From assembly GCA_947625775.1 (NCBI GenBank), contig CANQPM010000002.1:1-64000 (forward strand): DNA of 64,000 nt, given 5' to 3'. Positions 1 to 64,000 of the stretch are shown here, in pieces. The stretch is from an uncultured Lachnospiraceae bacterium. GTDB lineage: Bacteria > Bacillota > Clostridia > Lachnospirales > Lachnospiraceae. Position numbers and translations under genes: made by a program. The notes beneath the pieces are model-generated. The model had not been told where the DNA came from. It did no database searches and saw nothing but the letters and a program-made list of their open reading frames with translations. Position 1 is the first letter of the stretch. The number at the start of each line of letters is the position of its first letter.

Positions 1-72
1 AGATGTGCTCAGCTAAATGCTGCTGATAGGCCGAAAGCTTATCCTGGAGGCAGGAAGAGTAAGTATGGATAA
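1..72 (+). CDS. C-terminal end of an upstream CDS (partial, ...RCAQLNAADRPKAYPGGRKSKYG*)
   Basis: Frame 1 is open from base 1 to TAA at 70-72; identity unknown. Confidence 0.35.
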   Translation, partial: RCAQLNAADRPKAYPGGRKSKYG

Positions 73-304
73 AAAGGGTATAGGGAAGAGAATATATTGA
101 ATAGAGTAGACTGTATTCGGTTTTGAGGGAATAAGTCAATGATAATATGAAAGGAAATAATATCGTTGATAGCAGAAGATAATAAATGATAATATTTACA
201 AAGCGTTGTTGAGGGTTATGCCAAGCAATGCTTTTTTTGCTATAAAGCTGATTATTATTGTTGAGTTGCATATAAATTTTATAAGCGGAATGGAGGAGAT
301 TAAG

Positions 305-1750
305 ATGAGAATATTAGAGGGACTTGAGCCTGAGCGTGTGTTTTATTATTTTGAGGAGCTATGCAAAATACCGCATGGCTCGGGAAATTTAGATGGAATA
401 AGCAGGTATTTAGAGCAATTTGCCATAGATAAGGGGCTATATAATATAAGAGATAAGAGTAACAATATTATAATTATAAAGGAAGCCTCTAATGGATATG
501 AAGAAACTATGCCTATAATTTTGCAAGGGCATATGGATATGGTTGCGGTAAAGAAGGATGATTGTGATATAAATTTGGAGAAGGATCCGTTAAGGCTCAA
601 GGTAAGCGGTGATTATGTATATGCAGAAGGAACAAGCCTAGGCGGTGATGATGGAATTGCTGTAGCTTATATTTTGGCTGTTTTGGAGGACGACAGCATT
701 CCTCACCCGCGTATAGAGGCTGTTATTACAACTGATGAGGAAACTGGAATGGAGGGAGCAACGGCAATTGACTTGTCTATGTTAAAGGCAAGGCGCATGC
801 TTAACATTGATTCTGAGGAGGAGGGAGTACTTCTTACAAGCTGTGCAGGCGGCGTGAGAATTGATTCCCATATACCTGTCACAAGAGAGGAAAAGAAGGG
901 ACTATTTTTAAAGGTAGAGACAGGCGGTTTGCAGGGTGGTCATTCGGGCACGGAGATAAATAAGGAGCGCGGTAATGCAATAAAAATATTAGGTATGGCA
1001 TTGCAGCAGATATGCGAAGTAATACCTGTTCAATTAGTATCTGCAGCTGGAGGTGAAAAGGACAATGCTATTCCAAGAAGGGCAGAGGCATTGATTTGTA
1101 TATCAGAGGATTGCGAGCAGAAGTTTTATGATGAAATTTTGAAAATTGAAACTGATTTAAAAAATGAATATGCCTCGAAGGAAAAAAATATTTTTATTAA
1201 AGTGCAGAAGGAAAATATGACAGAAGTGTCAGTAATGGATAGAGAGAGTACCGCAAAAGTGCTAGATTTTTTGACGCTTTTTCCTAATGGTATTGTGGCA
1301 ATGAGCGCGGATATAGAGGGATTGGTTGAAACTTCTTTGAATTTGGGCGTGCTCGTTTTATCTGATACAGAGTTAATCGCAAGCTGTGCGATAAGAAGCT
1401 CTATAGAATCATCAAAACTAAAAGTTAAAAAACAGGTTGAAACTCTGGCAAGAGTCTTTGGAGGACGTACCAAGGCTTATGGTGATTACCCTGGCTGGCA
1501 GTTTGATCCTGACTCTAAGCTGAGGGCGCAGATGGTGGACATTTATAAAAGAATGTTTGGAGAAGATGTTCAGGTTGAAGCATTACACGCGGGACTGGAA
1601 TGTGGTATTATGATAGCAAAACTTCCAGGGTTGGATTGTGTGTCGTATGGACCTAATATTTATGATATCCATACAACAGAGGAAAAGCTTAGCATATCAT
1701 CTACGGAGAGAATGTGGAGATATCTGCTGGAGATTTTAAAGCAGAAGTGA
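305..1750 (+). CDS. pepD: Aminoacyl-histidine dipeptidase (PepD-like, M20 family); start likely at 305 rather than 206
   Basis: Motifs LQGHMDMVAVK, EGTSLGGDDGIAVAYILA, TDEETGMEGA, GGHSGTEI typical of PepD/M20C; ATG at 305 preceded by ggaggag. Confidence 0.9.
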   Translation: MRILEGLEPERVFYYFEELCKIPHGSGNLDGISRYLEQFAIDKGLYNIRDKSNNIIIIKEASNGYEETMPIILQGHMDMVAVKKDDCDINLEKDPLRLKVSGDYVYAEGTSLGGDDGIAVAYILAVLEDDSIPHPRIEAVITTDEETGMEGATAIDLSMLKARRMLNIDSEEEGVLLTSCAGGVRIDSHIPVTREEKKGLFLKVETGGLQGGHSGTEINKERGNAIKILGMALQQICEVIPVQLVSAAGGEKDNAIPRRAEALICISEDCEQKFYDEILKIETDLKNEYASKEKNIFIKVQKENMTEVSVMDRESTAKVLDFLTLFPNGIVAMSADIEGLVETSLNLGVLVLSDTELIASCAIRSSIESSKLKVKKQVETLARVFGGRTKAYGDYPGWQFDPDSKLRAQMVDIYKRMFGEDVQVEALHAGLECGIMIAKLPGLDCVSYGPNIYDIHTTEEKLSISSTERMWRYLLEILKQK

Positions 1751-1786
1751 TAATGAGCGGAATACAGCGCGGAAAGGGAGAAAATA

Positions 1787-2797
1787 ATGGCGGAGAACTT
1801 TAGAGAATTTAGGGCTGATAACTCGGCAGGAGGAGCAAGCTCAAACAATAACGGAAAAAAGACATATAAATTCAGCGGGCACATTGTAATATTGCCGATA
1901 ATTATTATAATCGTAGCATTGCTGTCGTATGAATCAGTGTATTCAATAGGTGAACAAGAGCAGGGAGTTGTTACAACTTTTGGGAAAGCAGGTAATGTAG
2001 TTACATCGGGACTGCATTTTAAAATCCCGTTTGTGCAGAGGGTTACAAAGGTGAATACGACGATTCTTGGCTTCCCAATCGGATACAGATCTTCGGAGAA
2101 TGAGGCTGAGTCACAGGAATCCGTATCAGAGGAATCGTTGATGATTACTTCGGATTTCAATTTTGTAAATGTTGATTTTTATGTGGAGTATAAGGTATCT
2201 GATCCGATAAAATATCTTTACAGCTCGCGCGAGCCGAGCGCAATACTGAAAAATATTTCGCAGGCATGCATAAGGAATATAATAAGCAATTACAATGTTG
2301 ATGATGTTATTACTACGGGAAAGAGCGAAATACAGGCTGCCATAAAGGAAATGATTACGCAGAAGCTTGAACAGCAGGATATTGGGCTGATGCTTGTAAA
2401 CATTTCAATGCAGGACGCGGAGCCGCCTACGCAGGAGGTTATAGAGGCGTTTAAGGCGGTTGAGACAGCTAAGCAGGGCAAGGAGACGGCTATAAACAAT
2501 GCCAATAAATACAGAAATGAAAAGCTGCCCGAGGCTAATGCGCAGGCGGACCAGATAGTTCAGGAGGCTGAGGCTGCTAAACAGGAGCGAATAAATGAGG
2601 CTACAGCGCAGCAGGTCAGATTTGAAAAGATGTATGAGGAGTATATAAAAAATCCGCTTGTCACAAAGCAGCGTATGTTTTATGAGGCGATGGAGGAGGT
2701 TCTCCCTGAGGTTGAGCTTATAATTGATGATGGGAGCGGCACGTTAAATAAGACGCTTTACTTAGATGAGCTGCAGTTGGAAAATATTACAAACTAG
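1787..2797 (+). CDS. hflK: HflK-like SPFH/prohibitin family membrane protein
   Basis: N-terminal TM, SPFH domain (GEQEQGVVTTFGKAGNVVTSGLHFKIPFVQRV), paired with HflC. Confidence 0.85.
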   Translation: MAENFREFRADNSAGGASSNNNGKKTYKFSGHIVILPIIIIIVALLSYESVYSIGEQEQGVVTTFGKAGNVVTSGLHFKIPFVQRVTKVNTTILGFPIGYRSSENEAESQESVSEESLMITSDFNFVNVDFYVEYKVSDPIKYLYSSREPSAILKNISQACIRNIISNYNVDDVITTGKSEIQAAIKEMITQKLEQQDIGLMLVNISMQDAEPPTQEVIEAFKAVETAKQGKETAINNANKYRNEKLPEANAQADQIVQEAEAAKQERINEATAQQVRFEKMYEEYIKNPLVTKQRMFYEAMEEVLPEVELIIDDGSGTLNKTLYLDELQLENITN

Positions 2798-2800
2798 CCA

Positions 2801-2851
2801 AAACATTAAGAAATTTTAAGGCAGCAAAAGACGCCGACTAAGAATACATTT
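2801..2851. repeat. Intergenic palindromic repeat, copy 1
   Basis: aaacattaagaaattttaaggcagcaaaagacgccgactaagaa closely matches 17901-17944. Confidence 0.6.
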
Positions 2852-2866
2852 GAATGGAGAAGTAAA

Positions 2867-3736
2867 ATGAAGAAAAATTTGGTTAAGATAGCAGGCGTGA
2901 TAATTGCGGCGGCTGTCGTGATTACTATTATCAATTCATTATTTATTATCAAAGAAAACCAATACGGACTGGTGCGTGAGTTTGGAAAGATTGAGAGAGT
3001 TATTTCTGAACCAGGGCTTTATTTTAAGATACCCTTTGTACAGGAGAGGGACACTGTGACAAAGGAGCTTATGCTTTATGATATTGCGAAGTCTGATGTA
3101 ATTACAAAGGACAAGAAATCAATGATAGTTGACAGCTTTGTGCTTTGGCGGGTGACTGAGCCGAGGGTTTTCGCGCAGACTTTGAATACCTCATCGTCAG
3201 GCGCTGAGGCGAGAATAAATGTGGCTGTATATAATGCGATTAAAAATGTGATAAGCAGCATGACGCAGACTGATATAATCGCGGCGAGGGGTCAGGAGCT
3301 TACTGATTTAATCGTGGCAAATCTTGACTCCATAAATCAGTATGGAATTGAGATAACGACAGTTGAGATTAAGCTTTTGGATTTGCCAGAGGATAATAAA
3401 GGCGCTGTCTTTGAACGAATGATTTCGGAGCGTGAAAATATCGCTGCCACATATACGGCGGAGGGAAATTCCGAGGCACAGGTGATAAGAAACTCTACGG
3501 ATAAGGAAACCGCCCTTCTTATTTCAGAGGCTCAGAAGGAGGCGGAAATATTAAAAGCCGAGGGTGAGGCGGAATATATGGAGATTATGGCTTCAGCTTA
3601 TAGCGATGAGATGCGCGCAGATTTTTACAGCTATACAAGGAGCCTTGATGCTGTCAAAAATTCAGTCGCGGGTGGAAACAAGACGATTATATTGGATAAA
3701 GATTCGCCCATTGCGCAGATTTTTTATCAGCAGTAA
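2867..3736 (+). CDS. hflC: HflC-like SPFH protein
   Basis: SPFH domain (IKENQYGLVREFGKIERVISEPGLYFKIPFVQ), adjacent to HflK. Confidence 0.85.
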   Translation: MKKNLVKIAGVIIAAAVVITIINSLFIIKENQYGLVREFGKIERVISEPGLYFKIPFVQERDTVTKELMLYDIAKSDVITKDKKSMIVDSFVLWRVTEPRVFAQTLNTSSSGAEARINVAVYNAIKNVISSMTQTDIIAARGQELTDLIVANLDSINQYGIEITTVEIKLLDLPEDNKGAVFERMISERENIAATYTAEGNSEAQVIRNSTDKETALLISEAQKEAEILKAEGEAEYMEIMASAYSDEMRADFYSYTRSLDAVKNSVAGGNKTIILDKDSPIAQIFYQQ

Positions 3737-3760
3737 TTTAGATATGGAAGCAATAAAAAA

Positions 3761-3798
3761 ACCTCAAATGAGAATCGTTGGAAATTCTCATTTGAGGT
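3761..3798. terminator. Bidirectional intrinsic terminator between convergent genes
   Basis: 15-bp perfect stem acctcaaatgagaat/attctcatttgaggt flanked by A-run. Confidence 0.8.
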
Positions 3799-3807
3799 AA
3801 AGGAAGA

Positions 3808-4023
3808 TTAGGCTTCGCTTGCTGTATCGCCAAGACGAGTGTAGAATAATATGAGGTACAGACCGCATATTCCTACAAGTGCGTAAATAATTCGTGATAA
3901 CCATGACATGCTTCCGAATACGGTTGCAACCAGGTTAAAATCGAAAAAGCCTATTAACCCCCAATTGACAGCGCCAATGATGGCAATTGTTAGTGCTAAA
4001 CAATCTAAAAACTTATTACGCAT
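3808..4023 (-). CDS. DUF378-family small membrane protein
   Basis: LALTIAIIGAVNWGLIGFFDFNLVATVFG motif; SD aggagg upstream on minus strand. Confidence 0.8.
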   Translation of the reverse strand: MRNKFLDCLALTIAIIGAVNWGLIGFFDFNLVATVFGSMSWLSRIIYALVGICGLYLILFYTRLGDTASEA

Positions 4024-4315
4024 AATTATCTCCTCCTTTGCAATAGTATGTGTATAGTTTGATAAAATATTCAGGAGGATATATTTTACAGTTTTGTTTT
4101 AGACATATTTGTCAACAAAGAGTATGAAAAATTAATCTTTTTGCAACTTTTTCATAAACTTTAGTTAAATAAATTGAAATATAAAGATTTATGTGGTATT
4201 CTAATGGTGTAATTACAGAAAAGCATTTTTCATAAATATAATGGAAACAATATGAGGAAAAATGCAGGGTTATAACAAGTTAAACAATTAAGAATAGTAA
4301 TAGGAGTGAAATACT

Positions 4316-4810
4316 ATGGCAAAAGCAAAAACAGTAGCAAAAAAAGTTGAGAAGAAAGCAGCGGCAAAGACAATAAGCGCTGTGAAGGCGCCAGCGCCTG
4401 TAAAGACCGAGGAGGCGCCTAAGAGCGTTGAGGAGGTTAAGCCTGCTGACGCAGTTAAGGAAGCGGCAAAGCCTGTTGAAGCTGATAAGGCAGCTGCAGC
4501 GGAAAAGCCCGTAAAGGCGGCTGAGGAGAAGGCGGTAAAAGCAGCAAAGCCCGCAAAGCCTGCAAAGGCAGCTGCGGAGAAGACAACAAGGGCGAAAGCG
4601 GCAAAGGCTTCTTCAGAGAAGATTGTTTTACAGGTAAACGGCAGGGCTGATTTATCTATGGACAGTCTTGTTGAAAAGGTAAAGGCAGCTTACGCGGCTG
4701 AAGGACATTCTGTTGATTCAATTAAGGACATTGAGGTATATATAAAGCTTGATGAGAATATGGCTTATTATGTAATCGACGGATACGCATCAGGAACCAG
4801 CTTATACTAA
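4316..4810 (+). CDS. Ala/Lys/Pro-rich N-terminus with small conserved C-terminal domain (DUF6465-like)
   Basis: Low-complexity AKP N-terminus; C-terminus IVLQVNGRADLSMDSLVEKVKAAY...YYVIDGYASGTSLY. Confidence 0.6.
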   Translation: MAKAKTVAKKVEKKAAAKTISAVKAPAPVKTEEAPKSVEEVKPADAVKEAAKPVEADKAAAAEKPVKAAEEKAVKAAKPAKPAKAAAEKTTRAKAAKASSEKIVLQVNGRADLSMDSLVEKVKAAYAAEGHSVDSIKDIEVYIKLDENMAYYVIDGYASGTSLY

Positions 4811-4831
4811 TAAGGCTAAAGGGTTGAAGAT

Positions 4832-4865
4832 GCCCCGACCAGAATTATAAAAATCTGTTCGGGGC
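4832..4865 (+). terminator. Intrinsic terminator
   Basis: gccccga...tcggggc hairpin followed by tattttaataatt. Confidence 0.65.
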
Positions 4866-4876
4866 TATTTTAATAA

Positions 4877-5080
4877 TTATTTACAGACATCGTGTGAAAA
4901 TACAAGATTAAGACTATTGCGTTCTTCGGCAGAAAGATTTGTGAATTGATTTAAAATTATCATAGTATCATTTCCTTTCGCGTCGCATAACAAATATATA
5001 ATGTCTGTCAGCTGTGCGATTATGTCTTTCATGCGCATATTGTCTATTTTCACTGTTTTGCTTGCATTTTTGGTACTCAT
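4877..5080 (-). CDS. Small hypothetical protein (67 aa)
   Basis: ORF with upstream aaagga; no recognised family. Confidence 0.45.
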   Translation of the reverse strand: MSTKNASKTVKIDNMRMKDIIAQLTDIIYLLCDAKGNDTMIILNQFTNLSAEERNSLNLVFSHDVCK

Positions 5081-5162
5081 ATAAATCCTTTCTATGTATG
5101 TATATGTATGTATTTTTGCATTAACAACCTAGCTATTATATCACATAAGATAAAGTCTGTGC

Positions 5163-6938
5163 ATGAAGAATAGTCCTGAATCAATACAGAATAAGGACAC
5201 AGGCGTTAATATGCGGCAATTAAATGATAAAAAATATAAAATTGAAAGGCTGGCTGGCAATATGGATACTACTAATACGGCTAATAAAAGATCTGTGTAT
5301 ATTGTAGGGCATAAAAATCCCGATACGGACTCTATATGCTCAGCAATTGCTTACGCTTATCTGAAAAACAAATGCAACGACGGCTGTCTGTATATTCCTG
5401 CGAGGGCGGGGCAGATAAATCAGGAGACACAGTATGTGCTTAATGCGTTCCGCACGGGGGCTCCGATGTATCTTCACGACGTTATGACTGATGTGCGCGA
5501 TATAGATATGAATGAGGTGCAGGGAGTCACTGACGACATATCGCTTTCAAAGGCGTGGCATTTGATGCGCGACCGAGGTGATGTTACGCTACCTGTTATT
5601 GACGGCGGTAAGCTTACGGGTATCATTACTATCGGCGACATAGCAAATGCTTATATGGACGTTTACGATAACTGTATTTTGTCTACGGCAAAGACTTCTT
5701 ATAGGAATATTCTTGAAACGCTTGATGCTAAGATGATAGTAGGCGATGAGAGCGGATATTTTGACAGCGGGGAAGTGGTGATCGCGACGGCGAACCCTGA
5801 CGTGCTCGAGGATTATATACACAACGGTGATATGGTTATTTTGGGCAACCGCTATGAGACGCAGCTCTGTGCCATAGAGATGGGCGCGGCGTGCGTTGTC
5901 GTCACTATGGGCGCTAAGGTTTCAAAGACGATACAGATATTTGCGAGGGAGCACAATTGCATTATTATAAATACGCCGTATGACACGTTTACCGTGGCGA
6001 GGCTTATAAACCAGAGTATGCCAATCGGCTTTTTCATGAAAAAGGAAAAGCTTGCGACTTTCAGGATTACCGACAAGACGGAGGATATACGTGCTATCAT
6101 GAAAAAGAAGCGCCACCATGATTTTCCAGTGCTTGACGAGGAGGACAATTATGTCGGAATGATTTCCAGACGTAATTTGATGAATTTGAGGAAAAAGAGC
6201 CTGATTTTGGTAGACCACAATGAGCTTTCTCAGACTGTTGACGGCATTGAGTTTGCCGATATTCTGGAGATAGTGGATCACCATAGGATAGGCACTCTTG
6301 AGACTGTGTCGCCTGTGTATTTCCGCAATCAGCCGCTTGGCTGTACGGCTACGATTATTTATCAGATGTATCAGGAGAGGGGCGTGGAGATACCCCAGAA
6401 TATAGCGGGGCTTATGATGTCGGCAATTCTTTCGGATACGCTTATGTTCCATTCGCCTACTGTCACTGACGTTGACAAGGACGCTGCGAAAAAGCTTGCT
6501 GAGATATGCGGGGTTGAGATTGAGGAATTTGCGATTGATATGTTTGGCGCGGGGAGCAATCTGAGCGATAAAGACGCGGATAAGATTTTTGAGCAGGATT
6601 ATAAGACGTTTTCAGTGAACGGCTTTAATTTCGGCGTGGGGCAGATTAATTCGATGAACAGCATTGAGCTTGATGAGATTAAGGAAAAAATCGTGCCTTA
6701 TATAAAGGAGCAGCTGCCAAGTCTTTCTGTGGATATGTGTTTCTTTATGCTGACGAATATTGTGTATGAGAAGACGGAGCTTTTGTGCTTTGGGGAGAGG
6801 GCGCAGGAGCTTGTGCGCGAGGCGTTCAGGCTTCCAAAGTCTATGAATAAGTTTGAGCTTAAAAATCTTGTTTCGAGGAAAAAGCAGCTTATACCAGCGT
6901 TTGTTTCTGTTTTGCAGCAGTGGGAGGCGGAGACATAA
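5163..6938 (+). CDS. ppaC: Putative manganese-dependent inorganic diphosphatase with CBS/DRTGG regulatory insert (DHH family); true start may be 5262
   Basis: VGHKNPDTDSICSAIAYAYL, ILVDHNELSQ, EIVDHHRIG, SDTLMFHSPT motifs; CBS motifs between. Confidence 0.9.
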   Translation: MKNSPESIQNKDTGVNMRQLNDKKYKIERLAGNMDTTNTANKRSVYIVGHKNPDTDSICSAIAYAYLKNKCNDGCLYIPARAGQINQETQYVLNAFRTGAPMYLHDVMTDVRDIDMNEVQGVTDDISLSKAWHLMRDRGDVTLPVIDGGKLTGIITIGDIANAYMDVYDNCILSTAKTSYRNILETLDAKMIVGDESGYFDSGEVVIATANPDVLEDYIHNGDMVILGNRYETQLCAIEMGAACVVVTMGAKVSKTIQIFAREHNCIIINTPYDTFTVARLINQSMPIGFFMKKEKLATFRITDKTEDIRAIMKKKRHHDFPVLDEEDNYVGMISRRNLMNLRKKSLILVDHNELSQTVDGIEFADILEIVDHHRIGTLETVSPVYFRNQPLGCTATIIYQMYQERGVEIPQNIAGLMMSAILSDTLMFHSPTVTDVDKDAAKKLAEICGVEIEEFAIDMFGAGSNLSDKDADKIFEQDYKTFSVNGFNFGVGQINSMNSIELDEIKEKIVPYIKEQLPSLSVDMCFFMLTNIVYEKTELLCFGERAQELVREAFRLPKSMNKFELKNLVSRKKQLIPAFVSVLQQWEAET

Positions 6939-7023
6939 CTGTGCGGCAGGTTAAAAGTATCGCTGACGGCGGTACTTTTTCTCTGAAAAAATGCTTAAAA
7001 GCTAAAATAGGAGGATATAGGTT

Positions 7024-7251
7024 ATGGTGGATTTTTCAGTTATGATGAAGATTAAGGGGGCTTGGGATAATTTTACAAAAAATCACCCTAAGTTTATGCC
7101 CTTTATGCAGGCGGTGGGGCGCGACGCTATAGGCGACGGGACTATTATAGAGGTGAAGGTGGTCAGCCCTGACGGAAAGGAATATAATACCAATATGAAG
7201 CTTACGCAGAGCGACTTGGATTTGTTTGCGCAGATTCGGGGGATATATTAA
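7024..7251 (+). CDS. Small conserved hypothetical protein
   Basis: ORF with aggagg upstream; 75 aa. Confidence 0.6.
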   Translation: MVDFSVMMKIKGAWDNFTKNHPKFMPFMQAVGRDAIGDGTIIEVKVVSPDGKEYNTNMKLTQSDLDLFAQIRGIY

Positions 7252-7335
7252 TTCAAGGCTTGATATATTGTATGGGCGTATGATATAATTAATTAATTTG
7301 TGCGAATTTATGTGGAGAGTTTCGGGAGGGCTGCT

Positions 7336-8529
7336 ATGAGGGCATTTTTGATATTGGAGGACGGCACTGTGTTTGAGGGGACTCATATCGGGGCTGACAG
7401 GGAAGTGATTAGCGAGATAGTTTTTAATACGTCTATGGCGGGGTATCTGGAGGTTTTGACGGATCCCTCTTATGCGGGGCAGGCTGTGTGTATGACTTAT
7501 CCTTTGATAGGAAATTATGGCATTTGCAGGGACGATATGGAGTCTGCAAAGCCTTGGTGTGATGGTTTTATAGTGAGGGAGCTGTCGAGAAATTACAGTA
7601 ATTTCAGGGCGGATTATTCTATACAGCAGTTTTTGGTGGAGAATGGCGTCGCTGGGATTGCGGGGATTGATACTAGGGCGCTTACCAAGATACTTCGCGA
7701 AAAAGGGACAATGAACGGAATGATTACCACAAATGAAAATTATTCGCTTGATGAGGTTATTCCTAAGCTGAAAGCGTACACGACAGGCAAGGTGGTGGAA
7801 AAAGTCACCTGCAAGGAAAAGTATCAGCTAAAAGGTTCAAAGAGTCTTGATGAGAACGGCGCTTTGTCGGGGAGCGCGAAATTTTCGGAGACGGATTATA
7901 AGGCGGGAAAGCGTGAGATGAAGCCGTCGCTTGTAAAAAAGCTCAATGGAGCGGGGAAAAAGGTTGCACTTCTTGACCTTGGGACTAAGGGCAATATCGC
8001 TTACTCGCTTAAAATAAGGGGCTGTGACGTGACGGTTTATCCTGCTGTTACGAGCGCGGAGGAAATCATTGCCGATGCGCCCGATGGGATCATGCTTTCA
8101 AACGGTCCTGGAGATCCGAAGGAGTGTGCGTCAATAATTAAAGAGATTAAAAAGCTTTATGATTCCGATATACCTATATTTGCAATCTGTCTGGGGCATC
8201 AGCTTATGGCGCTGGCGACGGGGGCTGATACATATAAGATGAAGTACGGGCATAGGGGGGGCAATCACCCTGTAAAGGATCTGGCGACTGGGAGAGTGTA
8301 TATTTCATCTCAAAACCACGGATATGTGGTTGATATGGACAAGCTTGATCCGAAGGTTGCCACGCCTGCGTTTATCAACGTGAATGACGGCACTAATGAG
8401 GGGCTAAACTATACGGGGAAAAATATTTTCACCGTGCAGTTTCACCCCGAGGCGTGCTGCGGACCGCAGGATTCGGGATATTTGTTTGACAGATTTATTG
8501 AGATGATGGAGGTGCGCGGTAATGCCTAA
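7336..8529 (+). CDS. carA: Carbamoyl-phosphate synthase small subunit (start likely 7336)
   Basis: GATase motif FAICLGHQLMALA; HGYVVD; FHPEACCGPQDS; followed by carB. Confidence 0.95.
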   Translation: MRAFLILEDGTVFEGTHIGADREVISEIVFNTSMAGYLEVLTDPSYAGQAVCMTYPLIGNYGICRDDMESAKPWCDGFIVRELSRNYSNFRADYSIQQFLVENGVAGIAGIDTRALTKILREKGTMNGMITTNENYSLDEVIPKLKAYTTGKVVEKVTCKEKYQLKGSKSLDENGALSGSAKFSETDYKAGKREMKPSLVKKLNGAGKKVALLDLGTKGNIAYSLKIRGCDVTVYPAVTSAEEIIADAPDGIMLSNGPGDPKECASIIKEIKKLYDSDIPIFAICLGHQLMALATGADTYKMKYGHRGGNHPVKDLATGRVYISSQNHGYVVDMDKLDPKVATPAFINVNDGTNEGLNYTGKNIFTVQFHPEACCGPQDSGYLFDRFIEMMEVRGNA

Positions 8530-11500
8530 AAATCCTAATGTAAAAAAAGTAATGGTTATAGGCTCAGGTCCTATAGTGATCGGACAGGCGGCGGAGTTTG
8601 ACTATGCGGGCACTCAGGCGTGCCGTTCGCTCAAAGAGGAAGGCATTGAGGTAGTGCTTGTCAACTCTAATCCCGCGACGATAATGACGGACAGGGATAT
8701 TGCGGATAAGGTGTACATAGAGCCGCTTACGGTCAAGGTTTTGGAGCAGATTATCGAGAAGGAAAAGCCTGATTCGATTTTACCGACGCTTGGCGGACAG
8801 GCGGGGCTTAACCTTGGAATGGAGCTTGAGGAGAGCGGTTTTCTTGCCTCGCATAATGTAAAGCTTTTGGGCACTACCGCGGCTACTATCAAAAAGGCTG
8901 AGGACAGGCAGGAATTTAAGGACACGATGGAAAAAATCGGAGAGCCCTGCGCGGCGTCTCTTGTGGTTGAAAATGTTGACGATGGTGTCGCTTTTACAAA
9001 TACTATTGGCTATCCTGTGGTGCTGCGCCCTGCTTATACGCTTGGCGGGAGCGGCGGCGGTATAGCCCACAATCAGGTGGAGCTTGAGGAAATCCTTGAA
9101 AACGGTCTGCGTCTTTCGCGTGTCGGGCAGGTATTGGTGGAGAGGTGTATTGCGGGCTGGAAAGAGATTGAGTATGAGGTAATGCGCGACAGCGCGGGCA
9201 ACTGCATTACAGTCTGCAACATGGAAAATATCGATCCTGTAGGCGTGCATACGGGCGACAGCATAGTAGTTGCGCCTTCGCAGACTTTGAGTGACAAGGA
9301 ATACCAGATGCTCAGGACTTCGGCGCTCAATATCATATCGGAGCTTAACATTACGGGAGGCTGCAATGTGCAGTTTGCGCTTCACCCGACGAGCTTTGAA
9401 TACTGTGTTATCGAGGTAAATCCGCGCGTCAGCCGTTCGTCTGCGCTTGCGTCAAAGGCGACAGGGTATCCGATTGCCAAGGTGGCGGCGAAAATCGCGC
9501 TTGGCTATACGCTTGATGAGATTAAAAATGCGATTACGGGAAAGACTTATGCCAGCTTTGAGCCGACGCTCGACTATTGCGTAGTCAAGATGCCGCGCCT
9601 TCCGTTTGACAAGTTTATTACTGCAAAGAGGACGCTCACTACGCAGATGAAAGCGACGGGCGAAGTGATGAGCATATGCACTAATTTTGAAGGCGCGCTC
9701 ATGAAGGCTATCCGTTCGCTCGAGCAGCATGTTGACTGTCTTAGAAGCTATGATTTTACGGAGCTTGATGATAAGGCGCTTTTGAAGCGCATGGATAGGG
9801 TTGACGACCAGAGGATTTATGTAATTGCGGAGGCGCTGCGCCGCGGCATTGATTACAATACTATTTATGATAAGACGAAAATAGACAAATGGTTTATTGA
9901 CAAGCTTGCCATAATTGTGGAGATGGAGCATAGGCTGGAAAGCGAGGAGCTTACCGTGGAACTTTTAAAGGAGGCAAAGCGGATTGAGTTTCCCGACAAT
10001 GTGATTGCAAGGCTCTCAGGCAAAAGCGAGGGCGAAATCAAGGATATGCGCTACAAAAACAACATTGTGGCGGTGTTTAAGATGGTTGATACCTGTGCGG
10101 CAGAATTTGAGGCGTCTACGCCGTATTACTATTCATGCTTTGACGGCGAGAATGAGGCTGTGGAGACAAATCCGCCTAAAAAAGTGCTGGTGCTTGGTTC
10201 TGGACCTATCCGCATAGGGCAGGGCATTGAATTTGACTATTGCTCTGTTCACGCGACATGGGCGTTTGCAAAGGCGGGTTATGAGACAATAATAATAAAT
10301 AACAATCCTGAAACTGTGAGTACGGATTTTGACATTGCGGACAAGCTTTATTTTGAGCCGCTTACGCCTGAAGATGTTGAGAATATTGTAAACATCGAAA
10401 AGCCTGACGGGGCTGTGGTGCAGTTTGGCGGGCAGACGGCAATTAAGCTTACGGAGAGCCTTATGAAAATGGGAGTGCCTATCCTTGGCACAAAGGCGGA
10501 GGACGTTGACGCGGCGGAGGACAGGGAGCTTTTTGACAAAATACTTGAAGAAACGAAGATACCGCGTGCGGCAGGCGGCACTGTGTACACGGCGGAGGAA
10601 GCAAAGGAGGTTGCAAACAGGCTTGGCTATCCCGTGCTTGTGCGTCCTTCATATGTGCTTGGCGGACAGGGTATGCAGATAGCCATTTCCGATGAGGAAA
10701 TTGAGGAATTTATGGAGATTATCAACCGCATCGCGCAGGATCACCCGATTTTGGTTGACAAATATCTGCAGGGCAAGGAGCTTGAAGTTGACGCTGTGTG
10801 TGACGGTACGGATATTCTCATACCAGGAATTATGGAGCATATAGAGAGGACAGGCGTTCATTCGGGCGATTCCATTTCGGTATATCCTGCGCATACTATC
10901 AGCGTTAAGGTAAAGGAGACTATCGCGGAATATACAAGGCGGCTTGCCAAGGCTTTGCATGTAAAGGGACTGATAAATATTCAGTTTATCGCTGTGGGCG
11001 ACGAGGTCTTTGTGATTGAGGTCAACCCGCGTTCGTCAAGGACTGTGCCGTATATAAGCAAGGTTACGGGAATACCTATTGTGGACTTGGCGACGGAGGT
11101 TATTATCGGCAAGACGATACGTGAGCTTGGCTATGAGCCTGGACTGCAGAAGGAAGCGGGCTATGTCGCAATCAAGATGCCTGTGTTCTCATTTGAAAAG
11201 ATAAGGGGCGCGGAGATTAGCCTTGGTCCTGAGATGAAATCCACGGGCGAGTGCCTTGGCATTGCAAAGACATTTAATGAGGCGCTTTACAAGGCGTTTT
11301 TGGGCGCGGGAATAGATTTGCCTAAGCATAAGCAGATGATTATTACAGTGAAAGATGCTGACAAGGGCGAGGCTATCGAGATAGGAAGGCGTTTTGAAAA
11401 GCTTGGATATACTATCTATGCGACGAGGAGTACGGCGAAGGCGCTTAATGACGCGGGCGTCAAGGCGAGAAAGGTTAATAAGATTCATCAGGAGTCGCCT

Positions 11501-11719
11501 ACTGTGATGGACTTGATTTTGGGGCATAAAATTGACCTTGTGATAGATACGCCGACGCAGGGGCGCGATAAGTCTAGGGACGGGTTCCTTATCAGGAGGA
11601 CTTCGATTGAGACGGGCGTGAACTGCCTGACGGCGCTTGACACGGCAAAGGCGCTTGCGACGAGCTTGGAGAATAAGAATGACAGTGCGCTTACGCTGGT
11701 GAATATTGCGGAGCTGTAA
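8522..11719 (+). CDS. carB: Carbamoyl-phosphate synthase large subunit
   Basis: [34 protein letters not shown]; duplicated ATP-grasp halves; 8-bp overlap with carA. Confidence 0.97.
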   Translation: [1065 protein letters not shown]

Positions 11720-11730
11720 AATGCGTTAAG

Positions 11731-11771
11731 AAAACCTCTAGGGCGGTGGGGAACATTGCTTTAGAGGTTTT
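11731..11771 (+). terminator. Intrinsic terminator after carAB
   Basis: aaaacctcta ... tagaggtttt then T-run. Confidence 0.75.
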
Positions 11772-11965
11772 TTATTGTTTTAAATTCGGCAGGAATTAAT
11801 GACAGATGTGTCAGGTGTCTGGAAGATGCAGAAAATATTGAAAAGGCATATGAAAAGTTTACAACTATGATACAACTATTATGCAACTTTTTAGCAATGG
11901 TGGTGTAGAATGGGCTAAGAACGGGTGATAAGGAAAAAATTACAAAGGCGGAGGAATGGGAAAAT

Positions 11966-12547
11966 ATGGATACATATGCTATTTCAAGCGACAAGAAAAT
12001 CTTTTTTATGTCGGAATTAAATAAGCTGGGATATTCGGCGTATATGGTGAGGAATATGGTGGCAAGGGGGCAGCTTGTCAAGCTGCATAATTCCACTTAC
12101 GAAAATACAGGCTATGAGGGGGAAAATTCAGATTTTATTTATGCATACGCTTATGTGCCTGACGGGGTTATTTGCCTTTTGAGCGCGGCGGCGTATTATG
12201 GGCTTTGCATGAAAAAGCCTGAAAGCATAGACGTGGCTGTGGAGCAGAAAAAAAATATTTCTACGCTGCCTATAAGACCGCGTATCAAGCTCAGGTATTT
12301 TGAGGAGGCGAGGCTTGAAACGGGAGTGACGCAGATAGAGGTCTGCAATCAGCGTGTGAAGATATATGACATAGAAAAGACCGTGGCGGATATAATCGGC
12401 TACAGAAACAGGCTCGGCATTGAGGAAACAGAGGTTCTTGCCAATTATCTAAAACGACCTGACAAGGATATAAACAAGCTGTGCAGATATGCGAAAAAGC
12501 TGAGATGTATGAGGGCTATGGACGGATATTTGGATAGGCTGCTTTGA
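11966..12547 (+). CDS. AbiEi-like (type IV TA antitoxin family) winged-helix protein, without adjacent AbiEii partner
   Basis: SELNKLGYSAYMVRNMVARGQLVKLHNSTYEN HTH, ICLLSAAAYYGL, ..RVKIYDIEKTVADIIGYRNRLG. Confidence 0.7.
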   Translation: MDTYAISSDKKIFFMSELNKLGYSAYMVRNMVARGQLVKLHNSTYENTGYEGENSDFIYAYAYVPDGVICLLSAAAYYGLCMKKPESIDVAVEQKKNISTLPIRPRIKLRYFEEARLETGVTQIEVCNQRVKIYDIEKTVADIIGYRNRLGIEETEVLANYLKRPDKDINKLCRYAKKLRCMRAMDGYLDRLL

Positions 12548-12769
12548 TTACGCATAAATGACTTATAAAGAAATGTCGTAAAATTAATGAATTTTACATA
12601 TATAAAATAAAATGAACAACAGGACGATTAACGGGCATATTTGGCAATTGTCGGATATGTCCGTTTGTGTGGTTTTGCAACTTTAAGGAAAGGCAGTAGA
12701 CAAATCACGTCCAGGTGTGATAACATAACAATGATATGGGTTGGAAATTATTAAAAGTGGAGATAAAAT

Positions 12770-13333
12770 ATGGGAATATTTGATAAATTTAAAAAGAAAA
12801 GCGTACAGCCGATGCAGGCGGAACATTTAAATGACTGTCTGCTTGATATTGTAAAAATTGTAAGTTTCGGCAATGTGGAAATTTTTGAGCAGGCTCGCCA
12901 GTGCGTGGAAAATACGGCGGAATATTATGACAGTCATGTCAGTTATTATCAGGAGAGAGGCATATCGGGCGAGGAGGAAACAAGCCTTTTAAAATGGATA
13001 GGCTGCATAGACATATTAATAAACTACGGATATGTATGCGAATGTGATTATAAGGAAGAAAAGGAAGATTTTATCAGCGCCGTTTCCGCCTTGAAGGGAA
13101 TTGACGCATTGCAGATGGAGATTGAGGGAAACTTGCTTGATGGGGAGCAGTCAGTCCCGCAGTGGTGTGAAACGTTTGATGAAAAGTGGAAGGCATCAGG
13201 CTGTGTGCTGGCGGCGTTTGATATAGACAGCGATTCGTATGTGATGTTTCCCTGCAGAAGGGACAAGCTTGAAGAACTGTCAAGATTGGCGCAATGTTTC
13301 GGGCATCGTATTGATTTGGCGGAAAATATGTAA
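12770..13333 (+). CDS. Hypothetical protein (possibly DUF6630-like)
   Basis: ORF with SD agataaaat; C-terminal DIDSDSYVMFPCRRDKLEELSRLA. Confidence 0.5.
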   Translation: MGIFDKFKKKSVQPMQAEHLNDCLLDIVKIVSFGNVEIFEQARQCVENTAEYYDSHVSYYQERGISGEEETSLLKWIGCIDILINYGYVCECDYKEEKEDFISAVSALKGIDALQMEIEGNLLDGEQSVPQWCETFDEKWKASGCVLAAFDIDSDSYVMFPCRRDKLEELSRLAQCFGHRIDLAENM

Positions 13334-13385
13334 AGACTTTCTTTTTTGATTACCTATATTTTATAATAACACGAGGTGTTAAATA

Positions 13386-15275
13386 ATGTTAAAAAATAAT
13401 ATTAAGGTAATTTTGCTGGCATTTATAACTTCGATTGCATTTTCCATAAACTTTTGCATTGTTACAGACGAAGCAGCGCAAGAAGGCTTTCAAAAAATTT
13501 ATTCTCTTATGTCAAGCATCAACAGATTGATATTATCATTTGATACAGTGTCATTGGCAAGTATTTTAATGCTTATATTGCTGTTTATATTTTATAAAAA
13601 GGCAGATATTGGCATTAATTCAGTCAGAACAAGGATTTTAAGCACGGTTCTTTCGATTATGCTGTCATTAAGCATAGTTATTGGCGGGTGCTTTTACCAA
13701 TATGGCGCGATAGACTTATTGAATAAGGGAATAGTCCAAAGTTTAAAGACATTTATTGCTGTTTTTGGATATGCTTTGTTCTTTTATTATATGATTAATT
13801 TTGTGTCAGTTAAATATGGCAGCAGGCAGATTATATACAATAATTTTAAAATTTCAATATTTGAAAAGAACCATTCATTAATAATTATTGCGGTAATTCT
13901 GTTATTGGCATGGCTTCCGTCAATCTGGGCATATTATCCGGCAATGTTTATGGGTGACAGTGAAGATATTATATATATGTCATATAACTATCCGACAGGT
14001 CTTATAAATACTGTTGATTTAGTAAATGAGGATGTATATATAACAAATCATCACTCGGTTGCATATACTTTATTTATCGGCGCAGTGCTTAAATTTATTA
14101 GATACAGGGGGGGGGTAGATAATCAGGGCATATTTTTGTGCGCAATGTTTCAGTGTATTATAAGCGCATTAGTTTTATCATACAGCTGTATATACTGCGC
14201 AAGGCAATTAAAAAATACGCCAATGGCTATTGCAGCAATGCTGTTTTATTCATTGTGTCCTTGGATTCCTAAATATGCCATAATGATTACTAAGGATACA
14301 CTATTTGCGGATTTTATACTTTTATTTGGAATAATAATACATAAAGAATGTATAATTTCCAAAGGGCATTTTACAATAAATAAAATATGTATAATCACAG
14401 GGCTGGCTGTGTCTATATTTTTAATGCGGAAAAACGGGATATTCGTTGTAATTTTTACCCTGATTGTTGTTCTGCTTATTTATAAGGATTACCGCAGAAA
14501 AATATGTATGTGTATAGCCGTTTTAGCGGGTGTTTACATTATATATGGAAATGTACTGTTGCCAATGTGCGGGATAACTGGCGGGAGCGTAAGGGAGGCG
14601 CTTTCTATACCGTTCCAGCAGACGGCAAGATATGTTAAGTACCATGATGAAGAAGTGACGCCAGAGGAGAGAAATGCCATCGATGGTGTTTTGCACTACG
14701 ATGCGTTAGGAGATGTGTATTCAGGCACTGTTTCTGATCCCGTTAAGGACACTTTTAGAGTTGGGGCAGGCGGTGAGGAGCTTATTGAATATTTTAGGAC
14801 ATGGTTCATAATGTTTTTTAAGCATCCTGAAACATATGCAACAGCTACAATGAATAATATTTATGGTTATTTTTATCCAGTTGTTAATGATATATTAAAA
14901 TTGTACAGAACAAGTGAAGGAAGTATGCAGAATGCTAATCGAGACGGCTATTTTGCATTTAGCAATATTTATGATGATATTCATATATGGGCAAGAGATT
15001 TAATTTCATTATATGATATTTTGTGGACAAGGCTTCCGATGCTTAATATTTTTATGACAAGCGCTTTTTATGTGTGGATACCGATTATATGCTTATTTTT
15101 AAAAATTATAAATAAGGATAAAGCAGGATTTGTTTTTGCAGGTGTGTATATTGTTCTTATTTTGACAGCATTGGCAGGTCCATGTAATGCCATAGATTAT
15201 GAAAGATATATATTTCCATGTATCTTGGGTTTTCCGACAATTTTGGGCGTGGCATTAAGCGGAGAAAAGAAATAA
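13386..15275 (+). CDS. Polytopic membrane protein (DUF6020 / glycosyltransferase-like), contains an in-frame G9 tract
   Basis: Many TM segments; aaataATG with upstream aggtg; long single ORF. Confidence 0.7.
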   Translation: MLKNNIKVILLAFITSIAFSINFCIVTDEAAQEGFQKIYSLMSSINRLILSFDTVSLASILMLILLFIFYKKADIGINSVRTRILSTVLSIMLSLSIVIGGCFYQYGAIDLLNKGIVQSLKTFIAVFGYALFFYYMINFVSVKYGSRQIIYNNFKISIFEKNHSLIIIAVILLLAWLPSIWAYYPAMFMGDSEDIIYMSYNYPTGLINTVDLVNEDVYITNHHSVAYTLFIGAVLKFIRYRGGVDNQGIFLCAMFQCIISALVLSYSCIYCARQLKNTPMAIAAMLFYSLCPWIPKYAIMITKDTLFADFILLFGIIIHKECIISKGHFTINKICIITGLAVSIFLMRKNGIFVVIFTLIVVLLIYKDYRRKICMCIAVLAGVYIIYGNVLLPMCGITGGSVREALSIPFQQTARYVKYHDEEVTPEERNAIDGVLHYDALGDVYSGTVSDPVKDTFRVGAGGEELIEYFRTWFIMFFKHPETYATATMNNIYGYFYPVVNDILKLYRTSEGSMQNANRDGYFAFSNIYDDIHIWARDLISLYDILWTRLPMLNIFMTSAFYVWIPIICLFLKIINKDKAGFVFAGVYIVLILTALAGPCNAIDYERYIFPCILGFPTILGVALSGEKK

Positions 15276-15332
15276 GAATGACTTCATAAATATTTTTTAA
15301 TATTATTAAAATAAAAGAGGAACTAAATTCAT

Positions 15333-15980
15333 ATGGGCAGTAACACCATAAATTATCAAAAAGAACTGGACGGGCTGATAGAGAAGCTTGTCACGGAAAA
15401 TAAAACACCGCGTCTTTTTCTGCATAGCTGCTGTGCGCCGTGCAGCAGCTATGTGCTTGAATATCTGCGGAAATTTTTTCGCATTACGGTTTTTTTTTAC
15501 AATCCCAATATATCAATGGAAAGCGAATACTTAAAGCGTGTCGCAGAGCAAAAAAGGCTTATTGCCGAGTACAACAGGCTGATAAAAGACGGACTGGCAA
15601 AGGGCTTTGAGATAGGCGTTGTTGAAGGCGATTATGCGCCGCAGGAGTTTTATGACATTGCAAAAGGCCTTGAGCAGTGCCCCGAAGGCGGCGAGAGATG
15701 TTTTAAGTGCTATGAGCTTAGGCTTAGGGAGACGGCGCGCCGTGCGGCAGCAGGCCGCTTTGATTATTTTGCGACTACGCTCACAATCAGCCCGCTGAAA
15801 AACGCGCAGAAGCTCAACGAAATAGGCAAAAGGCTTTCTGGGGAGTACAGTATCAGCTGGCTGCCATCGGATTTCAAAAAGAAAAACGGCTACAAACGCT
15901 CAATAGAGCTTTCGGCGGAGTACGGGCTTTACAGGCAGAATTATTGTGGCTGCGCATACTCAAAAAGGGACAGCGAATGA
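15333..15980 (+). CDS. queH: Epoxyqueuosine reductase QueH
   Basis: LFLHSCCAPCSSYVLEYL, FFYNPNI, GGERCFKCYELRL, YRQNYCGCAYSK Cys motifs. Confidence 0.92.
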   Translation: MGSNTINYQKELDGLIEKLVTENKTPRLFLHSCCAPCSSYVLEYLRKFFRITVFFYNPNISMESEYLKRVAEQKRLIAEYNRLIKDGLAKGFEIGVVEGDYAPQEFYDIAKGLEQCPEGGERCFKCYELRLRETARRAAAGRFDYFATTLTISPLKNAQKLNEIGKRLSGEYSISWLPSDFKKKNGYKRSIELSAEYGLYRQNYCGCAYSKRDSE

Positions 15981-16124
15981 ACCTATTTTACGGGATTTTA
16001 TGCAATATTCCAGCAAAAAGGTTGAAATTGGTTGAAAAAACAAGTATTATATTAAGCACATACAAATTGCGGATAATGTGATTGATGGGCATTATTACGG
16101 CATGAATAAGGAAGGTTTAAGGAA

Positions 16125-17897
16125 ATGAAAAAATTATTGGATTTAATTTCGGAGGAAATGAAGGATGCGTTTGAGGCGGCAGGATATGAGCGCGAGCTTG
16201 GCAGGGTGACGCTTTCAAACAGGCCTGACCTGTGCGAGTACCAGTGCAACGGAGCGATGGCAGCCGCAAAAAAATACAAAAAAGCCCCGATTATGATTGC
16301 AAATGATGTAGCGGCAAAATTAAGCGGCAGCAAAATATACGATAAAGCTGAGGCTGTCGCCCCTGGCTTTTTGAACCTTACATTAAAGGGAGATTTTGTC
16401 GGAAGCTTTATAAAGGGAATGAGAGCCGAGGAAAAATACGGCTTTGAGGAAACAAAAAATCCGCTGGAGATAATAATAGACTACGGCGGAGCCAATATAG
16501 CAAAGCCCCTTCACGTAGGGCACTTGCGTCCAGCGATTATCGGAGAAAGCATAAAGCGCATAGCGCGTTACGCGGGACATCATGTTATAGGCGATGTACA
16601 TCTTGGCGACTGGGGGCAGCCTATGGGGCTAGTCATAAACGAGCTGAAGCAGCGTAAGCCTGAGCTTGTTTATTTTGATGAAAATTATACGGGCGAATAT
16701 CCGACAGAGCCGCCGTTTACGATTGCGGAGCTTGAAGAAATCTATCCTTACGCGAGCAAGCGCTCAAAGGAAGATGAGGAGTACAAGGCAGACGCTATGG
16801 CGTGTACTTACAAGCTGCAGAGCGGTGTGAGAGGGTATCGTGCCCTTTGGCAGCATATTTTTAATGTATCTGTCACGGATTTGAAAAAAAATTACGGAAA
16901 TCTTGATGTCGAGTTTGACCTGTGGAACGGCGAATCCACGGTGCATGACTTAATCCCTGGCATGGTTGACTATATGAAAAAAGGCGGGTATGCGTACATC
17001 AGCGAAGGCGCCCTTGTGGTTGACGTCAAGGAAGATACGGACACAAAAGAGATACCGCCCTGCATGATTTTGAAGTCTGACGGCGCGGCGCTCTACAATA
17101 CGACAGACCTTGCGACTATAATGATGCGGATGGAGCAGAATAAGCCTGACAGGATAATTTACCTGACGGACAAGCGGCAGGAGCTTTATTTTGAGCAGGT
17201 GTTCCGCTGTGCGCGCAAGACAAAGCTTGTAAAGGAGGAAACCAAACTTCAATTTTTGGGGTGCGGCACTATGAATGGCAAAGACGGCAAGCCATTCAAG
17301 ACTCGCGACGGCGGCGTAATGCGGCTTGAAAACCTTATAAAAGAGGTAAACGCTGAGATGCTTGAAAAGATTAAGCAGAACCGTGACGTTTCAGATGATG
17401 AGGCGGTACAGACGGCGCAGGTGGTAGGGCTTGCGGCATTGAAGTACGGCGATTTGTCAAATCAGGCGAGCAAGGACTATATTTTTGACATAGACCGATT
17501 TACCTCGTTTGAGGGCGATACGGGACCGTACATTTTGTACACTATTGTGCGCATCAAGTCTATCCTCAAAAAGTATGCCGAGAAGGGCGGCGACGTTGAG
17601 GCGGTTAAAAACAATATAAACGCGCCTGCAAATGAGAGCGAGAAACAGCTTATGCTTGCGCTTGCAAAATATAATTCAAGCATTGAGGCGGCATATGATG
17701 AGACAGCGCCACATAAGGTGTGTGCTTATATTTACGAGCTGGCGAATGCGTTTAACCATTTTTACCATGAAACAAAAATTCTTGACGAGGGAGACGCGCA
17801 GAGAAAAGCAGGGTGGATTGCGCTGCTTGCGCTCACAAGGGATGTGCTGGAGACGGCTATAAGTCTTCTTGGCTTTTCGGCACCTGACAGGATGTAA
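16125..17897 (+). CDS. argS: Arginine-tRNA ligase
   Basis: IIDYGGANIAKPLHVGHLRPAIIGESI signature; DALR C-terminal domain. Confidence 0.95.
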   Translation: MKKLLDLISEEMKDAFEAAGYERELGRVTLSNRPDLCEYQCNGAMAAAKKYKKAPIMIANDVAAKLSGSKIYDKAEAVAPGFLNLTLKGDFVGSFIKGMRAEEKYGFEETKNPLEIIIDYGGANIAKPLHVGHLRPAIIGESIKRIARYAGHHVIGDVHLGDWGQPMGLVINELKQRKPELVYFDENYTGEYPTEPPFTIAELEEIYPYASKRSKEDEEYKADAMACTYKLQSGVRGYRALWQHIFNVSVTDLKKNYGNLDVEFDLWNGESTVHDLIPGMVDYMKKGGYAYISEGALVVDVKEDTDTKEIPPCMILKSDGAALYNTTDLATIMMRMEQNKPDRIIYLTDKRQELYFEQVFRCARKTKLVKEETKLQFLGCGTMNGKDGKPFKTRDGGVMRLENLIKEVNAEMLEKIKQNRDVSDDEAVQTAQVVGLAALKYGDLSNQASKDYIFDIDRFTSFEGDTGPYILYTIVRIKSILKKYAEKGGDVEAVKNNINAPANESEKQLMLALAKYNSSIEAAYDETAPHKVCAYIYELANAFNHFYHETKILDEGDAQRKAGWIALLALTRDVLETAISLLGFSAPDRM

Positions 17898-17900
17898 AAA

Positions 17901-17957
17901 AAACATTAAGAAACTCTAAGGCGGCAAAAGACGCCGCCTAAGACTTTCTAAATGTTT
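17901..17957. repeat. Near-perfect ~57-nt palindromic intergenic repeat, copy 2 (may act as terminator)
   Basis: aaacattaagaaactctaaggcggcaaaagacgccgcctaagactttctaaatgttt is close to its own reverse complement; related to 2801-2851. Confidence 0.7.
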
Positions 17958-17960
17958 AGA

Positions 17961-17981
17961 AAAACGCAAGGGCGGCGTTTT
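17961..17981 (+). terminator. Intrinsic terminator hairpin
   Basis: aaaacgc aagggcg gcgtttt. Confidence 0.6.
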
Positions 17982-18051
17982 TCGTGTGTTATTTTAACTT
18001 TTAACTGTTTATGGGCGGTATGGAGAAAAAATCAATAGAGTAAGGATTTTT

Positions 18052-19191
18052 ATGTATAAAAACAATATATTTGACAGCTTTAAGTGTACTGCTGATAAAT
18101 GCAGGCTGACCTGCTGCGGTGGCTGGACTGTAAGGGTTGAAGACGAGAGCTATGAAAAGTGGCATAGCGATAGGGAAACAAGGTATCTGTGTGATTATAC
18201 TGATGTTCATAAAAATGATGGCGAGACAGTTCGGCAGATGAAACAAAATTCCTGTCAGACTTGCGTATTGCTTGATGAAAATGGTTTGTGCGAAATCGTA
18301 AAACGCCACGGTGAGGAGATGCTTTCAGAAACATGCGCAAGGTTTCCCAGAAAATATAATGAAATAGAAGAACTTGATATAATAGAATATTCTCTGTCAG
18401 GCGGCTGTCCCGAGGTGTTGCGGCTGATTAGAGAAGACAGCGGGAATCTTGGAAAAGGGGCAGTGCGCAGGCTGCCTGAAAATGATAAGCTTCCGATAGA
18501 ATATCAGATAAGGAATACTGTTATTAAGCTCTTTTTAGGTCAAGGGTTTGGCTTGGAGGAAAAAATCCTGTTAAGCTTTTCGTTTTTGCGTGAATGTCTT
18601 GAATGTGAAGAAGATGATGAGATTTGCCGTGTAATGAATATTTACAGCGATGAGGCAGAATTAAAGGAGCTTGCCAATTTATGGGCTGGCGAGGAATATG
18701 ACGAAAAGGGCGCATTTATTGAGGTTTTGCAGACTTTGCTTGATATGATACAGCTTTACAGGGAAGAGCCGATGTACAAGCCGTATCTTTATGATATAGC
18801 AGAGTTTGTGGAAAGTATAGATGCTGGCGGCAAAGAAGCGGATTTGTTATTAGGCGAATGGCAGGAGTTTAAGAAACGATGGAATAATGACAGCGCCTTT
18901 TATGGAGATGTAATTGTTTCTGAGATTTATGGTGACTGCATAAGCGAGGGTTTGGAATATCTTACGGAAATATTTCAAGGGATAGTGTTTGAATATGTTA
19001 TGACAAGAGTGTCAGTTTTCATAAAGGAAATAATTTTAAAGCGTAGGCTTTTCGAAAGGGAAATAGAGGAGTATCTTTCTTTGTTTATACGCATGATAGG
19101 TCATAACATTGACGGTATGGAGGAGTATTGGGCTGAGAGTTTTGAGGATTCCGTGCTAATGACGGAATATCTTTATCTGATTTTAAAGTGA
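18052..19191 (+). CDS. FliB-family (flagellin lysine-N-methylase-like) Cys-rich protein
   Basis: FKCTADKCRLTCCGGWTV, CQTCVLLDENGLCEI, LSETCARFPR motifs. Confidence 0.8.
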   Translation: MYKNNIFDSFKCTADKCRLTCCGGWTVRVEDESYEKWHSDRETRYLCDYTDVHKNDGETVRQMKQNSCQTCVLLDENGLCEIVKRHGEEMLSETCARFPRKYNEIEELDIIEYSLSGGCPEVLRLIREDSGNLGKGAVRRLPENDKLPIEYQIRNTVIKLFLGQGFGLEEKILLSFSFLRECLECEEDDEICRVMNIYSDEAELKELANLWAGEEYDEKGAFIEVLQTLLDMIQLYREEPMYKPYLYDIAEFVESIDAGGKEADLLLGEWQEFKKRWNNDSAFYGDVIVSEIYGDCISEGLEYLTEIFQGIVFEYVMTRVSVFIKEIILKRRLFEREIEEYLSLFIRMIGHNIDGMEEYWAESFEDSVLMTEYLYLILK

Positions 19192-19426
19192 TGCGCGGCA
19201 GGGATTATTTTTTCGACTTGCATAGAATTATCAGAGTTATTCGCTTTACATTTTCAATTTTATTATTTTTACTAAAACTCAAATCTAAAACGAATTTTAA
19301 TTATTAAATAATCTGATTTGTCTTGACATTTTATAAATATATTTTGACCACAATTTTGACCACAATTCATATGATTTTAAACGGTTTAAAATGGTTTGAA
19401 ATGGCACTTTCAGTCTATAAAAGTAA

Positions 19427-19466
19427 AAAAGAATGCCGAAAACATTACATTTTCAAGCATTCTTTT
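19427..19466 (-). terminator. Intrinsic terminator of tmRNA
   Basis: Minus strand aaaagaatgc...gcattctttttt. Confidence 0.75.
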
Positions 19467-19469
19467 AAC

Positions 19470-19813
19470 TGGAGTAGACGGGAGTCGAACCCGTGTCCAA
19501 AAAACCATCCCATGTACTTCTACAAGCTTAGCTGATTGTTTCGGGCAAGCCCATTTCCCTTCTGGATAGGCGAACCAACACCCCTATAAAGTCGGTAGCT
19601 TCATAATACGCCCATATGCTCAAAGCTTTGCATACGTCGTTTCCTACATAATCGATGCCTGAATCCCAGCGTGTAGGTGCGTTAGGCCAGACAGCAGCCA
19701 TTAGGCTGCGAGTGCTAAATTATCTTCAGCGTTTAATTTTAATTGTGGATTTAACGCATGCCTGCGACTTGCTTCTCCATCTTCAGATTCCCTGTCGAAA
19801 CCTTTACTACCCC
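19470..19813 (-). ncRNA. ssrA: Transfer-messenger RNA (tmRNA)
   Basis: Minus strand begins ggggtagtaaaggtttcgaca and ends acgggttcgactcccgtctactccA; acceptor stem GGGGUAG/CUACUCC; tag reading frame ends ...NAEDNLALAA-stop; CCA not encoded. Confidence 0.95.
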
Positions 19814-20036
19814 TGATTAATCAGAGTATAGAAATAATATCAGAAAACCTAAAGAAAGTCAAGAAAATGTTTAAAAATTCTTGAAAATTTTTGAATCAAA
19901 ATTCATCAAAATTATTAAACATTTCTTTCATCACTTTTTACCAATCAGACCAGCCAGAAAAGTCAAATTGAAAATATTGAAATATATGCCGAAAAATGCT
20001 ATGATAAATTTAATTTATCAGGAATGGGGGAGTAAT

Positions 20037-20837
20037 ATGAACATCACAATCACGGGCAATCTTGGCAGCGGTAAATCGAGCATAGCCAAAATCCTTAAGG
20101 AGAGGGGCTATGAAATATTTTCTACAGGGCGGATATTCAGGCAGCTTGCGATGGACAAGGGTTTGTCTGTCGAGGAGTTTAATAAACAGGTAAATGAGGC
20201 GGCAAGCAGGGGCGACCGCTCCGTCGACAAGATGATAGATGACACTACCGCAAAAATGGGCGAGGAAAAAGACAGGATAGTGTTTGACTCGCGCCTTGCG
20301 TGGCACTTTGCGCCAAAAAGCTTCAAGGTTTTCGTCATCACCGATATAGATGAAGCGAGCCGCAGAGTATATAATGACAGTGTCCGCGCCAACTCAGAAT
20401 CCTACAATTCGCAGGAGGAGTGCAGAAAAGCGCTTATTAACAGGCAGCGGCTTGAAACAGTGCGTTACAAGGAAATATACGGCATAGATTATTATGACAT
20501 GAGCAACTACAATCTGGTTATAGAGAGCACCGCTGCAGCTCCGCTGGAGCTTGCCGACGAGATACTTTCAAGGCTTGGGGAGTATCAAGATGGCGCTTTT
20601 GAAAGGCTAATGGAGCTCAATCCCTCATCAATAAAAATGCCAGCTGCTGGGGAAACTGCAGAAAGCAGCGCTGACGGGATTTTAGTAGATGAGCAAAATG
20701 GCGCATGGACGCTGCATTCAGGCAGGCAAGCCCTTGAAAACGCCATAAAGGATAACAAAAAGTTTGTTCCAGTCAGCCTTGCCTCATCTAAACAGAGCTC
20801 GGACGAGGGCTTTATGAATTTCTCAAAATTAAAATAG
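20037..20837 (+). CDS. Cytidylate-kinase-family P-loop protein (start likely 20037)
   Basis: MNITITGNLGSGKSSIAKILKERGYEIFSTGRIFR; gggggag SD before 20037. Confidence 0.8.
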   Translation: MNITITGNLGSGKSSIAKILKERGYEIFSTGRIFRQLAMDKGLSVEEFNKQVNEAASRGDRSVDKMIDDTTAKMGEEKDRIVFDSRLAWHFAPKSFKVFVITDIDEASRRVYNDSVRANSESYNSQEECRKALINRQRLETVRYKEIYGIDYYDMSNYNLVIESTAAAPLELADEILSRLGEYQDGAFERLMELNPSSIKMPAAGETAESSADGILVDEQNGAWTLHSGRQALENAIKDNKKFVPVSLASSKQSSDEGFMNFSKLK

Positions 20838-20838
20838 A

Positions 20839-20856
20839 GCAGGGGACTGCCCCTGC
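20839..20856. terminator. Intrinsic terminator between convergent genes
   Basis: gcagggg actg cccctgc followed by cctttt. Confidence 0.7.
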
Positions 20857-20892
20857 CCTTTTAATATATGCGCAAATATTTCCGCTCGGGGT

Positions 20893-21804
20893 TTATTTGG
20901 TTATTTCAGCAAATGCGTAGCTTTTCAGCACCTTGTTCCACACCTCGTAAGCTTTGCTGTTTTCATGGACATAGTGGTCGGAGGTATATTCTGGGCGCAG
21001 CCCCATATCATCGCCCATCAGGTATTCTGAAAGATTTACATAGCCCCACCCTGACGCCTGGCACACATTCTGCAAAAGCAGATTGGCGACTTGAATATTG
21101 TAATTATTAAGGCCGCTTGAGGATACGTCGGACATTACGCAGGGAATTGATATTATGTGTATCTGTACGTCAGGTCTTTTTTCAAGTATGCGTGAAACAA
21201 GCGTCTGCATATTTTGGACATATTTTTCAGGTGAGGTTATGCCCAAATCATTTACGCCAAAGCAGATGAAAACCTTGTTTACGTCGGTCATCTGCGCGAT
21301 TGCGTTTTCCACGTATTCAGCCTTTCCGTTGAAAAGCGGCATTACGTTTGAGTGCTTTGTCAGGGCGTTTTCTGATATTGCCACTGTGGCGGAGCAGCTT
21401 ACCCTGGCTAGAAAATATGTCGTGTCGGTTTTTATCGAATCGCTGTGCTTTTCACAATACTGCTTGAAGCCTACGGTAATCGAATCTCCCACAAACACGG
21501 AATTTGAAAAAAACGCGTTCTCGGAAATCATTCCGCTGTTTAATATCTGATTGTACTTGTCAACATCAATGAGCCCTACGGTAAAGCTGTCAACAAGATA
21601 AGTGTACAGCTCCTCGGTAAGGCTTGCAGGAAGGACATCTGCAGAGAGCGATGCGCCTGTAAGCGGCTGTATAGTTGCGCTTTGGGTGGTTGGCGCAGGC
21701 AGCGGCACAGGAAATTCCTCCTCTGCAGATACCGTGGCTGGCGCTATAATCATCGCAAACAAAAACATTAGGATTAATGAACGCGTGTAGACAGTTTTTT
21801 TCAT
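20893..21804 (-). CDS. Secreted SGNH/GDSL-type hydrolase
   Basis: Signal peptide; VFVGDSITVG block I, FICFGVNDLG block III, SDHYVHENSKAY. Confidence 0.8.
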   Translation of the reverse strand: MKKTVYTRSLILMFLFAMIIAPATVSAEEEFPVPLPAPTTQSATIQPLTGASLSADVLPASLTEELYTYLVDSFTVGLIDVDKYNQILNSGMISENAFFSNSVFVGDSITVGFKQYCEKHSDSIKTDTTYFLARVSCSATVAISENALTKHSNVMPLFNGKAEYVENAIAQMTDVNKVFICFGVNDLGITSPEKYVQNMQTLVSRILEKRPDVQIHIISIPCVMSDVSSSGLNNYNIQVANLLLQNVCQASGWGYVNLSEYLMGDDMGLRPEYTSDHYVHENSKAYEVWNKVLKSYAFAEITK

Positions 21805-22137
21805 AAATCTTTCATTCCTTTACGTTTTTATTACAATTTTATTAACAATCCTATTATAATTACAAACAGTTAAAAAGTCAAATAAAGAAAGCGAATTAAT
21901 GGAAAATTAATATTGGGAGTCGCATTATGCGTCAAAAGTTTTAGAAAAGATTGACAAAAAAATTGCTGCGGTTTGTTGTGGTTTGTAATAATTAAGGAAA
22001 AAGTAAAGACTGCGGTAAAAGGGCATAAAAGTATTATTCCATGGAAAAACCACAAGTTTGCCAACCGCATAATAAGTTTTGACAGTTTCCTTCAATTTAT
22101 TCTTTACAACCCCAGAACTATAACGGTATAATAAACT

Positions 22138-22572
22138 TATGCCATAGAGTATTCCAGAAACACGGAAAGCCAGGAAGAAAGAAACCTGATAGATGCCATA
22201 TTTGAAGTAAGCGTAGCAGCCAATAAAGAGGTAGTCGAAGAACTTGTGAGAGGAGATGAGGCTATGTGCCAGGCGCTGATGGAGATAATGAAACCAGAGA
22301 TTGATGAAATAGTGACTATGGCGGTACTGCAGGAATGCAGGAAGACCGCTGAACGCGTAGAAAAGGAAACCGCCGAACGAGTAGAGAAGGAAACCGCTGA
22401 ACGAGTAGAGAAGGAAACCGCTGAACGAGTAGAGAAGGAAACTGCTGAACGTACAATAAAGGCAGCAGTCAAAAGCCTGCGCCGTTTTAATGCCAGTGAT
22501 GCCGACATTAAAACAGCGCTGGTGGAGGATTACGGCATACCAGAGCAGGAGGCTCTCTCGTATTTGAAATAA
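22138..22572 (+). pseudogene. 5'-truncated copy of the PD-(D/E)XK-nuclease-like family (C-terminal region only)
   Basis: AIEYSRNTESQEERNLIDAIFEVSVAANKEVVEELVRGDEAMCQALMEIMKPEIDEI... aligns to the C-terminal part of 47602-48489 and 48582-49517; N-terminal nuclease core missing. Confidence 0.8.
22351..22446 (+). repeat. Four tandem 24-bp repeats encoding ERVEKETA
   Basis: gaacg(a/c)gtaga(g/a)aaggaaac(c/t)gc(c/t) x4. Confidence 0.95.
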
Positions 22573-22702
22573 AACAAAACGGGGGCTGTCGTGATAATTA
22601 TGACTAAAGTATCGGAAAAATTTCATAAAGGCACATACAAGAGGAAACTTTTTAGTTTATGAGGTAAAGCAGGTTAACAAAGGTACACAAGGAGGTAATA
22701 GT

Positions 22703-23536
22703 ATGACAGAAAGAGAATTTGAAGATTTAATATTTGATATGGAAAACAAATGGACATCTATGTTTGAGAAGGGAAAACACGATGAAGCGTGGAAGATACT
22801 TAGGGACGCTTGGGATTTGCTGCCAGAACCAAAATATAAACATCCAATGAGTTGGTGGGTTGTAATAGGTTTTGTAAAGTATGGCATAGAAACGAAACAG
22901 TTTGATTATGCAGAAAAGTTTTTAGGTATATTATTTATATGCGATTTAGACAGGGCAGATTCAGATGACAGGGAATTTTTGGCTGGAAGGCTGGCATATG
23001 CAAAGGGTGACATAGATATTGCCAAAGAACTTTTTGCACGTTCGTTGGAAAAAGGCGGAAGCCGTGGCTGTATGATGCAAAAAGAAAACCGAATATACAA
23101 GGAGCTTGTACAGGGAAAGAGAAAAACCGCAAAATCAAAGAGTAAATTACCGGCTGACAAGCTGATTGATAAGGCGGATGAAGCACTGAACAAAGGAAAA
23201 TATGAGGAAGCTGAAGAATTATATCTGCAGGGGCTTGATAAAATAGATGATTTTGAAAGTGACGAGATAGAACGGTATTACCGGAATGCATATGCGGGGC
23301 TTGGGGACTGCTGTTTTTGGAAAAAAGAATATGAAAATGCCAAAAACTATTACTTTGACGCATATAATTACGATTATTCCAACCCATATATAAATATGTG
23401 CATTGGTAAGTGTTTTGTATTTCTCCAAGATGAGAAAAATGCAAAGGAATACCTGATGAGGGCGTATTCAATGGCAGGAGAGGGCATTTTTAGAGGAAAT
23501 GAGCCGCTTTTTGATATCATAAAGGATATGATATAA
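22703..23536 (+). CDS. TPR-like repeat protein
   Basis: Helical repeats: LIDKADEALNKGKYEEAEELYLQGLDKI..YRNAYAGLGDCCFWKKEYENAKNYYFDAYNYDY; aaggaggtaata SD. Confidence 0.7.
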   Translation: MTEREFEDLIFDMENKWTSMFEKGKHDEAWKILRDAWDLLPEPKYKHPMSWWVVIGFVKYGIETKQFDYAEKFLGILFICDLDRADSDDREFLAGRLAYAKGDIDIAKELFARSLEKGGSRGCMMQKENRIYKELVQGKRKTAKSKSKLPADKLIDKADEALNKGKYEEAEELYLQGLDKIDDFESDEIERYYRNAYAGLGDCCFWKKEYENAKNYYFDAYNYDYSNPYINMCIGKCFVFLQDEKNAKEYLMRAYSMAGEGIFRGNEPLFDIIKDMI

Positions 23537-23562
23537 TTCTATTTTTGACAGTTCATAAAAGC

Positions 23563-23608
23563 AGAACACTTCGCAGCCTCAGTGTTTATGTGGGCTGTGA
23601 AGTGTTCT
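23563..23608 (+). terminator. Intrinsic terminator
   Basis: agaacacttcgcagcc ... gggctgtgaagtgttct then tgtttttt. Confidence 0.75.
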
Positions 23609-23613
23609 TGTTT

Positions 23614-23881
23614 TTTCAGATGGAGATGGGAGAGACATTCCGAATCTGTGGGATGTGGGCAGGCGCGTGTCTCTGCCTCAAGTTTGGAAAGGGGAAATAT
23701 GTTATGTCAATGATAGGTATTTTTGGCTCTCTTTGAGTTCTTCAAGGAAGAATACGAAATCGATGTTTGGCGAGAAGCCGAATTTAAAGAAATTGCAGAG
23801 CGCTGGCGTGACATAATAGGGGACTTTGATATGATTGTTCAAGTTGACGACAGTGTTATGAATATTATTTTAGATTTTTAA
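23614..23881 (+). pseudogene. Decayed coding remnant(s) in different frames
   Basis: Coding-like segments DIPNLWDVGRRVSLPQVWKGEICYVNDRYFWLSLS... and FFKEEYEIDVWREAEFKEIAERWRDIIGDFDMIVQVDDSVMNIILDF* lie in different frames without starts. Confidence 0.4.
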
Positions 23882-23902
23882 ACAAGTGAAGCAAACAACC
23901 AT

Positions 23903-24466
23903 ATGAAAAGAATTTTATGGATGTATTGTGAGAAAGGGAAGCAGAAATTGATATATTTAAGCTTGTCAGAAAATTGTGGTTTTAAATTAAGGTTTGATAG
24001 CCGTAATATAAACAGATTTACTATGTGTAAGTTAATGTTTGTAACCAATGAACAGGAAAAAGAAATATATGAGGATTATATATACATATTTATAGAGAAT
24101 ATATTAGGTCGAATTTGCAATATTCCAAGCCTAAAGCTAGATTCTCTTTTTGGAAAAATTGGGAAATGGCAGGAATATTATTATTATGATACGGCGTATG
24201 TAGAAAAACATTCCAGTGAGATTGAATTTATGGAGGGGGCATTATTTTTAAGCGCTGAAAAATATGGTATATTTTTGTATGAGTACAAGGGGGACATATG
24301 GATGGAACTAAATAAAGGTTTTAGTGAATTTAGTGGATTTACCCCATATGATTATTATTGCAATCCCAATAACTATAGGGTTAGTTTGAATAAAATATCT
24401 GAAAAGAAGATATGGGAATGGAAAAACACATTAGAACAGTATAGTAATTTATGCCGTGTCAGATAA
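23903..24466 (+). CDS. Hypothetical protein (187 aa)
   Basis: ORF only; weak start context. Confidence 0.4.
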   Translation: MKRILWMYCEKGKQKLIYLSLSENCGFKLRFDSRNINRFTMCKLMFVTNEQEKEIYEDYIYIFIENILGRICNIPSLKLDSLFGKIGKWQEYYYYDTAYVEKHSSEIEFMEGALFLSAEKYGIFLYEYKGDIWMELNKGFSEFSGFTPYDYYCNPNNYRVSLNKISEKKIWEWKNTLEQYSNLCRVR

Positions 24467-24654
24467 TCAAAGGTTTGGGACTTTGCGCCAGTACAGTGGG
24501 AGAACAGGGAGGGCGGCTTTTTGCCCTGCATATGAATGTAACGAAGGAGTGTATATGAATTATGCGAATAACAAAACTTATATGAAAATATAGATTACTT
24601 TACAAAATAGGAGAAGACGATGGAAAAGGTAAACGTTTGTATGCAAAAAAATAA

Positions 24655-24683
24655 TTGACGAGAATTTATTTTATATCTATAAT
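24655..24683 (+). promoter_or_regulatory. Sigma-A-type promoter upstream of LysR gene
   Basis: TTGACG - 17 bp - TATAAT. Confidence 0.75.
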
Positions 24684-24719
24684 AAAATCTATAGGCGTAC
24701 TATGAAAAGCGAAATAATT

Positions 24720-24745
24720 GCGGATGCACAGCATCCGCTGTTTTT
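24720..24745 (+). terminator. Intrinsic terminator/attenuator in the LysR leader
   Basis: gcggatgc aca gcatccgc tgtttttct, shortly after the promoter. Confidence 0.65.
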
Positions 24746-24827
24746 CTATGTGGGCTGCGCAAAAGGCAGTTATCTAATACGCAGTGCATATGGCAGGCAA
24801 ATATAAAATATTGGAGAACATAACGCA

Positions 24828-25733
24828 ATGAATATCAATCAGATAAAATACGTGCTTGCAGTGGCAAATTCATCTTCAATGAGGGAGGCCTCAACAAGAC
24901 TCTATATATCACAGCCAGCGCTTTCAGCAAGCATTCACGAGCTTGAAGAAGAACTGGGAATACTGATTTTCGAGAGGACAAATAAGGGAATCTCCCTGAC
25001 TGATGAGGGAAGGGAGTTTATTTCCTATGCCCAAAAAGCGGTAGGGCAGTATGAAATTCTGGAGGACAGGTATCTGTCAAAGGACAGCGGCAAGGAAAGA
25101 TTTTCCGTATCCACGCAGCATTACAATTTTTCCATAAAGGCATTCACTGATACCATACGGAGCATGGAGCCTGAAAAATATGTGTTTTCCATACACGAAA
25201 CAAAGACAAAAGAAGTGTTAGAGGACGTGCAAAGCTTAAAAAGCGAAATAGGCATTATATCATTTTCCAGCTCAAATGAAAATGTGATTAAGAAGCTGTT
25301 TAAGGATTACCAGCTTGAATTTGTGCCGCTGATGAAGCGCGATACATATATTTACGTATGGAAAAACCACAAGTTTGCCAACCGCAAGACAATATCGCTG
25401 GCGGAGCTGAAGGAATACCCCTGCGTTTCATTTGACCAGACGAATGACGGCAGCTTTTACCTCACTGAGGAGGCAATGGCGGATTATGATTTCGACAAGA
25501 TGATAAAGTCTGACGACCGCGCGACCACGATGGAGATTATCGCAGAGCTTGGGGGGTACTCTGTCGGCTCGGGAATGCTTTCGGGTGATGACGCGATTTT
25601 GAAAGGGCTGGTGTCCATAAAGCTCAAAGAGGAGGATCCGCTTATCATAGGCTACATTACACGGAAAGGAATTACATTGTCCGCATACGGGAAAAAATAT
25701 GTTGAGGAGCTTTTAAAGTATAAGGAATTATAG
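24828..25733 (+). CDS. LysR-family transcriptional regulator
   Basis: MNINQIKYVLAVANSSSMREASTRLYISQPALSASIHELEEELGILIFERTNKGISLTDEG HTH. Confidence 0.92.
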   Translation: MNINQIKYVLAVANSSSMREASTRLYISQPALSASIHELEEELGILIFERTNKGISLTDEGREFISYAQKAVGQYEILEDRYLSKDSGKERFSVSTQHYNFSIKAFTDTIRSMEPEKYVFSIHETKTKEVLEDVQSLKSEIGIISFSSSNENVIKKLFKDYQLEFVPLMKRDTYIYVWKNHKFANRKTISLAELKEYPCVSFDQTNDGSFYLTEEAMADYDFDKMIKSDDRATTMEIIAELGGYSVGSGMLSGDDAILKGLVSIKLKEEDPLIIGYITRKGITLSAYGKKYVEELLKYKEL

Positions 25734-25750
25734 TAGCGATAACCAAAACT

Positions 25751-25816
25751 TATCACTAACGATAAAATCAACCGAATTTTCAAAACCAAATCTTAGTGAT
25801 ATGATAATCACAACAA
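25751..25816 (+). promoter_or_regulatory. Inverted repeats upstream of transporter operon; candidate LysR operator
   Basis: tatcactaa (25751-25759) / ttagtgata (25793-25801); ttatc-N6-gataa and gtgat-N6-atcac palindromes. Confidence 0.5.
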
Positions 25817-25836
25817 AGGCGAAGGAGGTGCAGATT

Positions 25837-25881
25837 TTGAGAAATACATGTTTTTGTTGTATGAAGGGCACAGTATATTAG
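25837..25881 (+). CDS. Candidate Cys-rich leader peptide MRNTCFCCMKGTVY
   Basis: gaaggaggtg SD, TTG start, 14 sense codons incl. UGU UUU UGU UGU, TAG stop; precedes sulfur/polar amino-acid transporter operon. Confidence 0.55.
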   Translation: MRNTCFCCMKGTVY

Positions 25882-25990
25882 GCAGAACAAATATTATTTA
25901 AAAGATAGGCATATGCGAAAAAAATCAGACGGTTTAGAACACGTTTCGCAATTACCTAATCATTTAAAAAGAGGAAAAGAGGAGAGCATT

Positions 25991-27679
25991 ATGAAAAAGA
26001 GCATTTTCAGGAAACTTATTACAGGAGCGCTGACTTTGGGAGTAGGAATATCCGTACTCACAGGCTGCGGGCAGACGCAAACGCAGAGCCAGGAAGCAGA
26101 CAATACGTCAGACGCTTCAAACAGGGTTTACAGAACCGTTGATGAGATTAAAGACAGTGGCGAGATTAATATCGGCGTTTTCTCAGACAAAAATCCTTTC
26201 GGATATGTCGATGAAAATGGCGATTATCAGGGATATGACGTGTACTTTGCCAACAGAATCGGAGAAGACCTCGGAGTAAACATCAATTATGTATCGACCG
26301 AAGCGGCAAGCAGGGTTGAATATCTTGAAACTGGCAAAGTGGACATTGTACTCGCAAACTTTACAGTGACAGATGAGAGGGCGGAAAAAGTTGATTTCGC
26401 GCTTCCTTATATGAATGTGGCGCTCGGCGTTGTTTCACATGAGGACAATGTTATTGAAGATTTAGACCAGATTTCACCAGACGACCAGATAATCGTGATT
26501 TCAGGAACTACGGCGGAAACATATCTGGAAAAGAATTATCCCGACATAAAGCTTCAGAAGTTCGATACCTATGCCTCCGCCAAGACAGCATTTGAAAACG
26601 GTACTGGCGTAGCATGGGCAAACGACAATACTGAGGTAATCGCATACTCACTTGAAAATGAAGGCTATGTAGTAGGAATCCCCTCGCTAGGAAGCCAGGA
26701 CACCATAGCTCCAGCAGTTTCAAAGGGAAACAGCTCGCTTCTTGAGTGGCTGAACAGCGAGATTGAAGCATTAGGCAGTGAACAGTTTTTCCATACCGAC
26801 TATGAAGCGACGCTGCTTGATACATATGGCGCAGAATATGAAGATACGCTTGTCGTAGAGGGCGGAAAGCCCGCTCAGTCTGATACTTCAGCACAATCAT
26901 CAGAAACGGAAACAGCCGCGCTTGACATTGTACCTGGAAACGGCGAGACTATAAAGATTGCCGCATCACCTATTCCGCATGCGGAGATATTGCAAAAAGC
27001 GGCGGAAATACTCAAGGATTACGGATATGAGCTTGACATAGTGGAATTTGAGGATTATGTCCAGCCAAATCTGGTAGTGGAATCTGGAGAATTTGACGCA
27101 AACTATATGCAGCACATTCCTTATCTGGAAAGCTTCAATGAGGAGCAGGGGACACATATCGTGAGCGCTGGAGGAATCCACTATGAGCCTTTCGGAATAT
27201 ATCCTGGTACAAAGAAAAGCTTAGACGAGATATCAGACGGAGACAAGATAGCAATCCCCAATGACACCACAAATGAAGCGAGGGCGCTTCTTCTCCTGCA
27301 GGATAACGGGCTTCTCACATTAAACGACGGCGCAGGGCTTACAGCCACGGTAAATGACATCAAAGACAACCCGCACAATATCGAGTTTGTGGAGCTTGAA
27401 GCCGCGCAGGTTGCAAGAGTTATTGATGAAGTCGAATACGTCGTATTAAACGGCAATTACGCGCTTGAAGCGGGATATTCAGTAAGCAAGGATTCCATTG
27501 CATATGAGGCAAACGACTCCATCGCGGCGCAGACCTATGTGAACATTATCGGAGTTAAGGAGGGAAATGAGAATACAGACAAGATAAAGGCATTGGTTAC
27601 GGTTCTTAAATCCGACGACATTAAGAAGTTTATTGAGGACACATATGACGGAGCTGTGATTTTCTTTGAGGAACAGTAA
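25991..27679 (+). CDS. Fused substrate-binding lipoprotein: polar amino-acid SBP (SBP_bac_3 type) + MetQ/NlpA type
   Basis: LTGCGQ lipobox; first half GEINIGVFSDKNPFGYVDENGDYQGYDVYFANRI; second half IKIAASPIPHAEILQKAAEILKDYGYELDIVEFEDYVQPN; Ser/Thr linker between. Confidence 0.9.
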   Translation: MKKSIFRKLITGALTLGVGISVLTGCGQTQTQSQEADNTSDASNRVYRTVDEIKDSGEINIGVFSDKNPFGYVDENGDYQGYDVYFANRIGEDLGVNINYVSTEAASRVEYLETGKVDIVLANFTVTDERAEKVDFALPYMNVALGVVSHEDNVIEDLDQISPDDQIIVISGTTAETYLEKNYPDIKLQKFDTYASAKTAFENGTGVAWANDNTEVIAYSLENEGYVVGIPSLGSQDTIAPAVSKGNSSLLEWLNSEIEALGSEQFFHTDYEATLLDTYGAEYEDTLVVEGGKPAQSDTSAQSSETETAALDIVPGNGETIKIAASPIPHAEILQKAAEILKDYGYELDIVEFEDYVQPNLVVESGEFDANYMQHIPYLESFNEEQGTHIVSAGGIHYEPFGIYPGTKKSLDEISDGDKIAIPNDTTNEARALLLLQDNGLLTLNDGAGLTATVNDIKDNPHNIEFVELEAAQVARVIDEVEYVVLNGNYALEAGYSVSKDSIAYEANDSIAAQTYVNIIGVKEGNENTDKIKALVTVLKSDDIKKFIEDTYDGAVIFFEEQ

Positions 27680-27733
27680 TGAAAAACAGGGAGAGGCGTA
27701 AAAGTCTCTCCCTATTATATAAGGTGGTGGGCT

Positions 27734-28747
27734 ATGGCTGCAGTTGAGATAAAAAATCTTACGAAAAATTTTGATATAGAAGGGCATACCGTCACGGCGC
27801 TCAGCAACGTGTGCCTGACGATTGAAAAGGGAGATATATTCGGAGTTATCGGAATGTCGGGCGCGGGGAAAAGCACCCTTGTACGTTCCATCAATTTTTT
27901 GGAAAAACCGACAGACGGAAGCGTATATATTGATGGCGTTGACCTCGGAACTCTCTCGGAGCGTGAGCTGCGCAGGATGCGCTCGCGAATCGGGATGATT
28001 TTCCAAAACTTTAACCTCCTCGAGCAGAAAAACGTTATCGACAATGTATGCTTTCCATTAGAGATAAACGGCACTAAGCGCAAGGAGGCAAAAAAACGGG
28101 CATTGGAGCTTCTCGGACTTGTAAAGCTTGAAGATAAGGCAAAAGCTTATCCTTCCCAATTATCGGGCGGACAAAAACAGCGTGTCGCAATAGCCCGTGC
28201 GCTTGCGACAGATCCACAGCTTCTCTTATGTGATGAGGCGACAAGTGCGCTAGATCCGCAGACGACAGGCTCTATTCTGGAATTGATAAGGGAAATCAAC
28301 GAAAAACTTGGCATAACCGTAGTGATCATAACGCATCAGATGTCCGTAGTGACTGACATTTGTAAAAAAGTGGCGATTATAGACAACGGAAGACTGGTTG
28401 AGGAAGGGCTTGTGGAGGAAATCTTCAGCGCCCCGAAATCAGACGCGGCAAGAGAGCTTTTATCAGGGAAAAAGGTTTCTTACAAACCGCTGGAAAAACT
28501 GGAGGAAGGGCGCAGGATAAGAATTGTTTTCAGGGAAAACTCAGCCTATGAGCCAGTGATCGCCAATTTGATCTTAAAGCTGCAAATTCCCATAAACATT
28601 CTCAAAGCCGAAACCCAAAATGTCGGCGGCAAGGCAGTCGGCGAGATGATTCTTGGATTGCCCGACAACAGCAATCAGCAGGAGGATATTATCCTTGAAT
28701 TAAAAAATGCGGGGCTTACCGTGACGGAGGTGCATGAAAATGAATGA
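27734..28747 (+). CDS. metN: Methionine-type ABC transporter ATP-binding protein with C-terminal NIL domain
   Basis: Walker A GMSGAGKST, LSGGQKQR; FGVIGMSGAGKSTLVRSINFLEKPT; NIL-like C-terminus. Confidence 0.9.
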   Translation: MAAVEIKNLTKNFDIEGHTVTALSNVCLTIEKGDIFGVIGMSGAGKSTLVRSINFLEKPTDGSVYIDGVDLGTLSERELRRMRSRIGMIFQNFNLLEQKNVIDNVCFPLEINGTKRKEAKKRALELLGLVKLEDKAKAYPSQLSGGQKQRVAIARALATDPQLLLCDEATSALDPQTTGSILELIREINEKLGITVVIITHQMSVVTDICKKVAIIDNGRLVEEGLVEEIFSAPKSDAARELLSGKKVSYKPLEKLEEGRRIRIVFRENSAYEPVIANLILKLQIPINILKAETQNVGGKAVGEMILGLPDNSNQQEDIILELKNAGLTVTEVHENE

Positions 28748-29399
28748 GAACGTAATAGCAATGCTTATAAGCGGAATAGGAGAAACCCTATACATGACGC
28801 TTGGCTCTGTGATTATCGGATATGTTATCGGGCTTCCGCTTGGGATTTTATTATATGTTTCAGGGAAAAACGGATTAAGACCGTGCATGCCGCTCTATCG
28901 TGCGCTTGATTTTATATGCAATATTATAAGGAGTATTCCGTTTCTCATTCTGCTTATATTGCTAATTCCGTTTACAAGGCTGCTCGTAGGGCAAAGCTAC
29001 GGCTCAACGGCTACGATCGTGCCGCTCGTCGTATGCGCCGCGCCATATATCGCAAGAGTGGTGGAAGCCTCCCTGACAGACGTTGACGCGGGCGTTATTG
29101 AAGCGGCTAAAGCCATGGGAGCAAGCAATATGCAGATTATCTGCAGGGTGCTTCTGGTTGAGGCAAAGACATCACTTATTACGGGCTTTACAATCACGAC
29201 AGGGCTGCTTTTAGGATATTCAGCAATGTCGGGAACTGTCGGCGGCGGCGGTCTGGGAGATATCGCAGTACGTTACGGATATTACAGATGGCAGACGGAT
29301 ATTATGGTTATCACGGTAATTCTGCTGATTATAATTTTTCAGATCATACAGACTGTCGGCATGAAAATATCAAAAAAACTTGACCACAGAAAGCGGTAA
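28734..29399 (+). CDS. metI: Methionine-type ABC transporter permease
   Basis: SGIGETLYMTLGSVIIGYVIGLPLGILL; GAAKAMGAS EAA motif. Confidence 0.9.
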   Translation: MKMNENVIAMLISGIGETLYMTLGSVIIGYVIGLPLGILLYVSGKNGLRPCMPLYRALDFICNIIRSIPFLILLILLIPFTRLLVGQSYGSTATIVPLVVCAAPYIARVVEASLTDVDAGVIEAAKAMGASNMQIICRVLLVEAKTSLITGFTITTGLLLGYSAMSGTVGGGGLGDIAVRYGYYRWQTDIMVITVILLIIIFQIIQTVGMKISKKLDHRKR

Positions 29400-29404
29400 T
29401 ATTC

Positions 29405-30064
29405 ATGAATGTAGATGTTTTAATTTCGTATTTTCCAAGATACGCCGAGGCGTTCCTGCTTACATTGAGAATCGGCTGGCTGGGGATTTTATTATCGGCT
29501 GCGATAGGGATTGTTTCAGCATTCACAATGTATTTTAAGCTTCCTGTGCTCTCGCGCATTGCGGGCGCATATGTCGAAATATTCCGCAACACGCCGCTGC
29601 TTGTACAGCTGTTTTTTGTATATTTTGGAATGCCTAAGCTGGGATTTGCCATTTCTGCCGAAACGTGCGGCATTGTCGGCATTGGGCTTCTTGGTGGCAG
29701 CTATATGTCGGAGGCTTTGAGAAGCAGCCTTAATGCAGTCCCCGCGTCACAGGCGGAGAGTGCTGAAGCGCTCGGAATGACACATTTTCAGGCTTTTTGG
29801 CTGGTAATATTTCCAGAGGCTTTGGTCTTGAGCGTGCCTGCAGTCGTGGCAAACGTAATTTTTCTGTTAAAGGAAACCAGCGTTTTTTCGGCAATCAGCC
29901 TTATGGATTTGATGTTTACGGCAAAGGATCTTATTGGGCTTTACTACGATACGACAGAGGCGCTTTTTATGCTTGTCGTGTTTTATATCATAATGCTTGT
30001 CCCCGTGTCGGCGGCAGGCAGCGTGCTTGAAAGAAAAGCAAGGCATAAAATGTTTGGAGAATAA
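29405..30064 (+). CDS. Polar amino-acid ABC transporter permease
   Basis: YVEIFRNTPLLVQLFFVYFGMPKLG; EALGMTHFQAF. Confidence 0.9.
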   Translation: MNVDVLISYFPRYAEAFLLTLRIGWLGILLSAAIGIVSAFTMYFKLPVLSRIAGAYVEIFRNTPLLVQLFFVYFGMPKLGFAISAETCGIVGIGLLGGSYMSEALRSSLNAVPASQAESAEALGMTHFQAFWLVIFPEALVLSVPAVVANVIFLLKETSVFSAISLMDLMFTAKDLIGLYYDTTEALFMLVVFYIIMLVPVSAAGSVLERKARHKMFGE

Positions 30065-30067
30065 AAG

Positions 30068-30736
30068 ATGGGATTTGAAGTATTGTTAAAGGGAAATAAC
30101 ATGATAAGGCTTCTTGGGGGGCTTGCTGTCGCGCTTAAAATCAGCCTGATATCTGTATGCATAAGCCTGATTATGGGGACAGTGTTTGGAAGCTTAATGA
30201 ATGACAGGCATCCGCTGATTAAAAAGATTCTAAGGGCATACCTTGAAATTGTCAGGATTATGCCCCAGCTGGTGCTGCTGTTCATCGCCTACTTCGGGAC
30301 TACAAAGGCTTTAGGCGTAAACATCTCCGCAGAGGCAGCTTCAATAATCGTATTTTCCTTTTGGGGCTCTGCGGAAATGGCTGACCTTGTGCGTGGGGCG
30401 CTTTCGGGCATACCGCCTGCCCAGTACGAGAGCAGTCTTGCGCTTGGACTGACTTATCACCAGACGCTTGTTTATATTATCATTCCGCAGATTATAAGGA
30501 GAATGCTCCCGCTGTCAATTAACTTGATTACCAGAATGATTAAGACTACAAGCCTGATTATGATGATTGGCATTGTAGAGGTCTTAAAGGTAGGACAGCA
30601 GATTATCGAAGCAAACCGCAAAAATTATCCGAATGCGGCTTTTGGCATATATTTTACTGTATTTGTCCTGTATTTCGCCGTATGCTGGCCGATCAGCATG
30701 CTTTCAAGATATCTTGAAAGAAAATGGGAGGCATAG
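30068..30736 (+). CDS. Polar amino-acid ABC transporter permease
   Basis: YLEIVRIMPQLVLLFIAYFGTTKALG; SLALGLTYHQTLVYIIIPQ. Confidence 0.9.
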   Translation: MGFEVLLKGNNMIRLLGGLAVALKISLISVCISLIMGTVFGSLMNDRHPLIKKILRAYLEIVRIMPQLVLLFIAYFGTTKALGVNISAEAASIIVFSFWGSAEMADLVRGALSGIPPAQYESSLALGLTYHQTLVYIIIPQIIRRMLPLSINLITRMIKTTSLIMMIGIVEVLKVGQQIIEANRKNYPNAAFGIYFTVFVLYFAVCWPISMLSRYLERKWEA

Positions 30737-30837
30737 TATCTGCTGGGTGCATCAAGAATGGGGGACAGTGTGAGAAATAAATTTTTCACACGCAAATTTG
30801 TGTTTAGGACACAAATTCGCAGATATGTAAAGAATGG

Positions 30838-31584
30838 GTGATTAGGATGAACGAAATTTTGAATATCAATGGCATTAGTAAAAAATATGGCGATCTTGTC
30901 GTGCTGGATAACTTGAGCCTAAAGGTCAAGAGTGGTGAAGTGGTAGTGATAGTAGGCCCGTCGGGATGCGGGAAAAGTACGCTTTTAAGGTGCATAAACG
31001 CGCTTGAAATAATAGATGACGGAGAAGTGGCGCTTGACGGAAAGGCTATCAACCCGCATGACAAAAAACTGAGCAAAGTAAGAGAAAAAATCGGAATGGT
31101 TTTCCAAAGCTACGAGCTGTTTCCGCACAAGACAATCCTGCAGAATCTTGTACTGGCGCCTGTCAGAGTGAAAAAAATGAATCGCAAAGAAGCTGAAAAG
31201 GAAGCGCTCCACCTTCTGGAAAGAGTAGGGCTGCTCTCAAAAAAGGATAATTACCCAAGACAGCTTTCAGGCGGCCAGAAACAGAGGGTGGCAATCGTCA
31301 GGGCGCTCATGATGAATCCGGAGATTTTGCTTATGGACGAAATCACGGCAGCGCTCGATCCTGAAATGGTAAGAGAGGTATTGGAGGTAGTGCTGGATTT
31401 GGCAAAAGAAGGGCGTACAATGATTATCGTAACCCATGAGCTTCAATTCGCAAAAGCTGCAGCAGACCGCATGGTATTTATAGACGGCGGCAGGATTATC
31501 GAAGAAGGAGAGCCAAAGGAATTTTTTGAAAATCCCAAGACGGAAAGACTGAAAAAATTTTTACATTCGTTTACTTATGAATAA
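30838..31584 (+). CDS. Polar amino-acid ABC transporter ATP-binding protein (GlnQ-like)
   Basis: VGPSGCGKSTLLRCINALE, LSGGQKQRVAIVRALMMNPEILLMDEITAALDPEMV. Confidence 0.92.
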   Translation: MIRMNEILNINGISKKYGDLVVLDNLSLKVKSGEVVVIVGPSGCGKSTLLRCINALEIIDDGEVALDGKAINPHDKKLSKVREKIGMVFQSYELFPHKTILQNLVLAPVRVKKMNRKEAEKEALHLLERVGLLSKKDNYPRQLSGGQKQRVAIVRALMMNPEILLMDEITAALDPEMVREVLEVVLDLAKEGRTMIIVTHELQFAKAAADRMVFIDGGRIIEEGEPKEFFENPKTERLKKFLHSFTYE

Positions 31585-31701
31585 GGAGTAAACAAAAATA
31601 TATGGGAAAAACAAATGAAAATGCATTAGGAAAATGAGCGTGATTATGGTACAATATCAGTAAAACAAATTGATGATTCATAAAAACTGGACAGGAGGGA
31701 T

Positions 31702-31800
31702 TTATTCCACACAGATTCCAAATAACCGCCACGTACATTCCTTATTTATGGTTTATCCTATAACCACTGGCGGAAGCCAGAATCATGAAAGGTGGAATAA
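31702..31800 (+). promoter_or_regulatory. Candidate structured 5'UTR RNA element
   Basis: TTATTCCAC (31702-31710)/GTGGAATAA (31792-31800); nested CCGCCA (31726-31731)/TGGCGG (31768-31773); alternative CTGGC-GGAA-GCCAG hairpin (31767-31780). Confidence 0.45.
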
Positions 31801-31803
31801 GCT

Positions 31804-32172
31804 ATGAAGAAGAAAACAATTGTACTATCCGCTGTCGCAGCATCACTTGCGCTGTCGTTGGGATGCGTGACCGCATTTGCCGCTGAATCTGATGCGTACA
31901 GTTATCATACCGGACAGCAGAACAGCGCTAATCGCAACGAATTGTATGAGAAGGCTCGGGAGCTCCCCGAAAACGAGCAGGAAGCCTTCTTGGCTGAAAA
32001 CGGTATTGGGGAAACGCCATGGTCTGAGGAAGCTGCGGCATCTTACAGCTATGTGCTCGGCCAGCAGAGAGGCGCGTCTTACCAGCAGAGCGGTGATGCG
32101 GACAGCACACAGGATATGTCAGGCTACAGTTACCTGCTTGGTCAGCAGCGCGGCAATAGCTATCACAAGTAA
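31804..32172 (+). CDS. Small secreted protein with repeated Y-S-Y-x2-GQQ(R)-G motifs
   Basis: Signal peptide MKKKTIVLSAVAASLALSLGCVTAFA; YSYHTGQQ, YSYVLGQQRGASY, YSYLLGQQRGNSY. Confidence 0.75.
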   Translation: MKKKTIVLSAVAASLALSLGCVTAFAAESDAYSYHTGQQNSANRNELYEKARELPENEQEAFLAENGIGETPWSEEAAASYSYVLGQQRGASYQQSGDADSTQDMSGYSYLLGQQRGNSYHK

Positions 32173-32246
32173 CAAAAAGCAAAATGCGCAAAACGGCAAA
32201 CCGTCCAAGTGGCGGTTTGCATTTTGTGCTGTATGGGAGGAAAATC

Positions 32247-32919
32247 ATGGCTTATCTATTGGCTGTCGATGACGAAAAGGACATTGTAGAACTTATTTCC
32301 CGTTTTGCTGAGCATGAAGGTCATACCATCGATACGGCGGACAACGGCAAAGAAGCAGTGCGTCTATGCAGTGAAAACGATTATGATCTGATTATCCTTG
32401 ATATTATGATGCCCGAAATGGACGGGTTTACTGCCTGCAAAGAAATCCGCAAACAGAAGCAAACGCCCGTTATAATGCTGTCCGCACTGGGTACGGAGTA
32501 TGACAAGCTGATGGGTTTTGAATTGGGCATTGATGATTATGTGGTAAAGCCATTTTCGCCTCGTGAACTGATGGCGCGAGTCAAGGCGGTTCTTGCAAGA
32601 AATATCTCCGGCAGGACGAAAGCTGAAATCGTGATACAGGGCATACGAATTGATACGCTGGCTCACGAGGTCTTTGTTGATGGGGTGAAGACAGAGTTGA
32701 CCGCGAAGGAATACGAGCTGCTTGTCTATTTCGTGCAGAACAAAGGAATCGCGCTTACTCGGGAAAACATTCTGAACGCCGTATGGGGGGTATGACTATT
32801 TCGGCGACGACCGCACGGTGGACTGGCAGATCAAGCTGCTGCGCGGCAAGTTAGGACCTTATCGGAAGTGTATAGTAACTTTGCGGGGAACGGGGTATCG
32901 GTTCGATGAAAAAGCGTAA
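32247..32919 (+). pseudogene. OmpR-family response regulator, frameshifted at G6 tract 32785-32790 (true pseudogene, error or slippage)
   Basis: Frame 1 ends ...ENILNAVWGV*; removing one G restores ...NAVWGYDYFGDDRTVDWQIKLLRGKLGPYRKCIVTLRGTGYRFDEKA* which ends at 32919 overlapping the kinase. Confidence 0.85.
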
Positions 32920-34354
32920 ATCCTTCGGCGTAAAGCTGTGGCTGTGGTTTGTTCTTTTTTCCGCCGTCATCTTTCTTGTGCTTTGGCTTTTGCAGACAGT
33001 TTTTTTGCAGGGCTTTTATAACGATATGGCAATCCGCGGCGCAGAAAAAGAAGCAGAGAAAATGGCGGAACATTCTTTAAACGCGGATTTCTATGATGTG
33101 ATTGACGAAACGGCGACGGAAAACTCCCTGCTTGTGTTCGTAACGGATGCCGAGGGAAATATCCTATACAGCGCCGACGAATATAAGAACCTCTACGGAA
33201 GCTCCAGCCAGACGAAACAGCAAAATGGGAATCCCTACCTTTCCTCTGATAAGGTCTTGAATTGGGAAAAAGGCGCGCTGCGGAATCTGCCGTACAGTTA
33301 TGAACCGCTCATTGCAAAGCTCAAAGAGACTGGTTCGAACAGTGTCGGCTTTGTCACGGAGGACAACACGGCTTATGTGGCGGGAAACGTTCTGGGCAAC
33401 GGAAATATTCTTTACGTCAGTATGCCTCTCGGCACGGTAGGCGGGACAGTCCGGATATTGCGGCTCCAGCTTGTATGGGTATCTGTCCTGTCCCTGATTT
33501 TGGGTTTTGTCCTTGCCTGGGTTATTTCCAGACGGTTTGAAAAGCCGATAGAGAAAATAGCCGATTCCGCGAGGGAGATTGCCGGGGGTAACTTCCACCC
33601 GGAACTTCCGAAGGGCTTTTGCACGGAACTTGATGAACTGTCAGACACGCTGGGCGAGACGGCGCTGAGTTTGGAAAAGGCTCAAAATGCCCAACGAGAA
33701 TTCCTCGCCAACGTGTCACACGATTTGAGGACGCCCCTCACAATGATTAAGGGATACGCGGAGATGGTCAAAGAAATTTCGTGGAGCGATGCAAAAAAGC
33801 GTGAAAAGGACTTGGACGTCATCATTCGCGAGGCAGACAGGCTCACGGCGCTTGTTAATGAAATATTGGATTTTTCTGCTATGCAGTCAGACAGTGCGCC
33901 GCAGGAGTACGGCATTATAGACCTGAGCCGCGCGGTTCGGGATGTGGTCGGGCAGTTTGCTCCTTTCTGTGAGCAGAACGGTTTCGTGATTGAGGCGGAT
34001 ATTATGGACGGCATCACCGTATCTGCGGACAAGGTGCAGATTAAGCGGGTTGTCTATAATTTCATCGACAACGCTGTAAACCACACTGATGAAAGCAAAA
34101 AGATTAATGTGTCGTTGACAGCAGTGGACGGCTCCGCGCGGTTTGAGGTGACAGACTATGGCAAGGGAATCACGGATGAGGAACTCCCACATATCTGGGA
34201 TCGCTACTACACCGCAAGGAACAGGAAGAACAAAACCGTCGTTTCAGGGCTGGGACTGTCCATTGCAAAAGAAATTTTAACAGCGCATGGAGCGAAATTT
34301 GGCGTTGACAACAGAAATAAATGCGCATTTTGGTTTGAACTACAAATTTGCTAA
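32906..34354 (+). CDS. Sensor histidine kinase
   Basis: HAMP, REFLANVSHDLRTPLTMIKGYAEM H-box, HATPase VSGLGLSIAKEIL. Confidence 0.92.
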   Translation: MKKRKSFGVKLWLWFVLFSAVIFLVLWLLQTVFLQGFYNDMAIRGAEKEAEKMAEHSLNADFYDVIDETATENSLLVFVTDAEGNILYSADEYKNLYGSSSQTKQQNGNPYLSSDKVLNWEKGALRNLPYSYEPLIAKLKETGSNSVGFVTEDNTAYVAGNVLGNGNILYVSMPLGTVGGTVRILRLQLVWVSVLSLILGFVLAWVISRRFEKPIEKIADSAREIAGGNFHPELPKGFCTELDELSDTLGETALSLEKAQNAQREFLANVSHDLRTPLTMIKGYAEMVKEISWSDAKKREKDLDVIIREADRLTALVNEILDFSAMQSDSAPQEYGIIDLSRAVRDVVGQFAPFCEQNGFVIEADIMDGITVSADKVQIKRVVYNFIDNAVNHTDESKKINVSLTAVDGSARFEVTDYGKGITDEELPHIWDRYYTARNRKNKTVVSGLGLSIAKEILTAHGAKFGVDNRNKCAFWFELQIC

Positions 34355-34401
34355 TACAGCTAATTCGATGAAAAAAAGTTGTTGATGAAAGGGTGGCGGA
34401 T

Positions 34402-36816
34402 ATGAAACCGATAAATTGTAAAATCCAGAATTATTATACACAGACGGGTGTTGAAAATGCCCCTGTATTTATGTGGAAATACGGAGCGGGAGACGATACT
34501 CAGACCGCGTATCAGATTGATATATTCAACGATGACGATCTCATATATTCAACAGGCAAAGTCATATCAGCGGAGCAAAACAATATTCAGGTATCCATTG
34601 CTCTCATGGAGCAGTCCGAATACAATTTCACAGTTACCGTATGGGATCAAAACGATGTCAGGGAAACCTCGGAAAAGGTGTATTTTATCTCTGGAGTCCG
34701 CAAGTGGCGCGGCGTCTGGATAGGAAACGGCACAAAAAAGCCGTTTATCGCGCGAAAGCTGTTTAATGCGCGCGGCGGTGAAAAAGCGGTTGTTTCCATA
34801 TGCGTACCTGGCCAGTTCGAGGTTAAGATAAATGGCAAAAAAATAAGCCCGTATGCGTATGAAGGCAGCCAGACGGATTTTAATAAGCGAGTCCACTATT
34901 CAACTTATGATGTAACGAACCTCATTTCCAAAGGAGAAAATGAGATAACGATAGAAGCCGTAAACGGCTGGTATATCGGCGACGACGGCGGGGGGACAAG
35001 ATATTTTTATACTATGGATAAAGGCTATGAGCCGTTCGGCGAATGCCTTGCAGTGCTGGCGCAGCTTAAAATTGGTGATGAATATGTCACAACCGATACT
35101 TCGTGGGAGGTAAGCCGCTCAAAAACAACGCTTGCCGATATTTACGGTAGCGAGGACATTGACAATACGGTTGAGTACAATTGGACGGCGGCAAAAACCG
35201 TAAGCGCCCCGAAAGGGAAAATCCTTCCGTCTGATTATCCGCCAGTGGTACATAAATATTGCTATGAACCGCAAAGCGTTGACAGGGAGCGTATGGTTTT
35301 TGATTTCGGACAAAATATGTCGGCACAGTTTTATCTGAAAATTAAGGGCAGGCGGGGACAGAAAGTGAAGCTGATGCCTGCTGAAAAGCTTGCAGCGGAC
35401 GGCGGCATATCACAGACGATAGACGCGTATTCGGAGCTTACGCTAAGCGGCGGCGAGGACGAGTTTGAACAGAAATTTTCGGTAAACGGCGCGCGGTGGT
35501 ACAAAATAGAGGGCGCGGAGTATGGGCAGATAATTGATTTTAAAGCGTATTTCACAACCTCATCTGCTGAGGACGTCGGATATTTCCACTGCTCGGACGA
35601 GCGGATAAATAAAATTTACGCTCTGGTATTAAAAGCAATCGAGAGCAACCTAAACCACCTTCACACAGACTGCCCGACGATTGAAAAGCTCGGTTGGCTT
35701 GAACCGAACCATCTGATGGCGCGGGCGGTTATGTACAACAAGGACGTTGATACGCTTTGGTCAAAAATAGCTGCCGATATGCGCGACGCGCAGTATGCGG
35801 ACGGCGAATTTGACACGGACAAAAGCGGATTTTACCACGAATACAAAAGCGGCTTAATCCCGTCGATTGCGCCGCGCTATGCGAAATTTCTGTACGACGG
35901 CGGCGAGGGCAGCTTCTGGGACATCATCCCATGGGGCAGCTCAATCATTCTCGCCGCGTATGAGCAGTACCGTTTTTACGGGAATAAGCGGGTGCTTGAG
36001 GAAAATTACGAAAGCGCGGAAAAATATATAGAATACCTGACGCGCCAGTATAACGACTACAACCGTCTGTACGGCAAAACAGGCGATGAAAGGTTTATCC
36101 GCGCAGGCTTAGGCGACTGGGGCATAGCGCAGAACAAGGGCGCAAGCCGCGAGAATATCGAAACGGCATTTTACTATCACGACCTTATGACAATGGCAGA
36201 GATTGCGGAAATTCTCGGAAAAGAGGACAGATTTAGCGTACAGGCGCGGGAAGTTAAGACGCTCTACAATAAGTCACTGCTTACGGACATCGGCTACCGT
36301 GATTACGAAACGGGCAAAATCACGCAGGCAAATCAGGCGATACCGCTCTGCTTCGGACTTGTGCCAAAAGAAAGAAAAGCGGACGTGCAAAACGCGCTTC
36401 TGGGTGCAAGCAGGGGAAAACACCTTGAATGTGGCGAAATCGGGCTTGTCTATATCCTGCGCGCGCTTTCGGAGGCGGGCGGGAACGATATAATCTACGA
36501 TATGATTTTAAAGGAAAACCACCCTTCATATCTGCGGTTCGTAAACATGGGGGAAACCACCCTGCCAGAGTTCTGGCGCGACGATGCGCGAAGCCGCAAC
36601 CACGACATGATGGGACATATCATGGAATGGTTTTTCACTGAAATCGCGGGAATAAAAAGCAGCGACGGCTTTAAAACGATAACCGTTTCCCCTTCATGCA
36701 GCGGGTTTATAAAAGAGTTTGAATGTACATATAACAGTATTCGCGGAAAGATAACGGTCAAATACGAAAAAGGCGCATTGACGGTGGTTGTGCCGTGCAA
36801 TACTTTGAAACGTTGA
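34402..36816 (+). CDS. Glycoside hydrolase family 78-like alpha-L-rhamnosidase
   Basis: FDFGQNMSAQF, LNHLHTDCPTIEKLGWLEPNHLMARAVMYN, GLGDWG, TTLPEFWRDDARSRNHDMMGHIMEWFF. Confidence 0.85.
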   Translation: MKPINCKIQNYYTQTGVENAPVFMWKYGAGDDTQTAYQIDIFNDDDLIYSTGKVISAEQNNIQVSIALMEQSEYNFTVTVWDQNDVRETSEKVYFISGVRKWRGVWIGNGTKKPFIARKLFNARGGEKAVVSICVPGQFEVKINGKKISPYAYEGSQTDFNKRVHYSTYDVTNLISKGENEITIEAVNGWYIGDDGGGTRYFYTMDKGYEPFGECLAVLAQLKIGDEYVTTDTSWEVSRSKTTLADIYGSEDIDNTVEYNWTAAKTVSAPKGKILPSDYPPVVHKYCYEPQSVDRERMVFDFGQNMSAQFYLKIKGRRGQKVKLMPAEKLAADGGISQTIDAYSELTLSGGEDEFEQKFSVNGARWYKIEGAEYGQIIDFKAYFTTSSAEDVGYFHCSDERINKIYALVLKAIESNLNHLHTDCPTIEKLGWLEPNHLMARAVMYNKDVDTLWSKIAADMRDAQYADGEFDTDKSGFYHEYKSGLIPSIAPRYAKFLYDGGEGSFWDIIPWGSSIILAAYEQYRFYGNKRVLEENYESAEKYIEYLTRQYNDYNRLYGKTGDERFIRAGLGDWGIAQNKGASRENIETAFYYHDLMTMAEIAEILGKEDRFSVQAREVKTLYNKSLLTDIGYRDYETGKITQANQAIPLCFGLVPKERKADVQNALLGASRGKHLECGEIGLVYILRALSEAGGNDIIYDMILKENHPSYLRFVNMGETTLPEFWRDDARSRNHDMMGHIMEWFFTEIAGIKSSDGFKTITVSPSCSGFIKEFECTYNSIRGKITVKYEKGALTVVVPCNTLKR

Positions 36817-37057
36817 ACAGAATAGTTTTATGAAAGCAAAAATTTCCAAAGGCTTAAAATGCCCGCAGTAGAAATTAGTCCGCCATATGCCCTATGGCAT
36901 TCTTGCTTAAAGCGTATTTATGAGGTTCCAAAATTCATTTTTTACGCGTTTGGATATGCAATAGAGCGGAAACTCAAACAAAAGATTGACTATTGTGCGG
37001 ATTGGATATAAAATATTAATTATGATAAAAGGCTTTTGAAGCGGAAGGAGTGCCGGA

Positions 37058-39226
37058 ATGGCTGAAGAATTTAGCGTAGACAGCATGGTGGACATGTATC
37101 TGTATGAAAACGGGCAGCTTTTGGAAAAGCTTGAGGAAATCATACTTGAAACAAAGGACGACGATGCGTTTGACGAAAACAATATCAATGAAATATTCAG
37201 GATAATGCACACAATAAAGGGCTCATCAGGCGTCATGATGTATGACAACATTATGAAGGTGTCGCATAAGCTGGAAGATATATTTTATTATCTCAGGGAA
37301 AATCTCGGCATAGACGAGCCGCATATTGAGCTTACCGATATTATTTTTCAGGTGCTTGATTTTATAAACGGCGAGATGGAAAAAATAAAGGACGGAAACG
37401 ATCCTGACGGGGATAACTCTGAGCTTATGGCGCTGATGGACGGCTTTCTCGGACGGCTTAAAGGCGATTCGGGCGGGACTGCTCAGACGCAGCCCCCGGC
37501 AAAGACGGAAACAAAGTCGGCGGAGGCTCCAAAGGCGCAGAGTGGCAGCATAAATCTGGGACCAAACCAGTTTTACATCGCGCCGCAGGTTTCAGGCGAC
37601 GAAAAGTGCTTCCGCATAAGAATCACCTACAATTCGGACACGCAGATGTGCAACCTGCGCGCGTATTCGGCGACATACGCGCTGAAGGAATATACGGAAA
37701 ATCTGCATTATTCGCCCGATGACATACTGACAAACGAGGACTCCTCAAATGTTATACTTGAGGACGGTTTCCGCATGCTTGTGCGTGGCAATTTCACGGA
37801 AGAAAAGCTCCGCGAGCTGCTTGACACTACTTCCGAGATTAAGACCATTGACATATCCGAGTGCAGCAGGCAGGAGTTTGACATGGGCTTTTCAGACGCG
37901 CCCATAAGTGTCGCGCCCACCGAGCAGGAGGCGGAGGCTGCGCAGAGCGCGGACAGCGCCAAAACAGAGCCGCAGCCAGGCGATTACGTCATTCAAAAGG
38001 AAGCGGGCAAGGCAAAGCAGATTACAAAGCCCAAAAAGAAAAAAGAGCATAAACAGTCATTTATGAGCGTGAATATAGAGAAGATGAACCAGCTTATGAA
38101 CCTTATGGGCGAGATGGTTATAGCGGAGTCTGTCGTGCTCCAGAACCCTGATCTGCAGGTGCCAAACCTTGACCTGTCAAACTTCCAGAAAGCGGCGTCA
38201 CAGCTTTCCAAGATTACGACGGAGATGCAGGAGCTTATCATGTCGATGCGCATGATGCCATTGACAAACACATTCCAGAAGATGAACAGGACCGTATTCG
38301 ATATGTCAAGAAAGCTCAACAAGGATATCGAATTTGAGATGATAGGCGACACTACAGAGGTTGACAAGAATATTATCGAAAATATTTCCGATCCGCTCAT
38401 GCACCTTGTACGCAATTCCGTAGATCACGGCATAGAGACAAAGGAGGAGAGGGCGGCATCAGGCAAGACGGAAAAAGCCAAGGTTACGCTTGAGGCGAAA
38501 AACGAGGGCGGTAAAGTATGGATATCCGTCAAAGACAACGGTAAAGGTCTCAGCCGCAACAAGCTTTACAAAAAAGCATGGGAAAACGGCATTCTCCCCG
38601 ACAACCGCGTGGAGAGCGAGTACAGCGATAAGGAAATTTTCCAGTTTATCACATATCCCGGTTTTTCCACAAAGGAGAAGGTTACGGAATTTTCAGGGCG
38701 CGGCGTAGGCATGGATGTAGTTGTCAAAAATATACAGAAGATCGGCGGCGTGCTTGACATCGACTCGGTAGAGGGCGAGGGCACGACCATGACAATGAAA
38801 ATCCCTCTTACGATGGCGATTATCGACGGCATTGTGATGCGCAACGGAAATACGAAATTCGTCATGGAAACATCCGCAATCAAGGAATTTATAAGAGTTA
38901 CCGAGGATAAGCTTATACATGAGCCAAACGGCGAGGAATACATAATGATACGCGGCGAGTGTTATCCGATACTCAGGCTCAGCCAGAAGTACAATCTAAA
39001 AGGCGCCGTGACGAATATAGAGGACGGCGTCATGCTGCTGCTTGAATATGAGAACAATACGCTCTGCGTACTGATTGACGAGCTTATAGGCACACAGGAG
39101 ATAGTCGTAAAGCCGATACCTTCATATGTGAAGAAGGTGCATGGCATTTCAGGCTGCACGCAGCTTGGCGACGGAAGCATAGCCTTGATTTTGGACGTGA
39201 GCGGTCTGATGCAGGATTCGTACTAA
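37058..39226 (+). CDS. cheA: CheA-type histidine kinase with non-canonical middle domain
   Basis: Hpt HTIKGSSGVM; HLVRNSVDHGIE; GRGVGMDVV; CheW-like C-terminus. Confidence 0.9.
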   Translation: MAEEFSVDSMVDMYLYENGQLLEKLEEIILETKDDDAFDENNINEIFRIMHTIKGSSGVMMYDNIMKVSHKLEDIFYYLRENLGIDEPHIELTDIIFQVLDFINGEMEKIKDGNDPDGDNSELMALMDGFLGRLKGDSGGTAQTQPPAKTETKSAEAPKAQSGSINLGPNQFYIAPQVSGDEKCFRIRITYNSDTQMCNLRAYSATYALKEYTENLHYSPDDILTNEDSSNVILEDGFRMLVRGNFTEEKLRELLDTTSEIKTIDISECSRQEFDMGFSDAPISVAPTEQEAEAAQSADSAKTEPQPGDYVIQKEAGKAKQITKPKKKKEHKQSFMSVNIEKMNQLMNLMGEMVIAESVVLQNPDLQVPNLDLSNFQKAASQLSKITTEMQELIMSMRMMPLTNTFQKMNRTVFDMSRKLNKDIEFEMIGDTTEVDKNIIENISDPLMHLVRNSVDHGIETKEERAASGKTEKAKVTLEAKNEGGKVWISVKDNGKGLSRNKLYKKAWENGILPDNRVESEYSDKEIFQFITYPGFSTKEKVTEFSGRGVGMDVVVKNIQKIGGVLDIDSVEGEGTTMTMKIPLTMAIIDGIVMRNGNTKFVMETSAIKEFIRVTEDKLIHEPNGEEYIMIRGECYPILRLSQKYNLKGAVTNIEDGVMLLLEYENNTLCVLIDELIGTQEIVVKPIPSYVKKVHGISGCTQLGDGSIALILDVSGLMQDSY

Positions 39227-39269
39227 ATCCATAAGATGAAATGAATGGCTGCGCAAGGGGGATTTATAT

Positions 39270-39620
39270 ATGGAAAAAAGCGAAAAAGAATTTTTGGAGA
39301 GCAAGGGCTTTGACATAGACGGCACAATGCGCCGCTTCCTTAACAACGAGGCGCTTTATAAAAAGTGCCTGAAAAAATTTCTTGACGATTCAAGCTTTGA
39401 AAAGCTAAAGGAAGCGTATTCCGACGGCAACTGCAACGAGGCGTTTAAGGCGGCGCATACCATGAAGGGCTTTGTTTCAAACCTCGGCATAAACAGGATT
39501 TACGAGCTCCTCATACCTATGGTAGAAAAGCTTAGAGGTCAGAATATGGACATTGGGGCTGAAATGGCGCAGCTTGAAGAACTTTATGCTGACACATACA
39601 AGATTATAGAGGATATATAA
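39270..39620 (+). CDS. Stand-alone Hpt domain protein
   Basis: AFKAAHTMKGFVSNLGINRIYELL. Confidence 0.75.
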   Translation: MEKSEKEFLESKGFDIDGTMRRFLNNEALYKKCLKKFLDDSSFEKLKEAYSDGNCNEAFKAAHTMKGFVSNLGINRIYELLIPMVEKLRGQNMDIGAEMAQLEELYADTYKIIEDI

Positions 39621-39636
39621 AGGCAGGGTTGCTTGA

Positions 39637-40209
39637 ATGGCAGATAAAACGGATTTAGCGGTTGAGGGTTTTCAATTCGGCACGGAAAATGACGCGCAGC
39701 TTGCGAGAGCAGAGGCGCTAAGAATTAAAAACCTTGAAGGCAGGCTTGATTATAATAATACAAATATGATTTACGCCGTATATAAAAAGGCTGTGGAAAA
39801 CCGCGTATTTAAGACGCCTGTAGGCTACGCGTTCCTTAAAAAGCTGCAGGTTAGCCTTATGGACAAGCCTGATTTGCCAGAGGAGCTGCCCAATATCCCT
39901 GTGCAGGGAGTGTACAATGTCAGGGAAAGCACGGCTCCCGCAGTGGAAAAGGTAAAGGCGTCAAGCCAGGCAAGGCGCGCGCAGCCGCCCAAAAAGGAGC
40001 TTATTACCAAGCGGTTGTCATTATGCGCAAACGCGGTGCTGCTTTTGCTGGTGGTGATTATGTTCGTCATAGCATACAAGGGCTCAACCCCTACAGTCCT
40101 CAACTATGAAAGAGCCCTGAAGGACAAATATGCCTACTGGGAGCAGCAGCTTTCAGAGCGCGAGCAGGTTATACGCGAAAAGGAAAGAGAGCTTTTGATT
40201 GATGAGTAA
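39637..40209 (+). CDS. Hypothetical single-pass membrane protein
   Basis: One TM (LSLCANAVLLLLVVIMFVIAY) near C-terminus; overlaps next gene start. Confidence 0.6.
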   Translation: MADKTDLAVEGFQFGTENDAQLARAEALRIKNLEGRLDYNNTNMIYAVYKKAVENRVFKTPVGYAFLKKLQVSLMDKPDLPEELPNIPVQGVYNVRESTAPAVEKVKASSQARRAQPPKKELITKRLSLCANAVLLLLVVIMFVIAYKGSTPTVLNYERALKDKYAYWEQQLSEREQVIREKERELLIDE

Positions 40210-40885
40210 TGTAAATAAGCTTAAAATATTGGTAGTCGATGACGAGAGCAGAATGAGAAAGCTTGTAAAGGATTTCCTCGTAAAGCAGGATTATGAGGTG
40301 CTGGAGGCGGGCGACGGCAGCGAGGCGCTTGATATTTTCTTTGAAAATCAGGACATAGCGCTTATCATACTTGACGTGATGATGCCTAAGCTTGACGGCT
40401 GGCAGGTGTGCCGTGAGATAAGGGGATATTCAAAGGTGCCAATCATAATGCTTACCGCAAGGGGAGACGAGCGTGACGAGCTGCAGGGATTTGAACTCGG
40501 GGTGGATGAATATATATCCAAGCCGTTCAGCCCCAAAATACTGGTGGCGCGCGTGGAGGCAATACTCAGGCGCACAAACCAGCTTGCGGGCGATGAGACT
40601 ATCGAGTGCGGCGGGATAGTCATAGACAAGGCGGCGCACGTAGTGACTATAGACGGTGAGCAGATTGATTTAAGCTTTAAGGAATTTGAGCTTCTGACGT
40701 TTTTTGTGGAGAATAAGGGCATAGCGCTTTCACGTGAAAAAATACTGAATAGCGTATGGAACTACGACTATTTTGGCGATGCCAGGACAATCGACACGCA
40801 TGTGAAAAAGCTCCGCAGCAAGATGGGAGAAAAAGGCAATTTGATAAAGACAGTGTGGGGAATGGGCTATAAGCTGGAAATATAG
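40202..40885 (+). CDS. OmpR-family response regulator
   Basis: KILVVDDESRMRKLVKDF, LDVMMPKLDGW, winged-helix C-term GDARTIDTHVKKLRSKMG. Confidence 0.93.
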   Translation: MSNVNKLKILVVDDESRMRKLVKDFLVKQDYEVLEAGDGSEALDIFFENQDIALIILDVMMPKLDGWQVCREIRGYSKVPIIMLTARGDERDELQGFELGVDEYISKPFSPKILVARVEAILRRTNQLAGDETIECGGIVIDKAAHVVTIDGEQIDLSFKEFELLTFFVENKGIALSREKILNSVWNYDYFGDARTIDTHVKKLRSKMGEKGNLIKTVWGMGYKLEI

Positions 40886-40894
40886 GTGGCATCT

Positions 40895-42370
40895 ATGAAA
40901 TATTCCATAAAACAGCAGATTGCCCTTGTATTTATAGTCGTTATGATGGGTACGCTGGCTCTCTGCTGGGTGATAAACAATTTTTTCCTTGAAAGCTTTT
41001 ATATAAATAATAAGGAAGACGTTATAAGCGACGCATACGAGAGCATAAACAAGGCGACTTTGAGCGGCGATATCGCGTCGGAGGAGTTTGACATTGAACT
41101 GCGCAAAATCTGTGATATGTATAATATCAGCGTGCTTGTCATAGACGCGGAATCGACGACGATAAAGTCAAGCTCGCGCTATACAGAGATACTTATGCGC
41201 AGGCTTTACGACAATTTTTTCAATCCCAGCCAGGATTTGGAATATCTTGAGGAAAATGACAATTACTTTATAGCCACGGCGATGGATATGGGTACGGGCA
41301 CGGAGTATCTTGAAATGTGGGGAGTGCTTGACAACGGCAACCTTTTTATGGTGCGCTCGCCGCTTGAGGGCATACGCGACAGCGTCAAGATAGCCAACCG
41401 TTTTTTGGCGTATATCGGCATAGCGGCGACGCTTATCAGCGCTGTCATTATACTGTTTGTCACGACGAGCATCACAAAGCCGATAATGCAGCTAAAAGAC
41501 ATATCCGAAAAAATGACGAACCTTGATTTTGAGACAAAATATGTAAGCCGCGGCAAAAATGAGATAGATTTGCTTGGAGAACACATGAACGAGCTTTCAA
41601 GCACTCTGGAGAAGACCATTTCAGAGCTTAAAACCGCCAATAATGAGCTGAAGCGCGACATAGAGAAAAAAGAGCAGATAGATGAGATGCGCAAGGAATT
41701 CCTGTCAAACGTTTCGCATGAGCTAAAGACGCCGATTGCGCTGATACAGGGTTATGCGGAGGGCTTGAAGGAAGGCATAAACGACAATGACGAGGAGAGC
41801 AGGGACTTTTACTGTGACGTGATAATCGACGAGGCAGGCAAGATGAACAATATGGTGCGAAAGCTGCTTGACCTCAACGAGCTTGAATGTGGAAATGACG
41901 TAGTGACTATGGAAAGGTTTGACATAGTCGCCCTTATTCAGAATTTTTTACATTCTGCCGATATACTTATCAGCCAGAACGGCATAAAATTAAATGTGGA
42001 CAATTCGGAGCCGATTTATGTGTGGGCGGATGAGTTTAAGGTTGAGGAGGTCGTGAGGAACTTTTTCAGCAATGCCATAAACCATGTAAGCGGCGAGAAG
42101 ATAATAGAAATAAAATACCGCATAGACAGCGCGGCAAAGAACAAGGTGCGGATCAGCGTGTTCAACACGGGCGAGCCGATTCCAGAGGCATCGATTGAGC
42201 ATATATGGGAAAAGTTTTACAAGGTGGACAAGGCGCGCACGAGAGAATACGGCGGCAGCGGTGTAGGGCTGTCTATCGTAAAGGCGATTATGGATTCAAT
42301 GAACCAGCAGTATGGTGTCATTAATTATACAAATGGCGTAGAGTTTTGGTTTGAGCTTGAAACCAAATAA
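40895..42370 (+). CDS. Sensor histidine kinase
   Basis: HAMP, REFLSNVSHELKTPIALIQGYAEGL, GGSGVGLSIVKAIM. Confidence 0.93.
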   Translation: MKYSIKQQIALVFIVVMMGTLALCWVINNFFLESFYINNKEDVISDAYESINKATLSGDIASEEFDIELRKICDMYNISVLVIDAESTTIKSSSRYTEILMRRLYDNFFNPSQDLEYLEENDNYFIATAMDMGTGTEYLEMWGVLDNGNLFMVRSPLEGIRDSVKIANRFLAYIGIAATLISAVIILFVTTSITKPIMQLKDISEKMTNLDFETKYVSRGKNEIDLLGEHMNELSSTLEKTISELKTANNELKRDIEKKEQIDEMRKEFLSNVSHELKTPIALIQGYAEGLKEGINDNDEESRDFYCDVIIDEAGKMNNMVRKLLDLNELECGNDVVTMERFDIVALIQNFLHSADILISQNGIKLNVDNSEPIYVWADEFKVEEVVRNFFSNAINHVSGEKIIEIKYRIDSAAKNKVRISVFNTGEPIPEASIEHIWEKFYKVDKARTREYGGSGVGLSIVKAIMDSMNQQYGVINYTNGVEFWFELETK

Positions 42371-42385
42371 ACGGAGGTGTTTTTT

Positions 42386-43183
42386 TTGAAAAAGATTAAA
42401 GCCATTGGGCTTTTGGCGATATCGTCTGTACTTCTTACAGGCTGCATTGACGCAATGCCCGATTTGACAGACGAGCAGACAGAGATGATTTCGGAGTATT
42501 CAGCAAGGCTTTTGCTAAAATATTCGTCAAATTATAATTACAGGCTTGCTGACGACAGAGTGCTTGCTGATGCGCTTCTGCAGGAGAGCCTTATGGAGGC
42601 GGAAACGGAGGAAAGCCCTGAGACGGCGGAAACGGAAGCGAACGCGGGCGGGACAGGTTCAGACACACAGCCCTCAGGTGACGGACAGGGGCAAGCGGAT
42701 GGGCAGGCGTCAAGCGACGGACAGACGCAGCCGGAGACTCAGACAGGCGTTGAAGTGCTTTTGACGGACGAGGCGGACATAGCGCAGCTGCTTGGCATAG
42801 ACGGCGTGGCAATCAAATACCAGTCGTTTGAAATTTGCGGCTCATATCCCCAGGACAGCAGCGGTTTCAGCGTTACAGCCGCACAGGGCAGAAAGCTGCT
42901 TGTAGTGCATTTTGACATAGAGAGCGCGACAGGCGCTGACGCCGAGTGCAATCTTTTTGACAGGAATTTGAGCATTAGAGTAAATGTAAACGATAAATCG
43001 GCAAAGGTGATGAGTACGCTTCTGCCCGATGACATCGCATCATATATTGACACGATTCATTCGGGAGAGGTGAAGGAGGTTGTCGCTGTTGCGGAAATAG
43101 CCGACATGGATGACTCCGATATCGAGACGCTCACTATGCATATTTCGTCTGGCTCGGGCAGTTTCGATATACAATTAAGGTAG
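42386..43183 (+). CDS. Putative lipoprotein (TTG start at 42386)
   Basis: ggaggtg SD; KKIKAIGLLAISSVLLTGC lipobox; low-complexity linker. Confidence 0.65.
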   Translation: MKKIKAIGLLAISSVLLTGCIDAMPDLTDEQTEMISEYSARLLLKYSSNYNYRLADDRVLADALLQESLMEAETEESPETAETEANAGGTGSDTQPSGDGQGQADGQASSDGQTQPETQTGVEVLLTDEADIAQLLGIDGVAIKYQSFEICGSYPQDSSGFSVTAAQGRKLLVVHFDIESATGADAECNLFDRNLSIRVNVNDKSAKVMSTLLPDDIASYIDTIHSGEVKEVVAVAEIADMDDSDIETLTMHISSGSGSFDIQLR

Positions 43184-43411
43184 TTTTTTGATTTTATAAT
43201 AAAAAAATATAGAAAATGTCAAAAATTATCTGAAAATATTTGAAAATTTCACTATACATATGTTATAATGATAATCAGATAGTAATTGTTCAGTGTACAG
43301 CTTTACACTTTCTTTGTTTCCCATAAGCGACAGGGCGCTGGATAGTTGCATTGGATAAATATATGCGCAGCAGTATTACATAGACAATGGTCTGCCAGAA
43401 TGGAGGTTAAT

Positions 43412-44308
43412 ATGGAAACTAAGATTCTCTTAGAGAACGGAACAAACGAACTAGAGGTATTGGAATTTGTGGTGGATGGAAACTCTTATGGCATTAACGT
43501 AGCTAAAATCAGAGAGATTATTCCTTATCAGCCTATAACGCCCGTTCCCAATGCGCATCCGAGCGTAGAGGGTATTTTCATGCCGCGTGATGACATGATT
43601 ACGGCGATTGACTTGCGCAACTGTCTGCAGAGAGGACAGTCAAATCCTGGCGGATTATTTATTATCACAAGCTTTAACAAGCTTGACATTGCTTTCCATG
43701 TTGACTCGGTTATCGGTATTCACAGAGTTTCGTGGGTGGATATTATTAAGCCCGGCGCTACGGTTACTACGGCGGAGGACGGCATTTCCACAGGCATTAT
43801 CAAGATAGACGGCAAGCTTATTATCATTCTTGACTTTGAAAAGATTATCACGGACATCAATCCTGAAACCGGCTTGAAGGTTACAGAGATAGATGCTCTT
43901 GGCGTGAGGGAGGAGACGAGTATTCCTATTCTTATAGCGGAGGATTCGTCACTTCTTAGGAAGCTTATCTGCGATTCACTTAGGAAAGCGGGTTATGACA
44001 ATATTGTCAAGACAGAGAACGGCGAGGAAGCCTGGGAGTACATAACAAAGTGCAGGGATGCGGGAACTCTTGATGATGATGTTAAGCTCCTTATCACTGA
44101 TATTGAGATGCCGCTTATGGACGGACACCGCTTGACGAAGCTTGTTAAATCAGATGATACGACAAAACAGATACCCGTTATCATCTTCTCATCATTGGTT
44201 AATGATGAAATGAGAAAGAAGGGCGAGGATTTAGGTGCAGACGCACAGCTGTCAAAGCCTGAAATAGGAAATCTTGTTAAGGTTATTGACCAGTTACTTT
44301 CAAAATAA
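43412..44308 (+). CDS. cheV: CheV-like protein (CheW + receiver domain)
   Basis: CheW domain VDGNSYGINVAKIREIIPYQPITPVPNAHPSVEGIF; receiver ILIAEDSSLLRKLI..LLITDIEMPLMDG. Confidence 0.93.
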   Translation: METKILLENGTNELEVLEFVVDGNSYGINVAKIREIIPYQPITPVPNAHPSVEGIFMPRDDMITAIDLRNCLQRGQSNPGGLFIITSFNKLDIAFHVDSVIGIHRVSWVDIIKPGATVTTAEDGISTGIIKIDGKLIIILDFEKIITDINPETGLKVTEIDALGVREETSIPILIAEDSSLLRKLICDSLRKAGYDNIVKTENGEEAWEYITKCRDAGTLDDDVKLLITDIEMPLMDGHRLTKLVKSDDTTKQIPVIIFSSLVNDEMRKKGEDLGADAQLSKPEIGNLVKVIDQLLSK

Positions 44309-44317
44309 CAAAGAGAG

Positions 44318-44338
44318 AGCCGGGTGAATAGCCCGGCT
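44318..44338 (+). terminator. Intrinsic terminator after cheV
   Basis: agccggg tgaata gcccggct tttta. Confidence 0.7.
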
Positions 44339-44368
44339 TTTATAAAGCTTTGGCTTTTTGGAGTCGCG

Positions 44369-45190
44369 ATGGACAGAACGGAGTTAATTCAAAAACAAAA
44401 GCTGCTTGCGCAGAAAATAAACGATGCCGATGCGGTTTTAGTAGGTATTGGCGAGGAATTTAACGAAAGCTTTGGAGATATTGAAAAATTTCCAAGGCTT
44501 ATAAGTGTTTTAGACAGAGCGGACAGAAACCGCAGCCTTGAATGGATAGTGCCGTATATAGAGAAGCTTTATATTATGGAGCATGCAGACGAGCGCGTTG
44601 AGCAGGCATATGCGGGCTTGTGCAGGCTGATAAAGGACAAAAATTACTTTATTGTGACTACCTGCATTGACGGAAAAATTAAAAAGGCTGATTTTGACAC
44701 AAAGCGCATTGTAGAGCCCTGCGGAAGCTATGACAGGCTTCAGTGCAGCGGCAAGGAATGTGGGACTTTGCTGCACGAGACAGGCGGGTATATGGAGAGT
44801 ATCAGGCGGGCGCTGGAGACGGACAATGACAAAGAGCTTATGTCCGCGCAGCCGAGATGCCCTGTTTGCGGTGAGCCGCTTGTATTTAACAATGTGGTAT
44901 GCGAGGGCAAATATAATGAGGAAGGCTATAAGGCGCAGTGGGAGGCATACACAGAATGGCTAAAGCTTACTTTAAATAGGAAGCTTTGCATATTGGAGCT
45001 TGGCGTAGGGCTTGGAATGCCTGACATTATAAGATGGCCGTTTGAAAAGGCTGCCTTTTACAACAAAAAAGCGGACTTTTTCAGGATAAATGAAACATTA
45101 TACCAGATGACAAAGGACTTGGGAGATAAGGGCGTCAGTATCGCAATGAATTCAGTGGATTTTTTGCAGGGCTGCTGTTTATCGGACTAA
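44369..45190 (+). CDS. Divergent Sir2-like protein with putative Zn-ribbon (start likely 44369)
   Basis: DADAVLVGIGEEFNES, YFIVTTCIDGKIKKAD, CSGKEC...CPVCGEPLVFNN, CILELGVGLGMPDIIRWPFE. Confidence 0.6.
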   Translation: MDRTELIQKQKLLAQKINDADAVLVGIGEEFNESFGDIEKFPRLISVLDRADRNRSLEWIVPYIEKLYIMEHADERVEQAYAGLCRLIKDKNYFIVTTCIDGKIKKADFDTKRIVEPCGSYDRLQCSGKECGTLLHETGGYMESIRRALETDNDKELMSAQPRCPVCGEPLVFNNVVCEGKYNEEGYKAQWEAYTEWLKLTLNRKLCILELGVGLGMPDIIRWPFEKAAFYNKKADFFRINETLYQMTKDLGDKGVSIAMNSVDFLQGCCLSD

Positions 45191-45217
45191 AATAATTAAT
45201 TTAGCGGAGGGCTGATA

Positions 45218-47434
45218 ATGAGTACAGAGGAAAACTACCTGGACAATTTGCTTAAATCTATAACCGAACCACAGCAGGAAAAATCTGATGATGAAGTTGT
45301 GAATGATGGGGAAATAAAGCTGGACACGCTTGAAACGCCGGCGGAGACCGAGTATGGGTTTTCAACTCTTGAAATGCCGGAGACCGAGCCTGAGCCTGAG
45401 ATTGAGCTGTCAGACAATGAGCTGTCAGACATAGAGCTTCATGAGGTCGATGCTGCCGCGGTGGAAATTCCAGAGACTTCGGTAAGTGGAGGGAGTGGCT
45501 TTGCAGAGGGCAGGCTAAGCCAAGATGAGATTTCGGCTTTGCTGTCACAGGTTCTTGATGATGATGGTGAGGACAGCAAAACAGAAGACGCGGGCAATAG
45601 CAGCGGGGACGGCGGCACGACGGACACGGATATTGGCAGCGAGGACGGCGGTGCTGTGGAGGATAATGGAGAAGCTGTGACAGCGGATATAGAGAGTATC
45701 GGCGAGGACAGCGTCAGTGATATAAGCATTGACGGACTTGACGAGGCGATACAGTCGACGACGGAAACTGAGCTTGCGGGAGAGTTAAATACAGACGATA
45801 TAAGCATAGACGAGCTGGATTTGGGGGCAGATATCGGCGTGGGCGATATTGAGCCTGAGCCTGTATTGGCATCGGCAATTGACGGCGGCGCGGCGGACGC
45901 TGATATGGCAGGGGCAGAGGAGGAGCTTAATATTGATGATGTAAGCATTGATGATTTTAAGCATGATGAGAGTGAGGCTCCGATAAGCAGCGGCGGCGCT
46001 GACGGAGAGCTTAGCTTAGATGATATTACGGATTCGGATATGGATTTAAGTGGCGCTGATATGGCAGTGGAGGAGGATTCGCAAGACGAAGATGACGATG
46101 ATTTCTCAGTTGACATACCTGATATCGAAACCCTTGACATGCCTGATATTTCAGCTAAGAGCGATGACAGCAAAGCCGCGGATGGCGCGCCTAAGAATGA
46201 AGACGCGGACGCTGTGATTAGCGATGTGCTGAATATGCTTGATATGGTGCCAGAGACGGACATAGGGACAGATGCAGAGTCTGATCCTGAATTGGCTAAG
46301 ATAAATATAAATAGTATATTTGGCGGTGAGCCAGTTCAGGATGACATGATGGATTTGCTGCATAAAATGGCGGACAATGAGGCGGAATTTGTAAATGCGG
46401 GCAAAATGGATATGGACGACAGCGACGAGGGCGCTCCTCCTGTCCAGAACCTTGACGTAGTTAAGCGCGTTGAAAATAAAAAGGCGGAGGAGGCTGAAAA
46501 GGCGAAGCCCAAGAAGGAAAAAGCCAAGAAAAAGAAAACCTCTAAGAAAAAGAAAAAAGGCGGAGAAGAAACAGAGGGAGAAGAAGAAGCAGGCATTATT
46601 GAAGAAAAAACTGAGAAAAAGCCAGGCGCAATGGGCAAATTCTTCAATATGCTCACTGAGGATTTAGTGCCCGAGCCTACAGAGGAGGAGCTTGCTGCCG
46701 AAAAGGCTGCGAAGGAGGCAAAAAAGCAGGAGAACCAGACTAAAAAGGAAGAAGAAAAGGCAGCCAAGGAGGAGGCTAAAAAGGCAAAGGCTGAGGAGAA
46801 GGAAGCCGCAAAGAAGGCTAAGGCAGCCGAGGCTGAGCAGAAGAAGAAGGAAAAGAAAGCGGCAAAGGAGGCTAAGCTTGCTGCTAAGCGCGCAAAGGAG
46901 GCAGCCAAACCGCCTATCAAGCGCATACCTCCAAAGAAAATTATGGCGGGGGCAGTATTCGGTGCTACTGTGTTCGGCGCTATTTTTGTGGCGACAAATA
47001 TTTTGTCTGACCAGGGGTATCTGCAGAAGGCAAGAAGGGCATATTACAATGGCGATTATATGACAGCCTACCGCTCTACATATGGAATGGAGCTTGACTC
47101 CTCGGATGACATTATCAAGGGCAGAAGCGAGACAATACTGAGGATGGAGCGCAAGTATGATTCCTATAAAACAAATTTGAAGATGGGGCGCGAGCTTGAG
47201 GCTTTGAACGCGCTTATAGAAAGCTTTGAAACTTATGATTATATCAATACTGATGCCGAGCAGTATGGGGTGCTGGATGAGGTTGACGCTATAATGGACG
47301 AGATACGCGGCATACTTTTGGATGATTATGGCATTGACGAGACGGAGGCAAGAGAGCTTTTGCAGATAGCGGATCCGCTTTCGTATTCTATGGCACTCAA
47401 TGACATTATCAATGGCAGCGGCAGCCTTGACTAG
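45218..47434 (+). CDS. Large protein: acidic repeat N-terminus, Lys/Ala/Glu-rich segment, one TM, C-terminal domain
   Basis: D/E-rich repeats (DISIDELDL, NIDDVSIDDF, LSLDDITDSDMDL), KAKEEKEAAKKAKAAEAEQKKKEKK, TM IMAGAVFGATVFGAIFVATNIL. Confidence 0.65.
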   Translation: MSTEENYLDNLLKSITEPQQEKSDDEVVNDGEIKLDTLETPAETEYGFSTLEMPETEPEPEIELSDNELSDIELHEVDAAAVEIPETSVSGGSGFAEGRLSQDEISALLSQVLDDDGEDSKTEDAGNSSGDGGTTDTDIGSEDGGAVEDNGEAVTADIESIGEDSVSDISIDGLDEAIQSTTETELAGELNTDDISIDELDLGADIGVGDIEPEPVLASAIDGGAADADMAGAEEELNIDDVSIDDFKHDESEAPISSGGADGELSLDDITDSDMDLSGADMAVEEDSQDEDDDDFSVDIPDIETLDMPDISAKSDDSKAADGAPKNEDADAVISDVLNMLDMVPETDIGTDAESDPELAKININSIFGGEPVQDDMMDLLHKMADNEAEFVNAGKMDMDDSDEGAPPVQNLDVVKRVENKKAEEAEKAKPKKEKAKKKKTSKKKKKGGEETEGEEEAGIIEEKTEKKPGAMGKFFNMLTEDLVPEPTEEELAAEKAAKEAKKQENQTKKEEEKAAKEEAKKAKAEEKEAAKKAKAAEAEQKKKEKKAAKEAKLAAKRAKEAAKPPIKRIPPKKIMAGAVFGATVFGAIFVATNILSDQGYLQKARRAYYNGDYMTAYRSTYGMELDSSDDIIKGRSETILRMERKYDSYKTNLKMGRELEALNALIESFETYDYINTDAEQYGVLDEVDAIMDEIRGILLDDYGIDETEARELLQIADPLSYSMALNDIINGSGSLD

Positions 47435-47601
47435 TAAAGTCAAGGCTTGCCTGTTTGATGATGAGCGTATAATGGAGGATTTATGCATTTTGGGGAAACG
47501 GTTCTTTACAATGGATTAAATAGAGATTATAATGAAAGCGCATAGTTGGTATGCATGAAAATGAAAAGCAATAATAAATAAAATACTATAAGGGGAACAG
47601 A

Positions 47602-48489
47602 ATGGCAAAAGAGAAACAAGGGGCGGAAAAGAAACAGAAGCTGCAGTGGCATCCCGCATTTGCGGCAGCCCTTGAAATGGAGCTTCTGGAAAATAAGGAC
47701 GATTTGGAATTCGAGAGGGAACATAACCTTAACAGAAAGCCCTTGCTGATAGATTGTCTGGTAATAAAAAAGAAAAAGGATGTAGTCATAAAGAACGAGA
47801 TAGGAAAGTTCTTTAGGAAGCACAACATAATCGAATACAAATCAGCGAGAGATTCACTGTCCATAGATGATGTGGCAAAGACACAGGGATATGCACACTT
47901 ATATAAGGCATATGGCGAAAGCGTTAATGCAATAAGGTTTGATGAAGTGTCAGCTACACTGATACGCGAATCAAAGCCAATTGGATTATTCAAGTATTTT
48001 GAAGAAAACAGCTACACGGTATCAAATCCATACAAAGGGATATATTATATAGAAAGCGGGTTAAAGTTTCCGACACAGATAATCATAGGAAAAGAGCTTA
48101 CCCATGAGAACCACAAGTGGTTTAATCTGCTGTCTGATAAAGTGACAAAACAGGAAATGGCAAGAGCCATCGAATATTCAAGGAATGTAAGGAGCAAGAA
48201 CGAAAGGGAACTGATAGATGCCATATTTGAAGTGAGCGCGATGGCAAACAAGAATGTGGTGGAAGAATTAAAGATGGGAGATGAGGATATGTGTCAGGCA
48301 TTGATGGAGATAATGAAACCAGAAATTGATGAGATAAGATTGCAGGAACGTAGAGAAACCACGGAACGTGCGATTAAAGTAGCAGTTGAAATGCTTCACA
48401 GCCTGAATTTAGGAAATGATGAAATTAAGAAAGCATTGCAAAAGAATTATAATCTTTCAGAGGAAGAGGCACTTTCTTATCTTAAATAA
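47602..48489 (+). CDS. PD-(D/E)XK-nuclease-like family protein, copy A
   Basis: PLLIDCLVIKKKKDVVIKNEIGKFFRKHNIIEYKSARDSL (D...ExK pattern); near-identical to copy B. Confidence 0.75.
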   Translation: MAKEKQGAEKKQKLQWHPAFAAALEMELLENKDDLEFEREHNLNRKPLLIDCLVIKKKKDVVIKNEIGKFFRKHNIIEYKSARDSLSIDDVAKTQGYAHLYKAYGESVNAIRFDEVSATLIRESKPIGLFKYFEENSYTVSNPYKGIYYIESGLKFPTQIIIGKELTHENHKWFNLLSDKVTKQEMARAIEYSRNVRSKNERELIDAIFEVSAMANKNVVEELKMGDEDMCQALMEIMKPEIDEIRLQERRETTERAIKVAVEMLHSLNLGNDEIKKALQKNYNLSEEEALSYLK

Positions 48490-48581
48490 ATCCTAAATAT
48501 GTACCGTAGCTGATACGTATGTTATTATTTATTATATAGAAGAAATAGAAACAATAAACAAGGCACTATAAGGGGAACAGA

Positions 48582-49517
48582 ATGGCAAAAGAGAAACAAG
48601 AGGCAGAAAAGAAACAAAAGCTCCAGTGGCATCCCGCATTTGTGGCAGCCCTTGAAATGGAGCTTCTGGAAAATAAGGACGACTTGGAATTCGAGAGGGA
48701 GCATAACCTTAACAGAAAGCCCCTGCTGATAGATTGTCTGGTAATAAAAAAGAAAAAGGATGTAGTCATAAAGAACGAGATAGGAAAATTCTTTAGGAAG
48801 CACAACATAATCGAATACAAATCAGCGAGGGATTCACTGTCCATAGATGATGTGGCAAAGACGCAAGGATACGCACACTTATATAAGGCATATGGCGAAA
48901 GCGTTAATGCAGTAAAGTTTGATGAAGTGTCAGTAACACTGATACGCGAATCAAAGCCCGTTGGATTATTCAAGTATTTTGAAGAAAACAAGTACATTGT
49001 ATCAAATCCATACAAGGGGATATATTATATAAAAAGCGGTTTAAAGTTTCCGACACAGATAATCATAGGAAAAGAGCTTAACCATGAGAACCACGAGTGG
49101 TTTAATCTGCTGTCTGATAAGGTGACAAAGCAGGAAATGACAAGAGCCATTGAATATTCGAGGAAGGTAAGAAGTAAGAATGAGCGGGAACTGATAGATG
49201 CCATATTTGAAGTGAGTGCATTGGCGAACAAAAATATAGTGGAAGAATTAAAGATGGGAGATGAGGATATGTGTCAGGCATTGATGGAGATAATGAAGCC
49301 CGAGATTGAAGAAGCGGTTAATAAGGCAGTAGATACAGCGGTAAATGCAGCAGTATTGCAGGAACGCAAGGAAACCACAGAACGCGTTACAGAACGCGCG
49401 ATTAAAGTAGCAGTTGAAATGCTTCGTAGCCTAAACTTAGGAGATGTTGAAATTAAGGAAGCATTGAAAAAGAATTACAAACTTTCAGAGGAAGAAGCAC
49501 TTTCTTATCTCAAGTAA
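48582..49517 (+). CDS. PD-(D/E)XK-nuclease-like family protein, copy B
   Basis: Near-identical to copy A with different C-terminal coiled-coil repeats. Confidence 0.75.
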   Translation: MAKEKQEAEKKQKLQWHPAFVAALEMELLENKDDLEFEREHNLNRKPLLIDCLVIKKKKDVVIKNEIGKFFRKHNIIEYKSARDSLSIDDVAKTQGYAHLYKAYGESVNAVKFDEVSVTLIRESKPVGLFKYFEENKYIVSNPYKGIYYIKSGLKFPTQIIIGKELNHENHEWFNLLSDKVTKQEMTRAIEYSRKVRSKNERELIDAIFEVSALANKNIVEELKMGDEDMCQALMEIMKPEIEEAVNKAVDTAVNAAVLQERKETTERVTERAIKVAVEMLRSLNLGDVEIKEALKKNYKLSEEEALSYLK

Positions 49518-49530
49518 ATACTAATTAAAG

Positions 49531-49770
49531 ATGGGAGATGAGAATATGTGTCAGGCATTGATGGAGATAATGAAACCGGAAATCGAAGAAGTGGTTGATA
49601 CAGCAGTTAGGGAAACAACAGAACGCGTTGAAAGAGAAACGACAGAACGTGCGATTAGGGTAGCAGTCAAAAGTTTAAGGCGTTTTAATACAAGTGATTT
49701 AAATATTAAAATGACACTGATGGAAGACTACAATCTTTCAGAAGAAGAAGCACTTTCTTATCTTAAATAA
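49531..49770 (+). pseudogene. Truncated third copy (C-terminal only)
   Basis: MGDENMCQALMEIMKPEIEEVVDTAVRETTERVERETTERAIRVAVKSLRRFN... matches C-termini of A/B; same downstream aaataaatcctaaatatgtaccgtag(c/t) sequence as copy A. Confidence 0.8.
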
Positions 49771-49868
49771 ATCCTAAATATGTACCGTAGCCGATACATA
49801 TAATAATAGAAGAAGTAAAAACAGTAAACAAATAATAAACAAGCAAAAATAAAACGGAGGTAGATATT

Positions 49869-64000: not shown

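Follow-up and report, generated by a model that had tools for sequence, protein, structure and literature searches.

In Firmicutes, T-boxes and riboswitches prevail, and attenuators that act through amino-acid leader peptides are described as uncommon (PMC2965389, PMC1262725). Leaders containing clustered Cys codons have been described in other bacteria. The uORFC-8-2 motif, which precedes cysS in Rhodobacterales, combines a tandem-Cys upstream ORF with an intrinsic terminator, and ribosome-mediated attenuation has been predicted for it (PMC8632094). In Actinobacteria, short ORFs with clustered Cys codons precede sulfur genes without any terminator (PMC1262725). The mycobacterial examples are leaderless and carry a run of Cys codons near the stop codon, according to the account of Canestrari et al. 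2020 that is given in PMC13236596. Our literature search, which covered open-licence papers, found no report of cysteine attenuators in Lachnospiraceae or other Clostridia.

The leader ORF considered here lies in a 64,000-nucleotide stretch of DNA from an uncultured Lachnospiraceae bacterium; we refer to this whole stretch as the window, and the features of its leader region and transporter operon given below are on the + strand. The ORF (MRNTCFCCMKGTVY) occupies positions 25837-25881, from a TTG start (25837-25839) to a TAG stop (25879-25881), and reads TTG AGA AAT ACA TGT TTT TGT TGT ATG AAG GGC ACA GTA TAT TAG, with Cys codons at 25849, 25855 and 25858. Its Shine-Dalgarno (SD) sequence, AAGGAGGTG, was read directly at 25822-25830 and lies 6 nt 5' of the TTG. 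A preliminary description of this DNA had reported the SD, the TTG, 14 sense codons including UGU-UUU-UGU-UGU, the TAG and a 109-nt gap to the next gene, and direct reading reproduces each of these exactly. The gap (25882-25990) ends at the ATG of a gene encoding a fused binding protein (25991-27679), in which a cystine-type SBP_bac_3 domain is joined to an NlpA/MetQ lipoprotein domain. A mechanical ORF list places the start of this gene at 25913, but the start at 25991, which has its own SD, is supported by two congeneric genomes, G033 and G034. The fused gene is the first of an operon that continues (27734-31584) with genes for a MetN-like ATPase, a MetI-like permease, two polar amino acid permeases and a GlnQ-like ATPase. 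Given the domains of the binding protein together with MetN, MetI, the permeases and the second ATPase, the operon likely encodes a transporter for sulfur amino acids. Elsewhere in the window, at 22246-22572, there is an ORF with several tandem ERVEKETA-type repeats.

Like the Actinobacterial polycysteine leaders, the window copy places Cys codons before sulfur genes and has no terminator. However, the mycobacterial leaders are leaderless with their Cys codons near the stop, while in the window ORF a strong SD precedes the start and six sense codons separate the last Cys codon from the stop. It also differs from the trp/his-type attenuators of Proteobacteria, as it lacks both a terminator and an antiterminator. 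T-box and S-box (SAM) leaders of Firmicutes likewise control amino acid or sulfur genes by transcription termination, but they do so by direct binding of tRNA or SAM and lack a leader ORF; when Rfam 15 was applied to the window, it matched only a tmRNA, and nothing at the leader.

It is important to consider whether such an ORF might arise by chance. SD-led frames of 8-59 codons with three Cys codons among four are expected 0.067 times, as estimated by shuffling the window alone (60 shuffles, both strands), and the window contains exactly one, the leader at 25837-25881. Taken alone, this rarity is only suggestive. In G033 and G034, the arrangement is the same as in the window, and the SD, start and Cys codons are kept. 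The 24 nt from the TTG through the last Cys codon show zero changes across the three species (the window genome being G000), although fourfold-degenerate sites of the operon and of the adjacent lysR gene have diverged by roughly 10%; by our own estimate, the chance of 24 unchanged nucleotides at that divergence is approximately 0.02. The last seven leader codons vary as freely as neutral sites, with three changes, all in G034, giving CFCCIKGTAY. Conservation of the Cys codons in relatives, which the preliminary description had put forward as a check, is found in the two closest species only, i.e., within a single close clade.

Directly upstream of the leader, and in the same orientation, is a gene for a LysR-family regulator (24828-25733; Pfam HTH_1 and LysR_substrate), with orthologues in G044, G242 and G105. 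It is followed by a candidate LysR operator of three half-sites, GATAA-N7-TTATC-N6-GATAA (25738-25765), which is identical in G033 and G034 and to which the LysR protein would bind. A candidate promoter, identified by a consensus scan, consists of TTTTCA, 17 nt and TATGAT, with TG before the -10 (25777-25805), and is kept in the relatives. In G033 only, a toxin-antitoxin-like pair, judged by eye to be a RelB-like antitoxin and a PIN-like protein (L031, positions 5952-6679), separates lysR from the conserved promoter block.

Between the promoter and the Cys codons, an imperfect inverted repeat (25810-25860) is formed by ACAACAAAGGCG (25810-25821) and TGTTTTTGTTGT (25849-25860), and encloses the SD and the start codon; the second arm is the Cys-codon stretch itself. 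The ORF might thus be incidental: the leader SD would sit inside an RNA hairpin or a DNA operator with TGTTTTTGTTGT as one of its arms, and Cys would be encoded there by accident. The repeat, as ACAACAAA...TTTGTTGT, occurs in all three species, its 8-bp core is equalled in only 6 of 300 shuffles, and folding predictions for G033 and G034 give it as the main hairpin. However, the folding energy of the window's 5' region as a whole is no better than that of shuffled sequences, a Cys frame of this kind is rare by chance, and the homologous modules described below carry an SD-led ORF with Cys codons at the same place. We therefore regard an incidental ORF as quite improbable.

No terminator or antiterminator was detected in the window's leader transcript. 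Of the 109 nt that separate the leader from the gene, 53 belong to a repeated palindromic element (25906-25958) that is inserted in the window species alone; the site is empty in G033 and G034, where only about 50 nt lie between leader and gene. Fifteen other places in the window genome match this element. Its ends (TAGGCATATGCGAAA...TTTCGCAATTACCTA) are inverted, it resembles a MITE, and many copies are present in G000, G033 and G034. The copies often adjoin gene starts, and longer forms with an inner palindrome also occur (L010-L030).

We compared the window with orthologous operons in other genera and in G023, a genome of the same genus, where SD-led leaders of about 40 codons contain clusters of Cys codons or of alternating Met and Cys codons (e.g., MRTKAVYETKMCCMCMCRMLNSRADNVVRRLACLSCAVLS). 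The order of elements in these intact modules is a ribosome-binding site, a leader with a Cys cluster (CCRMxxSRA), three arms that we call A, B and C, and a run of U. Arm A (CTCCCGGGCA) is encoded inside the leader by the codons of the S-R-A motif, which suggests that this peptide motif is conserved because its codons form arm A. Arm B (GCCCGGGAG) lies downstream of the leader's stop codon and is often preceded by GCCAT, which can pair with an ATGGC that follows arm A. Arm C is CCCGG or similar, and is followed by the U-run. The metY leader of Clostridium porci (L237) is an example of the canonical form, while some members (L039, L044 and L045) appear to keep this architecture with different arm sequences. 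Many intact leaders (L131, L132, L139, L126 and others) end in R-C-stop, i.e., CGATGT followed by a stop codon, and so have a second conserved Cys codon.

Two mutually exclusive structures can be drawn from these arms. A B:C hairpin directly precedes the U-run in all 25 aligned examples (25/25), and A:B forms a strong alternative helix. In a MAFFT alignment that was made without reference to structure, A and B pair in 88.3% of cells, versus 23-50% when the partner is slid. Among the 15 A:B base pairs, 9 change on both sides, and this covariation score was equalled in none of 500 shuffles. The covariation repeats on 81 distinct further sequences, although these were aligned by the covariance model and hence lean towards it. 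The distance from the start of the last Cys codon to arm A is 14 nt at 122 of 143 sites, and in the same set arm B starts a median of 28 nt after the leader stop; some of these sites were selected with a pattern in which the spacing to arm A is fixed. A distance of 14 nt corresponds approximately to the expected leading edge of a ribosome that has stalled with its A site on that Cys codon. A further hairpin within the leader, TCGAATGC/GCGTTCGA, could take up arm A; it is evident in many members and has moderate support overall.

These features indicate trp-type attenuation by means of Cys codons in the intact relatives. Sequence comparison shows the leader ORFs, the Cys cluster, the A:B and B:C pairings, the A:B covariation, the near-constant spacing and the gene context, and from these we infer the stalling, the termination, the role of the leader hairpin and cysteine as the signal. 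In an intact module, a ribosome would translate the short leader. If Cys-tRNA is sufficient, the ribosome would pass the Cys codons and the leader RNA would fold on itself and take up arm A, so that B would be free to pair with C, and this hairpin and the U-run would end transcription. If Cys-tRNA is scarce, the ribosome would stall at the Cys codons and its front would stop just short of arm A, in which case A would pair with B, the terminator would not form, and metY or a sulfur amino acid transporter would be made. The intact relatives thus have in common with the trp/his-type attenuators a leader ORF with codons for the regulated amino acid, and mutually exclusive antiterminator and intrinsic terminator structures. 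They differ in that their codons are for Cys, their hosts are Clostridia, their conserved sequence is unrelated and arm A is inside the leader ORF. The sequence features by which ribosome-mediated cysteine attenuators are recognized, namely an SD-led Cys leader, a terminator with its antiterminator, the spacing for a stall and downstream genes of the matching pathway, are present in these relatives.

To find further members, we searched 299 genomes of the family with a profile of nine leader peptides, and subsequently with a covariance model. Matches to a loose DNA pattern for CRM[LF]FS were mostly due to chance; the peptide profile, and later the covariance model, replaced it. The leaders found by the profile precede metY (encoding O-acetylhomoserine sulfhydrylase) and genes for cystathionine enzymes, cystine/methionine binding proteins, permeases and others. 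The covariance model detects the attenuator in at least 40 of the 299 family genomes, each of which represents a different genus. It also does so in at least 10 genomes, belonging to five other families, among 292 of the class, and in at least 2 of 38 genomes congeneric with the window. All three numbers are lower bounds, because only some of the candidates in each genome were scored. A strict DNA pattern additionally occurs in at least 120 stretches of GTDB contigs. Of these, 80 stretches, mostly from rumen and gut Lachnospiraceae, Ruminococcaceae/Oscillospiraceae and Saccharofermentans, were scored with the covariance model, and all 80 gave a score. Motifs in 75 genes downstream of attenuators, with representatives checked, indicate 46 MetY-like proteins, 10 NlpA-like proteins, 9 cystine-type binding proteins, 3 permeases, 1 cystathionine enzyme and six others. 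At one locus (L112), the attenuator precedes an apparent glycyl radical enzyme that is possibly sulfonate-using. A contig labelled Eggerthellaceae (L220, from an Actinomycetota MAG) has an attenuator before metY, which might reflect misbinning or transfer. No Rfam 15 family matched any of 18 attenuator loci. The uORFC-8-2 motif, for its part, is alphaproteobacterial and reported only before cysS, in contrast to the occurrence of the present family in Clostridia, before metY and transporters, and with a LysR box in a subset.

The window is related to these modules through its 5' region. In G044 and G242, the metY attenuators are preceded by a GATAA-N7-TTATC-N6-GATAA box, a similar promoter, GGAGGT and a start codon, and the window is collinear with both modules from the box to the first leader codons. 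The GGAGGT of the window's SD is kept in both, and an exact core copy of the window's box stands before the metY attenuator in G044. The match holds when the box is left out (0 of 500 shuffles), and is marginal if just the SD and the leader start are compared. In G044 and G242, the gene immediately 5' of the box encodes an orthologue of the window's LysR protein (77-79%). Another orthologue (76%) precedes the fused transporter in G105, and others are present in G117 and G078. Homology between the window and the intact modules spans the region from the box to the start codon, and the window's CFCC is a putative descendant of the intact Cys cluster.

Arms A, B and C, however, are absent in the window and in G033 and G034. 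It might still be supposed, as the preliminary description implied, that classical terminator-based attenuation operates in the window itself, since the module is homologous to those of true attenuators. Yet neither the window nor its two nearest relatives have any of the three arms or a terminator, and the covariance model finds no attenuator among the candidates scored from the window genome. We consider this supposition extremely unlikely. The proposal of cysteine-responsive attenuation is right for the family, where Cys-cluster leaders, terminators, antiterminators and covariation accompany related operons, but its classical form cannot operate in the window, given the missing arms. Although the window copy has an SD-led leader ORF with a Cys cluster, it has no terminator with a competing antiterminator, and we therefore do not assign it to the ribosome-mediated cysteine transcription attenuators.

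The LysR box and the attenuator alternate among the fused-transporter operons that were scored. The LysR box is present and the attenuator absent in G000, G033, G034, G078 and G105, while the attenuator is present and the box absent in G023, G149, G269, G224, G060 and G039. Five genomes that were picked because they have the attenuator at the transporter operon encode no orthologue of the LysR protein, or just paralogues with 39-56%. This alternation holds among the scored fused-SBP operons; a general mutual exclusion of box and attenuator is refuted by G044 and G242, where both stand together before metY. Overall, a LysR box with at most two mismatches precedes 12 of 142 attenuators, and in eleven of these 12 it lies 149-161 nt 5' of arm A. 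Separately, a palindrome-like sequence, CCTATTGACATAGTAGG, recurs over the presumed -35 upstream of leaders in L222, L172 and L050; it is perhaps an Rrf2/CymR-type operator, and the attenuators concerned have no LysR box.

Even in its truncated form, the window's leader might be a working cysteine sensor. A ribosome stalled at the Cys codons, near the 5' end, could stabilize the mRNA or change Rho access or initiation at the binding-protein gene, along the lines suggested for Actinobacterial cysteine leaders that have no terminator. The strong SD, the position of the leader 30-40 nt downstream of the predicted -10, the unchanged start and Cys codons in three species, and the homology of the region to leaders of true attenuators are consistent with such a role. 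However, RNA structure in the 5' region is not beyond chance, and no conserved element links the leader to the gene; the sister species have only the short gap, and the window adds a repeat to it. Moreover, the LysR-type orthologous operons of other genera (G078 and G105) manage without a Cys leader, which also counts against the cysteine-responsive attenuation that the preliminary description put forward for this copy. We consider a sensor of this kind unlikely, although less so than the incidental ORF.

Our preferred explanation, which we think probable, is that the window ORF derives by truncation from a cysteine attenuator module of Clostridia whose intact relatives are of the trp type, and that the window operon is likely controlled by LysR. 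The lineage of G000, G033 and G034 retains only the promoter with its LysR box, the SD and start codon, and a short cluster of Cys codons, and we infer from the homology that arms A, B and C were lost. It is most likely that the neighbouring LysR protein controls the operon at initiation. The leader is most likely a remnant that contributes little, if anything, to regulation by itself, or at most acts as a weak sensor that is independent of a terminator. The unchanged stretch from the start to the Cys codons counts against a pure remnant, as a remnant need not be unchanged.

More broadly, there is good reason to believe that an undescribed Cys-codon attenuator family without an Rfam entry, spread across Lachnospiraceae and other Clostridia, controls metY along with cystathionine enzymes and cystine/methionine transporters, that a subset of it has a dedicated LysR regulator, and that the window kept the LysR promoter and lost the attenuator. 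The family offers a covariance model for annotation, and the orthologous transporter operons show change between RNA-level and LysR-level control. The family appears to be a widespread RNA switch of gut and rumen Clostridia, not yet catalogued, that would turn sulfur genes on at low cysteine. If this is true, the conserved attenuator would provide a direct, testable explanation of cysteine sensing in many of these bacteria.

What the first reader, a model, noticed from the sequence alone, without database searches (positions are those of the whole stretch)
25991..27679. Natural fusion of two different substrate-binding proteins in one lipoprotein
One ORF carries a full polar amino-acid type (SBP_bac_3) domain, a Ser/Thr linker and a full MetQ/NlpA domain. 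The two domains normally serve different ABC importer classes, yet here they share one lipid anchor.
Basis: partly seen in the sequence, partly recalled or inferred. Interest (0 to 1): 0.75.

Follow-up and report, generated by a model that had tools for sequence, protein, structure and literature searches.

The report
Two nutrient receptors fused for uptake
Many gut bacteria of one family make a single membrane-tethered protein that carries both a cysteine-type and a methionine-type receptor, and next to its gene they keep the parts of both matching import pumps, so one protein probably feeds two different pumps.

Summary
Window 25991-27679 is one open frame of 562 aa: lipoprotein signal with lipobox Cys26, an SBP_bac_3 domain, a flexible Ala/Glu/Ser/Thr-rich linker, and a complete MetQ/NlpA domain. 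It is no sequencing error: I read 97 fused frames (84 distinct proteins), mostly from Lachnospiraceae, all in the same domain order. The N-half is closest to solved L-cysteine receptors and the C-half to MetQ; ligand-contact residues are conserved in both. The operon also encodes both cognate importers: MetN-MetI and a polar-amino-acid importer (two permeases plus a GlnQ-type ATPase). In 16 of 17 fused genomes checked, the window's included, the fusion is the only NlpA/MetQ protein, so it must serve methionine import if MetNI works. Neither half's tree lets all fusions form one clade (AU p = 0.00013 each), and three domain pairings exist, so the fusion arose, or exchanged halves, more than once; it was also lost, once leaving its linker behind. 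Best reading: one lipid-anchored double receptor shared by two different ABC importers for sulfur amino acids. Ligands and docking are inferred, not tested. It is a new variant of known tandem receptors such as GlnPQ.

The parts
24828..25733 (+). LysR-type regulator, linked to the operon in the nearest relatives and in the type III locus L149
   Evidence: Pfam HTH_1 and LysR_substrate; 90-99% in L052-L057, 73-77% near the fusion in L036, L065, L066, L149
25991..26068 (+). lipoprotein signal peptide with lipobox LTGC (lipidated Cys26 expected)
   Evidence: sequence; residues 23-26
26129..26866 (+). N-terminal receptor domain, SBP_bac_3, L-cysteine-receptor type (residues 47-292)
   Evidence: Pfam PF00497; best solved relatives 2yjp and 1xt8 by sequence and fold
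26867..26941 (+). disordered inter-domain linker (residues 293-317)
   Evidence: pLDDT below 50 at 296-309; 18-43 aa between the aligned halves, median 29, in 97 frames; no Cys
26942..27676 (+). C-terminal receptor domain, MetQ/NlpA (residues 318-562)
   Evidence: Pfam PF03180; 4ib2 76% identical, TM-score 0.92 over the target; E. coli MetQ N229 aligns with N518
27688..27713 (+). strong RNA hairpin between the receptor gene and metN
   Evidence: 10-bp stem, -19.4 kcal/mol; 54 of 75 fused loci fold below -8 kcal/mol in the 55 nt after the stop
27734..28747 (+). MetN-type ATPase with NIL domain
   Evidence: TIGR02314 (345 bits, below its cut-off of 500), PF09383
28734..29399 (+). MetI permease
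   Evidence: NF008049, 223.9 bits over the cut-off of 212; only MetI in the genome
29405..30064 (+). polar-amino-acid-type permease 1
   Evidence: TIGR01726 over cut-off, BPD_transp_1
30068..30736 (+). polar-amino-acid-type permease 2
   Evidence: TIGR01726 over cut-off, BPD_transp_1
30838..31584 (+). GlnQ/ArtP/TcyN-type ATPase
   Evidence: best NCBIfam matches GlnQ, EhuA, TcyN, below their cut-offs

Best explanation
The gene encodes a two-headed, lipid-anchored receptor shared by two separate type I ABC importers encoded in the same operon. The N-terminal head (cysteine-receptor type) captures L-cysteine or a close relative and docks on the two-permease/GlnQ-type importer. The C-terminal head (MetQ) captures methionine and docks on MetNI. 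Flexible tethers (about 20 aa from lipid to head 1, about 25 aa between heads) let each head reach its own transporter. The point of the fusion is probably to fix a 1:1 dose and local concentration of both sulfur-amino-acid receptors with one secretion signal and one anchor, made in excess over the permeases because of the hairpin after the receptor gene. Shown here: the fusion, its conservation, both importers in the operon, conserved contact residues, and that it is the sole MetQ. Inferred: the ligands, docking of each half, and the dosage rationale.
For: Single frame with both complete domains. All seven elements (both heads, MetN, MetI, two permeases, GlnQ-type ATPase) lie together in about 70 fused loci in three gene orders; most other loci are cut by contig ends. 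The fusion is the only PF03180 protein of the genome and of 16 of 17 fused genomes, next to the only MetI. Methionine contacts of Neisseria MetQ (R156, N213, N238, Y81, H100, Y103; PMC6739813) correspond to R431, N487, N518, Y356, H375, Y378 of the fusion, invariant in 34 fused proteins. Ligand residues modelled in the related receptor FliY (Thr109, Arg114, Asp192) correspond by motif to T125, R130, D212, also invariant. Nearest solved receptors bind L-cysteine (2yjp, 1xt8). Tandem receptor domains in GlnPQ bind independently of each other (PMC8025302). In the type III locus L149 a glutamate-cysteine ligase homologue follows MetI directly.
Against: No binding or transport data. F98 of Neisseria MetQ is Met373 in the window protein (Phe in most relatives). 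In L104 the fusion has no MetNI beside it, and that genome has a second, separate MetQ next to its only MetI. Docking of a head that is tethered to another domain was not modelled.
Confidence: 0.8

Rival explanations
1. Only one head feeds a transporter; the other is a regulatory or accessory domain (for example the PAAT-like head senses cysteine and modulates MetNI, or raises local substrate).
For: Extra ligand-binding domains with accessory roles exist (the ZinT-like domain of AdcA, PMC8416893; tandem domains of BvgS).
Against: Both cognate permease/ATPase sets are kept in the operon in about 70 loci and both pockets are intact.
Confidence: 0.1
2. The two heads are released from each other after secretion by cleavage of the linker, so the gene is only a way to co-express two ordinary receptors.
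For: The linker is disordered and variable.
Against: Released MetQ would have no lipid anchor in a Gram-positive cell; no Cys or second signal between the domains in 84 distinct proteins.
Confidence: 0.07
3. Artefact: a lost stop or frameshift joined two adjacent genes in this assembly.
For: None found.
Against: 97 fused frames in independent assemblies, no vestige of a second signal peptide.
Confidence: 0.01

Closest known systems
GlnPQ (SBD1-SBD2 tandem; 6h30)
   Same: Two receptor domains in one chain joined by a short flexible linker, each with its own ligand profile.
   Different: In GlnPQ both domains are of one family, are joined to the permease, and feed one transporter; here the domains are of two families, are lipid-anchored, and the two importers are separate proteins.
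MetNIQ methionine importer
   Same: MetN with NIL domain, MetI, MetQ with conserved methionine contacts.
   Different: MetQ is not free-standing but the C-terminal head of another receptor.
PAAT cysteine receptors Ngo2014 (2yjp) and Cj0982/CjaA (1xt8)
   Same: The N-terminal head is 44-49% identical with the same fold.
   Different: Those are single-domain receptors.
AdcA (zinc receptor with ZinT-like C-terminal domain)
   Same: One lipoprotein with two unlike metal-binding domains.
   Different: Both domains serve one importer (AdcCB) and one ligand.
TAXI-GltS fusions (also in Lachnospiraceae)
   Same: Receptor fusions in the same family, explained as a way of tethering (PMC12344293).
   Different: Receptor fused to its transporter, not receptor to receptor.

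Membership tests
SBP_bac_3 (PF00497) receptors | family profile over its cut-off and complete fold | tested here: met
   95.7 bits against 26.4; TM-score 0.82 to 2yjp and 1xt8
L-cysteine receptors of the PAAT group | binds L-cysteine | not testable with these tools
   Nearest solved relatives bind cysteine; contact residues conserved
MetQ/NlpA (PF03180) | family profile over its cut-off and complete fold | tested here: met
   276.8 bits against 27; 4ib2 TM-score 0.92
MetQ/NlpA (PF03180) | methionine-contact residues | tested here: met
   R, two N, H and two Y conserved; the F98 position is Met in the window protein
MetNIQ importer | MetN with NIL domain and MetI encoded with the receptor | tested here: met
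MetNIQ importer | MetN equivalog score (TIGR02314) | tested here: not met
   345 bits, cut-off 500; hence described as MetN-type
GlnPQ-type tandem receptors | receptor domains fused to the permease | tested here: not met
   permeases are separate genes
GlnPQ-type tandem receptors | both domains deliver to one transporter | not testable with these tools
   two importers are encoded in the operon; delivery was not measured
Lipoproteins | lipobox with Cys after the signal | tested here: met
   LTGC at 23-26; 90 of 93 fused frames have a lipobox

The most novel reading that the evidence does not exclude
The double receptor physically bridges MetNI and the PAAT importer into one sulfur-amino-acid uptake complex in which occupancy of one head affects delivery by the other, so that cysteine and methionine uptake are mechanically coordinated.
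Probability: 0.1. Interest if true: 0.85.

Novelty: new variant of a known kind. Interest (0 to 1): 0.6.

Why it matters
ABC importers are described as having one or more receptors for one transporter. A conserved protein that puts the receptors of two different importer classes on one anchor would be a case of one receptor chain for two transporters. Several pairings and a de-fusion fossil give natural variants for testing what tethering, dosage and linker length do for uptake. It also warns annotation pipelines that may name such genes after one half only.

Tried and rejected
Sequencing error or lost stop: rejected. A riboswitch or T-box for sulfur metabolism upstream: no Rfam match in the window except tmRNA. 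Long NlpA frames elsewhere as other fusions: the two inspected (G689, G037) are ordinary MetQ with in-frame sequence upstream of the start. Fusions outside the class: none among 399 sampled genomes of the phylum at E 1e-60. A first one-clade test on NlpA without near unfused relatives of type III was inconclusive (p 0.178) and was replaced by a set with nearer unfused relatives. Gene neighbours as ligand clues gave no common enzyme; only L149 has a cysteine enzyme. Laying the whole genome in the Python box was not available. Literature searches found no paper describing this fusion; the library is open-access only.

Full report
Observation. The frame at 25991-27679 encodes 562 aa with a lipoprotein signal (LTGC, Cys26), SBP_bac_3 (59-262) and Lipoprotein_9 (321-557). 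The best solved relatives are, for the N-half, the L-cysteine receptors 2yjp (N. gonorrhoeae) and 1xt8 (C. jejuni), and for the C-half 4ib2 (R. gnavus, MetQ-like, 76% identical). AlphaFold2 with 43 sequences gives mean pLDDT 83 and pTM 0.55: two confident domains, with an unstructured tether and linker, so the relative placement of the domains is not defined.

Operon. Downstream on the same strand lie a MetN-type ATPase with NIL domain, MetI, two PAAT-type permeases and a GlnQ-type ATPase, ending at 31584; a LysR regulator lies upstream. A strong hairpin separates the receptor gene from metN; a stable fold follows the fusion in 54 of 75 loci. This fits the usual excess of receptor over permease, which is an inference from known operons.

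Distribution. In a sample of 150 genomes of the family, nine including the window's own carry the full-length fusion, while others carry the two halves as separate, mostly unlinked genes. A scan of genome contigs gave about 75 more fused loci, nearly all Lachnospiraceae, many with record titles naming rumen, rabbit or horse sources, including isolates such as Butyrivibrio sp. NC2002 and Lachnospiraceae bacterium XBB2008 (the list was cut at the best 80 of 183). In all, 97 fused frames (84 distinct proteins) were read; the order is always SBP_bac_3 then NlpA, with 18-43 aa (median 29) between the aligned halves and no Cys in it. In the class sample three of 391 genomes, and in the phylum sample the same three of 399, had it.

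Gene orders. Sixty loci have fusion-MetN-MetI-permease-permease-GlnQ; eight have permease-permease-GlnQ-fusion-MetN-MetI, as has L149; L124 has fusion-permease-permease-GlnQ-MetN-MetI; the rest are mostly cut by contig ends. Thus both importers accompany the fusion whatever the order. L104 is the exception: no MetNI beside it and a second MetQ elsewhere.

More than one pairing. Type I (window) pairs SBP3 group 1 with NlpA group 1. Type II (L114-L121, L123) has an SBP3 that groups with unfused receptors L152-L158 on a long, fully supported branch. Type III (L124, L125, L133) has an NlpA whose nearest relative is an unfused protein of another family (G326, 69%). Holding all fused rows together is rejected for SBP3 (log-likelihood drop 168, AU p 0.000125; suspected de-fusions left out) and for NlpA (drop 155, p 0.000126). 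These are quick trees; they show that one vertical fusion does not explain both halves, but not whether the cause is independent fusion or later exchange of a half. Losses also occur: L130 and L131 (88% and 87% identical N-half followed at once by the permease) and L134/L147, which ends in a Ser/Ala/Glu tail of about 44 aa like the linker but has no second domain; all three sit inside the fused group in the N-half tree with moderate support, and their genomes have separate MetQ genes.

Function. The fusion is the only NlpA-family protein in the window's genome, and the neighbouring MetI the only clear MetI. The same holds in 15 further fused genomes; with L104 as the exception this is 16 of 17. 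If MetNI works at all, the fused C-half must be its receptor. Methionine-contact residues known from Neisseria MetQ, and E. coli N229, are conserved, with Phe98 replaced by Met373 in the window protein. The N-half keeps the residues that correspond to the amino-acid contacts modelled in FliY (T125, R130, D212). Cysteine is therefore the likely ligand of head 1 and methionine of head 2; neither was measured. In type III locus L149 a glutamate-cysteine ligase homologue follows MetI directly.

Comparison. Tandem receptors are known from GlnPQ, where the domains bind independently and linker length affects transport rate (PMC8025302), and from sensors such as BvgS. AdcA joins two unlike zinc-binding domains for one importer (PMC8416893). 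Receptor-to-transporter fusions of another class have been reported from Lachnospiraceae (PMC12344293). I found no report of a receptor chain joining two importer classes, in an open-access library only. I rate it a new variant of a known kind.

Limits. There is no ligand, docking or transport evidence; most loci are metagenome assemblies; the taxon sample of the broad searches is thin; the tree tests used short searches.

Noticed in passing
window 27688-27713: Strong hairpin between the fusion gene and metN; stable folds follow the receptor gene in most relatives, suggesting differential expression of receptor and permeases.
   Followed up: partly
L147 5092-5960: N-half receptor ending in a Ser/Ala/Glu-rich tail of about 44 aa like the fusion linker but without the second domain: an apparent fossil of a lost fusion.
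   Followed up: partly
L149 5638-7612: Glutamate-cysteine ligase and EgtC-like amidotransferase homologues directly after MetI in a type III fusion operon.
   Followed up: partly
L106, L109, L124 fusion N-termini: Three fused receptors lack an evident lipobox cysteine although they have signal-like N-termini; L109 reads TGIG where others read TGCG.
   Followed up: no
window 22246-22572: Short open frame with several near-perfect copies of ETAERVEK, a repeat-built, coiled-coil-like end of a protein.
   Followed up: no
window 19467-19813 (-): tmRNA gene (Rfam RF00023, 132.5 bits).
   Followed up: no
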